64,000 bases of DNA, from positions 1,141,501-1,205,500 of the forward strand of contig NZ_CP072865.1 in NCBI RefSeq assembly GCF_017948245.1, written 5' to 3'. This stretch comes from Rhizobium sp. NLR16a. GTDB taxonomy: Bacteria > Pseudomonadota > Alphaproteobacteria > Rhizobiales > Rhizobiaceae. The position numbers and the translations under genes are program-made. A model generated the notes under the pieces. It saw nothing but the letters and a program-made list of their open reading frames with translations, did no database searches and was not told the DNA's origin. Below, one piece after another: positions 1-64,000 of this stretch (position 1 is its first letter; every line of letters begins with the position of its first letter).

Positions 1-648
1 ACGCGCACGGCCTTTGTCAATTCGCTGTCGCTTGCCGGCGCCACCGCGCTTGGTCTGCTCGTCGTAACGGTGCTTGCGGCTTATGTGCTGACGCGGCGCA
101 GAGACCTGGCGTCGCGCATCGTCGCCAGCCTGATCGAGATACCCTATTCGCTGCCCGGCATCGTCTTGGCGGTCGCCTTCATCCTGGTCTTCGCCGCACC
201 CGTCCCGGTCCTCAACATCTCGCTTTACGGCACGATCTGGATCATCCTGATCGCCTATTTCTCCTCCTTTTTCGCCGTCAGCCTAAAGCCGCTGATCACC
301 GCCTTCCACCAGCTCGATCCAGCGCTGGAAGAGGCCGCACGGCTTTCCGGCGCCGGCTTCGTCCGCCGACTCTTCGATATCATCGTGCCGCTGATTGCGC
401 CCGCCGTCGGCGCCTCGGTCATCCTCGTCTTCCTGATCGCCTGCAACGAGCTGACGATCTCGGCGCTGCTCTGGTCGGCCGGCACCCAGACGCTCGGCGT
501 CGCGATCTACAATCTCGATGACAGCGGCAGTTCCGACCTTGCTTCGGCGCTCTCAGTGCTCGTCGTGCTCATGGTCGTCGTCATGATGCTGCTGCTCGAG
601 CTTCTGGCCAAACGCCTTCCGAAAGGGGTGGTCCCATGGCGCAACTGA
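1..648 (+). CDS. ABC transporter permease, iron(III)/thiamine type, C-terminal part
   Basis: The reading frame is open from base 1, so the gene starts upstream of the window; about 215 codons are visible. The protein is an integral inner-membrane permease with several long hydrophobic segments. The cytoplasmic EAA loop (EEAARLSGAGFVRRLFDIIVP) that docks on the ATPase is clear around position 330-390. Its spacing and the following LIAP fit the FbpB/ThiP group of binding-protein-dependent permeases. Its stop overlaps the start of the ATPase gene by 13 bp, so the two are translationally coupled and form one importer; the binding protein presumably lies upstream. The substrate (ferric iron, thiamine or similar) cannot be decided from this piece. 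Confidence 0.85.
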   Translation, partial: TRTAFVNSLSLAGATALGLLVVTVLAAYVLTRRRDLASRIVASLIEIPYSLPGIVLAVAFILVFAAPVPVLNISLYGTIWIILIAYFSSFFAVSLKPLITAFHQLDPALEEAARLSGAGFVRRLFDIIVPLIAPAVGASVILVFLIACNELTISALLWSAGTQTLGVAIYNLDDSGSSDLASALSVLVVLMVVVMMLLLELLAKRLPKGVVPWRN

Positions 649-1655
649 CCCTCAATCAGGTGGCCAAGGATTTCGGCACCGGAAGGGCGGCCGTCAGCGG
701 TTTTTCGCTCGATGTGCGCGAGGGCGGTTTCCTGGCGCTGCTCGGGCCTTCCGGCTGCGGCAAGACGACGGTGCTGCGGATGATCGCCGGTTTCGAGGCG
801 CCTTCCGACGGCTCGATCCATCTCGGGGAGCGGCTGCTTGCCGATGCGGCGCAATCGCTGCCGCCGGAAAAGCGCAATATGGCGATGGTCTTCCAATCCT
901 ATGCGCTCTGGCCGCATATGAGCGTGGCCGACAATGTCGGCTATCCCCTCAAGGTGCACGGCATCTCGGGTGAGGCCTACCGGGCGAAAGTACAGGACGC
1001 GCTCTCCACCGTCCGGCTCGCCGATTACGCCGGGCGGCGGCCGGCCGATCTCTCCGGCGGCCAGCGCCAGCGAGTGGCGCTCGCCCGCTGCCTGGTGACG
1101 TCGCCTGACGTCGTGCTGCTCGATGAGCCGCTCGCCAATCTCGACCGGCACCTGAAGCAGGAGATGGAGGAGACCTTCCGCGAGTTCCACCAGCGCTCGG
1201 GCGCGACGATGATTTACGTCACCCACGATCAGAGCGAGGCGATGGCGCTCGCGACCGACGTCGCCGTCATGTCGGAGGGCCGGCTGCTGCAGGTGGCATC
1301 GCCGGCCGAAATCTATGCCCGGCCGGACGGCCGCATTGTCGGCGGGCTGATCGGGCGCGGCGCGATCCTGACGCTGCCTGTGATGGGCGGCGAACGCCAT
1401 CTGGAGTGGGATGAGTTGCAGGATGCGCTGCAGGCGGCCAATATCGATGGCGCCGATATTCTGGTGCGGCCGGAGGATGTGATCATCGGCGGCGAGGGCG
1501 CTCCCGCGACCGTCGAATCCGTGCTTTTCGAGGGCGAGCGCTACGCCGTCAAACTGACGCTCGGCAACGGCCAGACGCTGCGCGCCTACAGCCGCGTCGT
1601 CGTCGAGGCCGGAGAAGCCGTGCGTGTCGTCATCCGCGCGGGGTGGCGGCTCTGA
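636..1655 (+). CDS. ABC transporter ATP-binding protein, FbpC/PotA type
   Basis: This 339-residue ATPase energises the permease encoded just upstream. Walker A (GPSGCGKTT) is at residues 37-45, the Q-loop (VFQSYALWP) near 85, the signature LSGGQRQ at 139-145, Walker B (VVLLDEP) at 159-165, and the H-loop histidine at 197 (YVTHDQSEAMAL). The last 100 residues form a TOBE-like regulatory extension, as in FbpC, PotA and UgpC. The ATG lies inside the permease gene (13 bp overlap). Ferric or other small-anion import is the usual role of this type, but the ligand is not determined by this sequence. Confidence 0.9.
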   Translation: MAQLTLNQVAKDFGTGRAAVSGFSLDVREGGFLALLGPSGCGKTTVLRMIAGFEAPSDGSIHLGERLLADAAQSLPPEKRNMAMVFQSYALWPHMSVADNVGYPLKVHGISGEAYRAKVQDALSTVRLADYAGRRPADLSGGQRQRVALARCLVTSPDVVLLDEPLANLDRHLKQEMEETFREFHQRSGATMIYVTHDQSEAMALATDVAVMSEGRLLQVASPAEIYARPDGRIVGGLIGRGAILTLPVMGGERHLEWDELQDALQAANIDGADILVRPEDVIIGGEGAPATVESVLFEGERYAVKLTLGNGQTLRAYSRVVVEAGEAVRVVIRAGWRL

Positions 1656-1772
1656 TCGAGATAATCGCATCCGGGGGCGGCAAGAGGGGCGTTTGTCCGC
1701 AATTTTCTCGGCCCGCCACCTTTTCCTGCAGCGATTGCCGGATAAGGTACTGCGCGCAACCGGACTCATTCC

Positions 1773-2882
1773 ATGTCGCTTCGCCTCGCCACTTTCAACG
1801 TCGAAAACCTGCTCACCCGTTTCGATTTTACGGGTTTTCGCAACCAGCTTCGCCAGGACCGCGTCATCAAGCTTTTCGAGGTGAACAGCGAGGGCGTCTA
1901 TCAGCAGCTCGAGCAGGCGCGCGTGATCGCCGCCACCGATGATACGAGGCAGATGACGGCGCTGGCGATCGCCGATGCCGACGCCGATATCCTCTGCCTG
2001 CAGGAAATCGACAATATGGCCGCTCTTCAGGCGTTCGAATACGGCTATCTCTTCCGCATGGTCGGAAACGGCTATCGGCAGAAATTCCTGGTCGAGGGCA
2101 ATGACAGCCGCGGAATCGATGTCGCCGTGCTGATGCGCGAGGAAACGCGCGATGGCCAGAAGATCGAACTCAGGGATATCAGAAGTCACGCGATGACGAC
2201 CTATCGCGATTTCGATCTCTTCGACGAGGAACTGGCGCTTACCAACCGTATCGACGACAAGATCTTCAAGCGCGACTGCCTGGAGCTCGACCTCCTGATC
2301 GGCGGCAGGCCTTTCTCGCTCTATGTTGTGCATTTCAAGTCGATGGGCAATCCGCGCGACGGGCTGGACGGGCGGCAATCGACACTGCCGCTCCGTCGCG
2401 CCGAGGCGCGCGCCGTGCGTCGCATCATCGAGGACCGCTTCGGCGCCGGCCACACCGCCTCGAAGAGCTTTGCGATCTGCGGCGACATGAACGACTATCA
2501 GGAGCGCGTCGCCGTCGTTGGGCGGCGCGGCACCGGTTATCATTTCGAGCATCAGGCGGAGACCGAAAGCGCGCTCGACGTCTTCAGCCATGACAGTTTT
2601 GCGGAAAATGTCGTCCGCCGTCGTCAGCCCCTCGACCGCTGGACGCTTTATCATGCGCGCGGGCCGCAGGAGCAGCACCTCTGCCAGCTCGATTATATCT
2701 GGCTTTCGCCCGCACTTGCCGCCCATAATGCCGGCCGCCTGCCCGAGATCATCCGCAGCGGCCAACCCTACCGCACCATCTTCCCGCCGGGGCAGGAGGT
2801 GGAGCGTTATCCCCGTACCGGCTGGGACCGGCCGAAGGCCTCCGACCATTGCCCCGTCATCATGACACTGGATCTCCCCTGA
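1773..2882 (+). CDS. endonuclease/exonuclease/phosphatase family protein
   Basis: The 369-residue product has the ordered motifs of the EEP (DNase I-like) superfamily: TFNVENL at the N terminus (metal-coordinating Asn), LQEIDN (catalytic Glu), VVHFKS, GDMNDY (Asp/Asn pair) and the C-terminal DHCPV (Asp-His). All the catalytic elements are present, so it is expected to be an active metal-dependent phosphodiesterase or nuclease. No signal peptide is evident, so a cytoplasmic location is likely. The substrate cannot be told from sequence. It starts 117 bp after the ABC ATPase and is followed 8 bp later by the Nudix gene, suggesting a two-gene unit. Confidence 0.85.
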   Translation: MSLRLATFNVENLLTRFDFTGFRNQLRQDRVIKLFEVNSEGVYQQLEQARVIAATDDTRQMTALAIADADADILCLQEIDNMAALQAFEYGYLFRMVGNGYRQKFLVEGNDSRGIDVAVLMREETRDGQKIELRDIRSHAMTTYRDFDLFDEELALTNRIDDKIFKRDCLELDLLIGGRPFSLYVVHFKSMGNPRDGLDGRQSTLPLRRAEARAVRRIIEDRFGAGHTASKSFAICGDMNDYQERVAVVGRRGTGYHFEHQAETESALDVFSHDSFAENVVRRRQPLDRWTLYHARGPQEQHLCQLDYIWLSPALAAHNAGRLPEIIRSGQPYRTIFPPGQEVERYPRTGWDRPKASDHCPVIMTLDLP

Positions 2883-2890
2883 AAGCGAAC

Positions 2891-3661
2891 ATGAAAACGA
2901 ATTTGAGCAGAAATTTTCCGAACGCCGATTTTCCCGATGATTTCGCCGGCTGGCCGCCGGAGAACACGGTCTTCCCCATCGCCGGCGTTGATCTCCGCGT
3001 CCTGCCCGGCACTCATCCTTTCGTCGCCGCCGAGGAGACGGCGATCCGCGAGAATTGGGTGAGGGAGATCGCCGCCAACCCGGCGCTCTTCGATGGGCGG
3101 CTGATTTTCCAGCAGCGGCTGTCGCTCGGTAAGGAAGGAATTTCGGGTGAGGGCTACGTCACGCCCTTTTCCGCCTTCATGTACTGGCGCCGCCAGCCCC
3201 AACGCCAAGGCGGGCTGCACATCTTCGCCTATCCCGTGCTCGAAAGCTCCGACGGCGCGCTGGTTGCGATCCGCATGGGTGCGCACACCGCCAATCCCGG
3301 CCAGGTCTATTTCGCCGCCGGCTCGCTGGAACCCGAGGATATCTTCAACGGGCGCTGCGACATCGAAGCCAATATGCGCCGCGAGGTTCTCGAGGAAACC
3401 GGCCTCAATCTTTCCGATTCGGTGGCGGGGCAGCAGCTCTTTTCCAGCCACGCCAGGCGTACGGTGACGTTGCTGAGGCTCTTCCGTTTCGACCTGACGG
3501 CAGACGAGATGGTCGATCGGATCGAGGCCCACATGCTGGTCGCCGAAGACAAGGAGATCGCGGGTGCGGTGGCGATCCGTTCGGCTGATCGTGACGCGTA
3601 TCCGTATAACATCTCCATGCTGCCGGTGATTGACTGGTATTTCGGGAAGAGTGGCGCATAG
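2891..3661 (+). CDS. Nudix hydrolase family protein with an altered Nudix box
   Basis: A start at the ATG 2891 gives 256 residues; the frame is open further upstream (to 2849) but that would overlap the previous gene. A Nudix core is recognisable: AGSLEPED, then after a longer spacer REVLEETGL, then VTLLRLFRF strands. The classical spacing G-x5-E-x7-RE is not kept: about seven extra residues lie between the first Gly and the RE helix, and the first Glu is not in register. The metal-binding REVLEE helix itself is intact. The substrate is unknown; NDP-sugar or CoA pyrophosphatases of this shape exist. It probably shares a transcript with the EEP-family gene. Confidence 0.7.
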   Translation: MKTNLSRNFPNADFPDDFAGWPPENTVFPIAGVDLRVLPGTHPFVAAEETAIRENWVREIAANPALFDGRLIFQQRLSLGKEGISGEGYVTPFSAFMYWRRQPQRQGGLHIFAYPVLESSDGALVAIRMGAHTANPGQVYFAAGSLEPEDIFNGRCDIEANMRREVLEETGLNLSDSVAGQQLFSSHARRTVTLLRLFRFDLTADEMVDRIEAHMLVAEDKEIAGAVAIRSADRDAYPYNISMLPVIDWYFGKSGA

Positions 3662-3681
3662 GGCGCGGCAATCGGAGGCCG

Positions 3682-3713
3682 CCCTCGTCCTTCGAGGCCC
3701 CTTTCGGGGGTAC
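3682..3713. repeat. dispersed intergenic palindrome, copy 1
   Basis: The stretch contains CCTCGTCCTTCGAGG followed by CCCCTTTCGGGGG, two nested hairpins. Related text recurs at 21917, 24380, 27027, 36937 and 49411 in one or the other orientation, each time between genes. This fits a Rhizobiaceae mosaic palindrome family. Confidence 0.6.
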
Positions 3714-3888
3714 CACGCTCGTCAAGCGCTTCCGAGAAAAAATCGATTTTCATTAACGATCCCGCGCAAATTGCGGGCTGCCGACGTCTCGTGCCGGAGA
3801 CGGGTTGTTCTTACCCGAGTTAGCGCCTTGCACTCGGTCGCATGGTCGGGCAGGTTGGCGGCGCGACGATCGATTCAAGGAGGCCGAT

Positions 3889-4800
3889 GTGGCGCGAAGC
3901 TACAGCGTCTATGACGTGTTCACCGATCGAAAGCTTGCGGGCAATCCGCTGGCGGTGGTTTTCGACGGCGACAATCTCAGCGACGAGGCGATGCAGGCGA
4001 TCACCCGGGAGATCAATCTCTCCGAAACGGTTTTCGTGCAGCCTTCAACCAATCCCGCCTACGCGGCGAAGCTCAGAATCTTCACGCCGGGCCGCGAGCT
4101 GCCCTTTGCCGGTCATCCCACAGTCGGCACGGCGGTGGCGCTGGCCGAGCGGGCTCATGGCGCAGCGGCGCTCGATCTCGTCATGGTGCTTGAGGAAAAT
4201 GTCGGGCCGGTGCGTTGCGCCGTGCGGCTGAGGCAGGGCGAGGCGAGCTTTGCCGAATTTGACCTGCCGCGCAAATCGCAGCAGGCCGTCATGCCGCTCG
4301 ACAAGCTCGGTATTGCCGATGCGCTGTCGTTGAAGGTCACCGAAATCGGCTTCGAAAACCACGTTCCGTCGGTCTGGAGCGCCGGCGTTCCGTTTCTGCT
4401 CATTCCGGTGCACGATGTCGGCACGGCGCAGCGGGTGGAATTCGATCCGCAGCTTTGGGAAAAGATCGTGCCCTTCGTCGATGGCGCGCTGGCCTCGGCC
4501 TATGTCTATTGCCGCGGCGGCGTCAACCACGTGGCGAAGTTCCATGCGCGCATGTTCGCCAGCGGCATGGGCATCGTCGAGGATCCGGCCACCGGGGCGG
4601 CGGCGGCCGCTCTCTCCGGCGCAATCCGCCATTTTGACCGGCTGACCGACGGGCACCACCCGATCATGATCGAGCAGGGCGTCGAGATGGGCCGTCCGTC
4701 CTTCATCCACCTGCATATCGATGTCGAAGGCGGGACGATTTCCAACGCGCGGATCGGCGGCCAGGCGGTGCGACTGGCGAGTGGCACACTCGATCTTTGA
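3889..4800 (+). CDS. PhzF family isomerase/epimerase-like protein
   Basis: The product (303 residues) has the PhzF two-lobe signatures: YDVFTDRKLAGNPLAVV at the N terminus, LSETVFVQP with the catalytic Glu (about residue 46), FTPGRELPFAGHPTVGTA, and the second-lobe GIVEDPATGAAAA. PhzF-like enzymes are diaminopimelate-epimerase-fold isomerases. Most members outside phenazine clusters have no known substrate, and no phenazine genes are present here. I chose the GTG at 3889 because a strong Shine-Dalgarno (AAGGAGG, 3877-3883) sits 5 bases upstream. The frame extends to 3805, but those extra residues resemble nothing in the family. Confidence 0.88.
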   Translation: MARSYSVYDVFTDRKLAGNPLAVVFDGDNLSDEAMQAITREINLSETVFVQPSTNPAYAAKLRIFTPGRELPFAGHPTVGTAVALAERAHGAAALDLVMVLEENVGPVRCAVRLRQGEASFAEFDLPRKSQQAVMPLDKLGIADALSLKVTEIGFENHVPSVWSAGVPFLLIPVHDVGTAQRVEFDPQLWEKIVPFVDGALASAYVYCRGGVNHVAKFHARMFASGMGIVEDPATGAAAAALSGAIRHFDRLTDGHHPIMIEQGVEMGRPSFIHLHIDVEGGTISNARIGGQAVRLASGTLDL

Positions 4801-5019
4801 GTTTATGAGAGCGCCGCGCTCCGGCAGGCGGGACGCTCTATCACCTTGAATTGGCGCATCATCCCTCGCGGAGATCGTTTCCGATTTTTAGGATTGTGCG
4901 CCGCATTTCGGCGCTGCGGAAAAATCTTTGAGATTAACCAAAGAATTTTCGCTGATGCGCTGGACAAGCCTGCCGATCCTGTTTATACGCCCCGTCACAC
5001 CGCGCAGCCAAGCGCGAAC

Positions 5020-5095
<76 letters not shown>

Positions 5096-5236
5096 ATCTT
5101 CTTGAAAAGATCGAGATTTTTAAATTCGGACCGGGCTTCCGGTTTGATGGAAATCGTTCCAGAAACGGAAGATCTGGTTGATACTGGCTGCACCGACACG
5201 CTTGCCCTATGTTCTTCTCCGAAGCTGGAGGGTTTC

Positions 5237-5533
5237 ATGAAAAGCGTCGTCTTTGCCGTTGCCTTGTCGCTGTCGTCGCCGGCTCTTGCTGGCGGCGTGA
5301 TGGAAGTCAAAGCGAGCGCACATAGCTGCGGCGAGATTGCGCAGATCATCCGTCAGAATAAGAAGGTCTTCGTTCGAGTCGGTTTTGGCGGGCGCAGTTT
5401 TCGGTATCCGCCGGCGCAATGCAGCCTGGGCGACAAGCGCAGCACGGCGAGTTTCCGCGATGCTGAAGGGCGGCAGTGCGTCCTTGATTATGCCTGCGTC
5501 TATGATCCCGCCTCGCTTTACAATTTCCCCTGA
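5237..5533 (+). CDS. small secreted protein, paralogue A
   Basis: This 98-residue protein starts with a signal peptide (MKSVVFAVALSLSSPALA) and has a mature part of about 80 residues with four cysteines (HSCGE, AQCSLGD, RQCVLDYACVYDP). The core VFVRVGFGGRSFRYPPA is almost identical to that of the gene at 6338. Four conserved cysteines suggest two disulfides in the periplasm. The start follows CTGGAGG at a good distance; the frame is open back to 5102 but only the signal peptide start makes sense. Function unknown to me. It lies 142 bp downstream of tRNA-Lys. Confidence 0.8.
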   Translation: MKSVVFAVALSLSSPALAGGVMEVKASAHSCGEIAQIIRQNKKVFVRVGFGGRSFRYPPAQCSLGDKRSTASFRDAEGRQCVLDYACVYDPASLYNFP

Positions 5534-5852
5534 CAATGCGGCAACTGTCTTAACTCTTTGAGAACCATTGACAAATGGGAGCGAAACTCCTTGAACCCGG
5601 AGCCTCAATGCCAGGGAAATGTCATGTCAGAGCAGCCTGGCTTTAGCATCGGGGCCGCCGTAACCGGTTGGCCACCTTCAGAAGTGGATCTGGCTGCCCC
5701 TATTTTGCGAGCACATAAAAGCTATGCGCTCGCTACTATCGCAACCTGCTGGCCGACGCCAACTTCTTGAGAGATCAGCTCCTTATCGCCAGCAGTCTGA
5801 TGTCGAAAAATATCGTGCGCCGCTTGAAGGCTCAGAAAGAGCGTCTTGTACC
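5534..5852. other. intergenic stretch with possible gene remnants
   Basis: No complete gene is convincing here. One reading of 5719-5853 gives a helical stretch that looks protein-like (ARYYRNLLADANFLRDQLL, then MSKNIVRRLKAQKERL, stop), but it has a stop in front and no start codon. A different frame covers 5625-5770. This looks like a decayed or frameshifted small gene. Confidence 0.3.
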
Positions 5853-6233
5853 ATGAAGCACCAGAAGGGCATCGACCTTGTCAGGTCTGGCGCCGACGCC
5901 GGCTACTCAGTCAACGAAGGCAGCCGACGAGGGGCTTCAGGACTGGGCTCGACCAAACCTGCGAGAAGGGCCACGGCCCATGGCGGGGATCAGCTGACAT
6001 TGGCCGAGGTCAAGAAAGGGGAGAGCCTCAGCGCGAGGTGCGTGGCATGCTGTCACGAAGCCTGGATCGACCATTCGGAGCTCGCGCGACGGTTCGGCGC
6101 CAGTACGATGATCGGCATGCCGACGCCAAGGCTGCGGTGCGGATCGTGCGGCAATAAGGGTAACAACAGATGGATTGCGGATGGAGGGGCATCGCATCAC
6201 CAGGCACCACACGTCAGGCGATGGTCGCTTTGA
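5853..6233 (+). CDS. possible small zinc-ribbon-like protein
   Basis: The ORF (126 codons from the ATG at 5853) has an uninformative first half. Its second half reads LSARCVACCHEAWIDHSEL, then RLRCGSCGNKGNNRW. The CxxC...CxxC pair about 40 residues apart, with the RxRC-x2-CG motif, resembles small rhizobial zinc-ribbon proteins of unknown function. No good ribosome-binding site is seen and the N-terminal part may be wrong, so either the start is elsewhere or the gene is damaged. It sits between the two paralogous secreted proteins. Confidence 0.35.
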   Translation: MKHQKGIDLVRSGADAGYSVNEGSRRGASGLGSTKPARRATAHGGDQLTLAEVKKGESLSARCVACCHEAWIDHSELARRFGASTMIGMPTPRLRCGSCGNKGNNRWIADGGASHHQAPHVRRWSL

Positions 6234-6337
6234 ATGAGAGCGGGCGGGAATTCCTGCTCCGACGCGGTGCAGGCGAATTCCCTACTGGCCCTCTGGGCCG
6301 AGCGCCCTACTTCAGCCCTCCCATTCAGGAGTTACCC

Positions 6338-6640
6338 ATGAAAAGTGTCGTCGTGGCCGTCGCGTTATCGCTGTCGTCGGCAGCCTTTGCCGCCGAGACG
6401 GTGGAAGTCAATGCCAGGGACCACAGCTGCGCGGAACTCCGACGCGTCATTCAGCAGGAAAAGCGGGTCTTCGTGCGCATGGGATTCGGCGGCCGCAGCT
6501 TTCGTTATCCGCCGGCGAGGTGCAATCTGGGGGACAAATACGACACTGCGCGAGTGAGAGACGCGGACGGCAAGATCTGCCTCCTCGACCATGAGTGCGT
6601 CTACGATCCTCAGTCTTTCTATAACAGAATCCCCAACTAG
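6338..6640 (+). CDS. small secreted protein, paralogue B
   Basis: A 100-residue protein with a signal peptide (MKSVVVAVALSLSSAAFA) and the same cysteine pattern as the gene at 5237 (HSCAE, ARCNLGD, ICLLDHECVYDPQSFYN). The two proteins share most residues over their whole length, including FVRxGFGGRSFRYPPAxC, so they are a recent tandem duplication separated by about 800 bp. The start is the ATG at 6338 after CAGGAG; the longer frame back to 6170 has no family support. Role unknown; probably a periplasmic disulfide-bonded protein. Confidence 0.8.
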   Translation: MKSVVVAVALSLSSAAFAAETVEVNARDHSCAELRRVIQQEKRVFVRMGFGGRSFRYPPARCNLGDKYDTARVRDADGKICLLDHECVYDPQSFYNRIPN

Positions 6641-6866
6641 CCTTTGAATCCCAGCGTCGCTCGACCAATCGAGCCTGCGAAAGCGCCGGCCCGGTCCGGA
6701 CCGATGGCGGCGATGTCGACACGATGGAGAGCCATTCCGGCGGCAGTTACAAGACCTCCGGTAGCCGAGACCGCTTTTCCAGACCGGCAGAGCCTTAAGG
6801 GTCCGACGGCAAGAAATCAATAAAGGCAGGTAGCCGGACTGGTTCGGAGTTGGTGACGAGAACAAG

Positions 6867-6896
6867 AAAAAAGGCCGGGCGAAACTCGCACCGACC
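6867..6896 (-). terminator. Rho-independent terminator of the sRNA candidate
   Basis: A nine-pair GC stem with one bulged T and a five-base loop, followed on the minus strand by TTTTTT. The stem sequence is nearly the same as that of the terminator at 40062-40090. Confidence 0.7.
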
Positions 6897-6962
6897 TTCC
6901 TCGATCTGTCTCAATGACGGCTGCCAGTACATCCGTGGTCAGCCGTCAGAGACAAATTTAAT
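6867..6962 (-). ncRNA. candidate small RNA of about 96 nt
   Basis: On the minus strand a sigma-70-like promoter (CTTGAA at 6997-6992, 17-base spacer, TATTTA at 6974-6969) is followed by a hairpin (13 pairs, arms 6909-6923 and 6940-6952, two-base bulge). It ends in a Rho-independent terminator: GGTCGGTGCG-loop-CGCCCGGCC and six T. No ORF lies in between. The layout (promoter, stem-loop, terminator, nothing coding) is that of a trans-acting sRNA. I cannot match it to a named rhizobial sRNA family. The alternative is a long 3' UTR of the gene at 7154-7468. Confidence 0.5.
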
Positions 6963-7084
6963 AATCTCTAAATAAGTGCCGATTGCGGTTATTCAAGGGG
7001 CGGCCGCACAAAAGAAGCTCGTGCCCGCGCGTCACTCTGAGATTGCGGTCACCTTAGGATCATACGCATCTTCGATGCATAGAT

Positions 7085-7121
7085 CCTCCTTGGCGTGTCC
7101 TGGCCGGACGCGCCAAGGAGG
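7085..7121. terminator. long hairpin between convergent transcripts
   Basis: CCTCCTTGGCG (7085-7095) pairs perfectly with CGCCAAGGAGG (7111-7121), and the loop holds a further GTCC/GGAC pair. It lies 32 bp past the stop of the minus-strand gene at 7154. There is no T-run, so it is more likely a 3'-end or processing structure than a classical terminator. Confidence 0.5.
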
Positions 7122-7153
7122 TATCTAGCGCGGCTCCTTTCGACCGGCAGCGG

Positions 7154-7468
7154 TTACTGCTGAGCAGGAGCGGCCGGCGGGGTAGCCGGTGCGGGTGCCG
7201 GAGCAGGCGTTGCGCTGTTATCGGTCGGAGCGATCGGCTTAGCCGGGGCCGGCTCGGACTGGGTCGTGGAGGCTGTCGTATCCGGCGAAGTGCCGGGAGG
7301 TGTGCTGCTCCACTGCGAATAGGCGAATGCAGCAACAGCGATCACGGCCAATGCAGCAACCCAAACAACCCACGTATTGCTGCTGCGCGTCGTCGGCGTC
7401 GTGCGCAGATCCAGGTTCGGGTTCAGCGGGCGGTTCGGATCGTTGGCATTATTGGGGTCGTACGACAT
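7154..7468 (-). CDS. single-pass membrane protein with Pro/Ala-rich tail
   Basis: A 104-residue protein: Asn/Pro-rich N terminus (MSYDPNNANDPNRPLNPN), one transmembrane helix (TWVVWVAALAVIAVAAFAY, about residues 30-48), then a low-complexity Thr/Ser/Pro/Ala tail. I chose the ATG at 7468 because GAGGAGA lies just upstream; the frame runs back to 7591 without a ribosome-binding site. The layout (short cytoplasmic N terminus, periplasmic disordered tail) is common among rhizobial small envelope proteins. No function is assignable. Confidence 0.8.
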   Translation of the reverse strand: MSYDPNNANDPNRPLNPNLDLRTTPTTRSSNTWVVWVAALAVIAVAAFAYSQWSSTPPGTSPDTTASTTQSEPAPAKPIAPTDNSATPAPAPAPATPPAAPAQQ

Positions 7469-7800
7469 GGTACTTTCTCCTCTTTCGGTGATGAAGTAAT
7501 GGATCAGTGGGACTTTTGTTCCATTCTGGGGCCGAAGTGCCTGTGTTGGCGGGATTTTTGAGCCTGGAGCGGCTTCTTGAGCGGAAAGCAAAAGGCAATT
7601 GCGGGGATGACGCCTGAGGAGATCGTGCTGTCATACGCACAGCACAGCCGCCGTATAGACGGGCATAACCGCAGCGGAAGCGTCGTTCTTGACAGGACGG
7701 GGTGTCTTTGCCAATGCTTTGGATCTGGGGTCGCGATCACCCCACGAGGCGTCATGCTGAAGAATCGCGTCCGGTAAACCCGATCAACGGAGGACGCGTC

Positions 7801-8616
7801 ATGCCGTCATTTCTCGAAATTTCTCCCGACAAGCTCAGCCGCCTCATTGGTACTCCTGGGGCGCCCTGCATCATCGACGTCCGCACGGACGAGGATTTCG
7901 GGCTCGATCCGCGCCTGGTGCCGGGCTCGATCCGGCGCGACCACGCCGAGGTTGCGTCCTGGGCTGATAGCATCAATGCCGATGCCGTCGTCGTGGTCTG
8001 CCACAGGGGCGCCAAACTCAGCCATGGTGTCGCCGCCTATCTCAGGCATGCCGGGATCGAGGCGGAAAGCCTCGAAGGCGGCTTCGAAGCCTGGGTCGCG
8101 GCGGGACCCGTCGTGCCCGAGGCGAAGCTGCCGCGTCGCGACGGGCAGGGACGCACCGTCTGGGTGACACGGGCGCGGCCAAAAATCGACCGCATTGCCT
8201 GTCCCTGGCTGATTCGGCGTTTCGTCGATCCGAATGCCGTCTTCCTGTTCGTGCCGGCGCCTGAAGTTGTCGCCGTCGGCGAGCGCTTCGGGGCTGCGCC
8301 CTTCGATATCGAGGACGTGTTCTGGAGCCATCGTGGCGAGCTCTGCACCTTCGACGTGATGGTCGAGGAGTTCGGCCTGGCCTCCGAACCGCTCTTGCGC
8401 CTGGCGCGGATCGTCAGGGCGGCGGATACGGCCAGGCTCGATCTCGCGCCCGAGGCATCCGGTCTGCTTGCCGCCTCGCTCGGCCTCTCGAGAATGTATT
8501 CCGACGATCTGGAGCAGCTCGAGGCCGGAATGCTTCTCTACGATGCCTTCTTCCGCTGGTGCCGCGATGCGACCGAAGAGACCCACAACTGGCCCGCGCC
8601 GAAAAAGAGAGTATGA
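7801..8616 (+). CDS. rhodanese-ChrB fusion, chromate resistance protein
   Basis: The 271-residue product joins two domains. Residues about 1-105 are a rhodanese domain (CIIDVRTDEDF; active-site loop VVVVCHRGAKLS with the catalytic Cys; SLEGGFEAWVAAG). Residues about 115-265 are a ChrB C-terminal domain (WVTRARPKIDRIACPWLIRRF, FDIEDVFWSHRGELCTFD). ChrB-type proteins accompany ChrA in chromate resistance. The gene ends 1 bp before the chrA start, so the two are co-expressed. The ATG 7801 follows CGGAGGA. The rhodanese part suggests a sulfur- or thiol-based redox step on chromate or its products; that is an inference. Confidence 0.85.
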   Translation: MPSFLEISPDKLSRLIGTPGAPCIIDVRTDEDFGLDPRLVPGSIRRDHAEVASWADSINADAVVVVCHRGAKLSHGVAAYLRHAGIEAESLEGGFEAWVAAGPVVPEAKLPRRDGQGRTVWVTRARPKIDRIACPWLIRRFVDPNAVFLFVPAPEVVAVGERFGAAPFDIEDVFWSHRGELCTFDVMVEEFGLASEPLLRLARIVRAADTARLDLAPEASGLLAASLGLSRMYSDDLEQLEAGMLLYDAFFRWCRDATEETHNWPAPKKRV

Positions 8617-8617
8617 G

Positions 8618-10039
8618 ATGGTCGACATGACGGAGAATGCGCCCGCCGGACAGGCGGGCAAGAAGGACGCGGGCGAGGGGCATCACCACGGCGTTTCGTT
8701 TGGGGAGGCGTTCCGGGTGTGGCTGCGCGTCGCCGCCTTGAGCTTCGGCGGCCCGGCCGGCCAGATCGCCGTCATGCACCGCATTATCGTCGACGAGAAG
8801 CGATGGATCGGCGAGCACCGCTTTCTGCATGCGCTGAATTATTGCATGCTGCTTCCTGGCCCCGAGGCGCAGCAGCTCGCTGTCTATATCGGCTGGCTGA
8901 TGCACCGCACATTGGGCGGTCTCGTTGCCGGCGTGCTCTTCGTGCTGCCGGGCTTCCTGTCGATCCTCGGCCTCAGCTACATCTACGCGGCCTATGGCAG
9001 CGTCGGCATCGTCGCCGGCCTGTTCTTCGGCCTGAAAGCGGCCGTCCTTGCCGTCGTCGTGCAGGCCGTCATCCGCATCGGCAGCCGGGCGCTGAGGAAC
9101 CGCGTCATGCTTGCCGTGGCGGCCGCGGCCTTCGTCGCCATCTTCTTCCTCCACGTGCCGTTCCCGCTGATTGTGTTGGCCGCCGGAATCATCGGTTTCT
9201 TCGGCGGCAGGCTCGGTCTCGACGCCTTCAAGGCGGGCGGCGGCCATAAGGCCGCAAGCGGCGCGATGCTGTCGGATGCGGAATCGGCGCTAGGCGAGGG
9301 TATTCCGGCGCATGCGCGCGCCAACCTCGCCTGGTCGATGCGCATATCAGCTATACTGCTCGCCCTCTGGCTGGTGCCGGTCGCCACCCTTTACGCGTTC
9401 TTCGGCCCAGGTGACGTCTTCAGCCAGATCGGCCTGTTCTTCAGCAAGATGGCGGTCGTCACCTTCGGCGGCGCCTATGCCGCGCTCGGCTATGTCGCGC
9501 AGGAGGCCGTGCAGCATTTCGGCTGGCTGAAGCCGGGCGAGATGCTGGACGGTCTCGGCATGGCCGAGACGACGCCGGGGCCGCTGATCATGGTGCTCCA
9601 GTTCGTCGGCTTCATGGCCGCCTTTCGCAATCCCGGCTCGCTCGATCCGATGCTTGCCGCCACCCTTGCTGCGATCCTGACGACATGGGTAACCTTCGTG
9701 CCCTGTTTCCTCTGGATCTTCCTTGGTGCGCCCTTTATCGAAAAGTTGCGCGGCAATGTCGCGCTTGCCGGGGCAATGTCGGCGATCACGGCGGCGGTGG
9801 TCGGCGTCATTCTCAACCTCGCCATCTGGTTCGGCCTGCATACGCTGTTTGCCGAAGTCGCGCAGGTCAGTTTCGGAAACCTGCGGCTCGATATTCCACA
9901 GCTGCAATCTGCCGTACCGGCGGCGATCGCGCTCTCTGTCGCCGCCGCCATCGCACTTTTCCGCTTCAAGACCTCGGTTATCACGACGCTCTTCGGCTGT
10001 GCGATCGCTGGCATGCTCTGGACGCTGGCGATAAACTGA
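8618..10039 (+). CDS. chrA: chromate efflux transporter ChrA
   Basis: A 473-residue membrane protein with the duplicated CHR domains of long-chain ChrA proteins. The first repeat has LSFGGPAGQIAVMH and ALNYCMLLPGPEAQQLAVYIG; the second has VTFGGAYAALGYVAQEAV and GLGMAETTPGPLIMVLQFVGF. Both PGP/TTPGP motifs are present. It exports chromate from the cytoplasm, probably driven by the proton gradient. The ATG at 8618 begins right after the stop of the rhodanese-ChrB gene; ATG codons further upstream would lie inside that gene. It ends base to base with the convergent gene at 10040. Confidence 0.93.
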   Translation: MVDMTENAPAGQAGKKDAGEGHHHGVSFGEAFRVWLRVAALSFGGPAGQIAVMHRIIVDEKRWIGEHRFLHALNYCMLLPGPEAQQLAVYIGWLMHRTLGGLVAGVLFVLPGFLSILGLSYIYAAYGSVGIVAGLFFGLKAAVLAVVVQAVIRIGSRALRNRVMLAVAAAAFVAIFFLHVPFPLIVLAAGIIGFFGGRLGLDAFKAGGGHKAASGAMLSDAESALGEGIPAHARANLAWSMRISAILLALWLVPVATLYAFFGPGDVFSQIGLFFSKMAVVTFGGAYAALGYVAQEAVQHFGWLKPGEMLDGLGMAETTPGPLIMVLQFVGFMAAFRNPGSLDPMLAATLAAILTTWVTFVPCFLWIFLGAPFIEKLRGNVALAGAMSAITAAVVGVILNLAIWFGLHTLFAEVAQVSFGNLRLDIPQLQSAVPAAIALSVAAAIALFRFKTSVITTLFGCAIAGMLWTLAIN

Positions 10040-11371
10040 TCAGGCCTCTGTTCCCTCGGCGGGAACGCGGGTTGCGAGCATCTTGTCGATGCGCATGCCG
10101 TCCATGTCGAGCACCTCAAAGCGCCAGTCTTCGAAGAGGAAGGTTTCGCCGGCTTCCGGGATATGCTGGAGCTGATGCAGCGCGAAGCCCGCCAGCGTAT
10201 GAAAATCGGCGTCGGGGCGATCCTTGAGGCCCAGCCGTTCGAAGGCGTCGAAGGCCGGCATCATCGCGTCAATCAGCAGCGAACCGTCTTCCCGCACGAC
10301 AATGTCGGGCTCCTCGTCGGCGCCCGGCAGATCGCCGGCGATGGCTTCGAGCAGGTCGGTCTGGGTGACGATGCCTTCGAGACTGCCATATTCGTCGACG
10401 ACGATGGCGAGGCGAACGGGCGACGCCTTGAAGCTGTCGATGACGCGCACGACCTTGCTACCCTCGTGCAGCACCAGGGGCTGCTTGATCACCTCCAGCG
10501 GCCTGACCTTGCCGCCGTCGAGGACCTGATCGAGAAGATCCTTCTTCAACACCATGCCGATCGGTTCGTCGATCGAGCCGCGGGCGACCAGCAACTGCTC
10601 ATGGCTGCACTCTCGGATCGTCTTCAGAATCTCCGCCTCGCTGTCGTCGGCATCAAACCATTCGATGTCGAGACGCGGGGTCATGATGTCGGAGATCGGC
10701 CGGTCGCCGATGTTGAATACCCGCTCGACGAGTTGCTGCTGCACCTGGTTCAGAAGACCGGCCTCCTGGCTCTCGGCGACCAGCAACTTTAACTCCTGCG
10801 GGGAGTGGAACGAGGATTCTCCGGTTCCGGCGCGAAGGCCGACCGCCCGCAGCACAAGGTTGCCCATACCGTTCAAGGTGAAGATCGCCGGCTTGAACAA
10901 TAGCAGGAAGAGGCCGAGGGGACGCACGACGGCAAGCGAGGTCGCCTCGCTGCGCTGCAGCGCCAGGCTTTTCGGCGCAAGTTCGCCGAGCACGATGTGC
11001 AGCGCCGTGATGATGACGAAAGCGATGACGATGGAGACGGTATGGGCGCCGGTTGTCGCCCACGGTTCAGGCAGCCAGGAGAGCAGCGGTTCGATCAGAT
11101 GGGCGAGCGCCGGCTCGCCTACCCAGCCCAGAGCCAGCGACGAGATGGTGATGCCGAGCTGGGTTGCGGCGAGATTAGCATCGAGATTGTCGATGGCGCG
11201 CTGGAGAGCGGAGGCGTTCATGCGACCGGCCGCGACAAGCTCGGTAACACGGCTGCGCCTCATCGAAACCAGTGCGAATTCTGCGGCGACGAAGAAGCCA
11301 TTGGCAGCGACGAGAAAGAACACGGCTAGTATCCCGACAAAGTCGAAGAGCCCGCCCGCGGATTCGGACAT
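10040..11371 (-). CDS. CNNM/CorC-type hemolysin family membrane protein
   Basis: The product (443 residues) has an N-terminal DUF21/CNNM transmembrane domain (residues about 1-190, starting FVGILAVFFLVAANGFFVAAE), two CBS domains (about 215-330, MTPRLDIEWF, VDEYGSLEGIVTQTDLLEAI) and a CorC_HlyC domain at the C terminus (about 345-425). Such proteins are linked to magnesium or cobalt efflux and membrane integrity; hemolysin is a historical name. I set the start at ATG 11371 (MSESAGG), because the longer TTG form adds 20 residues before the first membrane segment. It is convergent with chrA with no gap. Confidence 0.9.
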   Translation of the reverse strand: MSESAGGLFDFVGILAVFFLVAANGFFVAAEFALVSMRRSRVTELVAAGRMNASALQRAIDNLDANLAATQLGITISSLALGWVGEPALAHLIEPLLSWLPEPWATTGAHTVSIVIAFVIITALHIVLGELAPKSLALQRSEATSLAVVRPLGLFLLLFKPAIFTLNGMGNLVLRAVGLRAGTGESSFHSPQELKLLVAESQEAGLLNQVQQQLVERVFNIGDRPISDIMTPRLDIEWFDADDSEAEILKTIRECSHEQLLVARGSIDEPIGMVLKKDLLDQVLDGGKVRPLEVIKQPLVLHEGSKVVRVIDSFKASPVRLAIVVDEYGSLEGIVTQTDLLEAIAGDLPGADEEPDIVVREDGSLLIDAMMPAFDAFERLGLKDRPDADFHTLAGFALHQLQHIPEAGETFLFEDWRFEVLDMDGMRIDKMLATRVPAEGTEA

Positions 11372-11464
11372 ATTTTGCTTACCCCTGAATTGATGCGAGT
11401 CCGAAACTACACGCTCGCACAGAGCTGGCAAGGCGCGGCCGCCATTCTTGCGATGCCGCGGCGC

Positions 11465-11848
11465 TTATCGCTTCGGCGCTTCGAAGAGCTCGACAGGGTT
11501 TCCGGCCGGGTCTTCCAGCAGGATCTGCTTGCCGCCGATGCCCTGGACTATGTCGTTGCGAAAATGCGCGCCCGCCTGGCGCAGCTTAGTGACTTCGGCT
11601 TCGAGGTCGGCGACTTCGATCTGGATGCGGTTCCATCCACCGGGCTCCGGCCATCGTCCGTCCGGCATCGCCTGGGAGGCTCCGCCCGGTCCGGTTGTGC
11701 CGCTGACGAGCAGACGAAAACCGTCCCTCGTCAGAATGGCGAAGCTCGGGGCCGGGTGAAGCGCGACCGAAAAGCCGAGATGCCGCGTGTAGAATTCCAA
11801 CGCGGCGTCGACGTCGTCAACGATATAACGCATGCTGATGCCGGGCAT
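11465..11848 (-). CDS. VOC (glyoxalase/bleomycin resistance) family protein
   Basis: A single-module 127-residue VOC protein: MRYIVDDVDAALEFYTRHLGF forms the first beta-alpha unit, and the second half ends with GKQILLEDPAGNPVELFE, whose last Glu is a usual metal ligand. Likely a dimer. I set the start at ATG 11848, 6 bases after GGAGG; upstream in-frame ATG codons lie within that ribosome-binding site. The substrate is unknown. Confidence 0.85.
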   Translation of the reverse strand: MPGISMRYIVDDVDAALEFYTRHLGFSVALHPAPSFAILTRDGFRLLVSGTTGPGGASQAMPDGRWPEPGGWNRIQIEVADLEAEVTKLRQAGAHFRNDIVQGIGGKQILLEDPAGNPVELFEAPKR

Positions 11849-12115
11849 GATTTCCTCCATCATCTTTAAGGCGAGCGATCCCGGACGACGGATCCAATGG
11901 CCCCAGGCGCTCGATCGAAGGTGCGGAGCAGCGCTCCGTTATTTGAATCTGCGCCCAATTCCGCACAAAATCGAATCCGATCTTCGGGACTATGCGTCGA
12001 TCGCGTCGTGTCGGGAAGAACGGCAGTTCACTGGAGTGTGTAAAATTAAACTAAAACGCCGATTGGGAATGGATGAGGGCGGTGAAGGGATAAGCACAGT
12101 CGCTCTCCCCGCCTT

Positions 12116-12146
12116 CCTCATTCCTGTGCTCGTCACAGGGATGAGG
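12116..12146. repeat. rhizobial intergenic palindrome
   Basis: CCTCATTCCTGTG (12116-12128), loop CTCGT, CACAGGGATGAGG (12134-12146): a 13-pair hairpin with one G-T pair. The core CTCATTCCTGTG-loop-CACAGG is a palindrome I know as recurrent between Rhizobium genes. Its second arm supplies the stop codon and tail of the small ORF at 12133-12327. Confidence 0.65.
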
Positions 12147-12327
12147 GTGGGTGAGGTGACGCCTGCCCTAAACCTTCCGGCGCACAGCGGCGATGATGCC
12201 AAGCAGTCTCTTCGGCATCAACCTTCACATCGCCCTCATGCGTCGACGGATGCAGCCCCTCGACCGGCGGCAACGGATCGCATTCCTCGCAGACGCAGCG
12301 ATATCGTTTGATCGCTGTCGCCTTCAT
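12133..12327 (-). CDS. small CxxC protein coupled to the CobW GTPase gene
   Basis: A 64-codon ORF whose ATG overlaps the stop of the GTPase gene (ATGA), implying translational coupling. The first 45 residues look protein-like: [19 protein letters not shown], then a His/Asp/Glu-rich stretch ([18 protein letters not shown]). The Cys and His residues would suit metal binding next to a zinc-type GTPase. The last 14 residues come from a palindromic repeat, so the original C terminus may have been replaced. No homologue is recognised. Confidence 0.4.
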
Positions 12328-13529
12328 GCCGCCTGCCGGCTCCAGCTGGCGAAGGGGTCGGGCAGGTTGCGCCAGCGTTCAGGTGTGAAGGCATCACTTT
12401 CCACCAGACAGGCGTCGAGTTCGCTGCTGATCCACGCGTCGTCCATCGGGTCGGCGCCGATGAAGACGATTTCCTGGCGACGGTCGCCCCATACGGGGTC
12501 GAGATAGGGGCCGATGGCGCTGAGGAAACCGGGCGCGTCGGGCCATTGTTCGCGCGGCACGGAAGCCCACCACAGGCCCATCTTGCCGGTGCGCACGATC
12601 GCGCCGGCCTGACTGATCTCGCCGACATGGTGCGGTCGGGTCGCCAGCCAGAAGAAGCCCTTGGCGCGCACCACGCCCGGCCATGTCCGATCGAAAAAAG
12701 CCTGCAATCTTGCCGGATGGAAGGGCCGCTTCTCGCGATATACGAAGGAGCGAATGCCGTATTCCTCGGTCTCCGGCACGTGATCCCTGAAGCCGTGCAG
12801 TTCCTTGTACCAGAGCGGATGGGTCTCGGCCCTCTCGATGTCGAAACGGCCGGTGCCAAGCACCTCCGCGAGCGGCACCTTGCCGAAATCCGCCTCGATC
12901 AGCTTCGCATCCGGATTGAGGCCGATGATGATCTTGCGTGCGGCGTCGCGCTGCTCGTCGCTTGCCGTGCCGATCTTGTTCAGCACCACGACATCGGCGA
13001 ATTCGATCTGCTCGACCAGCAGGTCGACGATCATCCTGTTGTCGCCGTCGCCTGCGGTTTCGCCGCGGTCGGCGAGGAGATCGGCCGAGGCATAGTCGGC
13101 CAGCAGATTGGCGGCATCGACGACGGTCACCATCGTATCAAGCCTTGCGACATCGGACAGGCTTTCACCGTTCTCGTCGCTGAATTCGAAGGTGGTGGCG
13201 ACGGGCAGGGGTTCGGCGATACCTGTGGATTCGATCAGCAGGTAATCAAAGCGGCCCTGATCTGCGAGCTGACGCACCTCCTTCAGCAGGTCGTCGCGCA
13301 GAGTGCAGCAGATGCAGCCGTTGGTCATCTCGACCAGCTGTTCCTCCGTGCGAGAGAGATTGGCGCCGCCATCGCGCACCAGTGCGGCGTCGATGTTCAC
13401 CTCGCTCATGTCGTTGACGATCACGGCGACGCGCAGGCCCTCGCGATTGGCGAGCACATGGTTGAGCAGGGTCGTCTTGCCGGCGCCGAGAAAGCCGGAG
13501 AGTACCGTGACCGGAAGTCTGTTGTCCAT
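12324..13529 (-). CDS. CobW/COG0523 family GTPase, likely zinc chaperone
   Basis: 401 residues with a P-loop [10 protein letters not shown] (11-20), the family metal motif CICC (Cys 71, 73, 74), the switch region [10 protein letters not shown] and the G4-like VVLNKIG. The C-terminal CobW_C domain includes [12 protein letters not shown]0523 GTPases insert or deliver metals; a subset is Zur-controlled and acts in zinc starvation. Here a palindrome matching the znu operators lies 25 bp before the start and znuA is the next gene, so a zinc role is the best reading, rather than cobalamin synthesis. It is followed by an overlapping 64-codon ORF. Confidence 0.9.
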
Positions 13530-13553
13530 GGGAACCTCATCGGATCGATATTT

Positions 13554-13572
13554 GATGTTATATCATTACATC
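13554..13572. promoter_or_regulatory. putative Zur operator before the CobW GTPase
   Basis: GATGTTATATCATTACATC is an imperfect palindrome, matching the site at 14779-14797 (AATGTTATGTTATTACATC) in 16 of 19 positions. The form ATGTTAT-n-ATTACAT fits the known alphaproteobacterial Zur box. It lies 25 bp upstream of the GTPase start, overlapping the expected promoter. Confidence 0.65.
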
Positions 13573-13582
13573 TGTGGCGACG

Positions 13583-13610
13583 AAAAAAGGCGGAACGGGG
13601 TCATCCGCCT
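13583..13610 (-). terminator. Rho-independent terminator of znuA
   Basis: On the minus strand AGGCGGA, nine-base loop, TCCGCCT, then a T-run. It lies 64 bp past the znuA stop and just before the control region of the next minus-strand gene. Confidence 0.7.
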
Positions 13611-13673
13611 CTTTCCGCCTCAGCTCTCCCCGGGAGGCCTTTTATCAAGGCGCTCCCGCGCGTCGCATGAATG

Positions 13674-14759
13674 TCATGCGCTGGAGAGGCAGGCCTTCAT
13701 GCTGTCGGCAATGCCGCGCATGAGGGTGAAGTAGAGATCGGGGCCGGCCTTGAGGGTCGCTGCTTCCGGATCGAGCACACCTGATTTGGCGCTCGTGCCT
13801 TCGATGACGACCTTGACGAGGCGCGGCTCGAATTGCGGTTCGGCAAAGACGCAGGTTGCGCCGAGTTCGCCGACCTTGCGGTGGATTTCCGACACGCGCT
13901 CGGCGCCGGGAATGGTTTCCGGGCTGACGGTGATCGAGCCGGCGACGCGGATGCCGTAACGGTTCTCGAAATATTGGTAGGCGTCGTGGAAGACGACGAA
14001 AGGCTTGTCCTTGACGGGGGCGACGGTGGCGGCGATCTCCTTGTCCAGCGCCGTCAGCTTATCGTCAAGCGCCTTGGCATTGGCCTGATAGGTCAGTGCA
14101 TTGGCGGGGTCGGCGGCGACCAGTGTCGTGGTGATGACAGTCGCCATCGCCTTGGCATTCATCGGGTCGAGCCAGAGATGCGTGTCGAAGGCGCCGTGGC
14201 CGTGCTCATGCTCTTCATGATCATCGTGATGCGCGTGGCCACTGTCATGTCCGGGCTCAGCCGCATGATCGTGGCCATGGTCATCTTCGGCGGCATCCGC
14301 ATGCTCGGGGGCGCTTTCGTGGTCCCCGTCGTCATGCGGCTCGAAGGCGCCGCCTTCGCGGAAGGGCAGCTTGGTTAGTCCTGGAGCGTTGTCGAGTTCG
14401 ACGACACTGGCGTTCGAGCCCAGCGTCTCGAGCGGCTTTTCCAGGAAAGCCTCCAGGTTCGGGCCGACCCAGAAGACGACCTTCGCCTCCTGCAAGGTCC
14501 GCGCGTTCGAGGGCTTCATGCTGTAGGTGTGCGGGGAGGCGGCGCCATCGACGATCAGTTCCGGCTCGCGCACGCCCTGCATGATCGCCGCAACCAGTGA
14601 GTGGATCGGCTTGATCGATGTGACGACGACGGGCGCATCGGCAGCCCGCATTGTCCCGGCAAAGAGCAGGGCGGGGATCGCGAGGACCGGGATGGCGAGG
14701 GCAGCCGAAATTCTGAGGGCCAGGGTTTTCAGGGCAGGCCCCAAGGCGCGTTTCATCAT
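13674..14759 (-). CDS. znuA: zinc ABC transporter substrate-binding protein ZnuA
   Basis: The 361-residue product is a cluster A-I metal-binding lipocalin-like periplasmic protein. It has a signal peptide (hydrophobic stretch to about residue 40), [17 protein letters not shown] (first His ligand), and a His/Asp/Glu-rich loop near residues 145-195 ([12 protein letters not shown]) typical of ZnuA but not of manganese-binding relatives. It also has [26 protein letters not shown], and a C-terminal Cys. It captures zinc and delivers it to ZnuB. It is transcribed away from znuC, with a shared control region of 98 bp that holds two Zur-like palindromes. Confidence 0.93.
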
Positions 14760-14778
14760 CTGCTCCGCTTGAATTACA

Positions 14779-14797
14779 AATGTTATGTTATTACATC
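14779..14797. promoter_or_regulatory. putative Zur operator 1, znuA/znuC control region
   Basis: AATGTTATGTTATTACATC lies 20 bp upstream of the znuA start and is nearly the same as the site before the CobW GTPase at 13554. Confidence 0.7.
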
Positions 14798-14802
14798 AAT
14801 TG

Positions 14803-14817
14803 CGTTATGCTATAACG
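14803..14817. promoter_or_regulatory. putative Zur operator 2, znuA/znuC control region
   Basis: CGTTATGCTATAACG: a near-perfect palindrome with six-base arms and TATAAC core, 41 bp before znuC. Together with operator 1 it would allow separate repression of the two divergent promoters. Confidence 0.6.
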
Positions 14818-14857
14818 TGTGCAATAGCAGGATGCAACAGCGCTTTCGGAAAATTTG

Positions 14858-15808
14858 ATGCTCTCTCCCGCAAATACCAAGGGCGAACGGCTGGTTTCGC
14901 TCGAAAATGTCGGCGTGTTGCGCGGCGGCCGCTGGCTGGTGCGCGGCGTGGAATTTTCCGTTTCGCGCGGCGAAATCGTCACGCTGATCGGGCCGAACGG
15001 CTCGGGCAAATCGACGAGCGCCAAGGCGGCGATCGGTGTGCTGAAGCCGGACGAGGGCAGGGTGGAGCGCCTCTCCGGCCTCAAGGTCGGCTATGTCCCG
15101 CAGAAGCTTTCGATCGACTGGACGCTGCCGCTGACGGTGCGCCGACTGATGACGCTGACCGGGCCGCTGCCGGAGCGCGACATACAGGCCGCACTCGAAG
15201 CCGCCGGCATTGCCCACATGATTGGCGCCGAGGTGCAGCACCTTTCCGGCGGTGAGTTCCAGCGGGCGCTGATGGCCCGGGCGATTGCCCGCAAGCCTGA
15301 CCTGCTGGTGCTCGACGAGCCGGTGCAGGGGGTGGATTTCTCCGGCGAGATCGCGCTCTACGACCTCATCAAATCGATCCGCAACGCCAGCGGCTGCGGC
15401 GTCCTGCTGATCTCGCACGATCTCCATGTCGTCATGGCCGAGACCGATACGGTGATCTGCCTCAACGGCCATGTCTGCTGCCGCGGCACGCCCGAGGCCG
15501 TCAGCCGCAGCCCGGAATATGTGCGCCTGTTCGGCAGCCGGGCGGCTCAGACGCTCGCCGTCTACAGCCATCATCACGACCACACGCACCTGCCGGATGG
15601 TCGCGTGCTGCATGCGGACGGCTCAGTGACCGACCATTGCCATCCCGAAGATGGACATCACGCGCATGAGCACGCTCACGATTCCCGTGAGCATGCACAT
15701 GGCCAAGATCATGGGCATGCGCATGCCCACGCTCATGGCGATCATCATGGGCACGATCATGCTCATGAACATGCCCATTCCCGCAGCGGGGAGGGCCGCC
15801 ATGCTTGA
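14858..15808 (+). CDS. znuC: zinc ABC transporter ATP-binding protein ZnuC
   Basis: 316 residues: Walker A GPNGSGKST, signature LSGGEFQRALMARA, Walker B LLVLDEP and H-loop LISHDLHVV are all intact, so it is an active ATPase for ZnuB. The last 75 residues form a striking His-rich tail (for example HHHDHTHLPDG, HAHDSREHAHG, GHAHAHAHGDHHGHDHAHEH), probably a cytoplasmic zinc store or sensor loop. The ATG 14858 is preferred over the TTG three bases upstream. It overlaps znuB by 8 bp. Confidence 0.92.
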   Translation: MLSPANTKGERLVSLENVGVLRGGRWLVRGVEFSVSRGEIVTLIGPNGSGKSTSAKAAIGVLKPDEGRVERLSGLKVGYVPQKLSIDWTLPLTVRRLMTLTGPLPERDIQAALEAAGIAHMIGAEVQHLSGGEFQRALMARAIARKPDLLVLDEPVQGVDFSGEIALYDLIKSIRNASGCGVLLISHDLHVVMAETDTVICLNGHVCCRGTPEAVSRSPEYVRLFGSRAAQTLAVYSHHHDHTHLPDGRVLHADGSVTDHCHPEDGHHAHEHAHDSREHAHGQDHGHAHAHAHGDHHGHDHAHEHAHSRSGEGRHA

Positions 15809-16613
15809 CGATTTCTTCGTGCGCGCCATCCTTGCCGGCGTCGGGCTGGCGCTGACGACCGGGCCGCTCGGCTGCTTCATCATCTGGCGGCGCATGGCCT
15901 ATTTCGGCGATACGATCGCCCATTCGGCGCTGCTCGGCGTCGCGCTTTCGCTGCTCTTCGAATTCAACCTGACGCTAGCCGTCTTCGCTGTCGCCGCGCT
16001 CGTCTCGGTGCTGCTGCTCTTCCTGCAGAAGCGCCAGGCGCTGTCGGCCGATGCGCTGCTCGGCATCCTCTCGCATGCGACGCTGGCGATCGGCCTCGTC
16101 ATGGTCGCCTTCATGAGTTGGGTCAGAATCGATCTCATCGCCTTCCTGTTCGGCGATATCCTCGCCGTGTCCACCACCGATATTGCGCTGATCTGGGGCG
16201 GCGGGCTGTTCGTGCTGGCGGCGATCGCCTGGCTCTGGCGGCCGCTGCTCGCGGCCACCGTCAATGCCGAGCTTGCCGAGGCCGAGGGGCTGAGACCCGA
16301 GCGGGCGCGGCTGTTCTTCATGCTGTTGATGGCCGTCGTCATCGCGATTGCCATGAAGATCGTCGGCATCATGCTGATCACCTCGCTGCTGATCATTCCG
16401 GCGGCGGCGGCGCGGCGCTTCTCGGTCACGCCGGAGATCATGGCTGTGCTGGCCTCGCTGATCGGAGCGGCCGCCGTCGTTGGCGGGCTGTTCGGCTCGC
16501 TGACCTACGACACGCCGTCCGGTCCTTCGATCGTGGTCGCGGCGCTGATCCTCTTCATTCTCAGCCTGCTTCCCGTCAGGCGCCGCGCGCTCGCGCAAGG
16601 ACAAGGCTCATGA
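15801..16613 (+). CDS. znuB: zinc ABC transporter permease ZnuB
   Basis: A 270-residue ABC-3 family permease with eight or nine hydrophobic segments, starting MLDDFFVRAILAGVGLALTTGPLG; GDTIAHSALLGVAL is a family motif. I set the start at ATG 15801, after GGGGAGGG and inside the end of znuC, because the upstream frame (from 15651) is the shadow of the ZnuC His-rich tail. The stop overlaps the zur start (ATGA), so the three genes form one operon. Confidence 0.92.
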   Translation: MLDDFFVRAILAGVGLALTTGPLGCFIIWRRMAYFGDTIAHSALLGVALSLLFEFNLTLAVFAVAALVSVLLLFLQKRQALSADALLGILSHATLAIGLVMVAFMSWVRIDLIAFLFGDILAVSTTDIALIWGGGLFVLAAIAWLWRPLLAATVNAELAEAEGLRPERARLFFMLLMAVVIAIAMKIVGIMLITSLLIIPAAAARRFSVTPEIMAVLASLIGAAAVVGGLFGSLTYDTPSGPSIVVAALILFILSLLPVRRRALAQGQGS

Positions 16614-17008
16614 CAACACCGCAACTCACCAAGAACCAGTCGCTGGTCTTCGAGGTGCTTGAGAAGGCCGAGGGGCCGCTCAGCGCCTATACCATCCTCG
16701 ACAAGCTGCGCGACCATGGTTTTCGCGCGCCGCTGCAGGTCTACCGGGCGCTGGAGAAGCTGCTCGAATATGGTGTCGTGCATCGGCTCGAAAGCATCAA
16801 TTCCTTCGTCGCCTGCGCCCATCCGGGCGACAATTGCCACAGCCACGGCATCGTCGCCTTTGCCATCTGCGAAAGCTGTGGCCAGGTGATGGAATTCCAC
16901 GACCACGAGGTCGACCACCGGCTGATGAGCTGGGTGCGCGGGCAGAAGTTCAAGCCCGAGAAGACCACGATCGAGATTCGCGGATTGTGCGAGGCCTGCG
17001 GGGCGTAA
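16610..17008 (+). CDS. zur: zinc uptake regulator Zur (Fur family)
   Basis: A 132-residue Fur-family repressor: winged helix with SAYTILDKLRDHGFRAPLQVYRALEKL, regulatory metal site around HRLESINSFVACAHPGDNCHSHG, and two structural CxxC pairs (CESCG, CEACG). Zur binds DNA when loaded with zinc and shuts off high-affinity uptake. Being the last gene of znuCB-zur, it would be autoregulated through the operators at 14779-14817. Zur, not Fur or Mur, is favoured by context. Confidence 0.9.
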   Translation: MTTPQLTKNQSLVFEVLEKAEGPLSAYTILDKLRDHGFRAPLQVYRALEKLLEYGVVHRLESINSFVACAHPGDNCHSHGIVAFAICESCGQVMEFHDHEVDHRLMSWVRGQKFKPEKTTIEIRGLCEACGA

Positions 17009-17150
17009 GACGGGGAGCCGTCCCGTTGCAAACAACAGAGCGCTCAAAAGGATAAGGCCGGCAAACCGGCCCTCCACGTGCTGACAACCTTTTTCCGTCC
17101 GAGTCAGCCTCGCGCTGGCTTCGAGGATCTGCTTGGTGCGACCGCAGGGA

Positions 17151-17191
17151 GATGCTCGCGACAAGCGCGAGCATCAGGAAAGAGGGGTTGG
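17151..17191. repeat. intergenic palindrome, copy A
   Basis: GATGCTCGCGACAAGCGCGAGCATC is a hairpin (ATGCTCGCG/CGCGAGCAT), followed by AGGAAAGAGGGGTTGG. A second copy at 37888-37928 has the same layout, including the AAAGAG-GTTGG flank, so the repeated unit is about 41 bp. Confidence 0.7.
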
Positions 17192-17244
17192 CCCGCTCTG
17201 CCGGCCAGCGGACTGGCGCGGGCAGACCGCCTCAATCGTTCCGA

Positions 17245-18630
<1,386 letters not shown>

Positions 18631-18648
18631 TTCACTCGTCTCCCAAGG

Positions 18649-18663
18649 TTAATTAACCGTTAA
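18649..18663. promoter_or_regulatory. CtrA-type site between divergent genes
   Basis: TTAA-TTAACCG-TTAA matches the alphaproteobacterial CtrA consensus TTAA-N7-TTAA. It overlaps the perfect palindrome GGTTAATTAACC (18647-18658). It lies 19 bp upstream of the collagen-like gene and 159 bp upstream of the protease gene at 18822. Confidence 0.45.
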
Positions 18664-18821
18664 TGGGGAGAAGACTTATACTAACAAGGGATTAACATGA
18701 AGAATAAACAATGGTTAATCTGTTTCTATCGCCAAATAGAGTTAAATTCGCAAGTATAAAATTTTAATAAATTTTTATACTGGTCGTGATATTTTCCCAT
18801 TACGAACAGAAGGAATCGGCC

Positions 18822-19397
18822 ATGAAGCGTCTCCTTTCTCTTGCGATATTTTTGGTAATTGTTCCGCATTTTCAGGCAGTTGCGGGATCATCGCTGCCCG
18901 TGACGCGAAGCATCGGCGCACCGGTGGGATTCGCTGCGGCCTGCGCCAAGTACAAGTGGCTGTGCGGCAGGACGGTGGCGCAACAGTTGGACGAGCAGGC
19001 GGGAATAGCGCTTCTTCAAAAGGTCAATCGTGCCGTAAACGGACGTATCGTTTCGGCGGAAGATCGCTCGTCATCCGGAAATGGGGATGTCTGGTCACTG
19101 CCAGCTGCCGGCCGTGGCGACTGCGAGGACTATGCGCTGCAGAAGATGAAGGACTTGATCGAGGCGGGTTTTCCATCGAACAGGCTGGCGCTTTCCGTGG
19201 TGATCGGACCGCATGATCAGAACCACGTCGTTCTGATTGCCCGCACGGCCGGCGGCGATTATGTGCTCGACAATCTGACCAGCACCGTGAAGCCCTGGCG
19301 CACGACGGGTTACACGTTTTTGGCCACCCAGGATTTCCAGTCGCGCACAGGCTGGCGCGTGACGCTTGCCGGTCCCCGCGCCGGCGAGTTCTCCTGA
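18822..19397 (+). CDS. bacterial transglutaminase-like cysteine proteinase
   Basis: 191 residues with a signal peptide (first 22 residues) and the catalytic triad of the BTLCP family: Cys101 (GRGDCEDYALQKM), His135 (HDQNHVVLIA) and Asp150 (DYVLDNL). In other bacteria such periplasmic proteases (LapG-like) cut surface adhesins, often under c-di-GMP control. No LapD/LapA homologue is in view. The only surface protein beside it is the divergent collagen-like gene, a possible but unproven partner. The start is the ATG at 18822 with AAGGAA upstream. Confidence 0.88.
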   Translation: MKRLLSLAIFLVIVPHFQAVAGSSLPVTRSIGAPVGFAAACAKYKWLCGRTVAQQLDEQAGIALLQKVNRAVNGRIVSAEDRSSSGNGDVWSLPAAGRGDCEDYALQKMKDLIEAGFPSNRLALSVVIGPHDQNHVVLIARTAGGDYVLDNLTSTVKPWRTTGYTFLATQDFQSRTGWRVTLAGPRAGEFS

Positions 19398-19465
19398 GCT
19401 GAAAGCCGCGAGTCGGCGCGTTCGCCGCCGCTGCCGAATGCTTCAGCCGAGCAAGGAATTCGTTC

Positions 19466-19864
19466 GTGACCAAAGCCGAACTTGCCGATCTTTACCGAGG
19501 CTACATCGCCTGCCTGAACCGGCAGGACTGGCCCGATCTCGGCCAGTTCGTCGACGAGGATGCGGTCCGTAATGGCCGGCGGCTTGGACTTGCGGGCTAT
19601 GTCGCCATGCTGGTGCGGGATTTCGATCTGATTCCCGATCTTTCTTTCAATGTGCTAATGCTTCTTATAGATCCGCCTTACGTTGCCTGCCGTCTGGGCT
19701 TCGACTGTTCGCCGAAAGGAAAATTTCTCGGGCTGGATGTGAACGGCAGGCACCTTTCCTTTACCGAAAACGTGATCTACGAATTTCGCGGCGGAAAAAT
19801 CATCGAAGTCTGGTCGGTCATCGACAAGGCGGCGATCGAAGCTCAGCTTGTGGACGGGCTGTGA
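19466..19864 (+). CDS. SnoaL-like ester cyclase family protein
   Basis: A 132-residue cystatin-like fold protein: YRGYIACLNRQDWPDLGQFV at the start, FDCSPKGKFLGLDVNGRHLSFTENVIYEFRGGKIIEVWSVID at the end. The latter is the typical SnoaL-like C-terminal half with the xGKIxEVWxxxD motif. The start is GTG 19466 behind AAGGAA. The substrate is unknown; many such proteins are uncharacterised NTF2-like enzymes. Confidence 0.82.
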   Translation: MTKAELADLYRGYIACLNRQDWPDLGQFVDEDAVRNGRRLGLAGYVAMLVRDFDLIPDLSFNVLMLLIDPPYVACRLGFDCSPKGKFLGLDVNGRHLSFTENVIYEFRGGKIIEVWSVIDKAAIEAQLVDGL

Positions 19865-19884
19865 CACGGCGGAGCGGGACTTCG

Positions 19885-20256
19885 TCAGAGGATGGCGACG
19901 CGCTCGCCGAAAGGCGTATCGTCGTCGAAATTGCGGGTGCCGATCCGCTCGCTTTCACCAGACAGGAGCGGCTGTTCCGCGTCTTCGCCGGCCTCTTCCC
20001 CTTCGCCCGATCGCGCATGCCCATGCTGCTTTCGTGGATGCTCCTCGTGGTCGACAAGCAGATCCGCATGCGGAACAAGAGTGCCCGCACCATTCGTCTC
20101 CGCGGCTCCCTTGGATGCGTGCTGATCGGCCGTGATCTGCGACTGGCGGGCGGCAACCCAGGCATTGTCGGGTTCCGAGCCGATCGAGGTGCTGATGCCG
20201 ACCTTGGTGGGCTCGGACGCGGCCGTGGAGGAGATGCGGTTGACGGCTTCGACCAT
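19885..20256 (-). CDS. hypothetical protein, hydrophilic
   Basis: A 123-residue ORF with a good ribosome-binding site (AGGAG, then ATG 20256). It is hydrophilic, with no membrane segment and an acidic C-terminal half (SGEGEEAGEDAEQPLLSGESE) ending FDDDTPFGERVAIL. It faces the SnoaL-like gene with a 20-bp gap. No domain is recognised; probably a disordered lineage-specific protein. The opposite-strand frames have no such start signal. Confidence 0.55.
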   Translation of the reverse strand: MVEAVNRISSTAASEPTKVGISTSIGSEPDNAWVAARQSQITADQHASKGAAETNGAGTLVPHADLLVDHEEHPRKQHGHARSGEGEEAGEDAEQPLLSGESERIGTRNFDDDTPFGERVAIL

Positions 20257-20567
20257 GGGGCACTCCTGCTGGTGTGAACCGGCGGACCAGTTGAGCCGTC
20301 ATCCGACGGCTGATTGGCCGATCCAGGTTTCATATATTGGGCCTCAACGGGAAAACGCAAGGCGGCTTGGCTGCCCGCTGGAAAAGGCGGAATCGGGTGC
20401 AAAGGCAGGAAATTCGACGATGGATTGCATGGCCAGCAAGCTGCCTGGCGCGTGCAAGATGTAAGAATCAGAAACACTTTGTGACTAAGCTACTACAAAA
20501 GCTGCACTTTTTGACTTGCGAGGCAAGTAGAGATGACGGATATTGCTCTCATGTTGAGGACGCTCTC
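20257..20567. other. upstream region with short ORF and inverted repeat
   Basis: No full gene. ACTTGC-GAG-GCAAGT (20514-20528) is a perfect inverted repeat just before a 12-codon ORF (MTDIALMLRTLS, 20533-20571), whose stop overlaps the ATG of the next gene (ATGA). This could be a leader peptide with an operator in front. Confidence 0.35.
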
Positions 20568-20969
20568 ATGATCCGAATGATAGAAGACCCTGCCGAACTG
20601 GCTGGCGAAGACATCACTGGCAAATATATTCTCCGGAAGCTGAATTATCATTGGTTCGCCTACGGCAAGGCGGCCATCGTGACCGCCTGTAAAGGCACGA
20701 TCCTCCATCTCGATCGGGAGGAAACGGTGTATTCCGAGCGCTGGGGCCGTCGTGCCTACACGGGGACCGGTAAGCGTTATCCCGGCGGCATCTGTCCAAT
20801 TTCGGCGGTTGCCTGTGTTTGCGATACCCCTGATGACGTCAATGCCGTCATTCAGCTGGATGTGGAAGCACAGGACGAATTCTATCAGCTGATTGCCAAG
20901 ACGGAAGCCAAGGTTCGGGCGCTTGCCGCTTCGTCGGGCGAGAACCAGTTCTTGGAAGCGGCCGAATAG
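20568..20969 (+). CDS. hypothetical protein
   Basis: 133 residues, starting MIRMIEDPAELAGEDITGKY. It is soluble, beta-rich at the start (KAAIVTACKGTILHLDREETVYSE) and helical at the end. Two Cys close together (GGICPISAVACVCDTPDD) stand out. No family is recognised. A weak GAGGA lies 8 bases before ATG 20568, and a 12-codon ORF overlaps its start, so translation may be coupled. The frame is open further upstream without a better start. Confidence 0.6.
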   Translation: MIRMIEDPAELAGEDITGKYILRKLNYHWFAYGKAAIVTACKGTILHLDREETVYSERWGRRAYTGTGKRYPGGICPISAVACVCDTPDDVNAVIQLDVEAQDEFYQLIAKTEAKVRALAASSGENQFLEAAE

Positions 20970-21183
20970 GCGTTTTTCAGCAATATCCAATCCTGCCGCA
21001 ACGGCAGTCTCCGGCCACGCAACTGCGGAAACAATGACGCCTGTTATCGGGGCGGTTTCATTTGCCGTCTCGCCACGGGTTGTTGCGCGCGTTTCACTTC
21101 CTAAATCAGGCGTAGGACAGTCAGACTTTTGCGGCCGCTGCCGACAGCAGAAGGCGCTTGCCCGGTGGAACGGAAAAACGGTC

Positions 21184-21891
21184 ATGACGCAGGAACACAG
21201 CCGGCCGCGTCGCTCGTTTGCGGCGGCGCCGTCGCTCGGATCGCTCGCGATAACCGTTGCAGTGATGATTGTCGCACTGTTCTGGCCCGCCGGCACGTTC
21301 GCCTGGCCGCGCGGCTGGATCTTTCTCGGCCTCTTCGTGGCGCTGACAGCAATCGCGCTCGTCTGGATCTGGCGGACGAATCCGGAGTTGTTTGCGGCGC
21401 GTAGCCGATATCAGAAGGGAACCAAGCGCTGGGACGCCGTGGTCGCGACGCTGACGATCATTCTCTTTGCCGCCATTCTTCCGGTCGGCGCGTTCGATGA
21501 CGGCCGTTTCCACTGGGCGCCGCAACCCTGGTGGGTTGTTGTCCTCGGCTATCTCGTGATGAGCGCGGGCTATCTCGGCCTCACCTGGGCACAATCGGTC
21601 AACCGGCATTTCGAGCCGACGGTGCGCATCCAGACCGACCGCGACCACAAGGTGATCGACAGCGGCCCCTACGCCGTCATCCGCCACCCCGGCTATGCAA
21701 CCGCCATTTTGCTCGCCGCCGGGACAGCGCTGTCACTCGCGTCGATCTATGCGTTGATCCCCGTGGGGCTGCTCGTCGTCGTGCTCTTTGGCCGGACGCT
21801 CGGAGAGGAGGCGGAGTTGCGCAAGGGGCTTGAAGGATATGCGGAGTATATGGAACGGGTGCGCTGGCGGTGGATTCCCGGTGTTTGGTGA
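21184..21891 (+). CDS. isoprenylcysteine carboxyl methyltransferase-like membrane protein
   Basis: A 235-residue protein with about five hydrophobic helices and the C-terminal motif of the ICMT/PEMT superfamily: GPYAVIRHPGYA followed, after a helix, by EEAELRKGLEGYAEYMERVRWRWIPGVW. The RHPxY and EExxL residues bind S-adenosylmethionine and the lipid head. Bacterial members methylate small or lipid substrates that are mostly unknown. Start at ATG 21184; the frame reaches back to 20893 into the previous gene and is not used. Confidence 0.82.
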   Translation: MTQEHSRPRRSFAAAPSLGSLAITVAVMIVALFWPAGTFAWPRGWIFLGLFVALTAIALVWIWRTNPELFAARSRYQKGTKRWDAVVATLTIILFAAILPVGAFDDGRFHWAPQPWWVVVLGYLVMSAGYLGLTWAQSVNRHFEPTVRIQTDRDHKVIDSGPYAVIRHPGYATAILLAAGTALSLASIYALIPVGLLVVVLFGRTLGEEAELRKGLEGYAEYMERVRWRWIPGVW

Positions 21892-21916
21892 GCAGTTTCA
21901 AGCGCCTGTGACCGGT

Positions 21917-21966
21917 CCTCGTCCTTCGAGGCTCCGGCCCTTTCGCCTGCGCATCCGAGGATGAGG
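21917..21966. repeat. dispersed intergenic palindrome, copy 2
   Basis: CCTCGTCCTTCGAGG-CTCCGGCCC-TTTCGCCTGCGCATCCGAGGATGAGGG: the outer ends (CCTCGTCC and GGATGAGG) can pair. The same order of modules appears at 24380-24428. Confidence 0.65.
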
Positions 21967-22069
21967 GTTGATCAGTATGCCGTGTGGCCGGGCCTGCGCG
22001 AAGTCCGAGGTTGCCAGCCAGCCGCTAGGCTTGCTTTCCGATGAGGGCCGCGAGGGCTGCCACCGGCAA

Positions 22070-22600
22070 TCACGCAATCAACCTGAGATCCCGCCCGAAC
22101 CGCTGCCAATTCGCCACATAATTTTCCGCCGAGCGGCGAATACCCTCGACAGCCGCCTCGTCAAGCACCCGCACCACACGGGCGGGTGCGCCGACGATTA
22201 ACGAGTTGTCAGGGAATTCCTTGCCCTCCGTCACCAGCGCATTGGCACCGACGAGGCAGTTGTTGCCGATCTTGGCGCCGTTGAGAATGGTCGCACCCAT
22301 GCCGATCAGCACGTTGTCGCCGAGCGTGCAGCCGTGGAGGATGGCGTGGTGGCCGATGGTGCAGCCCTTGCCTGTCGTCAGCGGAAAGCCCATGTCGGTA
22401 TGGGCCATCACCCCTTCCTGGATATTGGTGCCGGCGCCGATGGTGATTTTCTCATTATCGCCGCGCAGCACCGATCCGAACCAGATGCCGACATTCTCGC
22501 CGAGTTCGATATCGCCGATCACATGCGCATCCGGCGCGATCCAGTGGAGGCCGGCGGGCGGCAGTTTCGGCATCAGGCCGCCGAGGGCGTAGACGGGCAT
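22070..22600 (-). CDS. gamma-class carbonic anhydrase family protein
   Basis: 176 residues of left-handed beta-helix hexapeptide repeats (IGDIELGENVGIWFGSVLRGDNEKITIGAGTNIQ). The three zinc-ligand histidines are in place: one in VMAHTDMG and two in TIGHHAILHGC. It belongs to the CamH/YrdA-like group lacking the acidic loop of Cam, so carbonic anhydrase activity is not certain. The start is ATG 22600, 10 bp after the FAH gene stop, so the two are co-transcribed; the longer frame to 22690 would overlap that gene. Confidence 0.9.
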   Translation of the reverse strand: MPVYALGGLMPKLPPAGLHWIAPDAHVIGDIELGENVGIWFGSVLRGDNEKITIGAGTNIQEGVMAHTDMGFPLTTGKGCTIGHHAILHGCTLGDNVLIGMGATILNGAKIGNNCLVGANALVTEGKEFPDNSLIVGAPARVVRVLDEAAVEGIRRSAENYVANWQRFGRDLRLIA

Positions 22601-22610
22601 GGGTCTCTCC

Positions 22611-23306
22611 TCAGACAATGTCGACGGAGAGCATCGCGACGCCCTCGATGCCGCAGGTGATGCGGTCGCCCCTGGCAACCGCGCCGACACCGGCCGGCGT
22701 GCCGGTCATGATCACGTCTCCGGGCGCCAGTACGAAGAGCTTCGACAGTTCGGCGATGATCTCCGGCACCTTCCAGATCATCTGGTTGAGGTCGCCGTCC
22801 TGGGCGCGCCTGCCGTTCTGCTCCAGCCAGATCCGGCCGTCGGCGGGATGGCCGAGGCGGCTCGCCGGCACGATCGCCGAGAGGGGGGCGGAATGTTCGA
22901 AGGCCTTGGCGAGTTCCCAGGGACGGCCGAGCTTCTTGGCCTCGCCCTGCAGGTCGCGGCGGGTGAAATCGATGCCGACGGCATAGCCGTAGATGCAGTC
23001 AAGTGCATTCGCGGCCTGGATGTTCGCACCGCCCGATTTCAACGCCAGCACGCATTCCACCTCGTAATGCACGTCGTTCGACAGCGGCGGGTAGGGGAAG
23101 GCATTGCCAGGCGGCAGCAGATTATCGGCGTTCTTCTGGAAGAAGAAGGGCGGCTCGCGGCTCGGATCATGACCCATCTCGATCGCATGGTCGGCATAAT
23201 TACGCCCGACGCAATAGACGCGGCGCACCGGAAAACGCTCGTCGCTGCCATCAACCGGCAGCAAAACCGGTGCGGGACGCGGAATGACGGTGGCGGGATG
23301 GGGCAT
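22611..23306 (-). CDS. fumarylacetoacetate hydrolase family protein
   Basis: 231 residues with the FAH fold: FPVRRVYCVGRNYADHAIEMG at the N terminus, the metal ligands in VHYEVECVLALKSGG (E-x-E) and IYGYAVGIDFTRRDLQ (Asp), and the C-terminal DVIMTGTPAGVGAVARGD. Family members split C-C bonds of acylpyruvates or decarboxylate oxaloacetate. The short size fits acylpyruvase-type enzymes. First gene of a two-gene unit with the gamma-carbonic-anhydrase homologue. Confidence 0.9.
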   Translation of the reverse strand: MPHPATVIPRPAPVLLPVDGSDERFPVRRVYCVGRNYADHAIEMGHDPSREPPFFFQKNADNLLPPGNAFPYPPLSNDVHYEVECVLALKSGGANIQAANALDCIYGYAVGIDFTRRDLQGEAKKLGRPWELAKAFEHSAPLSAIVPASRLGHPADGRIWLEQNGRRAQDGDLNQMIWKVPEIIAELSKLFVLAPGDVIMTGTPAGVGAVARGDRITCGIEGVAMLSVDIV

Positions 23307-23383
23307 GGCGGGGCTTCCTGTTCAACGAGTCTTAGGCTCATCTTAGACGGAAAACAGTGTCGCGGGGAAGCGTGCTTGGCGGA

Positions 23384-23410
23384 TTGACGCTGTTGCCGGC
23401 GGGCGATAAC
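23384..23410 (+). promoter_or_regulatory. sigma-70-type promoter of the attenuator transcript
   Basis: TTGACG (23384-23389) with GATAAC (23405-23410) 15 bases downstream, or TAACTT with 17. Transcription would begin close to 23417-23419, that is at the leader ATG, giving a leaderless or almost leaderless transcript as described for the Sinorhizobium trp leader. Confidence 0.45.
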
Positions 23411-23418
23411 TTACGTCC

Positions 23419-23487
23419 ATGAGCAGGATTTTCGCAGTCTCCACGACGTCTACGACCACCGCTTGGCGGCGGGTGGCAGACGCGTGA
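23419..23487 (+). CDS. Thr-rich leader peptide (22 residues)
   Basis: The short ORF encodes MSRIFAVSTTSTTTAWRRV followed by ADA and a stop. Five threonine codons and three serine codons lie within eight positions (residues 8-14), directly before the first arm of a set of competing hairpins. This is the layout of amino-acid operon leader peptides (compare thrL in enterobacteria). Ribosome stalling at uncharged tRNA-Thr would free segment 2 to pair with segment 3. No Shine-Dalgarno is seen, in keeping with leaderless translation. Confidence 0.6.
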   Translation: MSRIFAVSTTSTTTAWRRVADA

Positions 23488-23543
23488 ACTGAATTCCGTT
23501 CATCGCAGAAGACACCAACCCGCCGGAAACGAGCGGGTTTTTT
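23456..23543 (+). terminator. transcription attenuator with three competing hairpins
   Basis: Segment 1 (CCACCGC, 23456-23462) pairs with segment 2 (GCGGGTGG, 23469-23476). Segment 2 (GGCGGGT, 23468-23474) also pairs with segment 3 (ACCCGCC, 23518-23524). Segment 3 (AACCCGC, 23517-23523) pairs with segment 4 (GCGGGTT, 23533-23539), followed by six T: a Rho-independent terminator 36 bp before the next start. Segments 2:3 and 3:4 exclude each other, as in trp- or thr-type attenuation. Confidence 0.7.
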
Positions 23544-23578
23544 GTTGCCGCTCGTCTCCCGCATTCGAGGACGAGAAC

Positions 23579-24331
23579 ATGGACGATATCGGGAAACAAA
23601 TTGTTGCCGAGCGGACGCTTGCCGCCGCCTGCCGCTCTCTGGCCAGCCGTTATGCCGGGGCCGCCTTCGCCTATGTTTCCGGTTCCATCATGCGCGGTGA
23701 GGGGACCGAGTTTTCGGACATCGATCTCGTCGTTGTATTTCCGTCGCTCGAGCGGGCCTGGCGGGAATCCTTCACCGAAGACCGTTTTCCGGTCGAAGCC
23801 TTCGTCCATGATCCGCAGACGCTGGCGTTTTATCTCCATCAGGATGCGGAGGGCGGCTGTCCCATCATGGTCCATATGGTTGCGACGGGCAGCATCGTCG
23901 GGCCTGACATCGAGCGTGCGCGGTTCATCCAGGCGAAGGCGGCGAGCGTTCTTGCCGCAGGGCCGAAGCCTCTCGATGGCCCGAGCTACGATATGCTGCG
24001 CTATCAGGTCACCGATCTCGCCGATGACCTGCGCGGCCACCGCCCGCCTGAAGAGATTGCCGCCATCGCCGCGCTTCTCTATCAGAAGCTCGCCGATTTG
24101 ATGCTGCGCGGGCGCGGCGCATGGGCTGGTCGCGGCAAGTGGGCGCCGCGGCTCCTGCGGGAGCTCGATGTGGAACTGGCAGCAGACTTCGATGCCGCGT
24201 TCAGACTGGCGGTGCAGGGTGACGGCGCCCGGTTCCTGGCTCTCGCCGATCGGGAAATTGCCCTGCATGGCGGGCGCTTTTTCGACTGCTTCAGGCAGGA
24301 GGCTCCTGTGGAGGCGCGGCGGGGAGAATAG
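23579..24331 (+). CDS. nucleotidyltransferase-domain protein under attenuator control
   Basis: 250 residues. The N-terminal third is a minimal nucleotidyltransferase fold: YVSGSIMRGEGTEFSDIDLVVVF, with GS...DxD matching the metal-binding motif of MNT/kanamycin-type transferases. The rest is helical (DLADDLRGHRPPEEIAAIAALLYQKLADLMLRG), like the substrate-binding part of aminoglycoside or tRNA transferases. The substrate is unknown. It is the only gene behind the Thr-leader attenuator, implying a link to threonine or tRNA-Thr supply. No toxin or antitoxin partner lies next to it. Confidence 0.8.
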   Translation: MDDIGKQIVAERTLAAACRSLASRYAGAAFAYVSGSIMRGEGTEFSDIDLVVVFPSLERAWRESFTEDRFPVEAFVHDPQTLAFYLHQDAEGGCPIMVHMVATGSIVGPDIERARFIQAKAASVLAAGPKPLDGPSYDMLRYQVTDLADDLRGHRPPEEIAAIAALLYQKLADLMLRGRGAWAGRGKWAPRLLRELDVELAADFDAAFRLAVQGDGARFLALADREIALHGGRFFDCFRQEAPVEARRGE

Positions 24332-24681
24332 GCGCGAGCGGTGCGCCGGTGTCGGATGTAGGCAAGAAGCAGGGTTGCGCCCTGTCTTCGGGCTCCGGCC
24401 TTTGGCCTGCGCGCCTTCAGGATGAGGGATGTTGGAGGATGCCGCGCCTGATAAAAAGCGTTGGAGAATGCCGCGCGTTAAAACAGACGTTGGGCTATCG
24501 CGTGACAGCCTTGGAAGCCGATGCCTTGAAAACAGGGATAGCTTTCTTGAGCGTATGTCCTGAATTAGCGCGGGGGCCTATCTGGTGGGAAGGAAGGTTG
24601 ATTATTATATCAGACCCATCAAGGGCTTGGAGGATGATTTCTACCGTGACGAAAAAGAAGCAATGAGCTGTGGGCCGGTTG
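24332..24681. other. non-coding region with repeats
   Basis: Holds palindrome copy 3 (24380-24428) and two versions of a short unit, GTTGGAGGATGCCGCGCC (24431) and GTTGGAGAATGCCGCGCG (24463). A third version is at 26995. No gene is supported. Confidence 0.5.
24380..24428. repeat. dispersed intergenic palindrome, copy 3
   Basis: GTCTTCGGGCTCCGGCC-TTTGGCCTGCGCGCCTTCAGGATGAGGG has the same module order as the copy at 21917-21966. Confidence 0.6.
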
Positions 24682-24858
24682 ATGTCACTGGTGGCGATCG
24701 TGTGGAACATTTCGGTCACTGTTACAGCTACCGCAGCAGGTGCCTATTTCGGCTGGTAAAGTCACGGGCTTGTGGGAGCGTTGGCACTTGGTCTTGTAGG
24801 GGTCGTGGTGGGAGGCCTCCTCCGTTCGCCCTCGGCCCTTTTGGAGATGCTGACTTAA
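24682..24858 (+). pseudogene. small membrane protein interrupted by a stop codon
   Basis: From ATG 24682 the frame reads MSLVAIVWNISVTVTATAAG then AYFGW, a TAA at 24757, and continues without a break as SHGLVGALALGLVGVVVGGL and LRSPSALLEMLT to a TAA at 24856. Both halves are strongly protein-like: a helix before the stop and a second glycine-rich helix after it, in the same frame. This indicates a 58-codon two-helix membrane protein with one nonsense mutation (TGG TAA AGT). Readthrough or a sequencing error are alternatives. Confidence 0.5.
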
Positions 24859-24897
24859 ATTCTATCTGACCTTGAGCCTCAGCCCTAAAGAGCAGAC

Positions 24898-25878
24898 CTA
24901 ACCAAGAGCACTCTGCTCTGCGCAAATCCTATCAATCAACGCATCCAGCTCCCCCTTCGGCGGGCGGCTCTTCGCCAGGCGCTGCTTGAGGTGCATGATA
25001 GAGTCGGCCAGGATTTCGTCCAGGCTCTCGGCGCAGGTAAAGTCGCCAGCCACGCGCTTGACCTTCGAATTGTCGAAGATCGCAGTCCAAGCCTTGTCGC
25101 CGAGGAGGGGGCCGATCCAATCCGGATTGTACTTGATCAGCGTGTCCGTCGGCACGTGGACGATCTTGGCCTCCACGCCGAGCAATCTTGCGATGGTCTT
25201 CTGGATATCGTTCCAGATGTGGGCGCGGTCCGAGGTGATGTGGAAGATTTCACGGAGCGCCGCGCGATTGCCGAAAAGGCCGATGAAAGGCACCGCGAAA
25301 TCGACTGAGCGGGTGAGTGTCCATGGAGTGTGGCCGTCGCCGGCCACGATGATGGGGTCGCCGTCCAGCATGCGCCTAGCCATGATGTCGCTGTCGCCCA
25401 TCATGATCGGCAGGCCGGTGCGGACGGTGTGGCTGGGGCGGACGATCGTCCATGCAAGATCACCGGATTTCCTGAGCAGTTCCTCGCAGGCGATCTTGGC
25501 CTGGCTGTACGGCCAGTAAGGATTGATCGCCGGGGTCTTCTCGGTGATCACGTAATGACGCGGCGGTTTTTCGTAGACCGAGGCCGATGAGATGAAGATA
25601 TATTGGCGGCAATTTCCGGCGAAGACCTCGATGTCACGTGCCACCTGATCTGGCGTGAAGGCGATGAACTGGCAGACGACATCATAGTTCGCTTTGGCGA
25701 GATTGGCATAGGCGCTCGATCCGAGTTCCCCGACGATCGGGGTTACCCCGTCAGGCAAGGCTGTGCTTCTCAGGCCGCGATTGAAGACGCTGACATGATG
25801 GCCCTCGGCAACGGCGCGTTCGACGCATGGATGGGAGATCTGGCCGGTGCCGCCAATGAAGAGGACTTTCAAAGCCAT
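24898..25878 (-). CDS. NAD-dependent epimerase/dehydratase family protein
   Basis: 326 residues of an extended short-chain dehydrogenase: Rossmann motif FIGGTGQIS near the start, a serine in YIFISSASVY and the catalytic YxxxK as YSQAK. C-terminal substrate-binding part with the NmrA/RNA-binding-like sequence IWNDIQKTIARLLG. Such proteins act on nucleotide sugars, though the weak GxxGxxS pattern leaves the real substrate open. Stands alone, with a repeat-rich region downstream. Confidence 0.85.
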   Translation of the reverse strand: MALKVLFIGGTGQISHPCVERAVAEGHHVSVFNRGLRSTALPDGVTPIVGELGSSAYANLAKANYDVVCQFIAFTPDQVARDIEVFAGNCRQYIFISSASVYEKPPRHYVITEKTPAINPYWPYSQAKIACEELLRKSGDLAWTIVRPSHTVRTGLPIMMGDSDIMARRMLDGDPIIVAGDGHTPWTLTRSVDFAVPFIGLFGNRAALREIFHITSDRAHIWNDIQKTIARLLGVEAKIVHVPTDTLIKYNPDWIGPLLGDKAWTAIFDNSKVKRVAGDFTCAESLDEILADSIMHLKQRLAKSRPPKGELDALIDRICAEQSALG

Positions 25879-26049
25879 GGAGTGACCTCAGGGCCTGTGG
25901 GCGGGATATGCGGTCACTCTTAATAGCCGGAAAGATGGGGGGCGTCTCCCCCAATCTCGTGTGCTGCCGAGAGCATGGGAGTGGCTGGTGCCCGACCCCC
26001 GCCGGTGGCGATGGATGCCCCGAGATTGCCGCCGTGTGGCCGGGGCCGT

Positions 26050-26607
26050 TTATGCACGTGCCTTGCGACGGACTGCGACGACGAGCCAGACCGAGGACAG
26101 CAGGAAGTAGAAGGCGCCGAACCCGGCATAGGGCACGATATCGAGGATATTCGGCGCGGCGGCGGCAAAGGACTGGCTGATCATGAAGCCGCCGGCAAGG
26201 GCCGATTGCGCGCCGCTCATGATCATGACCCATTGGGCGCCGTAGATGCGCCAGCGCCTGACGCCGGTATAGAGCTGCAACAGGCCGGAAAGGATCGCCC
26301 AGGCCCCGAACACGGTCAGCACCGCGTAGGTGCTGTGGCCGAGCGCGATGACGACGGCGAGGGCCGTGACGGTGCTGACGGCGACATTCAACGTCTGAGA
26401 CGGGTTGGCCTGCAGGCCGCCATTGACCCTGGTGTCGACCAGATTGGCCAGCGCATCCCACAGGGGATAGATCACCAGCAGAAAGGCCACGGCGCTTGGC
26501 TGCCGGGCAAGGAGAATGGCGGCGGCAATCCAGATCACGGAGAAGGCGGCACGGATGAAATAATAGGATCTCAGCCAGTCGGACTGGGGGGAAGATTGAG
26601 TTTGCAT
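26050..26607 (-). CDS. DUF308-like multi-pass membrane protein
   Basis: 185 residues with five or six hydrophobic segments: SYYFIRAAFSVIWIAAAILL, AFLLVIYPLWDALANLVD, GHSTYAVLTVFGAWAILSG, and VPYAGFGAFYFLLSSVWLVV. The middle resembles HdeD/DUF308 proteins. Start at ATG 26607 after AAAGGA; the frame is open to 26814 but that part crosses the control region. A perfect 12-bp palindrome lies over the likely promoter, so a TetR-type repressor probably controls it. Confidence 0.75.
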   Translation of the reverse strand: MQTQSSPQSDWLRSYYFIRAAFSVIWIAAAILLARQPSAVAFLLVIYPLWDALANLVDTRVNGGLQANPSQTLNVAVSTVTALAVVIALGHSTYAVLTVFGAWAILSGLLQLYTGVRRWRIYGAQWVMIMSGAQSALAGGFMISQSFAAAAPNILDIVPYAGFGAFYFLLSSVWLVVAVRRKARA

Positions 26608-26632
26608 CGGCAAATTCCTTTGTAATTGCCTT

Positions 26633-26644
26633 CCTACTAGTAGG
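26633..26644. promoter_or_regulatory. TetR-type operator palindrome
   Basis: CCTACTAGTAGG is a perfect 12-bp palindrome 26 bp before the membrane-protein gene. On the minus strand TTGACT lies about 17 bases upstream, so the palindrome covers the -10 region. The form is common for TetR-family sites. No TetR gene is in the window. Confidence 0.5.
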
Positions 26645-26852
26645 TAAATAAAAACGAGAGTCAACGTCTCGGCCGCACACCTTCTTGTGATGCCGCGATG
26701 CACCGAAAGACTTGACAATCTATCTACCAGAAGGGAGGCGTTATCTCCCCGACAAGGGTGGAGATTGGCAAGTGGCCTGACCGTCGCTCCTTCCCAGCCG
26801 GCAGCGACAATCATGGTGCTTTAGTTGTTTGGGGAAGCCGTTACGCCCAGCC

Positions 26853-26900
26853 CATCTCCCCTCCTTGCGGGGGAGATGTCCGGCAGGACAGAGGGGGTGC
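26853..26900. repeat. RIME-like palindrome
   Basis: CATCTCCCC (26853-26861) pairs with GGGGAGATG (26870-26878), followed by CCGGCAGGACAGAGGGGG. The last part also occurs at 51728-51749 as a fragment, and the outer arms of the element at 38764-38938 are related. It resembles the Rhizobium intergenic mosaic elements. Confidence 0.6.
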
Positions 26901-27026
26901 CACGCGGCACGCCCATCCACTCCCACCTGAAATAGGCATCCCAGTCGCACAACGCCACTATACAGCAACGGCAACGTACAAGGATGAGGAGCGCGTTGGA
27001 GGATGCCGCGCCGAAGCTCAAGAGAG

Positions 27027-27073
27027 CCTCATCCTGAGGTCCCCGCAGGGGCCTCGAAGGGCGAGGCGGGTGC
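27027..27073. repeat. dispersed intergenic palindrome, copy 4
   Basis: CCTCATCCTGAGG-TCCCCGCAGGGG-CCTCGAAGGGCGAGG: three consecutive small hairpins, a reverse-oriented relative of the copies at 3682 and 49411. Confidence 0.6.
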
Positions 27074-27160
27074 GCCAAGGCTGGATGGATGCAAAGGAAC
27101 AGCGTTGGGGAAAACGAGCGGTTCCTGGAGGAGCATCTGTGCACAACTGTCGCTGCGCGA

Positions 27161-29128
27161 TTACTCCCCGCCTTCCGTCAGCGCATCCCTGACGATCGCA
27201 TAATAACCGGCAAGCTCGGGAATATCGGCAGACAGCTTGTCGAAGACCGGGTCCGACGGGGCGAGCGTGGCGGAATATTTGGCGTCGATGAAGGCCTGGT
27301 GGGCGGCCAGCGCTTTGGCGTCGGCTTTGTGAACGACGGTGAAGACGGGTGAGGGGGCGGTGCGGCCCTTGACGATGATGCGGTCGAGTTCGACGACGAT
27401 ATAGGTGTCAGCGACCAGCCTGGCGGTTTCTTCTCCGAGCAGCAGCGCCACGCCGTAATTCTTCGATGCGCCTTCAAGGCGGGAGGCGAGGTTGACGCTG
27501 TCGCCGAGGCAGGAATAGTCGAAGCGGCGGGTCGAGCCCATGTTGCCGACGATGCATTCGCCGGTGTTGATGCCGACGCCCATCTTCAAAACATGCGGCT
27601 TGCGGCCGAGTGCAGCCGCCTCCCGCTCCAGCTGCCCGTTCAGCCGGGAAATCGCCGACTGCATGGCGAGCGAGGCGCGCACGGCGTGAAGCGCATGGTC
27701 GGGGTCGTCGAGCGGCGCATTCCAGAAGGCCATGATGCAGTCGCCCATATATTTGTCGATCGTGCCGCCGTGATCCATCACCACGTCTGAAAGCGGCGTC
27801 AGCAGACGGTTGATCAGGCCGGTCAGCTGCTCCGGATCGTCCTTCAGCGTCTCGGCGATCGTGGTGAAGCCGCGTACGTCCGAGAACAGCACCGAAAGCG
27901 TGCGCCGCTCGCCGCCGAGCCTCAGCTGCGACGGGTCACTCGACAGGCGCTTGACAAGATCAGGCGAGATGTATTGGGCGAAGGCGCGGGTGATCTGACG
28001 CTTGTTGCGGCGCTCCTCGGCGAAATCGAAGGCGGCCTGGGCGAAGACGACGGAGATATAGGCGACGGTCGGGCCGAGCGGTGAAACGAAGACATGGGTA
28101 AGTCGGATGCCGGCGGCACTGACGGCCGCGAAGGCGAGGAGCGCCGCCGCACTGTTCACCACCGTCAGCCAGCCCGTTGAGCGCCAGACGGTGGCGGCGG
28201 CAAGCAGCACCGATACCAGGATGCAGGCGGCAACCGTCGGCAGCCGGCCCTCGGCGATCGATAGGCCGCCGCGGATATTGTCGTAGATCGTCGCCTGGAT
28301 TTCGACGCCGGAGACCAGCTTGCCGGTGTGAACTGTATAGGGTGTGGCGAAGGCATCGACACCGCCCTTGTCGATGGCAGGTGCGTTCTGCAGGCTTAAG
28401 CCGACGAGCACGACGCGGTCCTTGAAGTAGCCCGGCGGCAACAGGTTCTTCGGGTCAAGCGCCTGGTAATAGGAGACTGTGGGATAGCTGCGGGCCGGGC
28501 CGAAGGATTGGATAAGCCGGCCAGCCGGCAGCGCTTCGGGCGCCACGCCCGAGACCTTTGCTAGCATCGCCGCGAAGCCATCCTCATAGCCCGGGATGCG
28601 CCGGAAGATGCCGTCGCCGCTCAGATCGATCGAGGCGATGCCGGTGACGGCGCCCGCTTCGATCATTTGCGGCAGGGGTGTCGCGCGGATCAGTTGCGAG
28701 GCCTGCGGCGTCTCGATCAGTGTCTCGTCGCCGGCCAGCACCACATCGGGGCCGACCGCCCTGGTGATCGCCGCGTCATTATCAGATGTAGAGGGTTCGG
28801 CCATGATGATATCGAGGCCGATCACGCGGGCGCCGGCGGCGCGCAGTTGGCTGATGAGCTCGGCATGCAGGCTGCGCGGCCAGGGCCACTGCGCATTGAT
28901 ATCGGCAAGCGAGGGTTCGTCGATCGCCACTATGACGGGTCCGCCGGGTGGCGGACGGGGGTCGTCGACGGTCGAGAGATAGTCGAAGCTTCTGAGCTCC
29001 AGCAGCAACCAGGCGGGCAGGCGCGACAGGAGCAAGATGGCGATCAGCGTGGTCAGCGATAGCACCAGCAGCCTGAGATGGCGGCTCCTGGTCTGCCTGG
29101 CCTGCAGGGGCTTGTCCCGCACCCGCAT
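27161..29128 (-). CDS. CHASE2-domain class III nucleotide cyclase
   Basis: 655 residues. TM1 (about 21-42), a periplasmic CHASE2 sensor (about 45-290, with VIVAIDEPSLADINAQWPWPR), three TM helices (about 297-370), then a class III cyclase domain (about 405-595). Metal-binding Asp417 (FSDVRGFT) and Asp463 (KYMGD), Lys459, Asn546 and the transition-state Arg550 are present. The position that is Asp or Thr in classical adenylate cyclases is Ser539 (YSCLGD). It should make a cyclic nucleotide, most likely cAMP. Its ATG overlaps the stop of the FecR-barrel gene by one base (TGATG), so the two are coupled. Confidence 0.92.
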   Translation of the reverse strand: MRVRDKPLQARQTRSRHLRLLVLSLTTLIAILLLSRLPAWLLLELRSFDYLSTVDDPRPPPGGPVIVAIDEPSLADINAQWPWPRSLHAELISQLRAAGARVIGLDIIMAEPSTSDNDAAITRAVGPDVVLAGDETLIETPQASQLIRATPLPQMIEAGAVTGIASIDLSGDGIFRRIPGYEDGFAAMLAKVSGVAPEALPAGRLIQSFGPARSYPTVSYYQALDPKNLLPPGYFKDRVVLVGLSLQNAPAIDKGGVDAFATPYTVHTGKLVSGVEIQATIYDNIRGGLSIAEGRLPTVAACILVSVLLAAATVWRSTGWLTVVNSAAALLAFAAVSAAGIRLTHVFVSPLGPTVAYISVVFAQAAFDFAEERRNKRQITRAFAQYISPDLVKRLSSDPSQLRLGGERRTLSVLFSDVRGFTTIAETLKDDPEQLTGLINRLLTPLSDVVMDHGGTIDKYMGDCIMAFWNAPLDDPDHALHAVRASLAMQSAISRLNGQLEREAAALGRKPHVLKMGVGINTGECIVGNMGSTRRFDYSCLGDSVNLASRLEGASKNYGVALLLGEETARLVADTYIVVELDRIIVKGRTAPSPVFTVVHKADAKALAAHQAFIDAKYSATLAPSDPVFDKLSADIPELAGYYAIVRDALTEGGE

Positions 29129-32100
29129 CAGAAGCGGACTTTGAGGGTGCCCTTGAACGCGCGGCCCCAGCCGGGCACGCCGGGCGTGATCTCGAAGTCC
29201 TCGTCGAGCAGATTATAGGCGGCCGCTTCCAGCTCCATGCGCTTGTCGAAGGGCTCCCAGACCAAGTGGGCGTCGAGGCTCCAATAATCGTCGAGTTTGG
29301 TGCCGAACCGATCGCCGTCGCGCTCGCCGATATAGTTGGCGGCAACCGTCGCCTTGACCTTGGCTTCGTTGACCCAGGTCAGCGCAATCTGTCCTGAATT
29401 CTGCGGTATGAAGGGAAGGGGGCCGCCGTAGATCGGTTCGAGCGGATCCCTGTTTTCCGAATCCATGTAGGCGTAGGTGGCGGAAAGGCCGAAACCATGG
29501 CCGAGCACGACGTTGGCGGTGACGGCAGCGCGATCGATGCGGCCGCGCGAGATCGGCAGACTCGTATCCGAGGGCAGCGAGATGAGCGGAAAATCGATCG
29601 AGAAATCATGCAGTTCCTGATGCTGGTACTCCACTGACGTGAAGAAACGGTCGGTCCATTCGGCATCCCACTGGAGGGCGACCGTATCCGTATAGCCTTG
29701 CAGATTGTTCGAAAACTGGTTCGCCTGCAGCCCAAGTACGCCGATCGGGGAAAGAGTCGGCACGGTGGTATCAAAGCTCTGACGCATGAAGGCAGCACGC
29801 AGCCAATGGTTTTCAACCGGCGCCCAGGCGAGACCGAAGCGCGGCTCCAGCCGGCTGATATCAATGCCGTCCCCCTCCATGCGCGTGGCGAACAAGGCGT
29901 ATTCGCCCTTGAGATCGGGCGTGATCTCATGCAGCACATCGACATAGGCGCGGCCGATATCGATGGTATTCTCGGTACGATCGGGAGGAGCTGTCAAGCC
30001 CAGGAGCGTCGTATCGACGCTGCTGCTGGCATCCATCCAGCCGCCTTCGATGCCGTAGCGAAATGTCAAAGGTCCGGCACCTATGGAATGGCTCAAAGCG
30101 CCGATATAGGTATGAGATTCGATCTCCTGAGTGACGTTGGTAAAGGGAATGACGAAGGGAACCCCTGCGCCGATAAACACCGGGTCCACGTCGACATCAA
30201 GCGCGCTGTTCGTGGTCGATTTGCTTCCTGAATAAAGCAACGCTCCATTCAACACGTTTTCATAGGCAAACGTATGGCTCCAGCCGATGCCGGCATATGT
30301 GGTTTCTCGTGCGGTCTGCTCTGTTGTGTAGAGAGGCAGCGCGATAGGGACACGGAACAGGAGTTCCATGAACCCGGTGTTTGAGGACAACGCATTCAGG
30401 GTTCCATCGTTCTTGCCATGGTTGACGAAGGCTACTACGCGATCGTCAGGCGTGACTGTTGCCGTCAGATAACCGTTGGCGCCCAGCAGCTTGTTATCCG
30501 TCTGGACACCGCCGAAATCCCGGTAGTCGCGGTCGAGCGCCAGTTCTTCCCAGGTCAGATTGCCGTAGAAGCTGATCGGGATCGTCGCGTTTGAATAGCC
30601 TTGGATATCGGCTTCGCCGATGCGCCTTGTATGGCCGTCGACACTGTTGATGCCGCCGCCGAGCGAGCCTTCGATGAAGGGCACGTCGAATAGGGTTGCC
30701 GAGCGCGAGCGGCCGGAGAGCATGTGCGGAGAGATCAGCAGGCCCTGGATGAAGGATGAGTAGCTCGACGCGTTGCCGCGGTTCTGGATGATATTGTCGT
30801 CGCTGAAGTTCGTCGCGTTGACGAAAGGAAAGATGCTGCCCTTGATCGACTGATCGATATAGCCGCTGCCTTGGAAGGGATCGAAAACCGCATCGCCGTA
30901 ATAGCGGCCCCAGGCATCCAGCCCCTGGAGCCGGAAGGCGTCGTTCAGCGTCGAGCCGGCGCTCGCATTGGCGCCGAGGCCGCTGTAATCGCCGCCGCGG
31001 GCGCGCGAGCGGCGCAGGAACTCCTGCGCGTTGCGGATCGCGCCGTCGGCGTCGTAATCGTCGATATCGACGGCAGTGCGGAATGCCGAGATAGCCGGAT
31101 CGTTCTTGTCGAGGCGGTCGGCATTGTCGAGTGCCTGCTGGGATGGAATGCGGTCGCCCTTTTCGTAATGGGCGGCAGCGAGCATCAACTGCGACTGCGA
31201 ATGCGCCGGATTGGCCGTGCTGGCGGCAAGCAGATCTTGCAATGCTTTGTCGCGCTCGCCGGTCTGCAGGTAATAGCGGCCGCGGGCGAGCAGGACGAGA
31301 TCGAAGGATGGATCGAGGGCGATTGCCGTATCGATCTCGCGCTTGGCCTCCTTCATCCGCCCCTGGTCGAGATAGAGGATTGCCAAGTTCGCGTGCAGCA
31401 GCGGGTCCTGCGGATCGAGCTCGATCGCCTTCTTGAAGGCCTTTTCCGCTTCGCCATTGGCGTCGCGCGAACTCTCCAGCAGGCCGAGCGAATTCAGCGT
31501 GCCTGATGCGCCGGGGGCAAGTGCTATGGCGCGGTTCAGATCGGCAAGCGCGCCGTTGATGTCGCTCTGATAAACCACCTTGTAGCTCGCGCGAGCGGAG
31601 AGCGCCATCGGATGGTCGGGGTCGAGCGCCAGCGAGCGTTCGATCGCCTCCTTCATTTGTTCGCGGTCGTCGGTGAGCTGCGCCAGCTGGGCGCGGACCG
31701 CCGGCAGGGTCGGATCGTCGGGATAGCGCTGTTCGGCTTTCTTGATGATCTCGAGAGCTGCGCGCGGGTTTTGCAGGAAGCCGGCCGTATAGGCCTGCAT
31801 GATGGCGCCGTAGGGGCCGGTGGTATTGGCCGGCGGCGGTTCGGCATGCTTCGGATCGGCAAGCGAGCGGGCGAAATAGGCGCCATATTGCGCCATGTTG
31901 CGGCGTGTCGGATCGAGATGCGGCAGGGCCCTCTGGAAGAGCTTGGCGGCATCGCCATAGCGCTTTTCAGAGCCGGCGATGGTGGCGTCGATCAGGTCGA
32001 TGCGGGCCTGCTGGGCTGCCGTCAGCTTGCGGCCGCGGATATTCTCTAGTGTTGCGGCTGCGGCCTGGCGTCCGTCGAAGGCGCTCTGCACTTCGGCGAG

Positions 32101-32844
32101 TTCCAGCCAGTCTTCGGTGGTGCGGCGCTCCGGCGGCAGCGCCAGCAGGCGGCGGCGCTCCGTCGCCATGCGGTCGGCCCGCAATGGCGAGGTCGGCATC
32201 AGGTCGAAGCCGTCGCGCAGGTCCAGATAGAAGAGCATCTGCTCGCGGTCGTCGGGATTGACGCTGATGATCTTGTGCGGCGCCTGGCCGATGGTGGCGA
32301 CTGCCCCTTCACCCTCGCTGACCTCGACGCTGCCCTGCGGGTTGGAGAGCGCCACGCGGCCTTCGAGCACGATCATCGAGGTCTTGGCGCCCTCGACAGT
32401 CATCGTCCAGTCGGTGCCGCGGATCGCGGCGGCGGCGGCCGGTGTTTCCACGGTCAGGCCCTGGCCGCCGCGCTCTGCGCGTGCCCAGATGGTGCCGGAT
32501 TGGAGATTGAGCACCGTATCGCCGCTTGCGGCCATCTTCTTGACTTGCAGGGAGGAATTGCGGCCGAGTCGCACCTGCGTATGATCGGAAAAGACGATGG
32601 CGAGCTGGCCATTGGCATTGGTGCGCAGCACGTCGCCAGTCAACAGATCCTGGTTGATGTCAACGACGCGCCAGTCCGACACGTCGATGAATCGCACTTC
32701 CTCGCCGGTCTTTCGGGCGATCACCGAGCCGGCGACCGGCGTGGCGCGCGGCACGGGATCAGCCATCGCCGGCAGCCCGAAACCGGGCACGGCAAACGCA
32801 AGCGCCATCCCGATGCGACAGATGTTACTGGAATAACCCCGCAT
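29128..32844 (-). CDS. FecR-TPR-outer-membrane beta-barrel fusion
   Basis: 1238 residues. A signal peptide (to about residue 30, GLPAMADP) is followed by a FecR domain (about 50-170: LRTNANGQLAIVFSDHTQVR, AAAIRGTDWTMTVEG). Tandem TPR repeats come next (about 260-620: EKAFKKAIELDPQDPLLHAN). The C-terminal half (about 680-1238) is an amphipathic beta-barrel of the TonB-receptor/porin type that ends in Phe (KGTLKVRF), the outer-membrane signature. No plug domain is seen. Probably an outer-membrane protein with a periplasmic sensing part that works with the coupled CHASE2 cyclase. Start at ATG 32844 (signal peptide). Confidence 0.85.
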   Translation of the reverse strand: MRGYSSNICRIGMALAFAVPGFGLPAMADPVPRATPVAGSVIARKTGEEVRFIDVSDWRVVDINQDLLTGDVLRTNANGQLAIVFSDHTQVRLGRNSSLQVKKMAASGDTVLNLQSGTIWARAERGGQGLTVETPAAAAAIRGTDWTMTVEGAKTSMIVLEGRVALSNPQGSVEVSEGEGAVATIGQAPHKIISVNPDDREQMLFYLDLRDGFDLMPTSPLRADRMATERRRLLALPPERRTTEDWLELAEVQSAFDGRQAAAATLENIRGRKLTAAQQARIDLIDATIAGSEKRYGDAAKLFQRALPHLDPTRRNMAQYGAYFARSLADPKHAEPPPANTTGPYGAIMQAYTAGFLQNPRAALEIIKKAEQRYPDDPTLPAVRAQLAQLTDDREQMKEAIERSLALDPDHPMALSARASYKVVYQSDINGALADLNRAIALAPGASGTLNSLGLLESSRDANGEAEKAFKKAIELDPQDPLLHANLAILYLDQGRMKEAKREIDTAIALDPSFDLVLLARGRYYLQTGERDKALQDLLAASTANPAHSQSQLMLAAAHYEKGDRIPSQQALDNADRLDKNDPAISAFRTAVDIDDYDADGAIRNAQEFLRRSRARGGDYSGLGANASAGSTLNDAFRLQGLDAWGRYYGDAVFDPFQGSGYIDQSIKGSIFPFVNATNFSDDNIIQNRGNASSYSSFIQGLLISPHMLSGRSRSATLFDVPFIEGSLGGGINSVDGHTRRIGEADIQGYSNATIPISFYGNLTWEELALDRDYRDFGGVQTDNKLLGANGYLTATVTPDDRVVAFVNHGKNDGTLNALSSNTGFMELLFRVPIALPLYTTEQTARETTYAGIGWSHTFAYENVLNGALLYSGSKSTTNSALDVDVDPVFIGAGVPFVIPFTNVTQEIESHTYIGALSHSIGAGPLTFRYGIEGGWMDASSSVDTTLLGLTAPPDRTENTIDIGRAYVDVLHEITPDLKGEYALFATRMEGDGIDISRLEPRFGLAWAPVENHWLRAAFMRQSFDTTVPTLSPIGVLGLQANQFSNNLQGYTDTVALQWDAEWTDRFFTSVEYQHQELHDFSIDFPLISLPSDTSLPISRGRIDRAAVTANVVLGHGFGLSATYAYMDSENRDPLEPIYGGPLPFIPQNSGQIALTWVNEAKVKATVAANYIGERDGDRFGTKLDDYWSLDAHLVWEPFDKRMELEAAAYNLLDEDFEITPGVPGWGRAFKGTLKVRF

Positions 32845-32974
32845 GTCCTCGACCCCATACCCCGCTTCCCCTTTGTCCGCGTAGAGTGGAAAAGTCAAGC
32901 ATGTTGCACACGTGTTCTTGCTTTCGCCGAGGAGTGTAATATCAGGGAAACACTTTGGGGTATGGAGTATTCAG
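32845..32974. promoter_or_regulatory. divergent control region of FecR-barrel and effector-like genes
   Basis: 130 bp between the two starts. Contains the palindrome ACACGTGT (32908-32915) inside GTTGCACACGTGTTC. It probably carries both promoters. Confidence 0.35.
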
Positions 32975-33514
32975 GTGAGCGAGTTTGAAAATGCCACTGA
33001 GGTAATGCTGAGCAATCCCTCAAGCGGGGACGTCAGCACCGAGTATTTCGATCATATCAAGAAAATCAACGACATATTTTATGATCAGATCAAGATATCC
33101 GATCAGAAGGCCGCCTATATCTTTACTTTCATGCTTGCCTTTCTGGTGAGTTCCAGCGAGGTGCGGGCCGTCTTCAGCCTGGGGCGCTACACAGGCGGCA
33201 CGCCGGGCAGCATACTGTTTTCCGGCCTGCTTGCCGCAGCCTCGGTCTTCTCCATCCTGTCGGCGATTCTTGTCGTGCTGCCGCGGCGTCTCGGCGCCTC
33301 CACCTCGCTGTTCTGGGGCTCTTGGCCCAAGCATCGCGACATGTTCTTCGAGGCCGCTGTTCGCCGTGACGAGCGCTACCTCTTCGACCAATATTTTGAA
33401 AACGCCAACATCCTCTCTGCCATCGCCTGCAACAAATATCGCTGCGTCACCTTCGCCTTTCGTGGCTTGATGGTGAGCGTGATCGCCTATGTCTTGCTTT
33501 TGATTGCCGGGTGA
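32975..33514 (+). CDS. Pycsar effector-like (DUF5706) three-helix membrane protein
   Basis: 179 residues from GTG 32975 (GGAG 8 bases upstream). Soluble N-terminal helix ending in KISDQKAAYIFTF, TM1 (about 46-62), TM2 (about 79-103, SILSAILVVLPRR), a cytoplasmic segment with LFWGSWPKHRDMFF and DQYFENANILSAIACNKYR, and TM3 (about 160-178). The SDQKA before TM1, the VLPRR end of TM2 and the NILSxIxxNKYR helix match the Pycsar effector family (PycTM), membrane proteins triggered by cyclic pyrimidines. The call rests on this pattern only. It is divergent from the FecR-barrel/cyclase operon. Confidence 0.6.
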   Translation: MSEFENATEVMLSNPSSGDVSTEYFDHIKKINDIFYDQIKISDQKAAYIFTFMLAFLVSSSEVRAVFSLGRYTGGTPGSILFSGLLAAASVFSILSAILVVLPRRLGASTSLFWGSWPKHRDMFFEAAVRRDERYLFDQYFENANILSAIACNKYRCVTFAFRGLMVSVIAYVLLLIAG

Positions 33515-33568
33515 GGGTGAGGCGGCGATGCCAGGGATGCGGGGCGCGCCGAGGCGCGCCCTGATCAT

Positions 33569-34057
33569 TCAATCTTCGACTTCGAGGACGAACTCGATCT
33601 CGATCGGCACACCTAAGGGCAGGCTGGCGACGCCGAGGACGACGCGGCCGGAGAGTCTTTCCTCGCCGAAGACCTGGAGCAGCATTTCGGATGCTCCATC
33701 AGCGACCTTCGGGTGGTCGCGGAAATCGCCTTCGGTGGCGATATAGACGCCGAGCTTGACGACCCTGACGACCCTGTCCAGCGAGCCGAGGTACTCTCTG
33801 GCGGCGGCGAGGGCGCTGAGCGTCGCCGTTTCGGCTGCCTTCCTGCCGTCTTCGGCCGTCAGCGTACCGCCGACGCGGCCGATATAGCGCGGTTTGCGGT
33901 CGATGACCGGCAGCATGCCGCTGAAGAAGACCAGCTTGCCTGTCCGGATCGCCTCGACATAGGCCCCGAAGGGCGTCGGCGGCGGGGGAAGCGTGATGCC
34001 GAGGTCCTGCAGCCGCCGTTCCGCGCTGGCTGCCTGCACTTTTCGATGGTTTACCAT
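33569..34057 (-). CDS. RidA/YjgF family protein
   Basis: 162 residues of the Rid superfamily: GAYVEAIRTGKLVFFSGMLP, VGGTLTAEDGRKAAETATL, LDRVVRVVKLGVYIATEGDF. The Arg that RidA uses to deaminate enamines is replaced in this longer subgroup, so activity is uncertain. Its ATG lies 7 bp inside the end of the upstream SDR gene, so the two are co-translated. Confidence 0.85.
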   Translation of the reverse strand: MVNHRKVQAASAERRLQDLGITLPPPPTPFGAYVEAIRTGKLVFFSGMLPVIDRKPRYIGRVGGTLTAEDGRKAAETATLSALAAAREYLGSLDRVVRVVKLGVYIATEGDFRDHPKVADGASEMLLQVFGEERLSGRVVLGVASLPLGVPIEIEFVLEVED

Positions 34058-34776
34058 TTGCCCAGATGTGCTCCGCCGTCGACGTGCAGCACCTCCCCGG
34101 TGATACGCGGGGCTTCCGTCAGGAAGAGGACCGCTTCGACGATCTCATCGACATTTGAAATGCCAGCTATCGGCGACAGCGTGCTCAGGAAATCCTTCGG
34201 ATTGTCCTTGTGCAGCGGCGTGTCCACGACACCGGGAGCCACGATATTGAAGCGAATTTTCTCGTTCGCATATTCCATCGCCAAGTTCTTGGAGATCGCG
34301 TTGATGCCGCCTTTCGTCATCATCGACACCGAAGCGGAGAAGCCGGCGATCGGATGATCGGTCAATGGCGTCGTGATGCTGACGACGCTGCCGCCTGACT
34401 TCTGTGCGCGCATCTGTCTGACGGCCAGTTGGGTCAGATGGATGAAACCTTCGAGATTGGTCGAAGACAACGTCCTGAAATCCGTCATCGTGAAATCGAC
34501 AAACGGCTTGGCCAAGAAGATGCCGGCATTGTTGACGAGCGCGTCGATCGAGCCGAAACGGTCGATCGCGGTTTTGGCCACGTGGGCCGCAGTCTCGGGA
34601 TCGCCGATGTCGCCGTCGACGAGGGCCAGCCTGTCGGAAGCCGTGAGAGAATCCGACGCGCTGACCTGGCGGGAGGTGGCGACGACGTTGTAGCCGCGTT
34701 CGACGAAGGCATTGACGAGGCCTGCTCCGATACCCTGGGAGGCCCCGGTAATGATGACTGTCTTTTGCTTGGTCAT
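34051..34776 (-). CDS. SDR family oxidoreductase lacking the catalytic Tyr
   Basis: 241 residues, classical SDR: NAD(P) motif GASQGIG, NNAG as LVNNAGIF, and APGVVDTPL near the C terminus; it ends VLHVDGGAHLGKW. In the active-site helix the usual YxxxK reads SMMTK (SVSMMTKGGINAISKNLAMEYA), so the catalytic Tyr is a Ser. The start is ATG 34776, with GGAG 8 bases upstream, rather than the ATG four codons earlier. It is divergent from a LysR gene that probably controls it, and overlaps the RidA gene. Confidence 0.88.
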   Translation of the reverse strand: MTKQKTVIITGASQGIGAGLVNAFVERGYNVVATSRQVSASDSLTASDRLALVDGDIGDPETAAHVAKTAIDRFGSIDALVNNAGIFLAKPFVDFTMTDFRTLSSTNLEGFIHLTQLAVRQMRAQKSGGSVVSITTPLTDHPIAGFSASVSMMTKGGINAISKNLAMEYANEKIRFNIVAPGVVDTPLHKDNPKDFLSTLSPIAGISNVDEIVEAVLFLTEAPRITGEVLHVDGGAHLGKW

Positions 34777-34962
34777 GTTGAACTCCATTAATCTGGTTCG
34801 GGCAACACGAGCCTTGCGAGGGCGGGTCGCTCGAGATGGGCCGGCGCCTTAGCGCCGGCCATCGGTTGGTGTGTTTTCGCAAGGTGAATATGGCGAAAAC
34901 CCTATTGCTCGATTAGATGGAAATATCTGGATTCTCTTTTGCAATGATGCAAAAGTGAAGGC

Positions 34963-35865
34963 ATGGCGGACCTCAACGACATCGCTGTTTTCGTAAAGGT
35001 GGCGCAGTACGGGAGTTTCAGCCGTGCGGCCCATTCCCTCGGCATGCCCGTTTCAACCGTCAGTCGGAAGGTGACATCGTTAGAAGAACAGCTCGGTGTG
35101 ACGCTCATCCAGCGCACGACGCGTAAGCTCAGTCTTACCGCGCAGGGGCAGGCCTATTACAATAGGTGCAGCGAGCCGCTCGCTCATCTCGTGGACGCCG
35201 AGCAGGCTCTTACGAAAACGCAAAGAAAGCCGGAGGGATTGTTGAAGATCTCCGTTCCGGTGATCTTCGGGCAGGAACCCTTCTACGAATTCGTCTCCTG
35301 TTTTCTGAAGATCTATCCCGATATTCAAATCGATCTTTTCGTCACCAATCTGTTTCTTGATCTGATCGCCGAAAATATCGACCTCGCCATCCGTTTCGGC
35401 GAGCTGAAGGACTCCTCCATCGTCGCGCAACGGCTCGGCAAGAGCGTCCGATATCTCGTCGCCGCACCCAGCTATTTCGAAGGCCGGGCGCTTCCTTCGA
35501 AGCCGGAGGACCTTAGGGATCATGATTGCGTGCTCCTGAACGGCCGCAACGGCGAAGGGGAGTGGCATCTGGTCAGCGGTCGGCGAGCGATCGACGTCCG
35601 TGTTAAGGGGCCGGTCTCCAGCCGGGATTTTGATGCAGTCAGCGCCTTTACCTATCGCGGCCACGGAATCGGGCTGCTGCCCTCGACCTATTGCGACGAC
35701 GAAATCCGGAGAGGTGAGCTCATCCGCCTGCTGCCCGACTGGTCGTCGGAGGAAATCTTCGTACATGCCGTATACCCCACCCGGCGCTTCCTGCCCTTGC
35801 GCCTTCAGGTCTTTCTGGAAGCGCTGAAGACATGGAAAAGCCCATTGTGGTTGCCGCTCCACTGA
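34963..35865 (+). CDS. LysR family transcriptional regulator
   Basis: 300 residues: winged-helix N terminus (LNDIAVFVKVAQYGSFSRAAHSLGMPVSTVSRKVTSLE) and a PBP2 effector domain of the CrgA-like type (GLLKISVPVIFGQEPFY). It is transcribed away from the SDR-RidA unit with a 186-bp gap, the classical LysR arrangement, so it likely regulates that operon. The effector is unknown. Confidence 0.92.
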   Translation: MADLNDIAVFVKVAQYGSFSRAAHSLGMPVSTVSRKVTSLEEQLGVTLIQRTTRKLSLTAQGQAYYNRCSEPLAHLVDAEQALTKTQRKPEGLLKISVPVIFGQEPFYEFVSCFLKIYPDIQIDLFVTNLFLDLIAENIDLAIRFGELKDSSIVAQRLGKSVRYLVAAPSYFEGRALPSKPEDLRDHDCVLLNGRNGEGEWHLVSGRRAIDVRVKGPVSSRDFDAVSAFTYRGHGIGLLPSTYCDDEIRRGELIRLLPDWSSEEIFVHAVYPTRRFLPLRLQVFLEALKTWKSPLWLPLH

Positions 35866-36084
35866 ATGCGGGATGGCATAAGGGACAGATGTCCCATAGC
35901 AGGCCTGACATAAGGCCCGGGAATACGCCAAACGAGCACTCACAGGCGCCACGATTTCGACACCCTCAATTTGGCGCGCCTGGCGCTTTGTCATCACTGA
36001 AAATTGAAACCGCCGGCGCGTCCGAGCACCCGCACCTCCGCAAGCTGTGTTACAGTTTCTTCGCTTCCTGACGAGGATTTGCCG

Positions 36085-36861
36085 ATGCTGACGACACTTG
36101 CTGTGCTCATGGCTATTACCGGCGTCGCGCCGGCAGCTGGGGCGGGCGGAAACGAGGTCGACGTGACGCTTGTGCTTGCCGTCGACACCTCGCGGTCCAT
36201 GGATTTCGAGGAGATCGACATTCAGCGCGACGGTTATGTCGAGGCGCTGAAGCATAAGGAATTCATCGATGCGGTCAAGGGCGGTCTCACCGGCCGCATT
36301 GCCATCAGCTATTTCGAATGGGCTGGCTATGTCGTCCAGGATTCGATGATCGACTGGCAGGTGATCGAGACGGAAGCGGATGCGATCGCTTTCGCCGACA
36401 AGCTCGATGCCCGGCCGATCGCCACGCAACGACGCACCTCGATCTCCACCGCCATCGATCAGGGCGCCAGCATGATCATCACCGGTCCCTTTCGCGGCAG
36501 GCGCGAGGTGATCGACATTTCCGGCGACGGCCCCAACAATTCCGGCGATCCTGTCACACCCGCCCGCGACAAGGCGGTGGCATCAGGCATGATCATCAAC
36601 GGGCTGACCATCATGCTGCGTCCTTCCGATGCACCCGGCGGGCTCGACAAATATTATGCCGATTGCGTGATCGGCGGCCCCGGCAGCTTCGTGCTGCCGG
36701 TCAACAAGATCGAGGATTTCGCCATCGCCGTGCGCCGAAAGCTGGTGCTCGAGATCAGCGGCATTTCCCCGTCGCCTGGGGTGGAGAGGATCGCCGCCGA
36801 CGCGCCGACGACGGATTGTCTGATCGGCGAGAAGCAGTGGCGGGATATATTTGATCGATGA
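36085..36861 (+). CDS. DUF1194 (von Willebrand A-like) secreted protein
   Basis: 258 residues. A signal peptide (LTTLAVLMAITGVAPAAGA) is followed by a vWA-type fold with the MIDAS motif DTSRSMDFEE and later IDISGDGPNNSG. DUF1194 proteins are periplasmic and of unknown function. Start at ATG 36085 after ACGAGGA; the longer frame has no signal peptide. Stands alone between a LysR gene and a repeat. Confidence 0.85.
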   Translation: MLTTLAVLMAITGVAPAAGAGGNEVDVTLVLAVDTSRSMDFEEIDIQRDGYVEALKHKEFIDAVKGGLTGRIAISYFEWAGYVVQDSMIDWQVIETEADAIAFADKLDARPIATQRRTSISTAIDQGASMIITGPFRGRREVIDISGDGPNNSGDPVTPARDKAVASGMIINGLTIMLRPSDAPGGLDKYYADCVIGGPGSFVLPVNKIEDFAIAVRRKLVLEISGISPSPGVERIAADAPTTDCLIGEKQWRDIFDR

Positions 36862-36901
36862 GGTGCGGGCTATGGCGCGCGACTTGGGACGAGCAGAGAC
36901 G

Positions 36902-36970
36902 GGGGTGCCGCATGGCACCCCTAGAAAGGAAAGAAGCCTCGCCCTGAGGGGCTCGAAGGCGAAGCGGGTA
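36902..36970. repeat. palindromes including dispersed copy 5
   Basis: GGGGTGCC-GCAT-GGCACCCC (36902-36921) is a hairpin. It is followed by CCTCGCCCTGAGGGGCTCGAAGGCGAAGCGGGT (36938-36970), related to the copy at 27027-27073. Confidence 0.55.
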
Positions 36971-36993
36971 CTCCCAGCGTCTGTCGCCGCAAC

Positions 36994-37683
36994 CTACAAC
37001 GGCAGCTGCCTGCCGGCCTGCTCGCTGACCATGTATTCGGCGTACCAGTCCGGCCAGTTCTCGTCATGCTTGCCGCCGTTGCGTTTCTCGTGTTCGCCGT
37101 GGGCTTGGGCGGCGCGGCGGAGTGCCGCCGCAAGGTCGCTCGATGTCGAGAAGGCCGTCTCATCGGCGTCGATGCGTCCCGGCAGGCGGGTGGTGACTTC
37201 CTGAAACAACCAGCCGTTGCCATCCGGATCCTTGAAGGAGGCGAAGGAACGGTAGCTGCGGTGCTCGGGGTCGCGGCCGGCGACGCGCAGGCGGCCGAAG
37301 AGATAGGGCTCGTCCGTGCCGGCATAGACGCCCGATGCGTCGTGGAAGACCTCGCTCACCTCGACGCCGCGGGCGATGAGATCGCGCCGCGCGGCCTCGA
37401 TGTCGGAGACGATCAGGTAGAGCCCTTGCGCTGAGCCGGGGGCGGCGGCCGTGACGTTCCTGCCGAAGATGATGGCGCAGCCGGAGCCCGGCGGGGTGAA
37501 CTGAATCACCCGGAAATCGACATCATTGGCAAAGTCGGCGTCGAGCCTCCAGCCCAGGTTCTCATAAAAGCGTTTGGCGCGGTCGACGTCGGAAACGGGG
37601 ATGACGACCACTTCGAGCTTGGTGTCGATCGGCCGTGTTTCTGGAATTTCGATGGGGGTTTCACTGCGCATTGCATTGCTCAT
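36994..37683 (-). CDS. VOC family protein with extra C-terminal extension
   Basis: 229 residues. Residues about 20-160 form a VOC module (KLEVVVIPVSDVDRAKRFYENLGWRLDAD; C-terminal SFKDPDGNGWLFQEV with a metal-ligand Glu). The extension (residues 160-229) is rich in Ala, Lys and Trp (HDENWPDWYAEYMVSEQAG) and resembles tails of rhizobial VOC proteins. Substrate unknown. Confidence 0.85.
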   Translation of the reverse strand: MSNAMRSETPIEIPETRPIDTKLEVVVIPVSDVDRAKRFYENLGWRLDADFANDVDFRVIQFTPPGSGCAIIFGRNVTAAAPGSAQGLYLIVSDIEAARRDLIARGVEVSEVFHDASGVYAGTDEPYLFGRLRVAGRDPEHRSYRSFASFKDPDGNGWLFQEVTTRLPGRIDADETAFSTSSDLAAALRRAAQAHGEHEKRNGGKHDENWPDWYAEYMVSEQAGRQLPL

Positions 37684-37983
37684 CTTCAGCTCCCTTGAGG
37701 TTTGGACGCATTAAGAATGGCGATACATGTCGGGATCGAGTGGACCACAGCGTGGGGTGGGCGTCGAATCAATTATTCTGCTGTTGGAGAAGACGGCGGG
37801 CTTCTCCCGCCGTCAGTTTGTCGACAAGCCCGTCCTCTATTTGGCGTCGTCCTCGGCCTTGGCCGATGATCTGCTGCACCTGATGTAGATGCTCGGGACA
37901 AACCCGAGCATGACGAAAGAGCGGTTGGCCGACTTCGTCAGTTGGGGGATAGCGGACCGATCCTGCGCCTGTCGCGCGGGCTT
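37684..37983. other. gene-free spacer with two hairpins
   Basis: GACGGCGGG-CTTCT-CCCGCCGTC (37792-37814) is a nine-pair hairpin, and palindrome copy B lies at 37888-37928. No gene is supported. Confidence 0.45.
37888..37928. repeat. intergenic palindrome, copy B
   Basis: GATGCTCGGGACAAACCCGAGCATG is a hairpin, followed by ACGAAAGAGCGGTTGG. Same 41-bp unit as 17151-17191 (copy A), with compensating changes in the stem (CGCG/CGCG to CGGG/CCCG). Confidence 0.7.
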
Positions 37984-38418
37984 CTATGCCGCAAGGGCGG
38001 CGCGCGTTTTGCCGATCATCAGGGCGGCGCGTGCCGCCTCGCGGCCTTTCTCGACGAAGTGCGCGCGATAGATCTGGGTATGGTGTTCCGTCTCCTGATA
38101 CTGGTGCGGTGTCAGCGAAACGGATAGCACCGGCACGCCCGTATCCATGCCGGCACGCATCAGGCCGTCGACGACGGCCTGGGCGACGAATTCGTGGCGG
38201 TAGATCCCGCCGTCGACGACGAAGGCAGCGGCGATGACGGCGGCGTAACGTCCGGTCGCGGCAAGATCGCGCGACAAAAGCGGCATTTCGAAAGCGCCGG
38301 GGACATCGAATATGTCGATCTGTTCGGCGGGAACAAGCTGTTGGAAGCCTTCAAGCGCACGGTCGACGATATCGGCGTGCCAGCCGGCTTTGACGAAGGC
38401 ATAACGGGTGGGTGTCAT
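37984..38418 (-). CDS. ribH2: 6,7-dimethyl-8-ribityllumazine synthase, type II
   Basis: 144 residues of lumazine synthase, the next-to-last riboflavin enzyme: VPGAFEMPLLSRDLA, VVDGGIYRHEFVAQAV (His next to the active site), VPVLSVSLTPHQYQE. Its short length, the TPHQYQETEHH motif and rhizobial context match RibH2, the decameric paralogue known from Brucella and Mesorhizobium, which sits apart from the main rib operon. It lies directly behind an FMN riboswitch, so expression falls when FMN is plentiful. Confidence 0.93.
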   Translation of the reverse strand: MTPTRYAFVKAGWHADIVDRALEGFQQLVPAEQIDIFDVPGAFEMPLLSRDLAATGRYAAVIAAAFVVDGGIYRHEFVAQAVVDGLMRAGMDTGVPVLSVSLTPHQYQETEHHTQIYRAHFVEKGREAARAALMIGKTRAALAA

Positions 38419-38500
38419 GGTAATCTCCTTTGGCGTACAGACACATCACCCAAGGCGATCACGAGCATCCGCCGCCAGCCCGGAGGGCAGCAGCAGCGCA

Positions 38501-38638
38501 CGTTCTCTTTCATCCGGACTATGACCGTCGGCTCAGGCATCTCACCTGATCTGCTGACCCTTCCGAGGAAGGCGCTCGCGGGCTCGCAATCGAAACTGCA
38601 TACCGCCGGTAGGGACTTTCACCCCGCCCTGAGAACGG
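38501..38638 (-). promoter_or_regulatory. FMN riboswitch (RFN element) before ribH2
   Basis: Read on the minus strand it has the RFN consensus order: GGGCGGGGTGAAAGTCCC, TACCGGCGGTAT, then AGCCCGCGAGCGC, GATCAGGTGAGATGCC, GAGCCGACGGTCATAGTC, CGGATGAAAGAGAACG. All conserved blocks of the FMN aptamer are present. It ends about 80 bp upstream of ribH2. Confidence 0.95.
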
Positions 38639-38763
38639 CGCGGACAATAGGGGCAAGGCGGCGGGCTGGCAATAGGGTAAGATGGTTTCCGGATGGGTGC
38701 GTTGGTGTGTCCTCTAATATGGCCATTTGCCTTTCGCTGCAGCTCAAGGCGTTCATCGCTTTC

Positions 38764-38938
38764 GCTCCCCGCCCCTCATCTGCCTGCCGGGCTTCTTTTC
38801 CCCGCTGGGGAGAAGGGGAATCGCGGCGGGCGCCTCGCTCCATTTGAGATGTTTGCGGTAGGTATGGTCACCGTGAGGCTTGCTTCCCCTTCGCCCCGGC
38901 GGGGAAAAGAAGCCCGTCAGGGCAGATGAGGGGGTGAG
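38764..38938. repeat. large inverted-repeat element
   Basis: Left arm (38764-38820) and right arm (38884-38938) are inverted copies of about 50 bp. CCCCTCATCTGCC, GGGCTTCTTTTCCCCGC and GGGG-GAAGGGGAA on the left match TTCCCCTTCGCCCC, GCGGGGAAAAGAAGCCCG and GGCAGATGAGGGG on the right. The 63-bp centre has no ORF. It resembles RIME-like elements or a small MITE. Confidence 0.75.
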
Positions 38939-39103
38939 CGACGATGGGAGCGAATGCGCTGAGCGTCAGCGAAGGGCACATGCTCCACCACCCTTGTTGA
39001 GCACGCCCTTCCGCCTACATGCTTCTGCTGAGGAATATCCATGTCGAAAAAGCATGCTGCTCCGCCTCACTGAGGGGTAGAGCAGCAACCATGGGAGAGA
39101 GCG

Positions 39104-39550
39104 ATGCCAGAATCTTTCGTCGTGCGCCGCGAGACGCATCTTGCAGCGCCGCCGGCGGCGGTGTTTGCGCTGATGACCGATCCGGAGAAGATCCTGCGCT
39201 GGATGGGGACGGAGGCCGAGGTCGAGCCGGAGCCCGGCGGGCTCTATCTCGTCAACGTCACCGGCGCCCGTTTTGCGCGCGGCTCGTTTCGCGAGGTGGT
39301 GCCGGTGCATCGGCTTGCCTACAGCTTCGGCTGGGACGGCAGCGAGGTGGTGCCGCCCGGGTCGAGTCTGGTCGAGATCGACCTGATCGAACAGGGAGGC
39401 GGGACGCTTTTGCGGCTCACCCATAGCGGCCTGCCGAGTGCGGAGCAGTGCGCTGGCCACGAGGAAGGCTGGGCGCATTACCTCGGACGGCTCACCGAGG
39501 TCGCCGCCGGGCGCAACCCCGGTCCAGATCCATTTTACGGCAGGAGATGA
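39104..39550 (+). CDS. SRPBCC family protein (AHSA1-like)
   Basis: 148 residues of a START/Bet v1-like fold: VVRRETHLAAPPAAVFALMTDPEKILRWMG, then EVEPEPGGLYLVNVTG, and the C-terminal helix with GWAHYLGRLTEVAAG. This is the AHSA1-like subgroup; these small proteins bind hydrophobic ligands. In rhizobia they are often paired with an ArsR regulator, which is not seen here. Start ATG 39104 with GGGAGAG upstream. Confidence 0.88.
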   Translation: MPESFVVRRETHLAAPPAAVFALMTDPEKILRWMGTEAEVEPEPGGLYLVNVTGARFARGSFREVVPVHRLAYSFGWDGSEVVPPGSSLVEIDLIEQGGGTLLRLTHSGLPSAEQCAGHEEGWAHYLGRLTEVAAGRNPGPDPFYGRR

Positions 39551-39650
39551 ACGGTTTTCGGCAGGCGGCGGGACGCCCCTCAAGCGCTTGACGCTACGGG
39601 AAGAACGGTTTGCCGCGGTCAAAAAAGTGCTGCTTTTTCGTCCGCAAACA

Positions 39651-39675
39651 TGAACGTGCAGTTCATCTCCAGTTC
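39651..39675. promoter_or_regulatory. GTTCA-box cluster before a small secreted protein gene
   Basis: TGAAC-GTGCA-GTTCA (39651-39665) is an inverted repeat with five-base arms, followed by a third GTTCA at 39671. The two GTTCA are 10 bp apart, one helical turn. Likely a binding site for an OmpR-type regulator at the gene starting 39724. Confidence 0.35.
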
Positions 39676-39723
39676 AATTTGGCGGTCCTAAGGTGATTGC
39701 GGCTGGATGAAATGGAGTTTTCG

Positions 39724-40032
39724 ATGAAGGCACTTTCTATCGCGGCTGCCTTGCTCGCTGGCAGCCTCTCGATCGGCACGGCTCAGGCGATGCCGATCGG
39801 GGCAATCAAGGTTGAGAGCACTGTCACAAAGGTCGACTACGCCTGTGGTCGCGGTTGGCACCTGACCCGCTGGGGCGAATGCCGGCGCAACTGGCACCGC
39901 CCGCCGCCTGTAGCTTTCTATGGCGGTCCGCCCCGCTGGGGCTGGGAGCGGCGTCATCGCGATTGGGATGGCCCGCGCTGGGGCTATGAGCGGCGCTGGG
40001 ACCGCGAACGCCGCTGGCGGGATGACTACTAA
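39724..40032 (+). CDS. small Trp/Arg-rich secreted protein
   Basis: 102 residues: signal peptide MKALSIAAALLAGSLSIGTA, then DYACGRGWHLTRWGECRRNW (two Cys in a CGxGxHxxxxGxC motif typical of rhizobial hypothetical proteins). The tail is very rich in Trp, Arg and Pro (PPRWGWERRHRDWDGPRWGYE). Start at ATG 39724; a strong terminator follows. Function unknown; basic exported proteins of this type are frequent in Rhizobiales. Confidence 0.8.
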   Translation: MKALSIAAALLAGSLSIGTAQAMPIGAIKVESTVTKVDYACGRGWHLTRWGECRRNWHRPPPVAFYGGPPRWGWERRHRDWDGPRWGYERRWDRERRWRDDY

Positions 40033-40061
40033 AAAGCCTTTGACAGAGGCAGACAAACGAG

Positions 40062-40090
40062 GGCCGGTGCGATGTTTCGCCCGGCCTTTA
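40062..40090 (+). terminator. Rho-independent terminator
   Basis: GGCCGGTGCGA-TGTT-TCGCCCGGCC then TTTAT; a ten-pair stem with one bulged T, 30 bp behind the stop at 40032. Its stem is nearly the same as the terminator of the sRNA candidate at 6867-6896. Confidence 0.75.
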
Positions 40091-40112
40091 TCCGTTGAAA
40101 TAACGAATGCGC

Positions 40113-40337
40113 TCAAATGCGGCTGACGAGCCAGTGCTTTCCGTCGATCAGCTCTTCAAGCTCGGCCGGATCCTTGACGCCGAACTCGAACCATTCCACG
40201 AGTTCCTTCGCCTTCCGCTTGCTTTCCTCGGCTGTAAAGTCGATCCCATAGCGCTCGCACCAGCGTCGAAGGATCGACGTCAGCAGCGTCATGTCATTCC
40301 CGTCAAGCGGGTCTTTCGGCCAGTATGTCGTGCCCAT
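40113..40337 (-). CDS. hypothetical protein, 74 residues
   Basis: Mixed-charge helical protein (MGTTYWPKDPLDGNDMTLLT, then WCERYGIDFTAEESKRKAKE). It has a clear GAGGGG ribosome-binding site 7 bases upstream of ATG 40337. The sequence has normal rhizobial codon use and no low-complexity parts. No domain recognised. Confidence 0.65.
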   Translation of the reverse strand: MGTTYWPKDPLDGNDMTLLTSILRRWCERYGIDFTAEESKRKAKELVEWFEFGVKDPAELEELIDGKHWLVSRI

Positions 40338-40793
40338 CGCAACCCCTCAATCGCTAATGACAGGCTGGCACATAATCGAATCAATGTCGCGCAATTTAAA
40401 AGTGTTTATTGGGTTGTTTTCCACCGTGGTGAATGGTTTTCCACAGAGTTGTTGGACGGTGAGGTTGACAGGGGTGCGGAGGGACCCGGCTGGCGCAAGT
40501 GCCGAAAGGAAATCCCCCGGACACCTGAGGTGTCCTCAGTTGCCGACAAAGTCTCCTCCGTCATGCCCGGCCTTGTGCCGAGTATCTGACCAGGGCAGTT
40601 GTTTGAACGAAAACCGTTTATTTTCAGATGCATAATTGGATCGTCGCAGATCCTCGGCACAAGGACGAGGATGACGTCGGGGGTTTTGGTTGCCAACAGG
40701 CGGATACCGGAGACCACCTCAGAGGCCGCGGGAGTGTCCGTGGGCTGATGTCTCGGGGTTGCCCACGTCCTGTTGCAATGCCAATGTTAACCC
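40338..40793. other. gene-free region with hairpins and an inverted repeat
   Basis: GGACACC-TGA-GGTGTCC (40519-40535) is a perfect hairpin. The long inverted repeat 40559-40676 follows. No credible gene. Confidence 0.5.
40559..40676. repeat. 30-bp inverted repeat pair with 58-bp spacer
   Basis: The left arm (40559-40588) CGTCATGCCCGGCCTTGTGC.. and right arm (40647-40676) ..GGCACAAGGACGAGGATGAC match as inverted copies in 26 of 30 positions. The CCTTGTGCCGAG core is perfect. The GTCATCC...GAGGATC type is common between alphaproteobacterial genes. Confidence 0.75.
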
Positions 40794-41891
40794 ATGGATC
40801 TGCCTTCCTCTCTTGCCTGGCTGATTGACGAGGCTGCGGCTTCGCCCGGTCCCGAACGGTTTCTGGCCGAGCTCGGGCGCCGGCTGCTGGCCGATGGCCT
40901 GGCGCTTTCCGGCGGCGCGCTGACACTTTCGGTGCCGCATCCGATCATCGCGCGCCGTACCTGGCTGTGGCGAGCCGAAACCGGAGCCGTCATCGAGGCG
41001 TTGGGTTTTGCCGCCCCACCTCAAAGCGATGCCGGGCGCGAATGGCTGGCCGGGCTTGGGCCGGTTTGGGAGGAGAGCATTGGAGCTTCGCGGGACGGCG
41101 CTGTGCTCGGCTGGGCGGGCGTCGGCAGGAGGACGGGGGCGGACGAATTTTCTCCTGATGAAGCCGCGCGGCTGCAGGAGATCGCGCGTTTTGCCGCCGC
41201 GCCGCTTGCGGCCCTTGCGGCGCGGGAGGCGCGGGCGGCACTGCTTGAAGCCTATCTCGGCCGGCGCAGTGCGGCTCGGGTTCAGTCCGGTGCACTTGCC
41301 CGCGGCACCGGCGAAACCATTCGCGCCGCTCTTCTCTGCGCCGATTTGCGGGATTTCACCGCACTTTCCCAGGTGACGGAGCCGCAGGCGATGATATCAG
41401 CGCTCGACGCCTATTTCGACCGCGTCGCCGGCGCCGTGCACGCCTTCGGCGGCGAGGTGCTGAAATTCATCGGCGACGGCGTGCTGGCGATCTTTCCCGT
41501 CACCGCCGCTTCCGGTGACGAGGCCCGGGCTGATCGAGAAGCCTGCGAGGCGGCGCTTCGGGCCGTCGCCGCCAGCCGCGCCGGCATGATCCATCTCGAT
41601 CGGATGCGCGAGGCTGAGGGGCTGGCGCCGCTGCCCTTCGGCGCCGCCCTGCATTTCGGCGAAATCCTCTGGGGCAATATCGGCGCCGCCGACCGGCTTG
41701 ACTTCACCGCCATCGGCCCGGCGGTCAATCTGGTCAGCCGGCTGGAAGGGCTCTGCAAGCCGCTCGGCCACAGCGTTCTGATCTCAGGTGCCGTGGCGGC
41801 GAATACCGAGGCCGCGCTGACGCCGCTCGGCGAGCATGCCCTGCGCGGCATCGCCGAGCCCTGCGCCATCTTCACTTTGGCTGGGGTTTGA
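40794..41891 (+). CDS. class III adenylate/guanylate cyclase, cytoplasmic
   Basis: 365 residues. The first 150 form a sensor-like region without membrane helices. The cyclase domain is at about 175-365. Metal ligands Asp184 (CADLRDFT) and Asp228 (KFIGDG), Lys224, Thr305 (DFTAIG), Asn312 and Arg316 (VNLVSRLE) are all present, as in active cAMP-forming bacterial cyclases. The frame is in the middle of a repeat-rich area and the gene is not in an operon. A second cyclase (27161) with different sensor architecture is in the same window. Confidence 0.92.
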   Translation: MDLPSSLAWLIDEAAASPGPERFLAELGRRLLADGLALSGGALTLSVPHPIIARRTWLWRAETGAVIEALGFAAPPQSDAGREWLAGLGPVWEESIGASRDGAVLGWAGVGRRTGADEFSPDEAARLQEIARFAAAPLAALAAREARAALLEAYLGRRSAARVQSGALARGTGETIRAALLCADLRDFTALSQVTEPQAMISALDAYFDRVAGAVHAFGGEVLKFIGDGVLAIFPVTAASGDEARADREACEAALRAVAASRAGMIHLDRMREAEGLAPLPFGAALHFGEILWGNIGAADRLDFTAIGPAVNLVSRLEGLCKPLGHSVLISGAVAANTEAALTPLGEHALRGIAEPCAIFTLAGV

Positions 41892-42077
41892 ACCCTGAGA
41901 TCGGGCTGTCCGCCTTCACCTGCCATGGCATGTTTTCCCACAAACCGCGCAGAAGAATCATTCTCGTAGGCGTGTGATCAAGCCTGGCCATCGCTGAAGA
42001 TCGTTTTCGAATCTCCTTCGGAAAAGGTCTGCAAAGAAATATTTGCAAAGATATGTTTGCGATTGTATCCTTGGGTC

Positions 42078-42728
42078 ATGAATGAGTACAATCCCCGACC
42101 CTCCCCAGATGCCGCCATCTCCCGGACCGTCAGCCGGGTCGTGCCCGAACCCACCGCACTGAAGGCGCTGGCGCACCCCGTCCGCCTGCGCATGCTCGGC
42201 ATGCTGAGGATCGACGGCCCCGCCACGGCGACGCAGCTCGCCGCGCGGCTCGGCCTGAACAGCGGCGCGACCAGCTATCATCTGCGCCAGCTTGCCCAAT
42301 ATGGCTTCATCGAGGAGGCGCCGCATGGCTCACGACGCGACCGTTGGTGGCGCGCGCGCCATGAGCTGACCTCGGTGCCCGCAAGCGAGACGCAGGGGGA
42401 GGCGCTCGATCTCGATGTCGCCTTCAATCAGGCGGCGCTCTCGCTGCAGGTTGGCCAGATGCAGCAGGCGCTTGAGGAATATGCGGAGCTGCCGGCCAAA
42501 TGGCGCAAGGCGACGGCCGCCGACGACATCATCATCCCGATGACCGCTGAAAAGGCCGAAGCCCTGACGAAACGGCTGAGCGATATCATTCTCGAAGCGA
42601 TGCGGGAGGCCCCGCCGTTGGGGGAGGCGGCGTCTCGCAATCCTGACATCGTTCCCTTCTATGTCATGTTGCACGCCTTCCCCTATCCAGGCCGTGTTCC
42701 GCACCGCGAGCGGGATAACGAGCCGTGA
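42078..42728 (+). CDS. ArsR-type winged-helix regulator, helix-turn-helix
   Basis: 216 residues. The DNA-binding domain is at about 25-105: ALKALAHPVRLRMLGMLRID, QLAARLGLNSGATSYHLRQL, and DRWWRARHE. The C-terminal half is helical and may sense a ligand. No metal-binding Cys pair is seen. Its stop overlaps the start of the MFS gene (GTGA), so regulator and exporter are co-translated. Start at ATG 42078. Upstream GCAAA-GAAATA-TTTGC could be its own operator. Confidence 0.88.
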   Translation: MNEYNPRPSPDAAISRTVSRVVPEPTALKALAHPVRLRMLGMLRIDGPATATQLAARLGLNSGATSYHLRQLAQYGFIEEAPHGSRRDRWWRARHELTSVPASETQGEALDLDVAFNQAALSLQVGQMQQALEEYAELPAKWRKATAADDIIIPMTAEKAEALTKRLSDIILEAMREAPPLGEAASRNPDIVPFYVMLHAFPYPGRVPHRERDNEP

Positions 42729-43957
42729 GAAGGGGCAAGCCGTTTCTCGCGCTCGCCGCCGCCGAGACGCTATCGCTGTCCGGCACCCGGCTTTCGACTG
42801 TCGCCGTTCCCTGGCTGGTGCTGAGCGCCACCGGCAGCCCGGTGCTGACCGGGTTGACGGCGATGATGGAGATGCTGCCTTACGTGCTCGCCAAAGCGCT
42901 CGGCGGGCCGCTGATCGACCGGGTCGGCGCCAAGCGCATCGCCATCATCTGCGACGCCGCTTCCATGGCTGTGGTGGGTCTCGTTCCGCTTCTCGATCTC
43001 TTCGGCGTGTTGACGGTGCCGATGCTGCTGCCTCTTGTCTTTGCCATGGGTGTGCTGCGTGGTCCCTCCGACGCCGCCAAGCAGGCGATGGTTCCCGATA
43101 TCGCCGCTCTCGCCGATGTGCCGCTCGAACGGGTGACCGGCGTCTCCAGCGCCATCGAGCGGCTGGCCTCGACGATGGGCGCGGCCGGCGCCGGCTTGCT
43201 GATCGGGCTGATCGGCCCGGGGCAGGCGCTCATCGTCAACGCCGCCACCTTTGCCGCGGCCACCGTAATCATTGCGACTGGCATACCGGGCATCCGCCGC
43301 ACTCCTGCGATCCTCGCCGCGTCCGACGCGCGGCCAGCGTCATCCTATCTCGACGATCTCCGGGGAGGCTGGCGCTTTCTGCGCAGCGATGCCGTGCTCG
43401 TCAGTATTGTCACCATGGTGGCGATCACCAATCTGCTCGATCAAGCCTATCACGCCGTGCTGCTGCCCGTCTGGACGAAGAACGCCGGTCATGGGCCGGA
43501 GCTGCTCGGAGCGATGTTCGCCGCCTTCTGCGGCGCTTCCGTCGCGGGGGCGGCGATTGCCGCTGTTATTGGCGAGCGCATGCCGCGTCTGATCGTCTAT
43601 ACCGTGGCTTTCCTCCTGACCGGATGTCCACGCTTTCTGGTGCTCGCGGTGGATGCGCCGCTCGGCTCCGTCTTTGCGACGCTCGCAATCGCAGGCTTTG
43701 CCTCCGGTTTCCTCAACCCTATCCTGTCGGCGGTGATCTTCGAGCGCATCCCCAAACCGCTGACCGGCCGCGTCACGGCGATGAATACCGCTCTCTGCTT
43801 TGCCCTCATCCCCTTCGGCGGCCTCGTCGGTGGCGCGCTGATCAGCACGATCGGGCTTGGCGCGGCGTTGCTCCTTTGCGGCCTCGCTTACCTCGCTGCG
43901 ACCCTCTTTCCGCTGGCGCTCAAGAGCTTTCGCGGTTTTGACAAGGCCGTGGCATGA
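42725..43957 (+). CDS. MFS transporter, multidrug-type
   Basis: 410 residues, 12 predicted TM helices. Motif A-like GGPLIDRVGAKRI lies after TM2 and GFLNPILSAVIFERIP later. It begins with GTG 42725, which overlaps the stop of the ArsR-type gene. Pairing with such a regulator suggests export of a toxic small molecule. The substrate is not predictable. Confidence 0.9.
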   Translation: MRRGKPFLALAAAETLSLSGTRLSTVAVPWLVLSATGSPVLTGLTAMMEMLPYVLAKALGGPLIDRVGAKRIAIICDAASMAVVGLVPLLDLFGVLTVPMLLPLVFAMGVLRGPSDAAKQAMVPDIAALADVPLERVTGVSSAIERLASTMGAAGAGLLIGLIGPGQALIVNAATFAAATVIIATGIPGIRRTPAILAASDARPASSYLDDLRGGWRFLRSDAVLVSIVTMVAITNLLDQAYHAVLLPVWTKNAGHGPELLGAMFAAFCGASVAGAAIAAVIGERMPRLIVYTVAFLLTGCPRFLVLAVDAPLGSVFATLAIAGFASGFLNPILSAVIFERIPKPLTGRVTAMNTALCFALIPFGGLVGGALISTIGLGAALLLCGLAYLAATLFPLALKSFRGFDKAVA

Positions 43958-43971
43958 GCCCCGCGCAGGCC

Positions 43972-44877
43972 CTAGCCTTGCCCTCCGATTTCCTCGAACA
44001 ACAGATCGATGAAGCAGCGCACTCGCGGCTCCAGCATGCCTTTGTCGGGATAGAGCGCCACGATCTTCGTGTCGTCGGTTTCGAGGTCAGACAGGACCTG
44101 CCGGAGACGACCGGCGGTCAACTCGGCGGCGACAACGAAGTGCGGAAGAAGGGCGATTCCGAGGCCGGCCATGCAGGCGTCACGAACGGCTTCTCCGCTG
44201 TCGAGCCTCAGGCGGCTGCGCCCCTGCGCCTTGATCCAGCCGCCACCACTGCGAAAGCGCCAGCCCTGCCTTTGGCCGCGGCTGGTGAAGAACAGGCAGT
44301 CATGGGCCGCCAGATCCCCTATATCGCGAGGCATGCCGCGTTCGGAGAGGTAGGAGGGCGAGGCACAGAGCCGCGCCTTGTCACTGGAGATCACGCGCGC
44401 GATCAACCGGCTGTCGGCCGCCGATGGCGTCGCGCCAATCTCGATCGCCAGATCGAAGCCATCTTCGACGTTGTCGGCCGGGCGATCGGTGAAGTTCACT
44501 TCGACCTGCATGTCGGGCCAGGTGCGAAGATATTTTTCGAGTAAGGGAAGGACGACGAGCCGTCCGAAGAGACCGGGAACGGCAAGCCTGAGAACGCCTC
44601 GCGGCGTGCCGCTTTGCCCCGCAATGCTCGCCTCCGCCTCGTCGACCGATGCCAGGATCTGCAGCCCGTGCTCGTAGAACAGTCGTCCTTCGTCGGTCAG
44701 GCTCAGTGTTCTCGTTGTCCGGTTGAGCAGGCGCGCCCCGAGCCGCTCTTCCAGGCGGGTGACGGCCTTTCCCGCTGCCGAACGGGAGAGGCCCATGGCC
44801 TGGCCGCCGGCGATAAAGCTTCCGGCATCGACGACGGCCATGAAGATCAGGATATCGTTCAGGTTCGTGCGCGGCAT
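43972..44877 (-). CDS. LysR family transcriptional regulator
   Basis: 301 residues: HTH MPRTNLNDILIFMAVVDAGSF, SRSAAGKAVTRLEERLGARLLNRTTRTLSLT, and the effector domain beginning GVLRLAVPGLFGRLVVLPLL. Convergent with the MFS gene (14 bp apart). Upstream in the same direction lies the LLM oxidoreductase, not divergent, so its target is not obvious. Confidence 0.92.
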   Translation of the reverse strand: MPRTNLNDILIFMAVVDAGSFIAGGQAMGLSRSAAGKAVTRLEERLGARLLNRTTRTLSLTDEGRLFYEHGLQILASVDEAEASIAGQSGTPRGVLRLAVPGLFGRLVVLPLLEKYLRTWPDMQVEVNFTDRPADNVEDGFDLAIEIGATPSAADSRLIARVISSDKARLCASPSYLSERGMPRDIGDLAAHDCLFFTSRGQRQGWRFRSGGGWIKAQGRSRLRLDSGEAVRDACMAGLGIALLPHFVVAAELTAGRLRQVLSDLETDDTKIVALYPDKGMLEPRVRCFIDLLFEEIGGQG

Positions 44878-45059
44878 TAGGCAACTCGAGCGATTTGACT
44901 GCAGCCTTAAGTCGGTCGCGATGTGACAGATTCAAGGCTCGCATCATCAACGTCGACCGCGCCAGTTAGGTCACGGGTGCATCGAAATGATGGCGGCCGA
45001 CGACAGCTGCCGTTTCTCATCACCACCGCTTCTATTGAAGGCTCGCGCAAGCCTCGCTG

Positions 45060-46082
45060 TCAGCGCCAGCCGAGCGCCGGAGCGACGTGGGTGAGGATCG
45101 CTTCGATGACGTGGGCGTTGTAGGCGACGCCGAGCTGGTTTGGCACGGTGAGCAGCAGCGTGTCGGCCTCGGCAATCGCCTCGTCTTCCGCAAGCTGCTT
45201 GATGAGCACGTCAGGTTCGGCGGCGTAGCTGCGGCCGAAGATCGCCCGGGTCTTCTCGTCGATGAAGCCGATCTTGTCGCCTTCGTCGCCGCCAAAGCCG
45301 AAATAGGCGCGGTCACGTTCGTCGACGAGCGCGAAGATGCTGCGGCTGACCGAAACGCGCGGTTCGCGTGTATGGCCGGCCGCCTTCCAGGCTTCACGAT
45401 AGGCGCGGATCTGGTCGGCCTGCTGGACGTGGAACGGCTCGCCGGTTTCGTCGTCCTTCAGTGTTGAGCTCTGCAGGTTCATGCCGAGCTTGGCGGCCCA
45501 GACGGCGGTGGCGTTGGAGCTCGCCCCCCACCAGATACGCTCGCGCAGGCCTTCCGAATGCGGCTCGAGACGCAGGAGGCCGGGTGGATTCGGAAACATC
45601 GGCCGCGGGTTCGGTTTGGCGAAGCCTTCGCCGCGCAGCACCTCAAGGAAGACTTCGGCATGATGCCTGGCCATGTCGGCCTCGCTCTGACCTTCCGGCG
45701 GCGCATAGCCGAAATGGCGCCAGCCGTCGATCACCTGTTCGGGCGAGCCCCGGCTGATGCCGAGTTGCAGCCGCCCCCCGGCGATGAGATCGGCAGCACC
45801 GGCATCCTCGGCCATATAGAGCGGGTTCTCGTAGCGCATGTCGATCACGGCCGTGCCGATTTCGATCCGGTTGGTCCTGGCGCCGACGGCCGCCAGCAGC
45901 GGAAAAGGCGCTGCGAGCTGCCTGGCGAAATGGTGCACGCGGAAATAGGCACCATCGGCGCCGAGCTCCTCGGCCGCCACGGCAAGGTCGATCGACTGCA
46001 GCAGCGCATCGCCCGCCGAGCGCGTCTGCGATTGAAGCGAGGGCGTCCAGTGCCCGAACGAGAGAAAACCGATCTTCTTCAT
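45060..46082 (-). CDS. LLM class flavin-dependent oxidoreductase
   Basis: 340 residues, bacterial luciferase-like TIM barrel: KKIGFLSFGHWTP, DGAYFRVHHFARQLAAPFPL, GRLQLGISRGSPEQVIDG, with the C-terminal VPNQLGVAYNAHVIEAIL. FMN-dependent oxidation with an unknown substrate. Single gene. The region upstream (46083-46227) is short and without features. Confidence 0.88.
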   Translation of the reverse strand: MKKIGFLSFGHWTPSLQSQTRSAGDALLQSIDLAVAAEELGADGAYFRVHHFARQLAAPFPLLAAVGARTNRIEIGTAVIDMRYENPLYMAEDAGAADLIAGGRLQLGISRGSPEQVIDGWRHFGYAPPEGQSEADMARHHAEVFLEVLRGEGFAKPNPRPMFPNPPGLLRLEPHSEGLRERIWWGASSNATAVWAAKLGMNLQSSTLKDDETGEPFHVQQADQIRAYREAWKAAGHTREPRVSVSRSIFALVDERDRAYFGFGGDEGDKIGFIDEKTRAIFGRSYAAEPDVLIKQLAEDEAIAEADTLLLTVPNQLGVAYNAHVIEAILTHVAPALGWR

Positions 46083-46227
46083 GTCGCACCTTTATCCGTT
46101 GCGTCATAGTGGATCGGTCATGGCATAGTTTCGGTGCGTAAGACAATCACAACCAGAGAGAACGGCGCGCTTTCCCGGAGGCGTTTGCTCAAGCGGGACG
46201 CGAAGCAATGTCAGAGGCGCCGAACCG

Positions 46228-46563
46228 TCATCTGCACCCCAGCCCCAGCCTGCTGGCAAGCCCCAGCCAGGGAGCCAGGTGAAAGGCGCTCATCAGCAGG
46301 TACATCGGCACCATCCCGCCGATCGGGAAGGCATCCGATGTAGTCGTGCAGATCGTGTCGGCGCTGCCGGTTACTGCCGTCAGCAGCGCCATGATCGCAA
46401 ATGTTGGGGCGGCGGCGAGAGACAGAAAATCGGCGGCGGCGAGAGCGGGCTTGACCGGCTCGTCGGCGGGTCCGTCAGCGGCGGCGATCGACAGCCAACT
46501 CGCGGTGCCGAGGGAGGGGCTGACGTCGTCAGCCCGTTTTGAGGCGTGAGCGAAGAGCGCCAT
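46228..46563 (-). CDS. small membrane protein downstream of DUF899 gene
   Basis: 111 residues: soluble N-terminal part (MALFAHASKRADDVSPSLGT), then about three hydrophobic stretches (DFLSLAAAPTFAIMALLTAV, MVPMYLLMSAFHLAPWLGLA). ATG 46563 has AAGGAG 9 bases upstream and is 5 bp from the DUF899 stop, so they form one unit. Function unknown. Confidence 0.7.
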   Translation of the reverse strand: MALFAHASKRADDVSPSLGTASWLSIAAADGPADEPVKPALAAADFLSLAAAPTFAIMALLTAVTGSADTICTTTSDAFPIGGMVPMYLLMSAFHLAPWLGLASRLGLGCR

Positions 46564-46568
46564 TGTTG

Positions 46569-47366
46569 TCACTCCTTGCCGTAGCGGTCGTGGTGGCGCC
46601 ACCAGATGCCGGTTTCGTTGCGGCCCTTCGGCGCGCGGTCCAGCCATTGGTACACGCCCCAGAGCCCGTCGAGTCCGCGCGCATAACTGGAATAGCTGTG
46701 GTAGACGCCGCCATCGATGAGTTCGAAAGCGCTGACGCCGGGGCGGTCGCGGGTGTAGGTGGGAACGTCGGTGCCGGTCATGGACGCGATCTGGACGATG
46801 GGTTCGTCGCTGCCGCGCGACTGCCAGTCCGGCACGGTCTTGCCCGCCGGCGGTTCGGGGGCGGGCGGTTCGCGACGGTAGTTGTATTCGATCTCGCCGA
46901 GACGCTGCTGCTCCGGGCTGAACCAGACGCTGAAATCGGCGTTGAAATCGCTGCCGGCTGACGAGGCCCAGGGAAAGCTCCAGTCCATGCGCCGCTTGAA
47001 GGCCTCAAGCTTTGCAAGCGGCGCGCGCGAGACCGCCCAGAAGGCGACGTCGTGATTTTCCAGGTGGACGAAGAAACCGTTGAAGCCGTCGGCGATCGAG
47101 GAGCAGGAGGGGCATCCGGCGCTGTAATCCGGCCCGAACATGAAATGATAGATCAGGAGCTGCGAACGCCCGCCGAAGAGATCCTTCAGCGAAGCACCGC
47201 CGCCTTCGGTGTCGAAGTGGTAGTCCTTGCCGATCCTCACACGGGGCAATTGCTGGCGTTTGGCCGCCAGCGCATCGCTTCGCCGGGTCAGTTCCTTTTC
47301 CTCCTCGAGCAGATCAAGTCTCGCCGCCAGCCATTGCTCGCGAGTTGCGTTTAGCATTGCCGTCAT
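46569..47366 (-). CDS. DUF899 family (thioredoxin-like) protein
   Basis: 265 residues: QLPRVRIGKDYHFDTEGG, SQLLIYHFMFGPDYSAGCPSC (CPxC as in thioredoxin-like folds), FWAVSRAPLAKLEAFKRR, GVYHSYSSYARGLDGLWGVY and RNETGIWWRHHDRY. DUF899 proteins are common in soil bacteria; the redox activity is not shown. Start at ATG 47366 after AAGGAG; the longer frame up to 48560 runs opposite to the next gene and is a shadow. Confidence 0.88.
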   Translation of the reverse strand: MTAMLNATREQWLAARLDLLEEEKELTRRSDALAAKRQQLPRVRIGKDYHFDTEGGGASLKDLFGGRSQLLIYHFMFGPDYSAGCPSCSSIADGFNGFFVHLENHDVAFWAVSRAPLAKLEAFKRRMDWSFPWASSAGSDFNADFSVWFSPEQQRLGEIEYNYRREPPAPEPPAGKTVPDWQSRGSDEPIVQIASMTGTDVPTYTRDRPGVSAFELIDGGVYHSYSSYARGLDGLWGVYQWLDRAPKGRNETGIWWRHHDRYGKE

Positions 47367-47481
47367 GGGTCTTCTCCTTTGCCTGTCTCTCGTCGTAGCA
47401 TCCGGCGCGCTTGCCTGCCGTTGAAAGAAGATTACGGCGGGAGGGACAAATGCCGGGAGTGACAAGTGTGACGGGATTTGA

Positions 47482-48702
47482 ATGGACTCGCTGATTACGG
47501 CCGCGGCGCAGGCGCTGGCATCGGGCGATACGCTTGGCGCGCTGAAACGGGTGGCGCTGCGCGACGATGCGCCTGCGCTGGCGCTGCGCGGCATCGCCAT
47601 GGCGCAGCTCGGTGACCTCATCCGCGCCAAGGCGCTGCTGAAGAGCGCTGCGCGCGCATTCGGACCGCGGGAGGCGGTGGCCCGCGCCCGCTGTGTCGTC
47701 GCCGAGGCCGAGATCGCGCTCGTATCGCGCGATCTCACCTGGCCGCCGAAGGTGCTGGAGGGGGCGCGCAAGGTTCTGGAAGCGCATGGCGACCGGGTCA
47801 ACGCCGCCCATGCCGGCAATATCGCCATTCGCCTGATGGTGCTGATCGGCCGGCTCGACGAGGCCGAGCAGGCGCTGGCCGCGCTCGACCCGACGCCGCT
47901 GCCGCCGGCCTTGCTGGCCGCCCATGAGCTTGTCGCGGCTGGGATCGCGGTCCGGCGCTTGCGGACGCAGCCGGCGCGCGCGGCGCTCGAACGGGCAAGG
48001 CTTGCGGCGCGGCGGGCCGACATGCCCGTGCTCACGGCGGAGGTCGAGACCGCTGGACATGTGCTCGATCTGCCGGCGGCGCGCCTGGTTTCGCGTGGGC
48101 ATGAACGGCCGCTGCTGCTTGCCGAGGTGGAGGCGCTCTTTTCAAATGGCACGCTCGTCGTCGATGCCTGCCGCCATGTCGTGCGCGCGGGCAGTGCGGT
48201 GGTGCCGCTGGCGAGCCGGCCGGTGCTTTTCGCCCTCGCTCGTGCGCTTGCCGAAGCCTGGCCGGCGGATGTGTCGCGCGGGGCGCTGATCGCACGCGCC
48301 TTCCGCGGCAAGCATGCCGATGAATCGCATCGCGCCCGGCTGCGCGTCGAGATCGGCCGGCTGCGGACGGAATTAGCCGGGCTGGCGGAAGTCTCGGCTA
48401 CCGAGCGCGGTTTTACCCTTTCCCCTGCCGGCGCCGCTGAGGTTGCAGTGCTTGCCCCGCTCGTCGAAGGGCCGCATGCGGCGGTGCTCGCCTTGCTCGC
48501 CGATGGCGAAACGTGGTCGAGTTCGGCGTTGGCAATCGCGCTCGGCACCAGTCCGCGCACCGTGCAGCGGGCGCTGGATGCGCTCGCCGGCGAGGAGAAG
48601 GTGCAAGCGATCGGACGCGGGCGGGCGCGCCGCTGGATGAGCCCGCCGCTCTCCTCTTTCCCGACGATCTTGTTACTCCCGGGACCGCTGCCGAGCGACT
48701 AG
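47482..48702 (+). CDS. winged-helix regulator with TPR-like N terminus
   Basis: 406 residues. The N-terminal half is helical, TPR-like (ALALRGIAMAQLGDLIRAKALL, LIGRLDEAEQALAALDP). The central part is a domain with GALIARAFRGKHADESHRAR. The C terminus has a winged helix (SSSALAIALGTSPRTVQRAL). Divergent from the DUF899 gene with a 115-bp gap, so it likely controls it. Start at ATG 47482; no clear ribosome-binding site. No standard family name applies. Confidence 0.75.
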   Translation: MDSLITAAAQALASGDTLGALKRVALRDDAPALALRGIAMAQLGDLIRAKALLKSAARAFGPREAVARARCVVAEAEIALVSRDLTWPPKVLEGARKVLEAHGDRVNAAHAGNIAIRLMVLIGRLDEAEQALAALDPTPLPPALLAAHELVAAGIAVRRLRTQPARAALERARLAARRADMPVLTAEVETAGHVLDLPAARLVSRGHERPLLLAEVEALFSNGTLVVDACRHVVRAGSAVVPLASRPVLFALARALAEAWPADVSRGALIARAFRGKHADESHRARLRVEIGRLRTELAGLAEVSATERGFTLSPAGAAEVAVLAPLVEGPHAAVLALLADGETWSSSALAIALGTSPRTVQRALDALAGEEKVQAIGRGRARRWMSPPLSSFPTILLLPGPLPSD

Positions 48703-48729
48703 TATGGGTCAACCGACAAGGAGGAAGAC

Positions 48730-49359
48730 ATGAAGACATCGGCTGCGACCATTCTGCGTGAATATGGACCCTTTCCGGGTGCGGAGCGCGTTCACGGCGT
48801 CACCTTCGACGGCCGGCATGTCTGGTTCGCCTCGGGCGACAGGCTGAACGCACTCGATCCCGACAGCGGCGAAGTGGTGCGGTCGATCGAAGTCGCCTCT
48901 CACGCCGGCACGGCTTTCGACGGCGAGTTCCTCTATCAGATTGCCGAGGACGTCATTCACAAGATCGACCCGAAGACCGGCCAGATTCTTTCCACCATCC
49001 CGGCCCCCGGCAATGGCGGCGATTCCGGCCTTGCCTGGGCCGAGGGCACGCTCTGGGTCGGCCAGCATCGCGGCCGCAGGATCCATCAGATCGATCCTGA
49101 GACCGGCAAGATCCTGCGCACGATCGAATCCAACCGCGTCGTGACAGGCGTCACCTGGGTCGACGGCCAGCTCTGGCACGGCACCTGGGAGGGCGACGAC
49201 AGCGATGTCAGGCGCATCGACCCCGAGTCCGGCGAGGTGCTGGAGCGGCTCGACATGCCCGAAGGCACTGGCGTCTCCGGCCTCGAATCCGACGGCGGCG
49301 GCTGCTTCTTCTGTGGCGGAGGCAATAGCGGCAAGATCCGCGCTGTGCGCCGGCCGTGA
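48730..49359 (+). CDS. beta-propeller protein, glutamine-cyclotransferase-like
   Basis: 209 residues with repeated beta-propeller blades (HVWFASGDRLNALDPDSGEV, EDVIHKIDPKTGQIL, RRIHQIDPETGKIL, SDVRRIDPESGEVL). The xxIDPxTGxIL repeat suggests a five- or six-bladed propeller. No signal peptide, so cytoplasmic. Start ATG 48730 after AAGGAGGAAG. Position behind the regulator suggests co-expression with the DUF899 group. Function uncertain. Confidence 0.75.
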   Translation: MKTSAATILREYGPFPGAERVHGVTFDGRHVWFASGDRLNALDPDSGEVVRSIEVASHAGTAFDGEFLYQIAEDVIHKIDPKTGQILSTIPAPGNGGDSGLAWAEGTLWVGQHRGRRIHQIDPETGKILRTIESNRVVTGVTWVDGQLWHGTWEGDDSDVRRIDPESGEVLERLDMPEGTGVSGLESDGGGCFFCGGGNSGKIRAVRRP

Positions 49360-49410
49360 GGGCTGCGCCGCCAGGGTGGGGCTGCTCATTGTAAGAAGCC
49401 GGCGTCAGCG

Positions 49411-49462
49411 CACCCGCCTCGCCCTTCGGCGCCCCTTGCGGGGCACCTCAGGCTTAGGCTCT
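49411..49462. repeat. dispersed intergenic palindrome, copy 6
   Basis: CACCCGCCTCGCCCTTCGGCG-CCCCTTGCGGGG-CACCTCAGGC, the reverse-type arrangement of copy 4. It ends two bases before the first possible start of the sensor kinase, so it may lie in its promoter. Confidence 0.6.
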
Positions 49463-49463
49463 C

Positions 49464-51269
49464 GTGGGTGCCGGCGGCTCCGGCCACGCAAATACCTGCG
49501 GGGAGCAATTCACCGTCCGTCAACTTTTGCGTGTCAATTTCGAGGGAAGGGGCGCCATCAAAAGGTTGCAAGTATTGAAGGTCAGGCTCACATCGCACAT
49601 CACGCTCGTCCTGGTGGCGCTCACCTGTGCGGCGGCCGTATTGCTGTGCGGATTCGCATGGATTGCCGCCGTGAACGTCGATGATCTCTACTTGCGCCGC
49701 CAGGCCGACTTTGTGCGACAAGGATTGGATGAGCAGTTCAAGGCGCTTCCCCGGGAACAGGAAAGCGTCACGAAATGGGACGACGCCTTTCTTTATTCCA
49801 AGCAGCGGAACCATGAATGGTTGCTTGACAATGTCGGCCGCTGGACGAGCCAATATTTCGGACACGATAGAACCTACATCTTCGACACTACCAATCGCCT
49901 GCTGTTTGCGTTCCGCGACGGAACGGACACCATGCCGCCGCGCCTCGGCAGCGACGACGGCGAGGAAATGACGGCGCTGGCCGGCGAGACGCGGGCGGCT
50001 CTCGTCGAGCGCAAAAGAAGCGGTGGCGAACCGCTTGGCCAGCTGGCCAGGGTACGCACGATCATGATCGGCAACAGACCGGCGATAACAAGCGCGCGCC
50101 CTGTTATGCCGAGTTCGACAAGGATGCAGATCGAAGCGGGTCAGGAGTTCATCGCCGTCTCGGTCAAGTTCATCGACGGAAAAGCGGCTGAAAGCATTGC
50201 CCATTATGCGCGGCTCGAAGGATTGCATTTTTCCCTTTCGAAGGGAGACGACGAGCGGGCGCAAGTGCCTGTCTCGTCCTATAACGGCGGGGTGATCGGC
50301 TATCTCGTGTGGCAGCCGATCCGCCCGGGCTTCATGCTGCTCCAGCAGATCGCGCCGGCAGGGCTCGGCTGTCTGGCTCTGTTGATCGCCGCGGTGTTCT
50401 GGCTCGGACGAGGACTGCATCGCACCTCGCTGACCCTGCTGGACAGCCAGGCCGAACTCACCCACCACCGCCACCATCTGGAAGAGATGGTGGCGGACCG
50501 AACAGCCAAAATCGAAAGACAAAGGCAGGAGCTGGACCGCCTGCTGGTGCACGAACGCCAGGTGAATGCGCTGCAGCGCCAGTTCGTTGCTATGGCCTCG
50601 CACGAATTTCGAACGCCGCTTGCCATCATCGATGCGGCCGCCCAGCGGCTCTGCCGCTCGACGACCAACGTCAGCGGCGAGTATGTTCACGAAAAAGCCG
50701 GAGTGATCCGCAGCGCGGTGGTGCGCATGGTCGATCTCATGGAGAGCATCCTTGCGAGCGGCCGGCTCGAAGCCGGACAGATCATACTGAAGAGGAGCGA
50801 AGGTGATCTGAAAGCCTTGCTCGTCGCCTGCTGTGATCGGCAGCGCGAACTCAGCCCTTCGCATGTCTTCCATCTCGATCTCGAACTCATACCTGACGTA
50901 TTGACCTTCGATCGAAGCGCGATGGAACAGGTCTTCATCAATCTGATGTCGAACGCCGTCAGATATTCGCCCGATCAGCCTGACATTTATGTTCACGCTC
51001 GGGTTGAAGAGAAAATGGTGGAAATCGCCGTTGCCGATAGCGGCATCGGCATGGATGCGGATGATCTGCCGAAACTGTTTCAACCTTATTATCGCGCCCG
51101 CAGCGCGACGGGTATTGCCGGAACCGGCATTGGCCTGAACGTCGTCAAGCAGGTCATCGAGCTGCACGGCGGCACCGTCGAGGTGACGAGTGAGCTTGGC
51201 AAAGGCACAACATTCACCATCTCTCTGCCAATAGAGTTTCTATTGTCGGATCAACAAGTTGCAGCTTAA
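49464..51269 (+). CDS. CHASE4 sensor histidine kinase
   Basis: 601 residues from GTG 49464. TM1 (about 44-70) is followed by a periplasmic CHASE4 domain (about 80-285, with QGLDEQFKALPREQESVTKWDDAFLY), TM2 (about 293-316), a coiled coil, HisKA with His380 (MASHEFRTPLAIIDAA), and HATPase_c (NLMSNAVRYS, DSGIGM, GTGIGLNVVKQVIELHGG). The first 30 residues are doubtful; TTG 49566, 9 residues before TM1, is a likely real start. The REC gene follows at 10 bp, so this is a two-component pair. Confidence 0.9.
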   Translation: MGAGGSGHANTCGEQFTVRQLLRVNFEGRGAIKRLQVLKVRLTSHITLVLVALTCAAAVLLCGFAWIAAVNVDDLYLRRQADFVRQGLDEQFKALPREQESVTKWDDAFLYSKQRNHEWLLDNVGRWTSQYFGHDRTYIFDTTNRLLFAFRDGTDTMPPRLGSDDGEEMTALAGETRAALVERKRSGGEPLGQLARVRTIMIGNRPAITSARPVMPSSTRMQIEAGQEFIAVSVKFIDGKAAESIAHYARLEGLHFSLSKGDDERAQVPVSSYNGGVIGYLVWQPIRPGFMLLQQIAPAGLGCLALLIAAVFWLGRGLHRTSLTLLDSQAELTHHRHHLEEMVADRTAKIERQRQELDRLLVHERQVNALQRQFVAMASHEFRTPLAIIDAAAQRLCRSTTNVSGEYVHEKAGVIRSAVVRMVDLMESILASGRLEAGQIILKRSEGDLKALLVACCDRQRELSPSHVFHLDLELIPDVLTFDRSAMEQVFINLMSNAVRYSPDQPDIYVHARVEEKMVEIAVADSGIGMDADDLPKLFQPYYRARSATGIAGTGIGLNVVKQVIELHGGTVEVTSELGKGTTFTISLPIEFLLSDQQVAA

Positions 51270-51279
51270 GGAAGAGCTT

Positions 51280-51681
51280 ATGGTTACAGTCCTGTGCATA
51301 GAAGACGAAGTCGAGATCCGGAATCTCCTCGTCGAAGAGTTGAGCGAAGCCGGCTACAGGACGCTCCAGGCCTCGAACGGCGCAGAGGGCCTGGAAATGA
51401 TCCTGTCGAAATGGCCTGATATCGTCATCAGCGACATTTCCATGCCTGTTATGGATGGGCATCAGCTTCTGGCGGAAATCCAGATCAATCACCCGGAGCT
51501 CTCCAACATTCCCTTCATCATGCTGACGGCGCTGACAGACCGGGAAAACACGCTCGCCGGCCTGCGGGCCGGTGCTGCGGATTATCTGACGAAGCCGCTC
51601 GACTTCGACCTGCTGCTCGCCAAGCTGGAGGGCTGCGTGACGCGGCTGGAGAACGATAAGGCGCTCAATCGGTCGTTTTGA
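51280..51681 (+). CDS. single-domain response regulator
   Basis: 133 residues, receiver domain only: LCIEDEVEIRNLL (acidic pair), phospho-acceptor Asp52 (VISDISMPVMDG), TALTD (switch Thr), and DYLTKPLDFDLLLAKLE (Lys). No output domain is attached. It is co-transcribed with the CHASE4 kinase and would pass the signal to a protein partner. Start at ATG 51280 behind AAGGAAG. Confidence 0.9.
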   Translation: MVTVLCIEDEVEIRNLLVEELSEAGYRTLQASNGAEGLEMILSKWPDIVISDISMPVMDGHQLLAEIQINHPELSNIPFIMLTALTDRENTLAGLRAGAADYLTKPLDFDLLLAKLEGCVTRLENDKALNRSF

Positions 51682-51727
51682 TTGGGTGGGGTGAGACCAG
51701 CGCGTCCGAAATCGTTGGCTGATTCTA

Positions 51728-51749
51728 CCGGCAGGCCAGAGGGGGTGTC
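51728..51749. repeat. RIME-like fragment
   Basis: CCGGCAGGCCAGAGGGGGTG matches the right part of the element at 26853-26900 (CCGGCAGGACAGAGGGGGTG), but the hairpin half is missing. Confidence 0.45.
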
Positions 51750-51812
51750 TCACGCATGACCTTTCGGTCGCTCTGATGTCTTCGCGGTTTTTCCGAGGGA
51801 TGTGCTGTAGCT

Positions 51813-53213
51813 TTATCGCGCGGCCTTTCCCAACACATCCCCCAATACCGCAAATACTCTCTCATCCAGCGTCTGCGACACATTGAAGCGCATGAAATTC
51901 GTCGCCGATTGCGACAGGCTGAACGCATTGCCCGGCGCCAGCACGATCCGCTTTTCCAACGCCGCTCGCGCCACATCAGCTGCGTCGATATCATCGGGCA
52001 GGCGGCACCAGAGGAACATGCCGGCCTGGGGCTCCAGCCAGGGTTTTATCCCGAAGCCCTTCAGACGAGCGGTGACCTCGGTCATGGCGCGCGCCAGCCG
52101 CTGCCTGAGCATTTCCATGTGTTTGCGGTAACCGCCGTCGCTCAAGACCTTGAGCACCAGCTCGGCCGTCATCCGGGCGCCGCCGAAGGAGGTGGCGATC
52201 TTGAGGTCGGTGAGGCCCTCGATCCATTCGGGCCTGGCGACGATGAAGCCGCAGCGGGCAGAGGCCGAAAGCGTCTTCGAAAAGCTGCCGATATGGATGA
52301 CGCGCTCGAGCCCGTCAAAGGCGGCGAGGCGAGGCGCGACCGAATATTCGAAATCTGCGAAGATATCGTCCTCGATGATGGTGAGATCGAACTGGTCGGC
52401 GAGTTTCAGGACCCGGTGGGCTGTGACGGGGGAGAGTGTCGCGCCGGTCGGATTGTGGATGGCCGAGTTGGTGATGTAGAGCCGCGGCCGATGTTCGGCG
52501 AGCGTCTGCGCGAAGAGTTCGACATCGGGGCCTGACGATGTGTAGGGCACACCGACGATCTTCGCCCGGTGGGCGCGCAGCAATGCGTGGAAGTTGAAGT
52601 AGCAGGGATCGTCGACCAGCACCGTGTCGCCGGGTTCGAGCAGGAAACGGCAGAGCAAGTCGATCGCCTGCGTGCTGGACTCGGCGAGCAGGATCTGAGC
52701 CGGCGAAGCCTCGATGCCGCGCTCGCCCATGCGCCGCGAAATCAGCTGGCGCAGCGGCCGCAGGCCGAGCGGCGAGCCGTAATCGGCAAGGGCCGGCCCC
52801 TCGGCGCGCGCAAGCGTTCGGAGCGCCCGGCGCATGCCCTCGCCAGGCAGCCAGGAGGACGGCAGCCAGCCACAGCCGGGTTTGAGATCGGCTTCATCGG
52901 ACTCCAGCGATTGCCGCGAAATCCACAAGGGATCGACGGCGCGGTCGAGTTTCGGCCCGGCCTCGGCCAGTGCGAAGGGGGCCGCCTGGTTGGCGACATA
53001 GAAGCCGGAACCCGGCCGTGAGATGATCGCGCCCTCGGCGGCCAGGCGCTCATAGGCGTCGACGACGGTCGAAGTCGAGAGCTTCATGCTGGACGCCAGG
53101 CTCCGCACCGAAGGCAGCCTTGCCCCCGGCGTCAGGCTGCGCCCGGCGATGCGCTGCCGGATCGTCGCCATCACCATCTCGACGCGGGTGCGTCCCGCTA
53201 TCTTTTCGTTCAT
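51813..53213 (-). CDS. MocR-type regulator (GntR plus aminotransferase domain)
   Basis: 466 residues. GntR-type winged helix at 15-85 (PGARLPSVRSLASSMKLSTSTVVDAYERL), then a class I/II aminotransferase-like domain (DNPCYFN-type motif as DDPCYFNFHALLR, TNSAIHNPTGATLSP, IEDDIFADF, and the PLP-lysine loop SFSKTLSASARCGFI). MocR proteins use PLP or an aldimine as effector; PdxR is the best-known. Divergent from an EamA transporter, its likely target. Start at ATG 53213. Confidence 0.92.
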   Translation of the reverse strand: MNEKIAGRTRVEMVMATIRQRIAGRSLTPGARLPSVRSLASSMKLSTSTVVDAYERLAAEGAIISRPGSGFYVANQAAPFALAEAGPKLDRAVDPLWISRQSLESDEADLKPGCGWLPSSWLPGEGMRRALRTLARAEGPALADYGSPLGLRPLRQLISRRMGERGIEASPAQILLAESSTQAIDLLCRFLLEPGDTVLVDDPCYFNFHALLRAHRAKIVGVPYTSSGPDVELFAQTLAEHRPRLYITNSAIHNPTGATLSPVTAHRVLKLADQFDLTIIEDDIFADFEYSVAPRLAAFDGLERVIHIGSFSKTLSASARCGFIVARPEWIEGLTDLKIATSFGGARMTAELVLKVLSDGGYRKHMEMLRQRLARAMTEVTARLKGFGIKPWLEPQAGMFLWCRLPDDIDAADVARAALEKRIVLAPGNAFSLSQSATNFMRFNVSQTLDERVFAVLGDVLGKAAR

Positions 53214-53412
53214 CCGTACTGCCTTTTGAACCATAACAGTTTTGCGAAACCGTATCAGACCGTCACTGTCGTGGCTATCGGTTTTGGCGGATAAGGCTGG
53301 ACGGCCCGTTCTTGTGAATTCGATTCAGCTAACGCGCCTCAGGTTATTGTTTATGCATGCCGTTCTCTCAAGGCCGCAGGGTTTCGACGACATGCATCTG
53401 GGAAGGGAACGC

Positions 53413-54279
53413 ATGATGGAGCGCATGACGGCAGGATGGGTCAATGGTTTGATTGGTGTGGTGATCTTCAGCGGCTCGCTGCCGGCGACGCGCGTGGCGG
53501 TGGCGCAGTTCGATCCGGTCTTCCTGACTGTTGCGCGCGCGGCGATCGCCGGGGTGCTGGCGCTCTGCCTGCTGATCGTCTTTCGTGAGAAGCGGCCGGC
53601 CGGGCGCGATATCATCTCGCTTGCCGTGGTCGCGCTTGGCGTCGTGGCGGGCTTTCCACTGCTGACGGCGCTGGCGCTGCAGCATGTGACGTCAGCCCAT
53701 TCGATCGTCTTCGTCGGTCTGCTGCCGCTGGCAACGGCGACCTTCGGCGTCATCCGCGGCGGCGAACGGCCGAAGCCGGCCTTCTGGCTGTTCTCCATCC
53801 TCGGCAGCGCGCTGGTGGCGGGCTTTGCCCTGACGCAAGGTCTGACGGCCTCGCCGGTCGGCGACCTGCTGATGCTCGCGGCAATCGTCGCCTGCGGCCT
53901 CGGTTATGCCGAGGGCGGCCGGCTGTCGCGCACGCTCGGCGGCTGGCAGGTGATTTCCTGGGCGCTGGTCCTTTCGCTGCCAATCATGATTGCAGTCGCG
54001 TTCGTCTACCGGCCGGAAAGTTTCGCCGGCATTGGAACGCCGGCGCTCATCGGCCTTGCCTATGTCTCGCTGTTCTCGATGCTGATCGGTTTCATCTTCT
54101 GGTATCGCGGCCTCTCGCAAGGCGGCATCGCCGCCGTCGGCCAACTGCAACTGCTCCAGCCCTTCTTCGGCCTGGCGCTCGCCGCCACGCTGCTGCACGA
54201 ACCGGTCACCTGGGCGATGCTCGCGGTGACGGTGGCTGTCATTTTCTGCGTAATGGGGGCGCGCAGGTTCGCGCGGTAA
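53413..54279 (+). CDS. EamA/DMT family transporter
   Basis: 288 residues, ten predicted TM helices in two EamA halves (WVNGLIGVVIFSGSLPATRVAV; LIGFIFWYRGLSQGGIAAVG). I start at ATG 53413, after GGAAGGG; the frame back to 53242 lies in the shared control region with the MocR gene. Probably exports an amino acid-like or vitamin-related metabolite controlled by that regulator; the substrate is unknown. Confidence 0.9.
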   Translation: MMERMTAGWVNGLIGVVIFSGSLPATRVAVAQFDPVFLTVARAAIAGVLALCLLIVFREKRPAGRDIISLAVVALGVVAGFPLLTALALQHVTSAHSIVFVGLLPLATATFGVIRGGERPKPAFWLFSILGSALVAGFALTQGLTASPVGDLLMLAAIVACGLGYAEGGRLSRTLGGWQVISWALVLSLPIMIAVAFVYRPESFAGIGTPALIGLAYVSLFSMLIGFIFWYRGLSQGGIAAVGQLQLLQPFFGLALAATLLHEPVTWAMLAVTVAVIFCVMGARRFAR

Positions 54280-54453
54280 TAGTTGAGCTGGGGCCACAAA
54301 GCTGCCGCTCAATCGTCAGAAAATGGCCCCTTTACCGCCGCACCGAGCCCTTTTCCGGGCTTCATCGTCGTGACCTCGCCAGCCTTTCCAGCGGCTGAGC
54401 GATCGACCGAGGCGGTCTTTGCTGCCGTCCAAATCACCGGAAAAGGAATGAAA

Positions 54454-54900
54454 ATGATCACTCGTTACACATCCCTCGCAACGATGACAGCCGCGGTGTT
54501 CAGTCTGCTTGCTCTCAGCCCGGCATCCGCGACCGAGCTTGCCCAGGCGCAACAGCAGCCGCCGGCACAGGGGCAGGCGCCGATGCAAGGACAGGGTGGT
54601 ACCGGTGCGGCTGCCCCTGTCAGTGATCAGAAACTCGAGGCCTTTGCCGTTGCCTACGTGCAGGTCGACAAGGTCAGGCAGGAATATTCGGCCAAGATCG
54701 ACGCGACCAAGGACCAAGCTGCGAAGCAAAAGCTGCAGGAAGAAGCCAAGAAGCAGATGGTCGACACCGTCCAGGCCTCCAACGACATCTCCGTCGAGGA
54801 ATATTCGTCGATCCTGACGGCAGCGCAGAGCGACCCGGCGCTCGCTAAGAAGGTTCTGGACAAGATCGGCACCCCGCCGCCGGCGCAGCCGCAGCAATAG
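54454..54900 (+). CDS. DUF4168 family secreted protein
   Basis: 148 residues. Signal peptide (MITRYTSLATMTAAVFSLLALSPASATE), a Gln/Pro/Gly-rich linker (QQQPPAQGQAPMQGQGG), then a helical DUF4168 domain (DQKLEAFAVAYVQVDKVRQE, MVDTVQASNDISVEEYSSI). Two ATG codons are 6 bp apart; the second (54454) is better placed after AAAAGGA. A periplasmic protein of unknown role. Confidence 0.85.
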   Translation: MITRYTSLATMTAAVFSLLALSPASATELAQAQQQPPAQGQAPMQGQGGTGAAAPVSDQKLEAFAVAYVQVDKVRQEYSAKIDATKDQAAKQKLQEEAKKQMVDTVQASNDISVEEYSSILTAAQSDPALAKKVLDKIGTPPPAQPQQ

Positions 54901-54972
54901 GCTTAAACTGGAGCCAAGGCGCGGGTCCACGCGGCGAGTGCTTCCCGCGCCCGCCCCAATCCTCACGCGGCC

Positions 54973-55359
54973 TCAGTTGGCGGGCACGACCAGCGCTTCG
55001 CCCTTACGGACGATGTAGGTCGCCAGCTCCGAAGCCTTGCCGCTGCCGACGTTTCTGGCCGAATGCACGACGCCGGAGGGAATGAACAGCGATTGGCCGG
55101 CCTTCAGCGTTACCGGCTCCTGCCCGTCGAGCCGATATTCCAGCGTGCCCTCGATAACGAAGGCGATTTCTTCGCCCGGATGCGCATGCTTCGGCGCGAG
55201 AACGCCGGGGGCGAAATCGACGCGCACCTGAACGGCCTCGTGGCCGGGTACATCGATATCGCTTCTGACGAGGTCGGTGCGCTGCAGCGGCTGTTCCGCA
55301 TGCGCTATCGCCGCGCCGCCAAGGAGAAGGGCGAGCGGTATCGCCTGGATCATTTTCAT
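54973..55359 (-). CDS. secreted cupin-domain protein
   Basis: 128 residues: signal peptide (MIQAIPLALLLGGAAIAHA) then one cupin barrel with motif 1 APKHAHPGEEIAFVIEG (His-His-Glu metal ligands) and motif 2 LFIPSGVVHSARN (His). The mature protein should bind one metal in the periplasm. Start at ATG 55359 after AAGGATG. Convergent with the DUF4168 gene. Confidence 0.85.
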   Translation of the reverse strand: MKMIQAIPLALLLGGAAIAHAEQPLQRTDLVRSDIDVPGHEAVQVRVDFAPGVLAPKHAHPGEEIAFVIEGTLEYRLDGQEPVTLKAGQSLFIPSGVVHSARNVGSGKASELATYIVRKGEALVVPAN

Positions 55360-55513
55360 CGTGTCATCCTTCCTGAATTGACCATTGCAGCGAATCGGCC
55401 GCATCGCCATTTCAGTCGATGATTGAACCGGGCATGTGTCGGGAAACCGGCATTTTTGTAAGCGAATGTATCCGCAGCCCGGCTGAGGCTTCCCGTAAGA
55501 ACGGGACCCTTTT

Positions 55514-55780
55514 TTACGCGAACCGCATCGCGGATTTCGCACGCGCCTTCGCCGCTACTTCCTCGCGATCGCGAGGCGGCTGAGACGTCTCCAACGAATC
55601 GAGCAATTCACGGGCGCAAGCTGCGATCGAACTGACCGCGCGTTCGAACGCGGCCTCATTGCGCTTCGACGGCTTGGTCGCTCCGCTGAGCTTGCGCACG
55701 AACTGGAGCGCGGCATCATGAATCTCTTCGTCCGTTGCAGGCGGATCGAAGTTGAACAGTGGTTTTATGTTTCGGCACAT
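55514..55780 (-). CDS. DUF2277 family protein
   Basis: 88 residues beginning MCRNIKPLFNFDPPATDEEI, the characteristic N terminus of DUF2277, then HDAALQFVRKLSGATKPSKR and a helical tail. These small cytoplasmic proteins are widespread but uncharacterised. The start is ATG 55780; the frame upstream to 56023 has no family similarity. Confidence 0.88.
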   Translation of the reverse strand: MCRNIKPLFNFDPPATDEEIHDAALQFVRKLSGATKPSKRNEAAFERAVSSIAACARELLDSLETSQPPRDREEVAAKARAKSAMRFA

Positions 55781-56140
55781 GGCTTGCTCGCGTGATGTTC
55801 TCTTTGCCACTGGGGAAAGTGGCCTCGCACGAAAGGTAGTCGCGTGAGCGCGAATTGCAACGAGGCGTGGGAGATGGCGCGCCGATCTGAACGAGTTCAG
55901 GGATCCACGACCGGACGCCGCTTGAGTGCCGCCACTTGTGATGGAGTGGGAGGAGGCTCCGGGCCTCCGCATCGAAACTCTCCGTCGATGACGAGATGTT
56001 CGGAGTGAGGACAATTCGACCAAACTGCCGGATAGGGAAAGGCACAGCCGCCAGTCGCCATCGACTCGCGACGACGGAGTGATAGGCAGGGAGAGTGCGC
56101 CCAGCGGGCTTTCTGGGAAGATAGAGGGGACACGATATCT
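55781..56140. other. mostly non-coding region with one possible small ORF
   Basis: On the minus strand 55897-56061 encodes a 54-residue peptide (MATGGCAFPYPAVWSNCPHS..FRCGGPEPPP) with three Cys. It has no convincing ribosome-binding site, so I do not call it a gene. Confidence 0.3.
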
Positions 56141-56743
56141 CTAGTTGCCCCAGCCGATTTGGAACCGATCAAATCGAACCTCGCTCAACGGTTGGTTGGA
56201 GGGGCTCAGCCTCACCGAACGAAGAACGAGATGAAGCTCGGGGGAATAGTATTGTTCGAAAATGATCGGAGGCAATTCCGTCAGTTTCAGACGGCTGTTA
56301 ATGGCCCAAACTTTGTAGGAACAAGATGCAATTGTTTCCTCTCCCAAGCCGTCGAACCGTATAAAAGTCGTGCCCGAATCAGTTTTTTTGCCATTGATGA
56401 AAAGCGTGGTGCCGGATTGCCATGCCTTCTTCTGTGGTAGATCGTCCAACGCAATCGCGTTCGCGTATTTCAGCTCATGCGTGCCGCTGGCACTCACTCT
56501 CTTTTCGACGAGCAAGGGGTGCACATATACGGCCGACACCGGCTGCAGTGAGCCGTCGCGCTCCATCAGCCGCTGTTCGGTGAGACCCGGGCCGTCGGGC
56601 TTGTAGAATACGGAATAGAAAGGCGCTTCTCTGGTCAGCAGCACGCCCTGTTTGGTCTCACTGGCGGTTAAGCAATCGCCAAAGGCTGGCACCGCCAATG
56701 TTATTCCAACCAGTAACGACAAACTTCTTAGCAAGATCGACAT
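56141..56743 (-). CDS. secreted hypothetical protein
   Basis: 200 residues with a signal peptide (MSILLRSLSLLVGITLAVPAFG) and a beta-rich mature part: REAPFYSVFYKPDGPGLTEQ, TTLFINGKKTDSGTTFIRFDG, IIFEQYYSPELHLVLRSVRL. Two Cys (one near the N terminus, one in ASCSYKVW) could pair. No family is recognised. Stands alone. Confidence 0.75.
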   Translation of the reverse strand: MSILLRSLSLLVGITLAVPAFGDCLTASETKQGVLLTREAPFYSVFYKPDGPGLTEQRLMERDGSLQPVSAVYVHPLLVEKRVSASGTHELKYANAIALDDLPQKKAWQSGTTLFINGKKTDSGTTFIRFDGLGEETIASCSYKVWAINSRLKLTELPPIIFEQYYSPELHLVLRSVRLSPSNQPLSEVRFDRFQIGWGN

Positions 56744-56782
56744 CCCAGATTCCGCTCATCCAAGTCCGTTACCACCGTGCTT

Positions 56783-56906
56783 GGGTGAAATTGGGGAGAT
56801 CGACGTCGCTGGCCCGGAGTTCGTCCACATCCTGACCGAACTTGGTCTGATCGACGAATATCGGATCTACTTGCACCCGGCCGTGGTGGGGCCGGGCGAG
56901 CCCTAA
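56783..56906 (+). pseudogene. fragment of a RibD C-terminal/DHFR-like protein
   Basis: The reading frame gives GEIGEIDVAGPEFVHILTEL, then GLIDEYRIYLHPAVVGPGEP and a stop. This is the conserved central stretch of RibD_C/dihydrofolate-reductase-like proteins (GPELxxxLxxxGLIDEYRLxxHPVVLGxGxPxF), with the Gly-Pro replaced by a stop before the C-terminal third. The N-terminal half is absent. A decayed remnant on the plus strand between two minus-strand genes. Confidence 0.6.
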
Positions 56907-57352
56907 TGTTGCGCGCCGCCGACCGGCGGTACGGTAAATTTCACAGGCTTTCCGCCCAGCACTTCGTGCACTGGAGTGGCAAGTTCGATGAGCACCTTGT
57001 GTTCGCCCGGCGGCAGGCCGGTCAGGACGATGGCGCCGGTGCCGCTCGCATCGGCCCACCGCCATGGCAGGTCGTCGATGCTGACATGAAGGTGTCCGGC
57101 CCGAGGCGAGACATCGGTCGCGCTGGCGCCGAAAATGGGCAGGATGCGGAAGTTCTCGGTTCTATAGGGAATGATGGCCACGCCTCTGGTGGCCAGCGGT
57201 TCTGCAAGGGGCTGATCCACGAAGAGCTTGGGCGCGGCTTCGTTCTTGATCGGAAGGAACTGCGTCGCCGCCTGATGCGGCGCCTGTGCGTGGAGGGATG
57301 TGCCGGCGAGCAGGAAGGCTGCTGTTGCGAGGGCTCTTGCGACCGTGGTCAT
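56903..57352 (-). CDS. DUF6130-like secreted protein
   Basis: 149 residues: signal peptide (MTTVARALATAAFLLAGTSLHAQ), then a beta-sandwich-like mature part (GHLHVSIDDLPWRWADASGTG, GLPPGEHKVLIELATPVHEV). The HLH-V-D-xPW-W and GEHKVxIELA motifs are those of small periplasmic proteins of the DUF6130/DUF4399 type. Start at ATG 57352 after AAAGGA. Same direction as the Ohr gene 75 bp upstream. Confidence 0.7.
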   Translation of the reverse strand: MTTVARALATAAFLLAGTSLHAQAPHQAATQFLPIKNEAAPKLFVDQPLAEPLATRGVAIIPYRTENFRILPIFGASATDVSPRAGHLHVSIDDLPWRWADASGTGAIVLTGLPPGEHKVLIELATPVHEVLGGKPVKFTVPPVGGAQH

Positions 57353-57427
57353 GACATAATCCTTTGTAGACGCGCCTGTCGTGACCGACATCGTCGGGAC
57401 ACCGGCGCGACGCTGAGTTGAGGCCGA

Positions 57428-57838
57428 TCAGGCGGCGGTGAGTTCGACGGCGATGTTGCCGCGTGTGGCCTTGGAGTAGGGGCAGAGCTGGTGAGCGCGC
57501 TCGACCAGGGACTTGGCGATGTCAGTCTCGATGCCCGGCAACTTCGCGTTCAGTCGCGCCTGCAGGACATAGCCGCCGTCATCGTTCGAGACGAGGTCGA
57601 TCTCGGCATTGACGGCAGCATCGGCGGGGATGCGAAGCTGGCGTTCGGCAGCCGCTCTTCCGATCGCACCGAGGAAACAGGCGGACCAGGCGGCGGCGAA
57701 GAGCTGTTCGGGATTGGTGCCTGGAGCCGAGGAACCGGGCGGGGAGAGTTTCACATCGAGGCGACCGTCGGAAGTGCGGGATGCGCCGTCGCGTCCGCCG
57801 GTGGTGTTGGTGGTGCCGGTGTAGATGACTTTCGACAT
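57428..57838 (-). CDS. Ohr family organic hydroperoxide reductase
   Basis: 136 residues of OsmC/Ohr: both redox Cys are present (Cys54 in WSACFLGAIG, Cys119 in HQLCPYSKAT). ARTSDGRLDV and TNPEQLFAAAW are typical of Ohr rather than OsmC. It detoxifies organic and fatty-acid hydroperoxides with lipoylated partners. No OhrR regulator gene is next to it in this window. Confidence 0.92.
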   Translation of the reverse strand: MSKVIYTGTTNTTGGRDGASRTSDGRLDVKLSPPGSSAPGTNPEQLFAAAWSACFLGAIGRAAAERQLRIPADAAVNAEIDLVSNDDGGYVLQARLNAKLPGIETDIAKSLVERAHQLCPYSKATRGNIAVELTAA

Positions 57839-58243
57839 TTGGATGCTCCTTGTTCGATTTCAGCCGGTGGGACAGCACACTGCTGGTGTCTCAGGCGCCG
57901 CCACGGCCCAGCAGGGTCCCGGGCGGCGATGACGGGAATATGAGCTCGGCAAGACTTGCCCGGTAGCGAGCAGGCGTGAGAGCAAGCCTCTCGTTTTCGC
58001 TCAGTCCTGCACCAGGTTGCGAAGCCGCAGCGCTGTGGAGGATGTCGAAAGCAGCGCGTTGCGAGGGCATATCGCTTCCAACCGCCGAGGGTTCGCCGTC
58101 GTTCGGAACTTGCCGAACTCAAGAGGCTGCCTCTCAGGTTTCCCCGCTACCGCCGGTGCCGGCATTGCGCGATCTTCGAAGTGCTAACCGGGATTGAGAC
58201 CTGCCGAGGCGGTCTTGATCTCTCATCCAGCCAGGAGACGGAC
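57839..58243. other. intergenic region without a clear gene
   Basis: Lies between the Ohr gene and a divergent small gene. It probably holds both promoters; I see no OhrR palindrome that is convincing and no coding signal. Confidence 0.3.
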
Positions 58244-58465
58244 ATGAACACGCTTTTCAAACGCAAGGTCGCCTTCGCCCTGTCGATGGGCATCGTAACG
58301 ACAGGGATCATCTCTTTCACACTGCTCGCGCTCAATCTGGGTTTTTCCGAGGAATTCGTGCTGACGTGGCTGCGCTCGTGGAGCATCGCCTATCTCATCG
58401 TCATTCCCGCCATCCTGCTGATTGGCCCACACCTTCAGGCGCAGGTGGACCGCATCGTTCGCTGA
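58244..58465 (+). CDS. DUF2798 small membrane protein
   Basis: 73 residues: two TM helices (KVAFALSMGIVTTGIISFTLLAL; WSIAYLIVIPAILLIGPHLQ) with a short loop SEEFVLTWLRSW and a C-terminal IVR. This matches DUF2798 proteins. Start ATG 58244 after AGGAGA. Function unknown. Confidence 0.85.
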   Translation: MNTLFKRKVAFALSMGIVTTGIISFTLLALNLGFSEEFVLTWLRSWSIAYLIVIPAILLIGPHLQAQVDRIVR

Positions 58466-58560
58466 CGAATTGAGTCTCAGCGACCGCCATGACAATGACC
58501 ATGCTTGGCGATTATCGGCACCTCCAGGATCGGGCGCGGACGGTCGGGGAAGTGCGCACT

Positions 58561-59475
58561 TCATTCCGGTGACGGCGCATCGCCATATCTGCTGCAGGCC
58601 GCGCGAAGCCGCGGCAGAATCCAGTCGATGAAGGCGCGCAGCTTGAGGGCAAGCAGGCCCTGACGGGAATAAACGATGTGGATCGGCTTGGGCCCGCCGT
58701 CATAGTCCTTCAAGATCTGCACGAGCATTCCCGAAGACAGCTCCTCGGGAACTTGATAGTCGAAGAGGCGGGCGATCCCGGCTCCATTGCACGCGGCGGC
58801 GACGCAGTTGGCCGCGGTGTTCACCTCGATCCGGCTCCGTGGCATCGCCTCGACCGGCTTCCCCTCGATCTCGAAATTCCAGAAGAAGGACCTGTCGTTG
58901 AACATGATGCCGTCGTGATCGGTGAGCTCGGTCGGATGCTGGGGCGTGCCATGCCGCTCCAGGTAGGCCGGGCTTGCGCAGGTCAACAGGCGGAACTCGC
59001 CGGCCTTGACCGCATAGAGCGAACTGTCGGCCAACTCGCCAAGTCGGATCGCGACGTCGACCTGTTCGTTGACCAGATGAACAGAGCGGTCGAGGGACAG
59101 AAGGCTCAAGGTCACTTCGGGATGCTTGTTCATGAAATCGAGCGCGATCGGCAGAACGTAGCGGTGGCCAAACTCGATCGGCATCGTGATGGTCAGCAGT
59201 CCCCGCGGCGTCTGATATTCGCCTGAGGCCCTGCGTTCGACCTCCTCGAGATCGGCAATGATCCTGCGCGCCGCATCGACATAGTCGCGACCGGCATCGG
59301 TGAGCTGCAGGTTGCGGCTTGTCCGGATGATGAGGTTTGCGCCGAGATATCGCTCCAGATCGGCAACCTTGCGGCTGACGCTCGGCAGCGGCGCGTTCAG
59401 CTTCCGGCTGCCCGCCGACAAGCTGCCGGCGTCAACCACTGCAAGCAGAACCCGCATTGCATCAAGCCGATCCAT
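58561..59475 (-). CDS. LysR family transcriptional regulator
   Basis: 304 residues. HTH RLDAMRVLLAVVDAGSLSAG, LPSVSRKVADLERYLGANLIIRT, and a CrgA-like effector domain (GLLTITMPIEFGHRYVLPI). Divergent from the EamA gene at 59794 with a 318-bp gap, so it may control that transporter. Confidence 0.92.
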   Translation of the reverse strand: MDRLDAMRVLLAVVDAGSLSAGSRKLNAPLPSVSRKVADLERYLGANLIIRTSRNLQLTDAGRDYVDAARRIIADLEEVERRASGEYQTPRGLLTITMPIEFGHRYVLPIALDFMNKHPEVTLSLLSLDRSVHLVNEQVDVAIRLGELADSSLYAVKAGEFRLLTCASPAYLERHGTPQHPTELTDHDGIMFNDRSFFWNFEIEGKPVEAMPRSRIEVNTAANCVAAACNGAGIARLFDYQVPEELSSGMLVQILKDYDGGPKPIHIVYSRQGLLALKLRAFIDWILPRLRAACSRYGDAPSPE

Positions 59476-59793
59476 AACACCCCGACGAGTGAAAGCCTCG
59501 ATCTTGAGGATATGGGAAATCGGTTCTGATGAACAGCAATGGCCGCGGGCGCACCCCTCATCATCACCCGGGTAGCCTCTTGTCGTTCAAACGGTCTCGC
59601 CGATGCGGAACCGCTTCACGATCCGGTGGATGAGCATTGAGAAGGTGGTTCTCAATTTCACCGGCTGCCGGCCAGGGCTCCCGGCCAGTACATTTCTCCC
59701 ATCCGATCAAGGGTTTCGCTGACTGCCGATAGACACCGTCGGTGTCACGGAGATCAACGGCTCGGTGACGCAACTTCAGAAGGAGTAATCGTC
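59476..59793. promoter_or_regulatory. LysR/EamA divergent control region
   Basis: No gene is visible. LysR-type T-N11-A sites are expected here but several weak ones are possible and none stands out. AAGGAG ends 8 bases before ATG 59794. Confidence 0.3.
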
Positions 59794-60762
59794 ATGGACA
59801 GAATCTTCTATGTTGGCGTGTCGGCCGCTCTCTTTGCGGCTTTTGCCTTTTCGCTCAACTTCATCGTGCCCTTGATCATCGGCGACTATTCCACCTTTGA
59901 TTTCGCCCTCGTCCGTCATGGTGTCTCGGCGCTGGTCGGACTTTACATCCTGTTTTCCGAGAAGGGTGTCCTGCGCCACCTGACACCTCGCAACTGGCTG
60001 AATGCAATCTGGCTCGCTTTCATCGGATATGTCGGCTACTTCCTGACTGTGACGGGCGCGGCCGTCTTTGCCGGTCCGGTCATCGCTCCTGCCTTTCTCG
60101 GCCTGGTGCCGATCGTATTGATGGTCGTTGGTAACAAGCGTCAGGGATCATTGCCATGGCGATCTCTCATGATGCCTCTGGCGCTGGTGCTGGCCGGCCT
60201 TGCTCTCGTCAACGGCACGGCACTTACGACCGAAGGATTGAATTCGGTGCGATCATTTTGGGTTGGCGTGCCACTGGCGCTGGCCGCCGTGGGACTTTGG
60301 GTCTGGTTCGCTCTTGCCAATCAGGCTGCACTGGCGGCCCGGCCGGAAATGCCCTCCGGTGTGTGGGCTGCGTTGATATTGGTGGGAGGTGGCATCCTGA
60401 TGCTGGCCTTCTACCCCTTCGGCGCCGCGCTGGACCTCTTCCGGCTTCCAACGCTGGGATTCGGTTGGAGTGCCGCCGGCAGCTTGTATGTTTGGGGCGC
60501 TTCTTTCGCGCTGCTGGCAACCGTAGGCGGCGTCTGGGCCTGGAACATTGCGTCGCGGAGCCTGCCGGTTGCCTTGGCTGCGCAATTGATCGTCTCGGAA
60601 ACGGCCTTCGGTGTGATCGGTGGACTTGTCGTACATGCTCGTTGGCCGACCCCGATCGAAAGCGCTGGGATTGTCGTCCTCATCGCGGGCGTTGTTCTAT
60701 CCGTGCGAATTTTCTGTGAATTTCGGTGTACATCAGGAAGGACATTGCTTGCGCAAGAGTGA
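59794..60762 (+). CDS. EamA/DMT family transporter
   Basis: 322 residues with about ten TM helices: YVGVSAALFAAFAFSLNFIV, GLVPIVLMVVGNKRQGSLPW, and the second-half IASRSLPVALAAQLIVSETAFGVIGG. Typical export permease of unknown substrate. ATG 59794 has a strong AAGGAG. It is divergent from the LysR gene that likely controls it. Confidence 0.9.
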   Translation: MDRIFYVGVSAALFAAFAFSLNFIVPLIIGDYSTFDFALVRHGVSALVGLYILFSEKGVLRHLTPRNWLNAIWLAFIGYVGYFLTVTGAAVFAGPVIAPAFLGLVPIVLMVVGNKRQGSLPWRSLMMPLALVLAGLALVNGTALTTEGLNSVRSFWVGVPLALAAVGLWVWFALANQAALAARPEMPSGVWAALILVGGGILMLAFYPFGAALDLFRLPTLGFGWSAAGSLYVWGASFALLATVGGVWAWNIASRSLPVALAAQLIVSETAFGVIGGLVVHARWPTPIESAGIVVLIAGVVLSVRIFCEFRCTSGRTLLAQE

Positions 60763-60985
60763 CATGCCGCACGCAAGACAAGTGATGGTCTAGGTCGTCC
60801 GGCGCTCGGGCCCGCTATCCGGGTGGGCTGGCGAACAGTAAGATGCTGAACTTGTGTGGCGCAGGATCATATCGGCGGAAGTGCAGGGGTGGGGTCCATC
60901 TCGGACTATGCGAACCATGTCTTCGCAGATCTGGCGGCAGACGCGGAATGACTGATAAGGAAGGCTTGGGCCGCCGGAAAATTGG

Positions 60986-61032
60986 CAAAAAAATAGAGCA
61001 TTTCCGGACGCAAACAGAAACGGAAATGCTCT
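60986..61032 (-). terminator. Rho-independent terminator of the Gly-rich protein gene
   Basis: GAGCATTTCC (60997-61006) and GGAAATGCTC (61023-61032) form a perfect ten-pair stem. On the minus strand it is followed by TATTTTTTT. It lies 61 bp past the stop of the gene at 61093. Confidence 0.85.
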
Positions 61033-61092
61033 CGTAGTTCGGTGCGAAACTTACCAGAGTCGGCTTCGCACCTCTCACATCTCGCCATGTGG

Positions 61093-61737
61093 CTATTCGT
61101 CTGGCGCCGCCGACGCGGCGTTTTCCAGCGAGGTGCGGATTTGATCAATCTTGCCGTCGGCATCGCCAACCCCGAGAATGGTCTTGGCTTGATCCAGGAC
61201 CGCCGGGCTGACCTGACCGGTTTTCGTTGCGGAAGCCAAAGCGTCCTCCAGCGCCTGATCGCCCAGCAGGGGATCGTCGGCCGCGGGCTCGATACCGTTG
61301 TCGATTTCATACTGGGCATAAGCCACGGCGTAGGCCGAGATGGCGGCCATGCGCGGGTCCGATGTGTTCATCAGCGCCCTGTAATTCCGTTTCAAGGAAT
61401 TCAGGCCCGCAAGCTGTGCTGAAAGGTTCTTCTCCTTCTTGTTGGTGGCTGCGGTATCTGACTTGCCCGATTTGGACTTGCCCGATGCCTCTGACGATTT
61501 GCCTCTCACGGCTGACGAGTTGGAGTTGCCATGGTTTGAACCGCTGTCGTGGCCGCCACCGTTTCCGTGGCCGCCGCCATTACCGCCGCCGTTGCCACCA
61601 CCATTGCCACCACCATTGCCGCCGCCGTTTCCGCCGTCCTTCGCCAGCGCGCTCATGTCGAGCCCCGCAATCGTTACCGGGCTTGCTGCAAGCGTCAGCG
61701 AAAGCACGGCCAGGGACGCTAAGGTTGCTTTCCGCAT
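61093..61737 (-). CDS. Gly-rich secreted protein with helical C-terminal domain
   Basis: 214 residues. Signal peptide (MRKATLASLAVLSLTLAASP), a GGNGGG repeat (about residues 35-60, five units), a Ser/Lys-rich linker (SSEASGKSKSGKSDTAATNK) and a helical C-terminal half of about 100 residues (LAGLNSLKRNYRALMNTSD, ISAYAVAYAQYEIDNGIEP). The start ATG 61737 has GGAGGA. Possibly a surface or matrix protein. No family is recognised. Confidence 0.82.
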   Translation of the reverse strand: MRKATLASLAVLSLTLAASPVTIAGLDMSALAKDGGNGGGNGGGNGGGNGGGNGGGHGNGGGHDSGSNHGNSNSSAVRGKSSEASGKSKSGKSDTAATNKKEKNLSAQLAGLNSLKRNYRALMNTSDPRMAAISAYAVAYAQYEIDNGIEPAADDPLLGDQALEDALASATKTGQVSPAVLDQAKTILGVGDADGKIDQIRTSLENAASAAPDE

Positions 61738-61911
61738 CGTTTTCCTCCGAATGAGACCACCAGATGGCGTGCAACTGCACGTCGAGATCTGACTTGAAGG
61801 ATAGATTGCTATCGCGCGCTGCACATCGGACTGAGGTCCGGCGAAAGGCCCCGGCTATGGTCCTAAGGAAACATCCAAGCTCGCGAAGGCGCGCAAACGG
61901 TTCAGGGAAGA

Positions 61912-62850
61912 TTATCGCGAGCTTTCCAGGTGGCTCTCGCCACGCAAAAGGTTCAGCCAGGCCTGCGACACTTTCTCCGCGCCTGAGCCCCCGATATGGC
62001 AATCGTCGTAGCGGTCGTCTCCATCGAGCAAGGCGTCAGAATTCGCGCCCTCTCGGATACCGTGGCCGCTTTTTGACAAGGCCAGTTGCGCCCGTACAAT
62101 AGGATTGTCTGGAATATGTTCCTTGAAGCCGCCGTTGCTCGGTTCGAGGCATTTCGATGCGATCGAAATGTAAACGGGGGCTTCGACGCCGTGCTGACGC
62201 AATGTGTCAACCATCGACATGAAATGTTTCTGATAGGCCTCCGAAGTGGTGCCCAGAACGAGGTCCGCCTCTCCTTGCACCCAGAGGACGCTCGTTATTC
62301 TATAACCGGAATCCTGAAGCTGTTTCATTGTATCGATCAGCACAGGATTGAGGTCACCGCCTGTCGCCCATCGAGCGACCTCCGATCCGGAATATGCGAG
62401 TGGTGCGAGAATGACGCTGTCATTTTGTCCCGACCCGATCAATTTGTTCCCAAGAAGCGTCCAGTACTCCCCCTTGGTATTGGTCGATCCAAGAAGTGGC
62501 GACGCAGCGATGAAGCACCGTTTGTCAAAGGCGTTTACAACGCGAGCGCCATAATCCGACCGGTGCCGTTGTCCACCGTAGTTGGCCGCGTTCGATTGGC
62601 CAAGAATGAGTAGGACGGCAGTCCGATCAGTTTGAGTCGGGCAGGTCACAGCGGTTTTTGATTCATCTGCGATGAGTCGTTCCTTGTCGTCGAAAGTATA
62701 ACGGCTTGAAGCCGCCGCCTTCTCTCCGGCAATCGTTTTCTTCAGCGCGGAAAGTTGTGGCCAGGGAAAGATCTCATGTCTCGCGCTCATGCCGCCGAGA
62801 ACATAGATGGCGATCACGGCAACCAGGCCGATGGCCATTGTTTTGCGCAT
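61912..62850 (-). CDS. membrane-anchored SGNH/sialate O-acetylesterase-like protein
   Basis: 312 residues. N-terminal TM anchor (MAIGLVAVIAIYVLGGM), then a hydrolase: Ser86 in LILGQSNAANYG (block I), SVLWVQGEADLVLG (block III type) and the Asp-His block DDCHIGGSGAEKV near the C terminus. This is the SASA (sialate O-acetylesterase) subgroup of SGNH enzymes. It faces the periplasm and probably removes acetyl groups from polysaccharide; no polysaccharide genes are adjacent. Confidence 0.82.
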   Translation of the reverse strand: MRKTMAIGLVAVIAIYVLGGMSARHEIFPWPQLSALKKTIAGEKAAASSRYTFDDKERLIADESKTAVTCPTQTDRTAVLLILGQSNAANYGGQRHRSDYGARVVNAFDKRCFIAASPLLGSTNTKGEYWTLLGNKLIGSGQNDSVILAPLAYSGSEVARWATGGDLNPVLIDTMKQLQDSGYRITSVLWVQGEADLVLGTTSEAYQKHFMSMVDTLRQHGVEAPVYISIASKCLEPSNGGFKEHIPDNPIVRAQLALSKSGHGIREGANSDALLDGDDRYDDCHIGGSGAEKVSQAWLNLLRGESHLESSR

Positions 62851-63273
62851 GTCGTTACCCTTTAAAGATCATCCGACGACATGGAGCCTACGGACCGACC
62901 AAGGCTGCTCCAGCCATGACGGTTCCTTTACACCAGCCGCATCTGCTTGCTCGGGCATGCTCTTCAAAAAGAGTTCGTCGCGAAGATCGAGCCCCAATCG
63001 ATGACTATTTCGATGGAGTTGCCGAAAACCTGCCCTAGACTATAGTTCGGACCAGTGATTGCAATCATCCGGATGGGTGAAAGATCGTGCTATGCGGCAT
63101 GAATTCCATGGAGCAAGTTCCCTTTGCTCGGCCATGGAAGGGTGGTCACAGATTGGCGCGGTGAGGTCAAACGTGGAGCGGAGCACCGGTCGTCATCCGA
63201 GATGCGGCATGCGGGCCTGCCGAGTTTGGCGAGACGCCAACCCCAATCTCCGTCGTCCTCGGCTCAAGGTCGA
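62851..63273. other. gene-free stretch
   Basis: Region between the esterase and the STAS-like gene. The plus-strand ORF at 63059-63349 has low protein-likeness and overlaps the next gene, so I see no supported feature. Confidence 0.3.
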
Positions 63274-63612
63274 TCACGCCAGGCGCAAGTCGAGCAGCGG
63301 GTGCAGCTTCTTCAGATTCGGGAGGGATTTTGCCTGCCACGGATGTTGATTGGTGCCTTTGACGATAAGCAGGAGGTCGCCCATCTTTCTGGCTTCGATG
63401 GTGAGCTTCGCCAGGAGGTTGATGCCCGAGGAATTCAGAAATTCGAGGCCCGTCAGGTTGAACGTCACCTGTTTGTGCCCTTCATGGAGAAGGCCTGTTA
63501 TCATTGAATAGATCGGCGCATAGGCGTCCGGGCCTGCCAGGCGGAAGACGCCGTCGAAATACACCTCGTTTTTTTCCGCCCATACGCGGAAGTTTTCGTC
63601 GCTGATTTCCAT
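63274..63612 (-). CDS. STAS-like anti-sigma antagonist (slr1659-type)
   Basis: 112 residues: VYFDGVFRLAGPDAYAPIYS, HKQVTFNLTGLEFLNSSGIN (the STAS phosphoserine region: LNSSG), and LLAKLTIEARKMGDLLLIVKG. The conserved Ser in FLNSSGIN is the likely phosphorylation site. It follows the upstream gene by 7 bp, and the two form a partner-switching pair. Target sigma factor or enzyme is unknown. Confidence 0.82.
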   Translation of the reverse strand: MEISDENFRVWAEKNEVYFDGVFRLAGPDAYAPIYSMITGLLHEGHKQVTFNLTGLEFLNSSGINLLAKLTIEARKMGDLLLIVKGTNQHPWQAKSLPNLKKLHPLLDLRLA

Positions 63613-63619
63613 TCTTCGC

Positions 63620-64000
63620 TCACAGATTGGAGGAGGGCGGCATCGCCACAGCTGCAGTCGTCGTCAGTATGATATGCTCGTCCTTATTCTCTTCGAATGT
63701 CCATGCCATTCTCGCATCGTAATCGCTCAAAAGGGTGAGCAGGCCCAAACCGGAACCGCTTTCCGGCGATATGGCGTTGGTTTCGATTTGCTCAAGAAGG
63801 AGTACGCCGGGTTCCTTCGATTGAAGGCGATGCAGGAGCTGCTGGAAGCGCGACGACGTCGCGCTGTCGATGGCATTCTTCACCCTGAGCAGAAAGCTTC
63901 CTTCGATTATGCCGGCTTCGATGAGGATCTCGCCAGGCTGTCGGAATTTGACTGCATTTTCGATCAGCTCGTTGCTGAGGTATCCAATATCATGATGCGC
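63620..64000 (-). CDS. anti-sigma-like ATPase (slr1658-type), N terminus cut
   Basis: The frame is open to the last base; about 126 codons are visible. HDIGYLSNELIENAVKFRQP is the HATPase N-box, GSGLGLLTLLSDYDARMAWT the G-box region, and the rest is a C-terminal helix. It resembles the slr1658-like ATPases that partner STAS proteins. The start lies outside the window. Together with the next gene it forms a partner-switch module. Confidence 0.78.
   Translation of the reverse strand, partial: AHHDIGYLSNELIENAVKFRQPGEILIEAGIIEGSFLLRVKNAIDSATSSRFQQLLHRLQSKEPGVLLLEQIETNAISPESGSGLGLLTLLSDYDARMAWTFEENKDEHIILTTTAAVAMPPSSNL

Follow-up and report, generated by a model that had tools for sequence, protein, structure and literature searches.

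Comparison of bacterial genomes points to a family of threonine attenuators placed on accessory genes in Alphaproteobacteria. Attenuators are best known from biosynthesis operons. The kind of switch is known and its targets and spread are new to us: attenuator logic here would guard an enzyme of uncharacterised function and, in related bacteria, a spare threonyl-tRNA synthetase (ThrRS) and possible detoxifying enzymes. The example from which we start lies in a 64,000-nucleotide stretch of Rhizobium sp. NLR16a DNA (the window), where positions 23384-23543, ahead of a nucleotidyltransferase (NTase) gene, very probably form a ribosome-mediated transcription attenuator responding to the level of charged tRNA-Thr. 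Its parts, all on the plus strand, are as follows.

23384-23389 and 23407-23412, plus strand: promoter-like site, TTGACG and TAACTT with a 17-nt spacer (from the sequence).
23419-23487, plus strand: leader ORF of 22 codons, MSRIFAVSTTSTTTAWRRVADA and then the stop codon, with the Thr/Ser run at codons 8-14.
23448-23462, plus strand: segment 1, holding the Thr codons ACG ACC ACC (from alignment A3 and its pair counts).
23466-23481, plus strand: segment 2, partner of segment 1 (1:2) or of segment 3 (the antiterminator, 2:3).
23485-23502, plus strand: hairpin TGAAC/GTTCA beginning at the leader stop codon, with arms 23485-23489 and 23498-23502.
23515-23526, plus strand: segment 3, the 5' arm of the terminator and also the partner of segment 2.
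23530-23543, plus strand: segment 4, the 3' arm of the terminator with six T at 23538-23543 (from the sequence).
23579-24331, plus strand: NTase gene, 250 aa, PF01909 (profile match).

The first-pass annotation of this DNA had read the region as a Thr attenuator, and as far as sequence evidence reaches that call was right: both the 22-codon ORF with its Thr/Ser run (23419-23487) and a terminator with six T ahead of the NTase gene are present. What it listed as three mutually exclusive hairpins we would rather call the pairings 1:2, 2:3 and 3:4, to which the extra hairpin at the stop codon must be added. The terminator pairs 23517-23525 with 23530-23539 in a GC-rich stem, and its T run ends 35 nt before the NTase ATG; a simple scanner missed it on the plus strand because that program limits loops to 8 nt and the actual loop has 9. 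Folding of 23418-23550 gives z = -3.1, with equally good folding in 2 of 200 shuffles. When both strands of the window were scanned for ATG-initiated ORFs with at least three consecutive Thr codons and a terminator no more than 130 nt past the stop codon, the NTase leader was the single place returned. The same scan of 79 named loci (667,028 nt) returned 37 places, all at the expected NTase-leader site and none elsewhere, which rules out a chance ORF. At the promoter-like site, the A of the leader ATG is the seventh base past TAACTT, and 96 of the 98 leaders have a site resembling TTGAC (that motif itself, TTTAC or TCGAC) at 33-38 nt from the leader ATG. This spacing supports the earlier suggestion that the transcript would start at or near the leader ATG and be leaderless; a strict-rule scan for a sigma-70 promoter upstream of the leader ORF returned none. 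The leader DNA has zero relatives in a plasmid collection at E 0.01. The E. coli thr operon leader (Rfam family Thr_leader, RF00506) has no match at gathering score in a cmscan of the 64-kb window. The four matches of that scan are a tRNA, an FMN riboswitch (RF00050; 38498-38640, minus strand), a chrB-a RNA (RF03078; 7722-7803, plus strand) and the alphaproteobacterial sRNA ar35 (RF02346; 6864-6965, minus strand).

Across genomes, the leader travels with one set of NTase genes. NTase matches occur in 71 of 148 genomes of the genus, and 50 of them are close orthologs (73-100% identity, three being split genes). Leader ORF and terminator accompany all 50. Each of these also retains the leader ATG, the reading frame as far as the Thr run, and the segments, and so do loci from other families, as the attenuator reading had predicted; this comparison rules out conservation of the terminator alone. 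Among 20 further NTase matches inspected in the genus (one more, in G097 at E 6e-4, was left out of this inspection), just one locus, L083, has a leader, and that leader has diverged. The NTase at L083 (genome G094) is matched in part with the leader kept, and at L063, L064 and L065 (G090, G086 and G023) the NTase is split into two matches with the leader likewise kept. A search of 397 genomes of the order returned 11 NTases from outside the genus, nine with a leader, and at the leader-bearing Devosia and Pleomorphomonas loci the NTases are 52-73% identical. The 79 named NTase loci include 48 at less than 72% identity, where the leader is present in 12 and absent in 36; the 12 all belong to Devosia, Pleomorphomonas or one unclassified MAG, and seven of them are contigs already among the order-search loci. 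No leader was seen at the named NTase loci of Ensifer, Sphingomonas, Bosea, Kaistia, Xanthomonas, Bordetella and others. Group B NTases (L066-L081, 49-55% identical) have neither a Thr leader nor a terminator, and linkage to the leader is therefore not general to NTases. In a tree of 58 NTases, 24 of them with a leader, the leader-bearing proteins do not form one exclusive clade: they fall together except for L083, truncated and on a long branch, which stands apart, and L127 and L156, which have no leader, lie inside the main leader group. At the level of sequence, comparison thus establishes the ORF, the stems, the terminator and the linkage to the gene, together with the presence of such a leader on an accessory ThrRS, described below.

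As in an attenuator, the leader ORF carries a run of regulatory codons, both core codons being Thr in 62 of the 66 NTase leaders (counted with corrected codon placement for L086 and L089-L094), and an intrinsic terminator stands ahead of the structural gene. Outside the NTase group the Thr run stays while the remaining peptide and the downstream gene change, so that conservation of the run, which the first-pass annotation had expected within Rhizobium, extends across families and to leaders before accessory ThrRS genes. Runs of at least three identical residues in 98 leaders consist of Thr (83) or Gly (17), with zero of Ala or Ser. At positions flanking the core, Thr does give way to Ser, Ala or Met, and the C-terminus of the peptide changes frame within Rhizobium. 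It could be argued that the RNA stems and terminator alone matter, as in a protein- or ligand-binding terminator, and that the ORF is incidental: changes by codon position across codons 2-11 (55/76/81) give a weak coding signal, and the nearly invariant core ACC ACC lies within a stem, so that RNA pairing alone could keep it, the Thr codons being inside segment 1. This is very improbable given that the ATG is kept in every close ortholog, that the sole internal deletion upstream of the core among them is of exactly 3 nt, that the Devosia nitrariae leader encodes the same STTSTTTA as the window with six synonymous differences between them, and that Thr runs of up to 7 codons precede ThrRS genes. 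The leaderless layout also resembles that of S. meliloti trpL, whose products rnTrpL and peTrpL are described as acting in trans (PMC7298713, in part), and the main product here could likewise be a terminated short RNA or peptide acting in trans, with NTase control secondary. We think this quite improbable, since the peptide beyond the Thr run varies between families, its C-terminus shifts frame within Rhizobium, and the leader adjoins the NTase gene in close orthologs.

Comparison of the leader RNAs bears on the proposed pairings. In alignment A3, which comprises 66 NTase leaders (the 50 close orthologs and 16 remote ones), 91.1% of cells are paired in the 1:2, stop-codon and 3:4 helices and 99.0% in the terminator helix. 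Both sides change in 10 of 26 pairs, against 4.1 in shuffles, and in 3 of the 5 pairs of the stop-codon hairpin; none of 500 shuffles has as high a covariation score. A control that slides pairing partners one column off brings pairing down to 34-46% and the score to 0.015-0.046, against 0.073 observed, and leaves up to 8 both-side-changed pairs, against 10 observed, so that the pair count alone is not strong. The covariation that the first-pass annotation had anticipated among the four segments is thus found in the stems; counted in one fixed register, the 2:3 antiterminator has a both-side count no higher than shuffles. In our reading of the alignment, the 2:3 bulge appears to move between families. 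In duplex swap tests on 18 representatives, with kinship ignored, cognate segment 2/3 duplexes are more stable than swapped ones (mean -21.5 versus -20.1 kcal/mol, permutation p = 0.0035), and the corresponding test for 1:2 is null (p = 0.50).

We modelled ribosome stalling with a partition function on RNA cut before segment 4, reading out the degree to which segment 3 is sequestered. Across the close orthologs, 50 leaders, the median is 0.04 for free RNA; it rises to 1.00 and 0.99 when the last Thr codons occupy the A-site, drops to 0.03 two codons later, and is 0.27 once the ribosome has reached the stop codon, which leaves the segment mostly free. A ribosome stalled upstream of the Thr codons has almost the same effect in these orthologs (median 0.84-0.88). 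The other 16 leaders, the remote ones, follow this pattern less well (free 0.30, best 0.88, core 0.41, stop 0.10), the core codon having been set one codon late for seven of them (L086 and L089-L094) here and, for those of the seven included, in the swap test. A second folding test, passed when the stall value exceeds 0.5 and the stop value is below 0.5, is passed by 53 of 66 NTase leaders and, among the further families introduced below, by 14 of 14 S51-type leaders (in which the segment is sequestered in free RNA too), 4 of 5 before GNAT acetyltransferase genes (a count that leaves out L261, from the window's own genome) and 11 of 12 before ThrRS genes. Mutually exclusive 1:2, 2:3 and 3:4 pairings, with the regulatory codons in segment 1, are found in the folding model and in the 2:3 swap test. 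With segment 4 included, the terminator is often still favoured at equilibrium, and the switch would therefore have to act during transcription. Switching during transcription is classical attenuator behaviour.

From these results we infer both the switching and its signal, charged tRNA-Thr. Transcription would start about at the leader ATG. With plentiful Thr-tRNA, the ribosome would reach the stop codon and cover segment 2, leaving segments 3 and 4 to form the terminator. When Thr-tRNA is short, the ribosome would wait at the Thr codons and cover segment 1; segment 2 would then pair with segment 3 before segment 4 exists, and polymerase would read into the NTase gene.

Related leaders also precede other genes. 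We searched with two covariance models, R1, built from NTase leaders, and R2, built from the R1 set plus the S51- and GNAT-type leaders, without ThrRS leaders; the E-values of these models are rough, and the genome searches, which used stricter filters, may miss weak copies. In genus genomes lacking a close NTase, R1 returned 14 further strong leaders among the matches listed (E 2e-11 to 4e-7), with the peptide MNNFAFQAMTMGMTTTLCGGGVGL or a nearly identical one. The next gene encodes the same kind of protein, by sequence, in 13 of the 14, and a scan of one of these proteins identified it as an S51 peptidase (PF03575, E 9e-26). At L219 (G033) no S51 gene was seen downstream of an intact-looking Thr leader, possibly an orphan. 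NTase leaders (50 of 148 genomes) and S51-type leaders (14 of 148) never share a genus genome among the matches listed, kinship being ignored. A weaker R1 match, L222, precedes a GNAT acetyltransferase gene, and R2 led to five more GNAT leaders, one of them in the window's own genome (L261; G000:C1:1022207-1022340, minus strand, E 0.0021, peptide MINSVTLTMYHIATTLPGYAGAMVRH); the terminator stem of L261 has one mismatch relative to L264. For the GNAT proteins, the matching N-acetyltransferase models include those for ArsN1 and for aminoglycoside enzymes, with every score below its cut-off. More distant matches lie before asd (L318 in G884, MYMLTIKRMTKKTPAGGAVESCAR, with Met, Lys and Thr codons, E 2.6e-4) and dapA (L244 in G530 and L253 in G539, with Lys codons, E 0.0034 and 8e-5; protein scores 205.5 and 212.2, cut-off 206.15), and these are probably attenuators of the aspartate family. 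The weak matches L220, L221 and L223-L225 were dismissed on sight as terminators after coding genes. Among 19 loci of the R2 follow-up that are not Thr leaders, two are the dapA leaders L244 and L253, L241 is leader-like and 16 were dismissed on sight; the matches L319 and L320 were also dismissed on sight. The weak match at L224 (G147) is to an unrelated terminator, immediately beyond which comes a short MNT-like ORF (…GLYLFGSAARDELGSDSDLDIF…). In the open-licence literature we found no report of a Thr attenuator before an NTase, S51 peptidase, GNAT or short ThrRS gene.

Leaders of this type also precede short ThrRS genes. In G410, which belongs to another genus of the same family, the leader MRQMFASVTTTTTIALRWPVV lies directly upstream of a ThrRS gene (R2 E 1.5e-12). 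Two ThrRS genes occur in G410 and two in G729, in each case one full-length and one of 401-405 aa, and both short ones carry a leader. The short G410 protein aligns to the thrS model only from position 170 to position 561, and to E. coli ThrRS only over residues 242-616; the N-terminal and editing domains are therefore absent. A class-wide search (385 genomes, E <= 1e-140) gave 20 ThrRS matches in 17 genomes, of which 10 are short, defined as an open frame of fewer than 520 codons. All 10 are preceded by a Thr-rich leader and then a GC-rich, terminator-like hairpin, an automatic terminator test having passed only some of them. The Thr runs reach 7 codons, and L299 has two separate TT pairs instead. 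Overall, a Thr-rich leader precedes 12 of 12 short ThrRS genes and 0 of 38 others (28 from an earlier set and 10 from the class search, the ORF reaching 600 aa or more in 37 of them), the latter count covering ATG-initiated ORFs with three consecutive Thr within 400 nt upstream. At these 38 genes, three Thr-triplet ORFs start 31 nt inside the coding sequence. R2 scores 10 of the 12 short-ThrRS leaders below E 0.001, the other two having E-values of 0.0035 and 0.097, and their own alignment (A6) is poor. Tyr462/Gly463 are kept in 116 of 120 short ThrRS among the matches listed, the other four lacking the motif, and in 11 of the 12 leader-bearing ones, L299 lacking it. Motifs at the zinc-ligand positions are kept in 120, 120 and 98 of the 120 among the matches listed, and most short ThrRS therefore do not resemble zinc-free substitutes.

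These neighbours bear on the signal. The gene behind an attenuator usually makes or charges the amino acid sensed, which is typical and not universal, and this is true of the related leaders before ThrRS, asd and dapA. Since the leader codons match the gene's amino acid there, Thr-tRNA is the likeliest signal at the NTase too. The leader might instead sense a ribosome-targeting antibiotic, the NTase being a resistance enzyme for the drug: chloramphenicol-type drugs are described as stalling ribosomes after Ala, Ser or Thr (PMC12121999, in part), a rule by which the STTSTTTA run offers stall sites, and Ser, Ala and Met do substitute at the flanking positions. The NTase profile also bears a very weak likeness to aminoglycoside and kanamycin nucleotidyltransferases in the PDB (E 0.53 and 0.6). 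We consider an antibiotic signal unlikely, because it is the Thr run that persists across four gene families, with runs of Ala or Ser missing from the 98 leaders, and because leaders of this type precede ThrRS, asd and dapA with matching codons.

The active-site residues G35, S36, D47 and D49 of the NTase are invariant in an alignment of 30 sequences, and comparisons with NCBIfam, PDB profiles and PADLOC found no close characterised relative. An aminoglycoside or lincosamide nucleotidyltransferase was rejected (no NCBIfam match at E 0.001), as was an MntA-type type VII antitoxin NTase (NF047752; 19.7 bits against a cut-off of 60); PADLOC gave two NTase matches at about E 1e-4 and none for the other three proteins scanned. 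The gene is accessory: 50 of the 148 genomes of the genus have a close ortholog. We suggest, with less assurance than for the switch itself, that the NTase, like the S51 peptidase, the GNAT enzyme and the short ThrRS, may aid survival against agents or conditions that stop the charging of Thr-tRNA. Our tentative preference is for a role in defence against blockers of Thr-tRNA charging, by analogy and because of the company the leader keeps: an S51 peptidase, a second ThrRS and a GNAT. MccG S51 peptidases, most of them from stand-alone genes, are described as cleaving processed microcin C, an inhibitor of aspartyl-tRNA synthetase (PMC9239234, in part), and ObaO is a second ThrRS that protects producers of obafluorin, a ThrRS inhibitor (PMC10619133 and PMC9854587, in part). 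Against defence, the short ThrRS keep Gly463, whose change is reported to give ObaO its resistance (PMC11252418, in part).

Another serious possibility is that the attenuator answers to ordinary shortage of threonine or zinc and that the NTase serves metabolism, perhaps that of Thr or of tRNA, with no toxic agent involved. ThrRS is a zinc enzyme, and a duplicated ThrRS is described as being used under zinc shortage in Anabaena (PMC4787780, in part); plain Thr or zinc shortage would trip the switch as well, and the asd and dapA leaders are related attenuators that serve plain biosynthesis. However, an S51 peptidase and a GNAT would be odd targets for Thr or zinc homeostasis, most short ThrRS keep the zinc-ligand motifs (at the counts given above, among the matches listed), and the NTase is accessory. 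Returning to defence, one may picture, as a conjecture, a single movable Thr attenuator of Alphaproteobacteria that serves as an alarm for blocked charging and has been wired in some lineages to a spare, editing-less ThrRS and in others to enzymes that would destroy or modify the blocker (NTase, S51 peptidase, GNAT). If so, the NTase would disarm a ThrRS inhibitor, the first nucleotidyltransferase known to us to do so, and more such inhibitors could be sought by way of the leader. More broadly, the leader may mark by its sequence the genes called for when charging of tRNA-Thr fails, predicting the signal for uncharacterised genes.

The E. coli thr leader combines a Thr-rich peptide, alternative stems and a terminator, and the NTase leader shares all three; unlike it, the NTase leader is apparently leaderless and precedes an NTase gene, not Thr biosynthesis genes. 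The S. meliloti trpLE(G) leader is described as a ribosome-dependent attenuator whose transcript starts at the leader ATG (PMC7298713, in part), with Trp codons and a Trp biosynthesis gene there, against Thr codons and an NTase here. A further parallel is toiL, an antibiotic-sensing uORF described as acting on translation and on Rho-dependent termination (PMC12121999, in part): in both, a ribosome stalled on a short ORF switches the downstream gene, although toiL, as given in that account, has no Ala, Ser or Thr codons, unlike the NTase leader. The rhizobial S51 peptidases, judging by the one scanned, belong with MccG to PF03575, and their leader points to Thr, not Asp. Like ObaO, the short ThrRS are extra to the housekeeping ThrRS; unlike ObaO, they lack the part matching E. 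coli residues 1-241, keep Gly463 and carry an attenuator.
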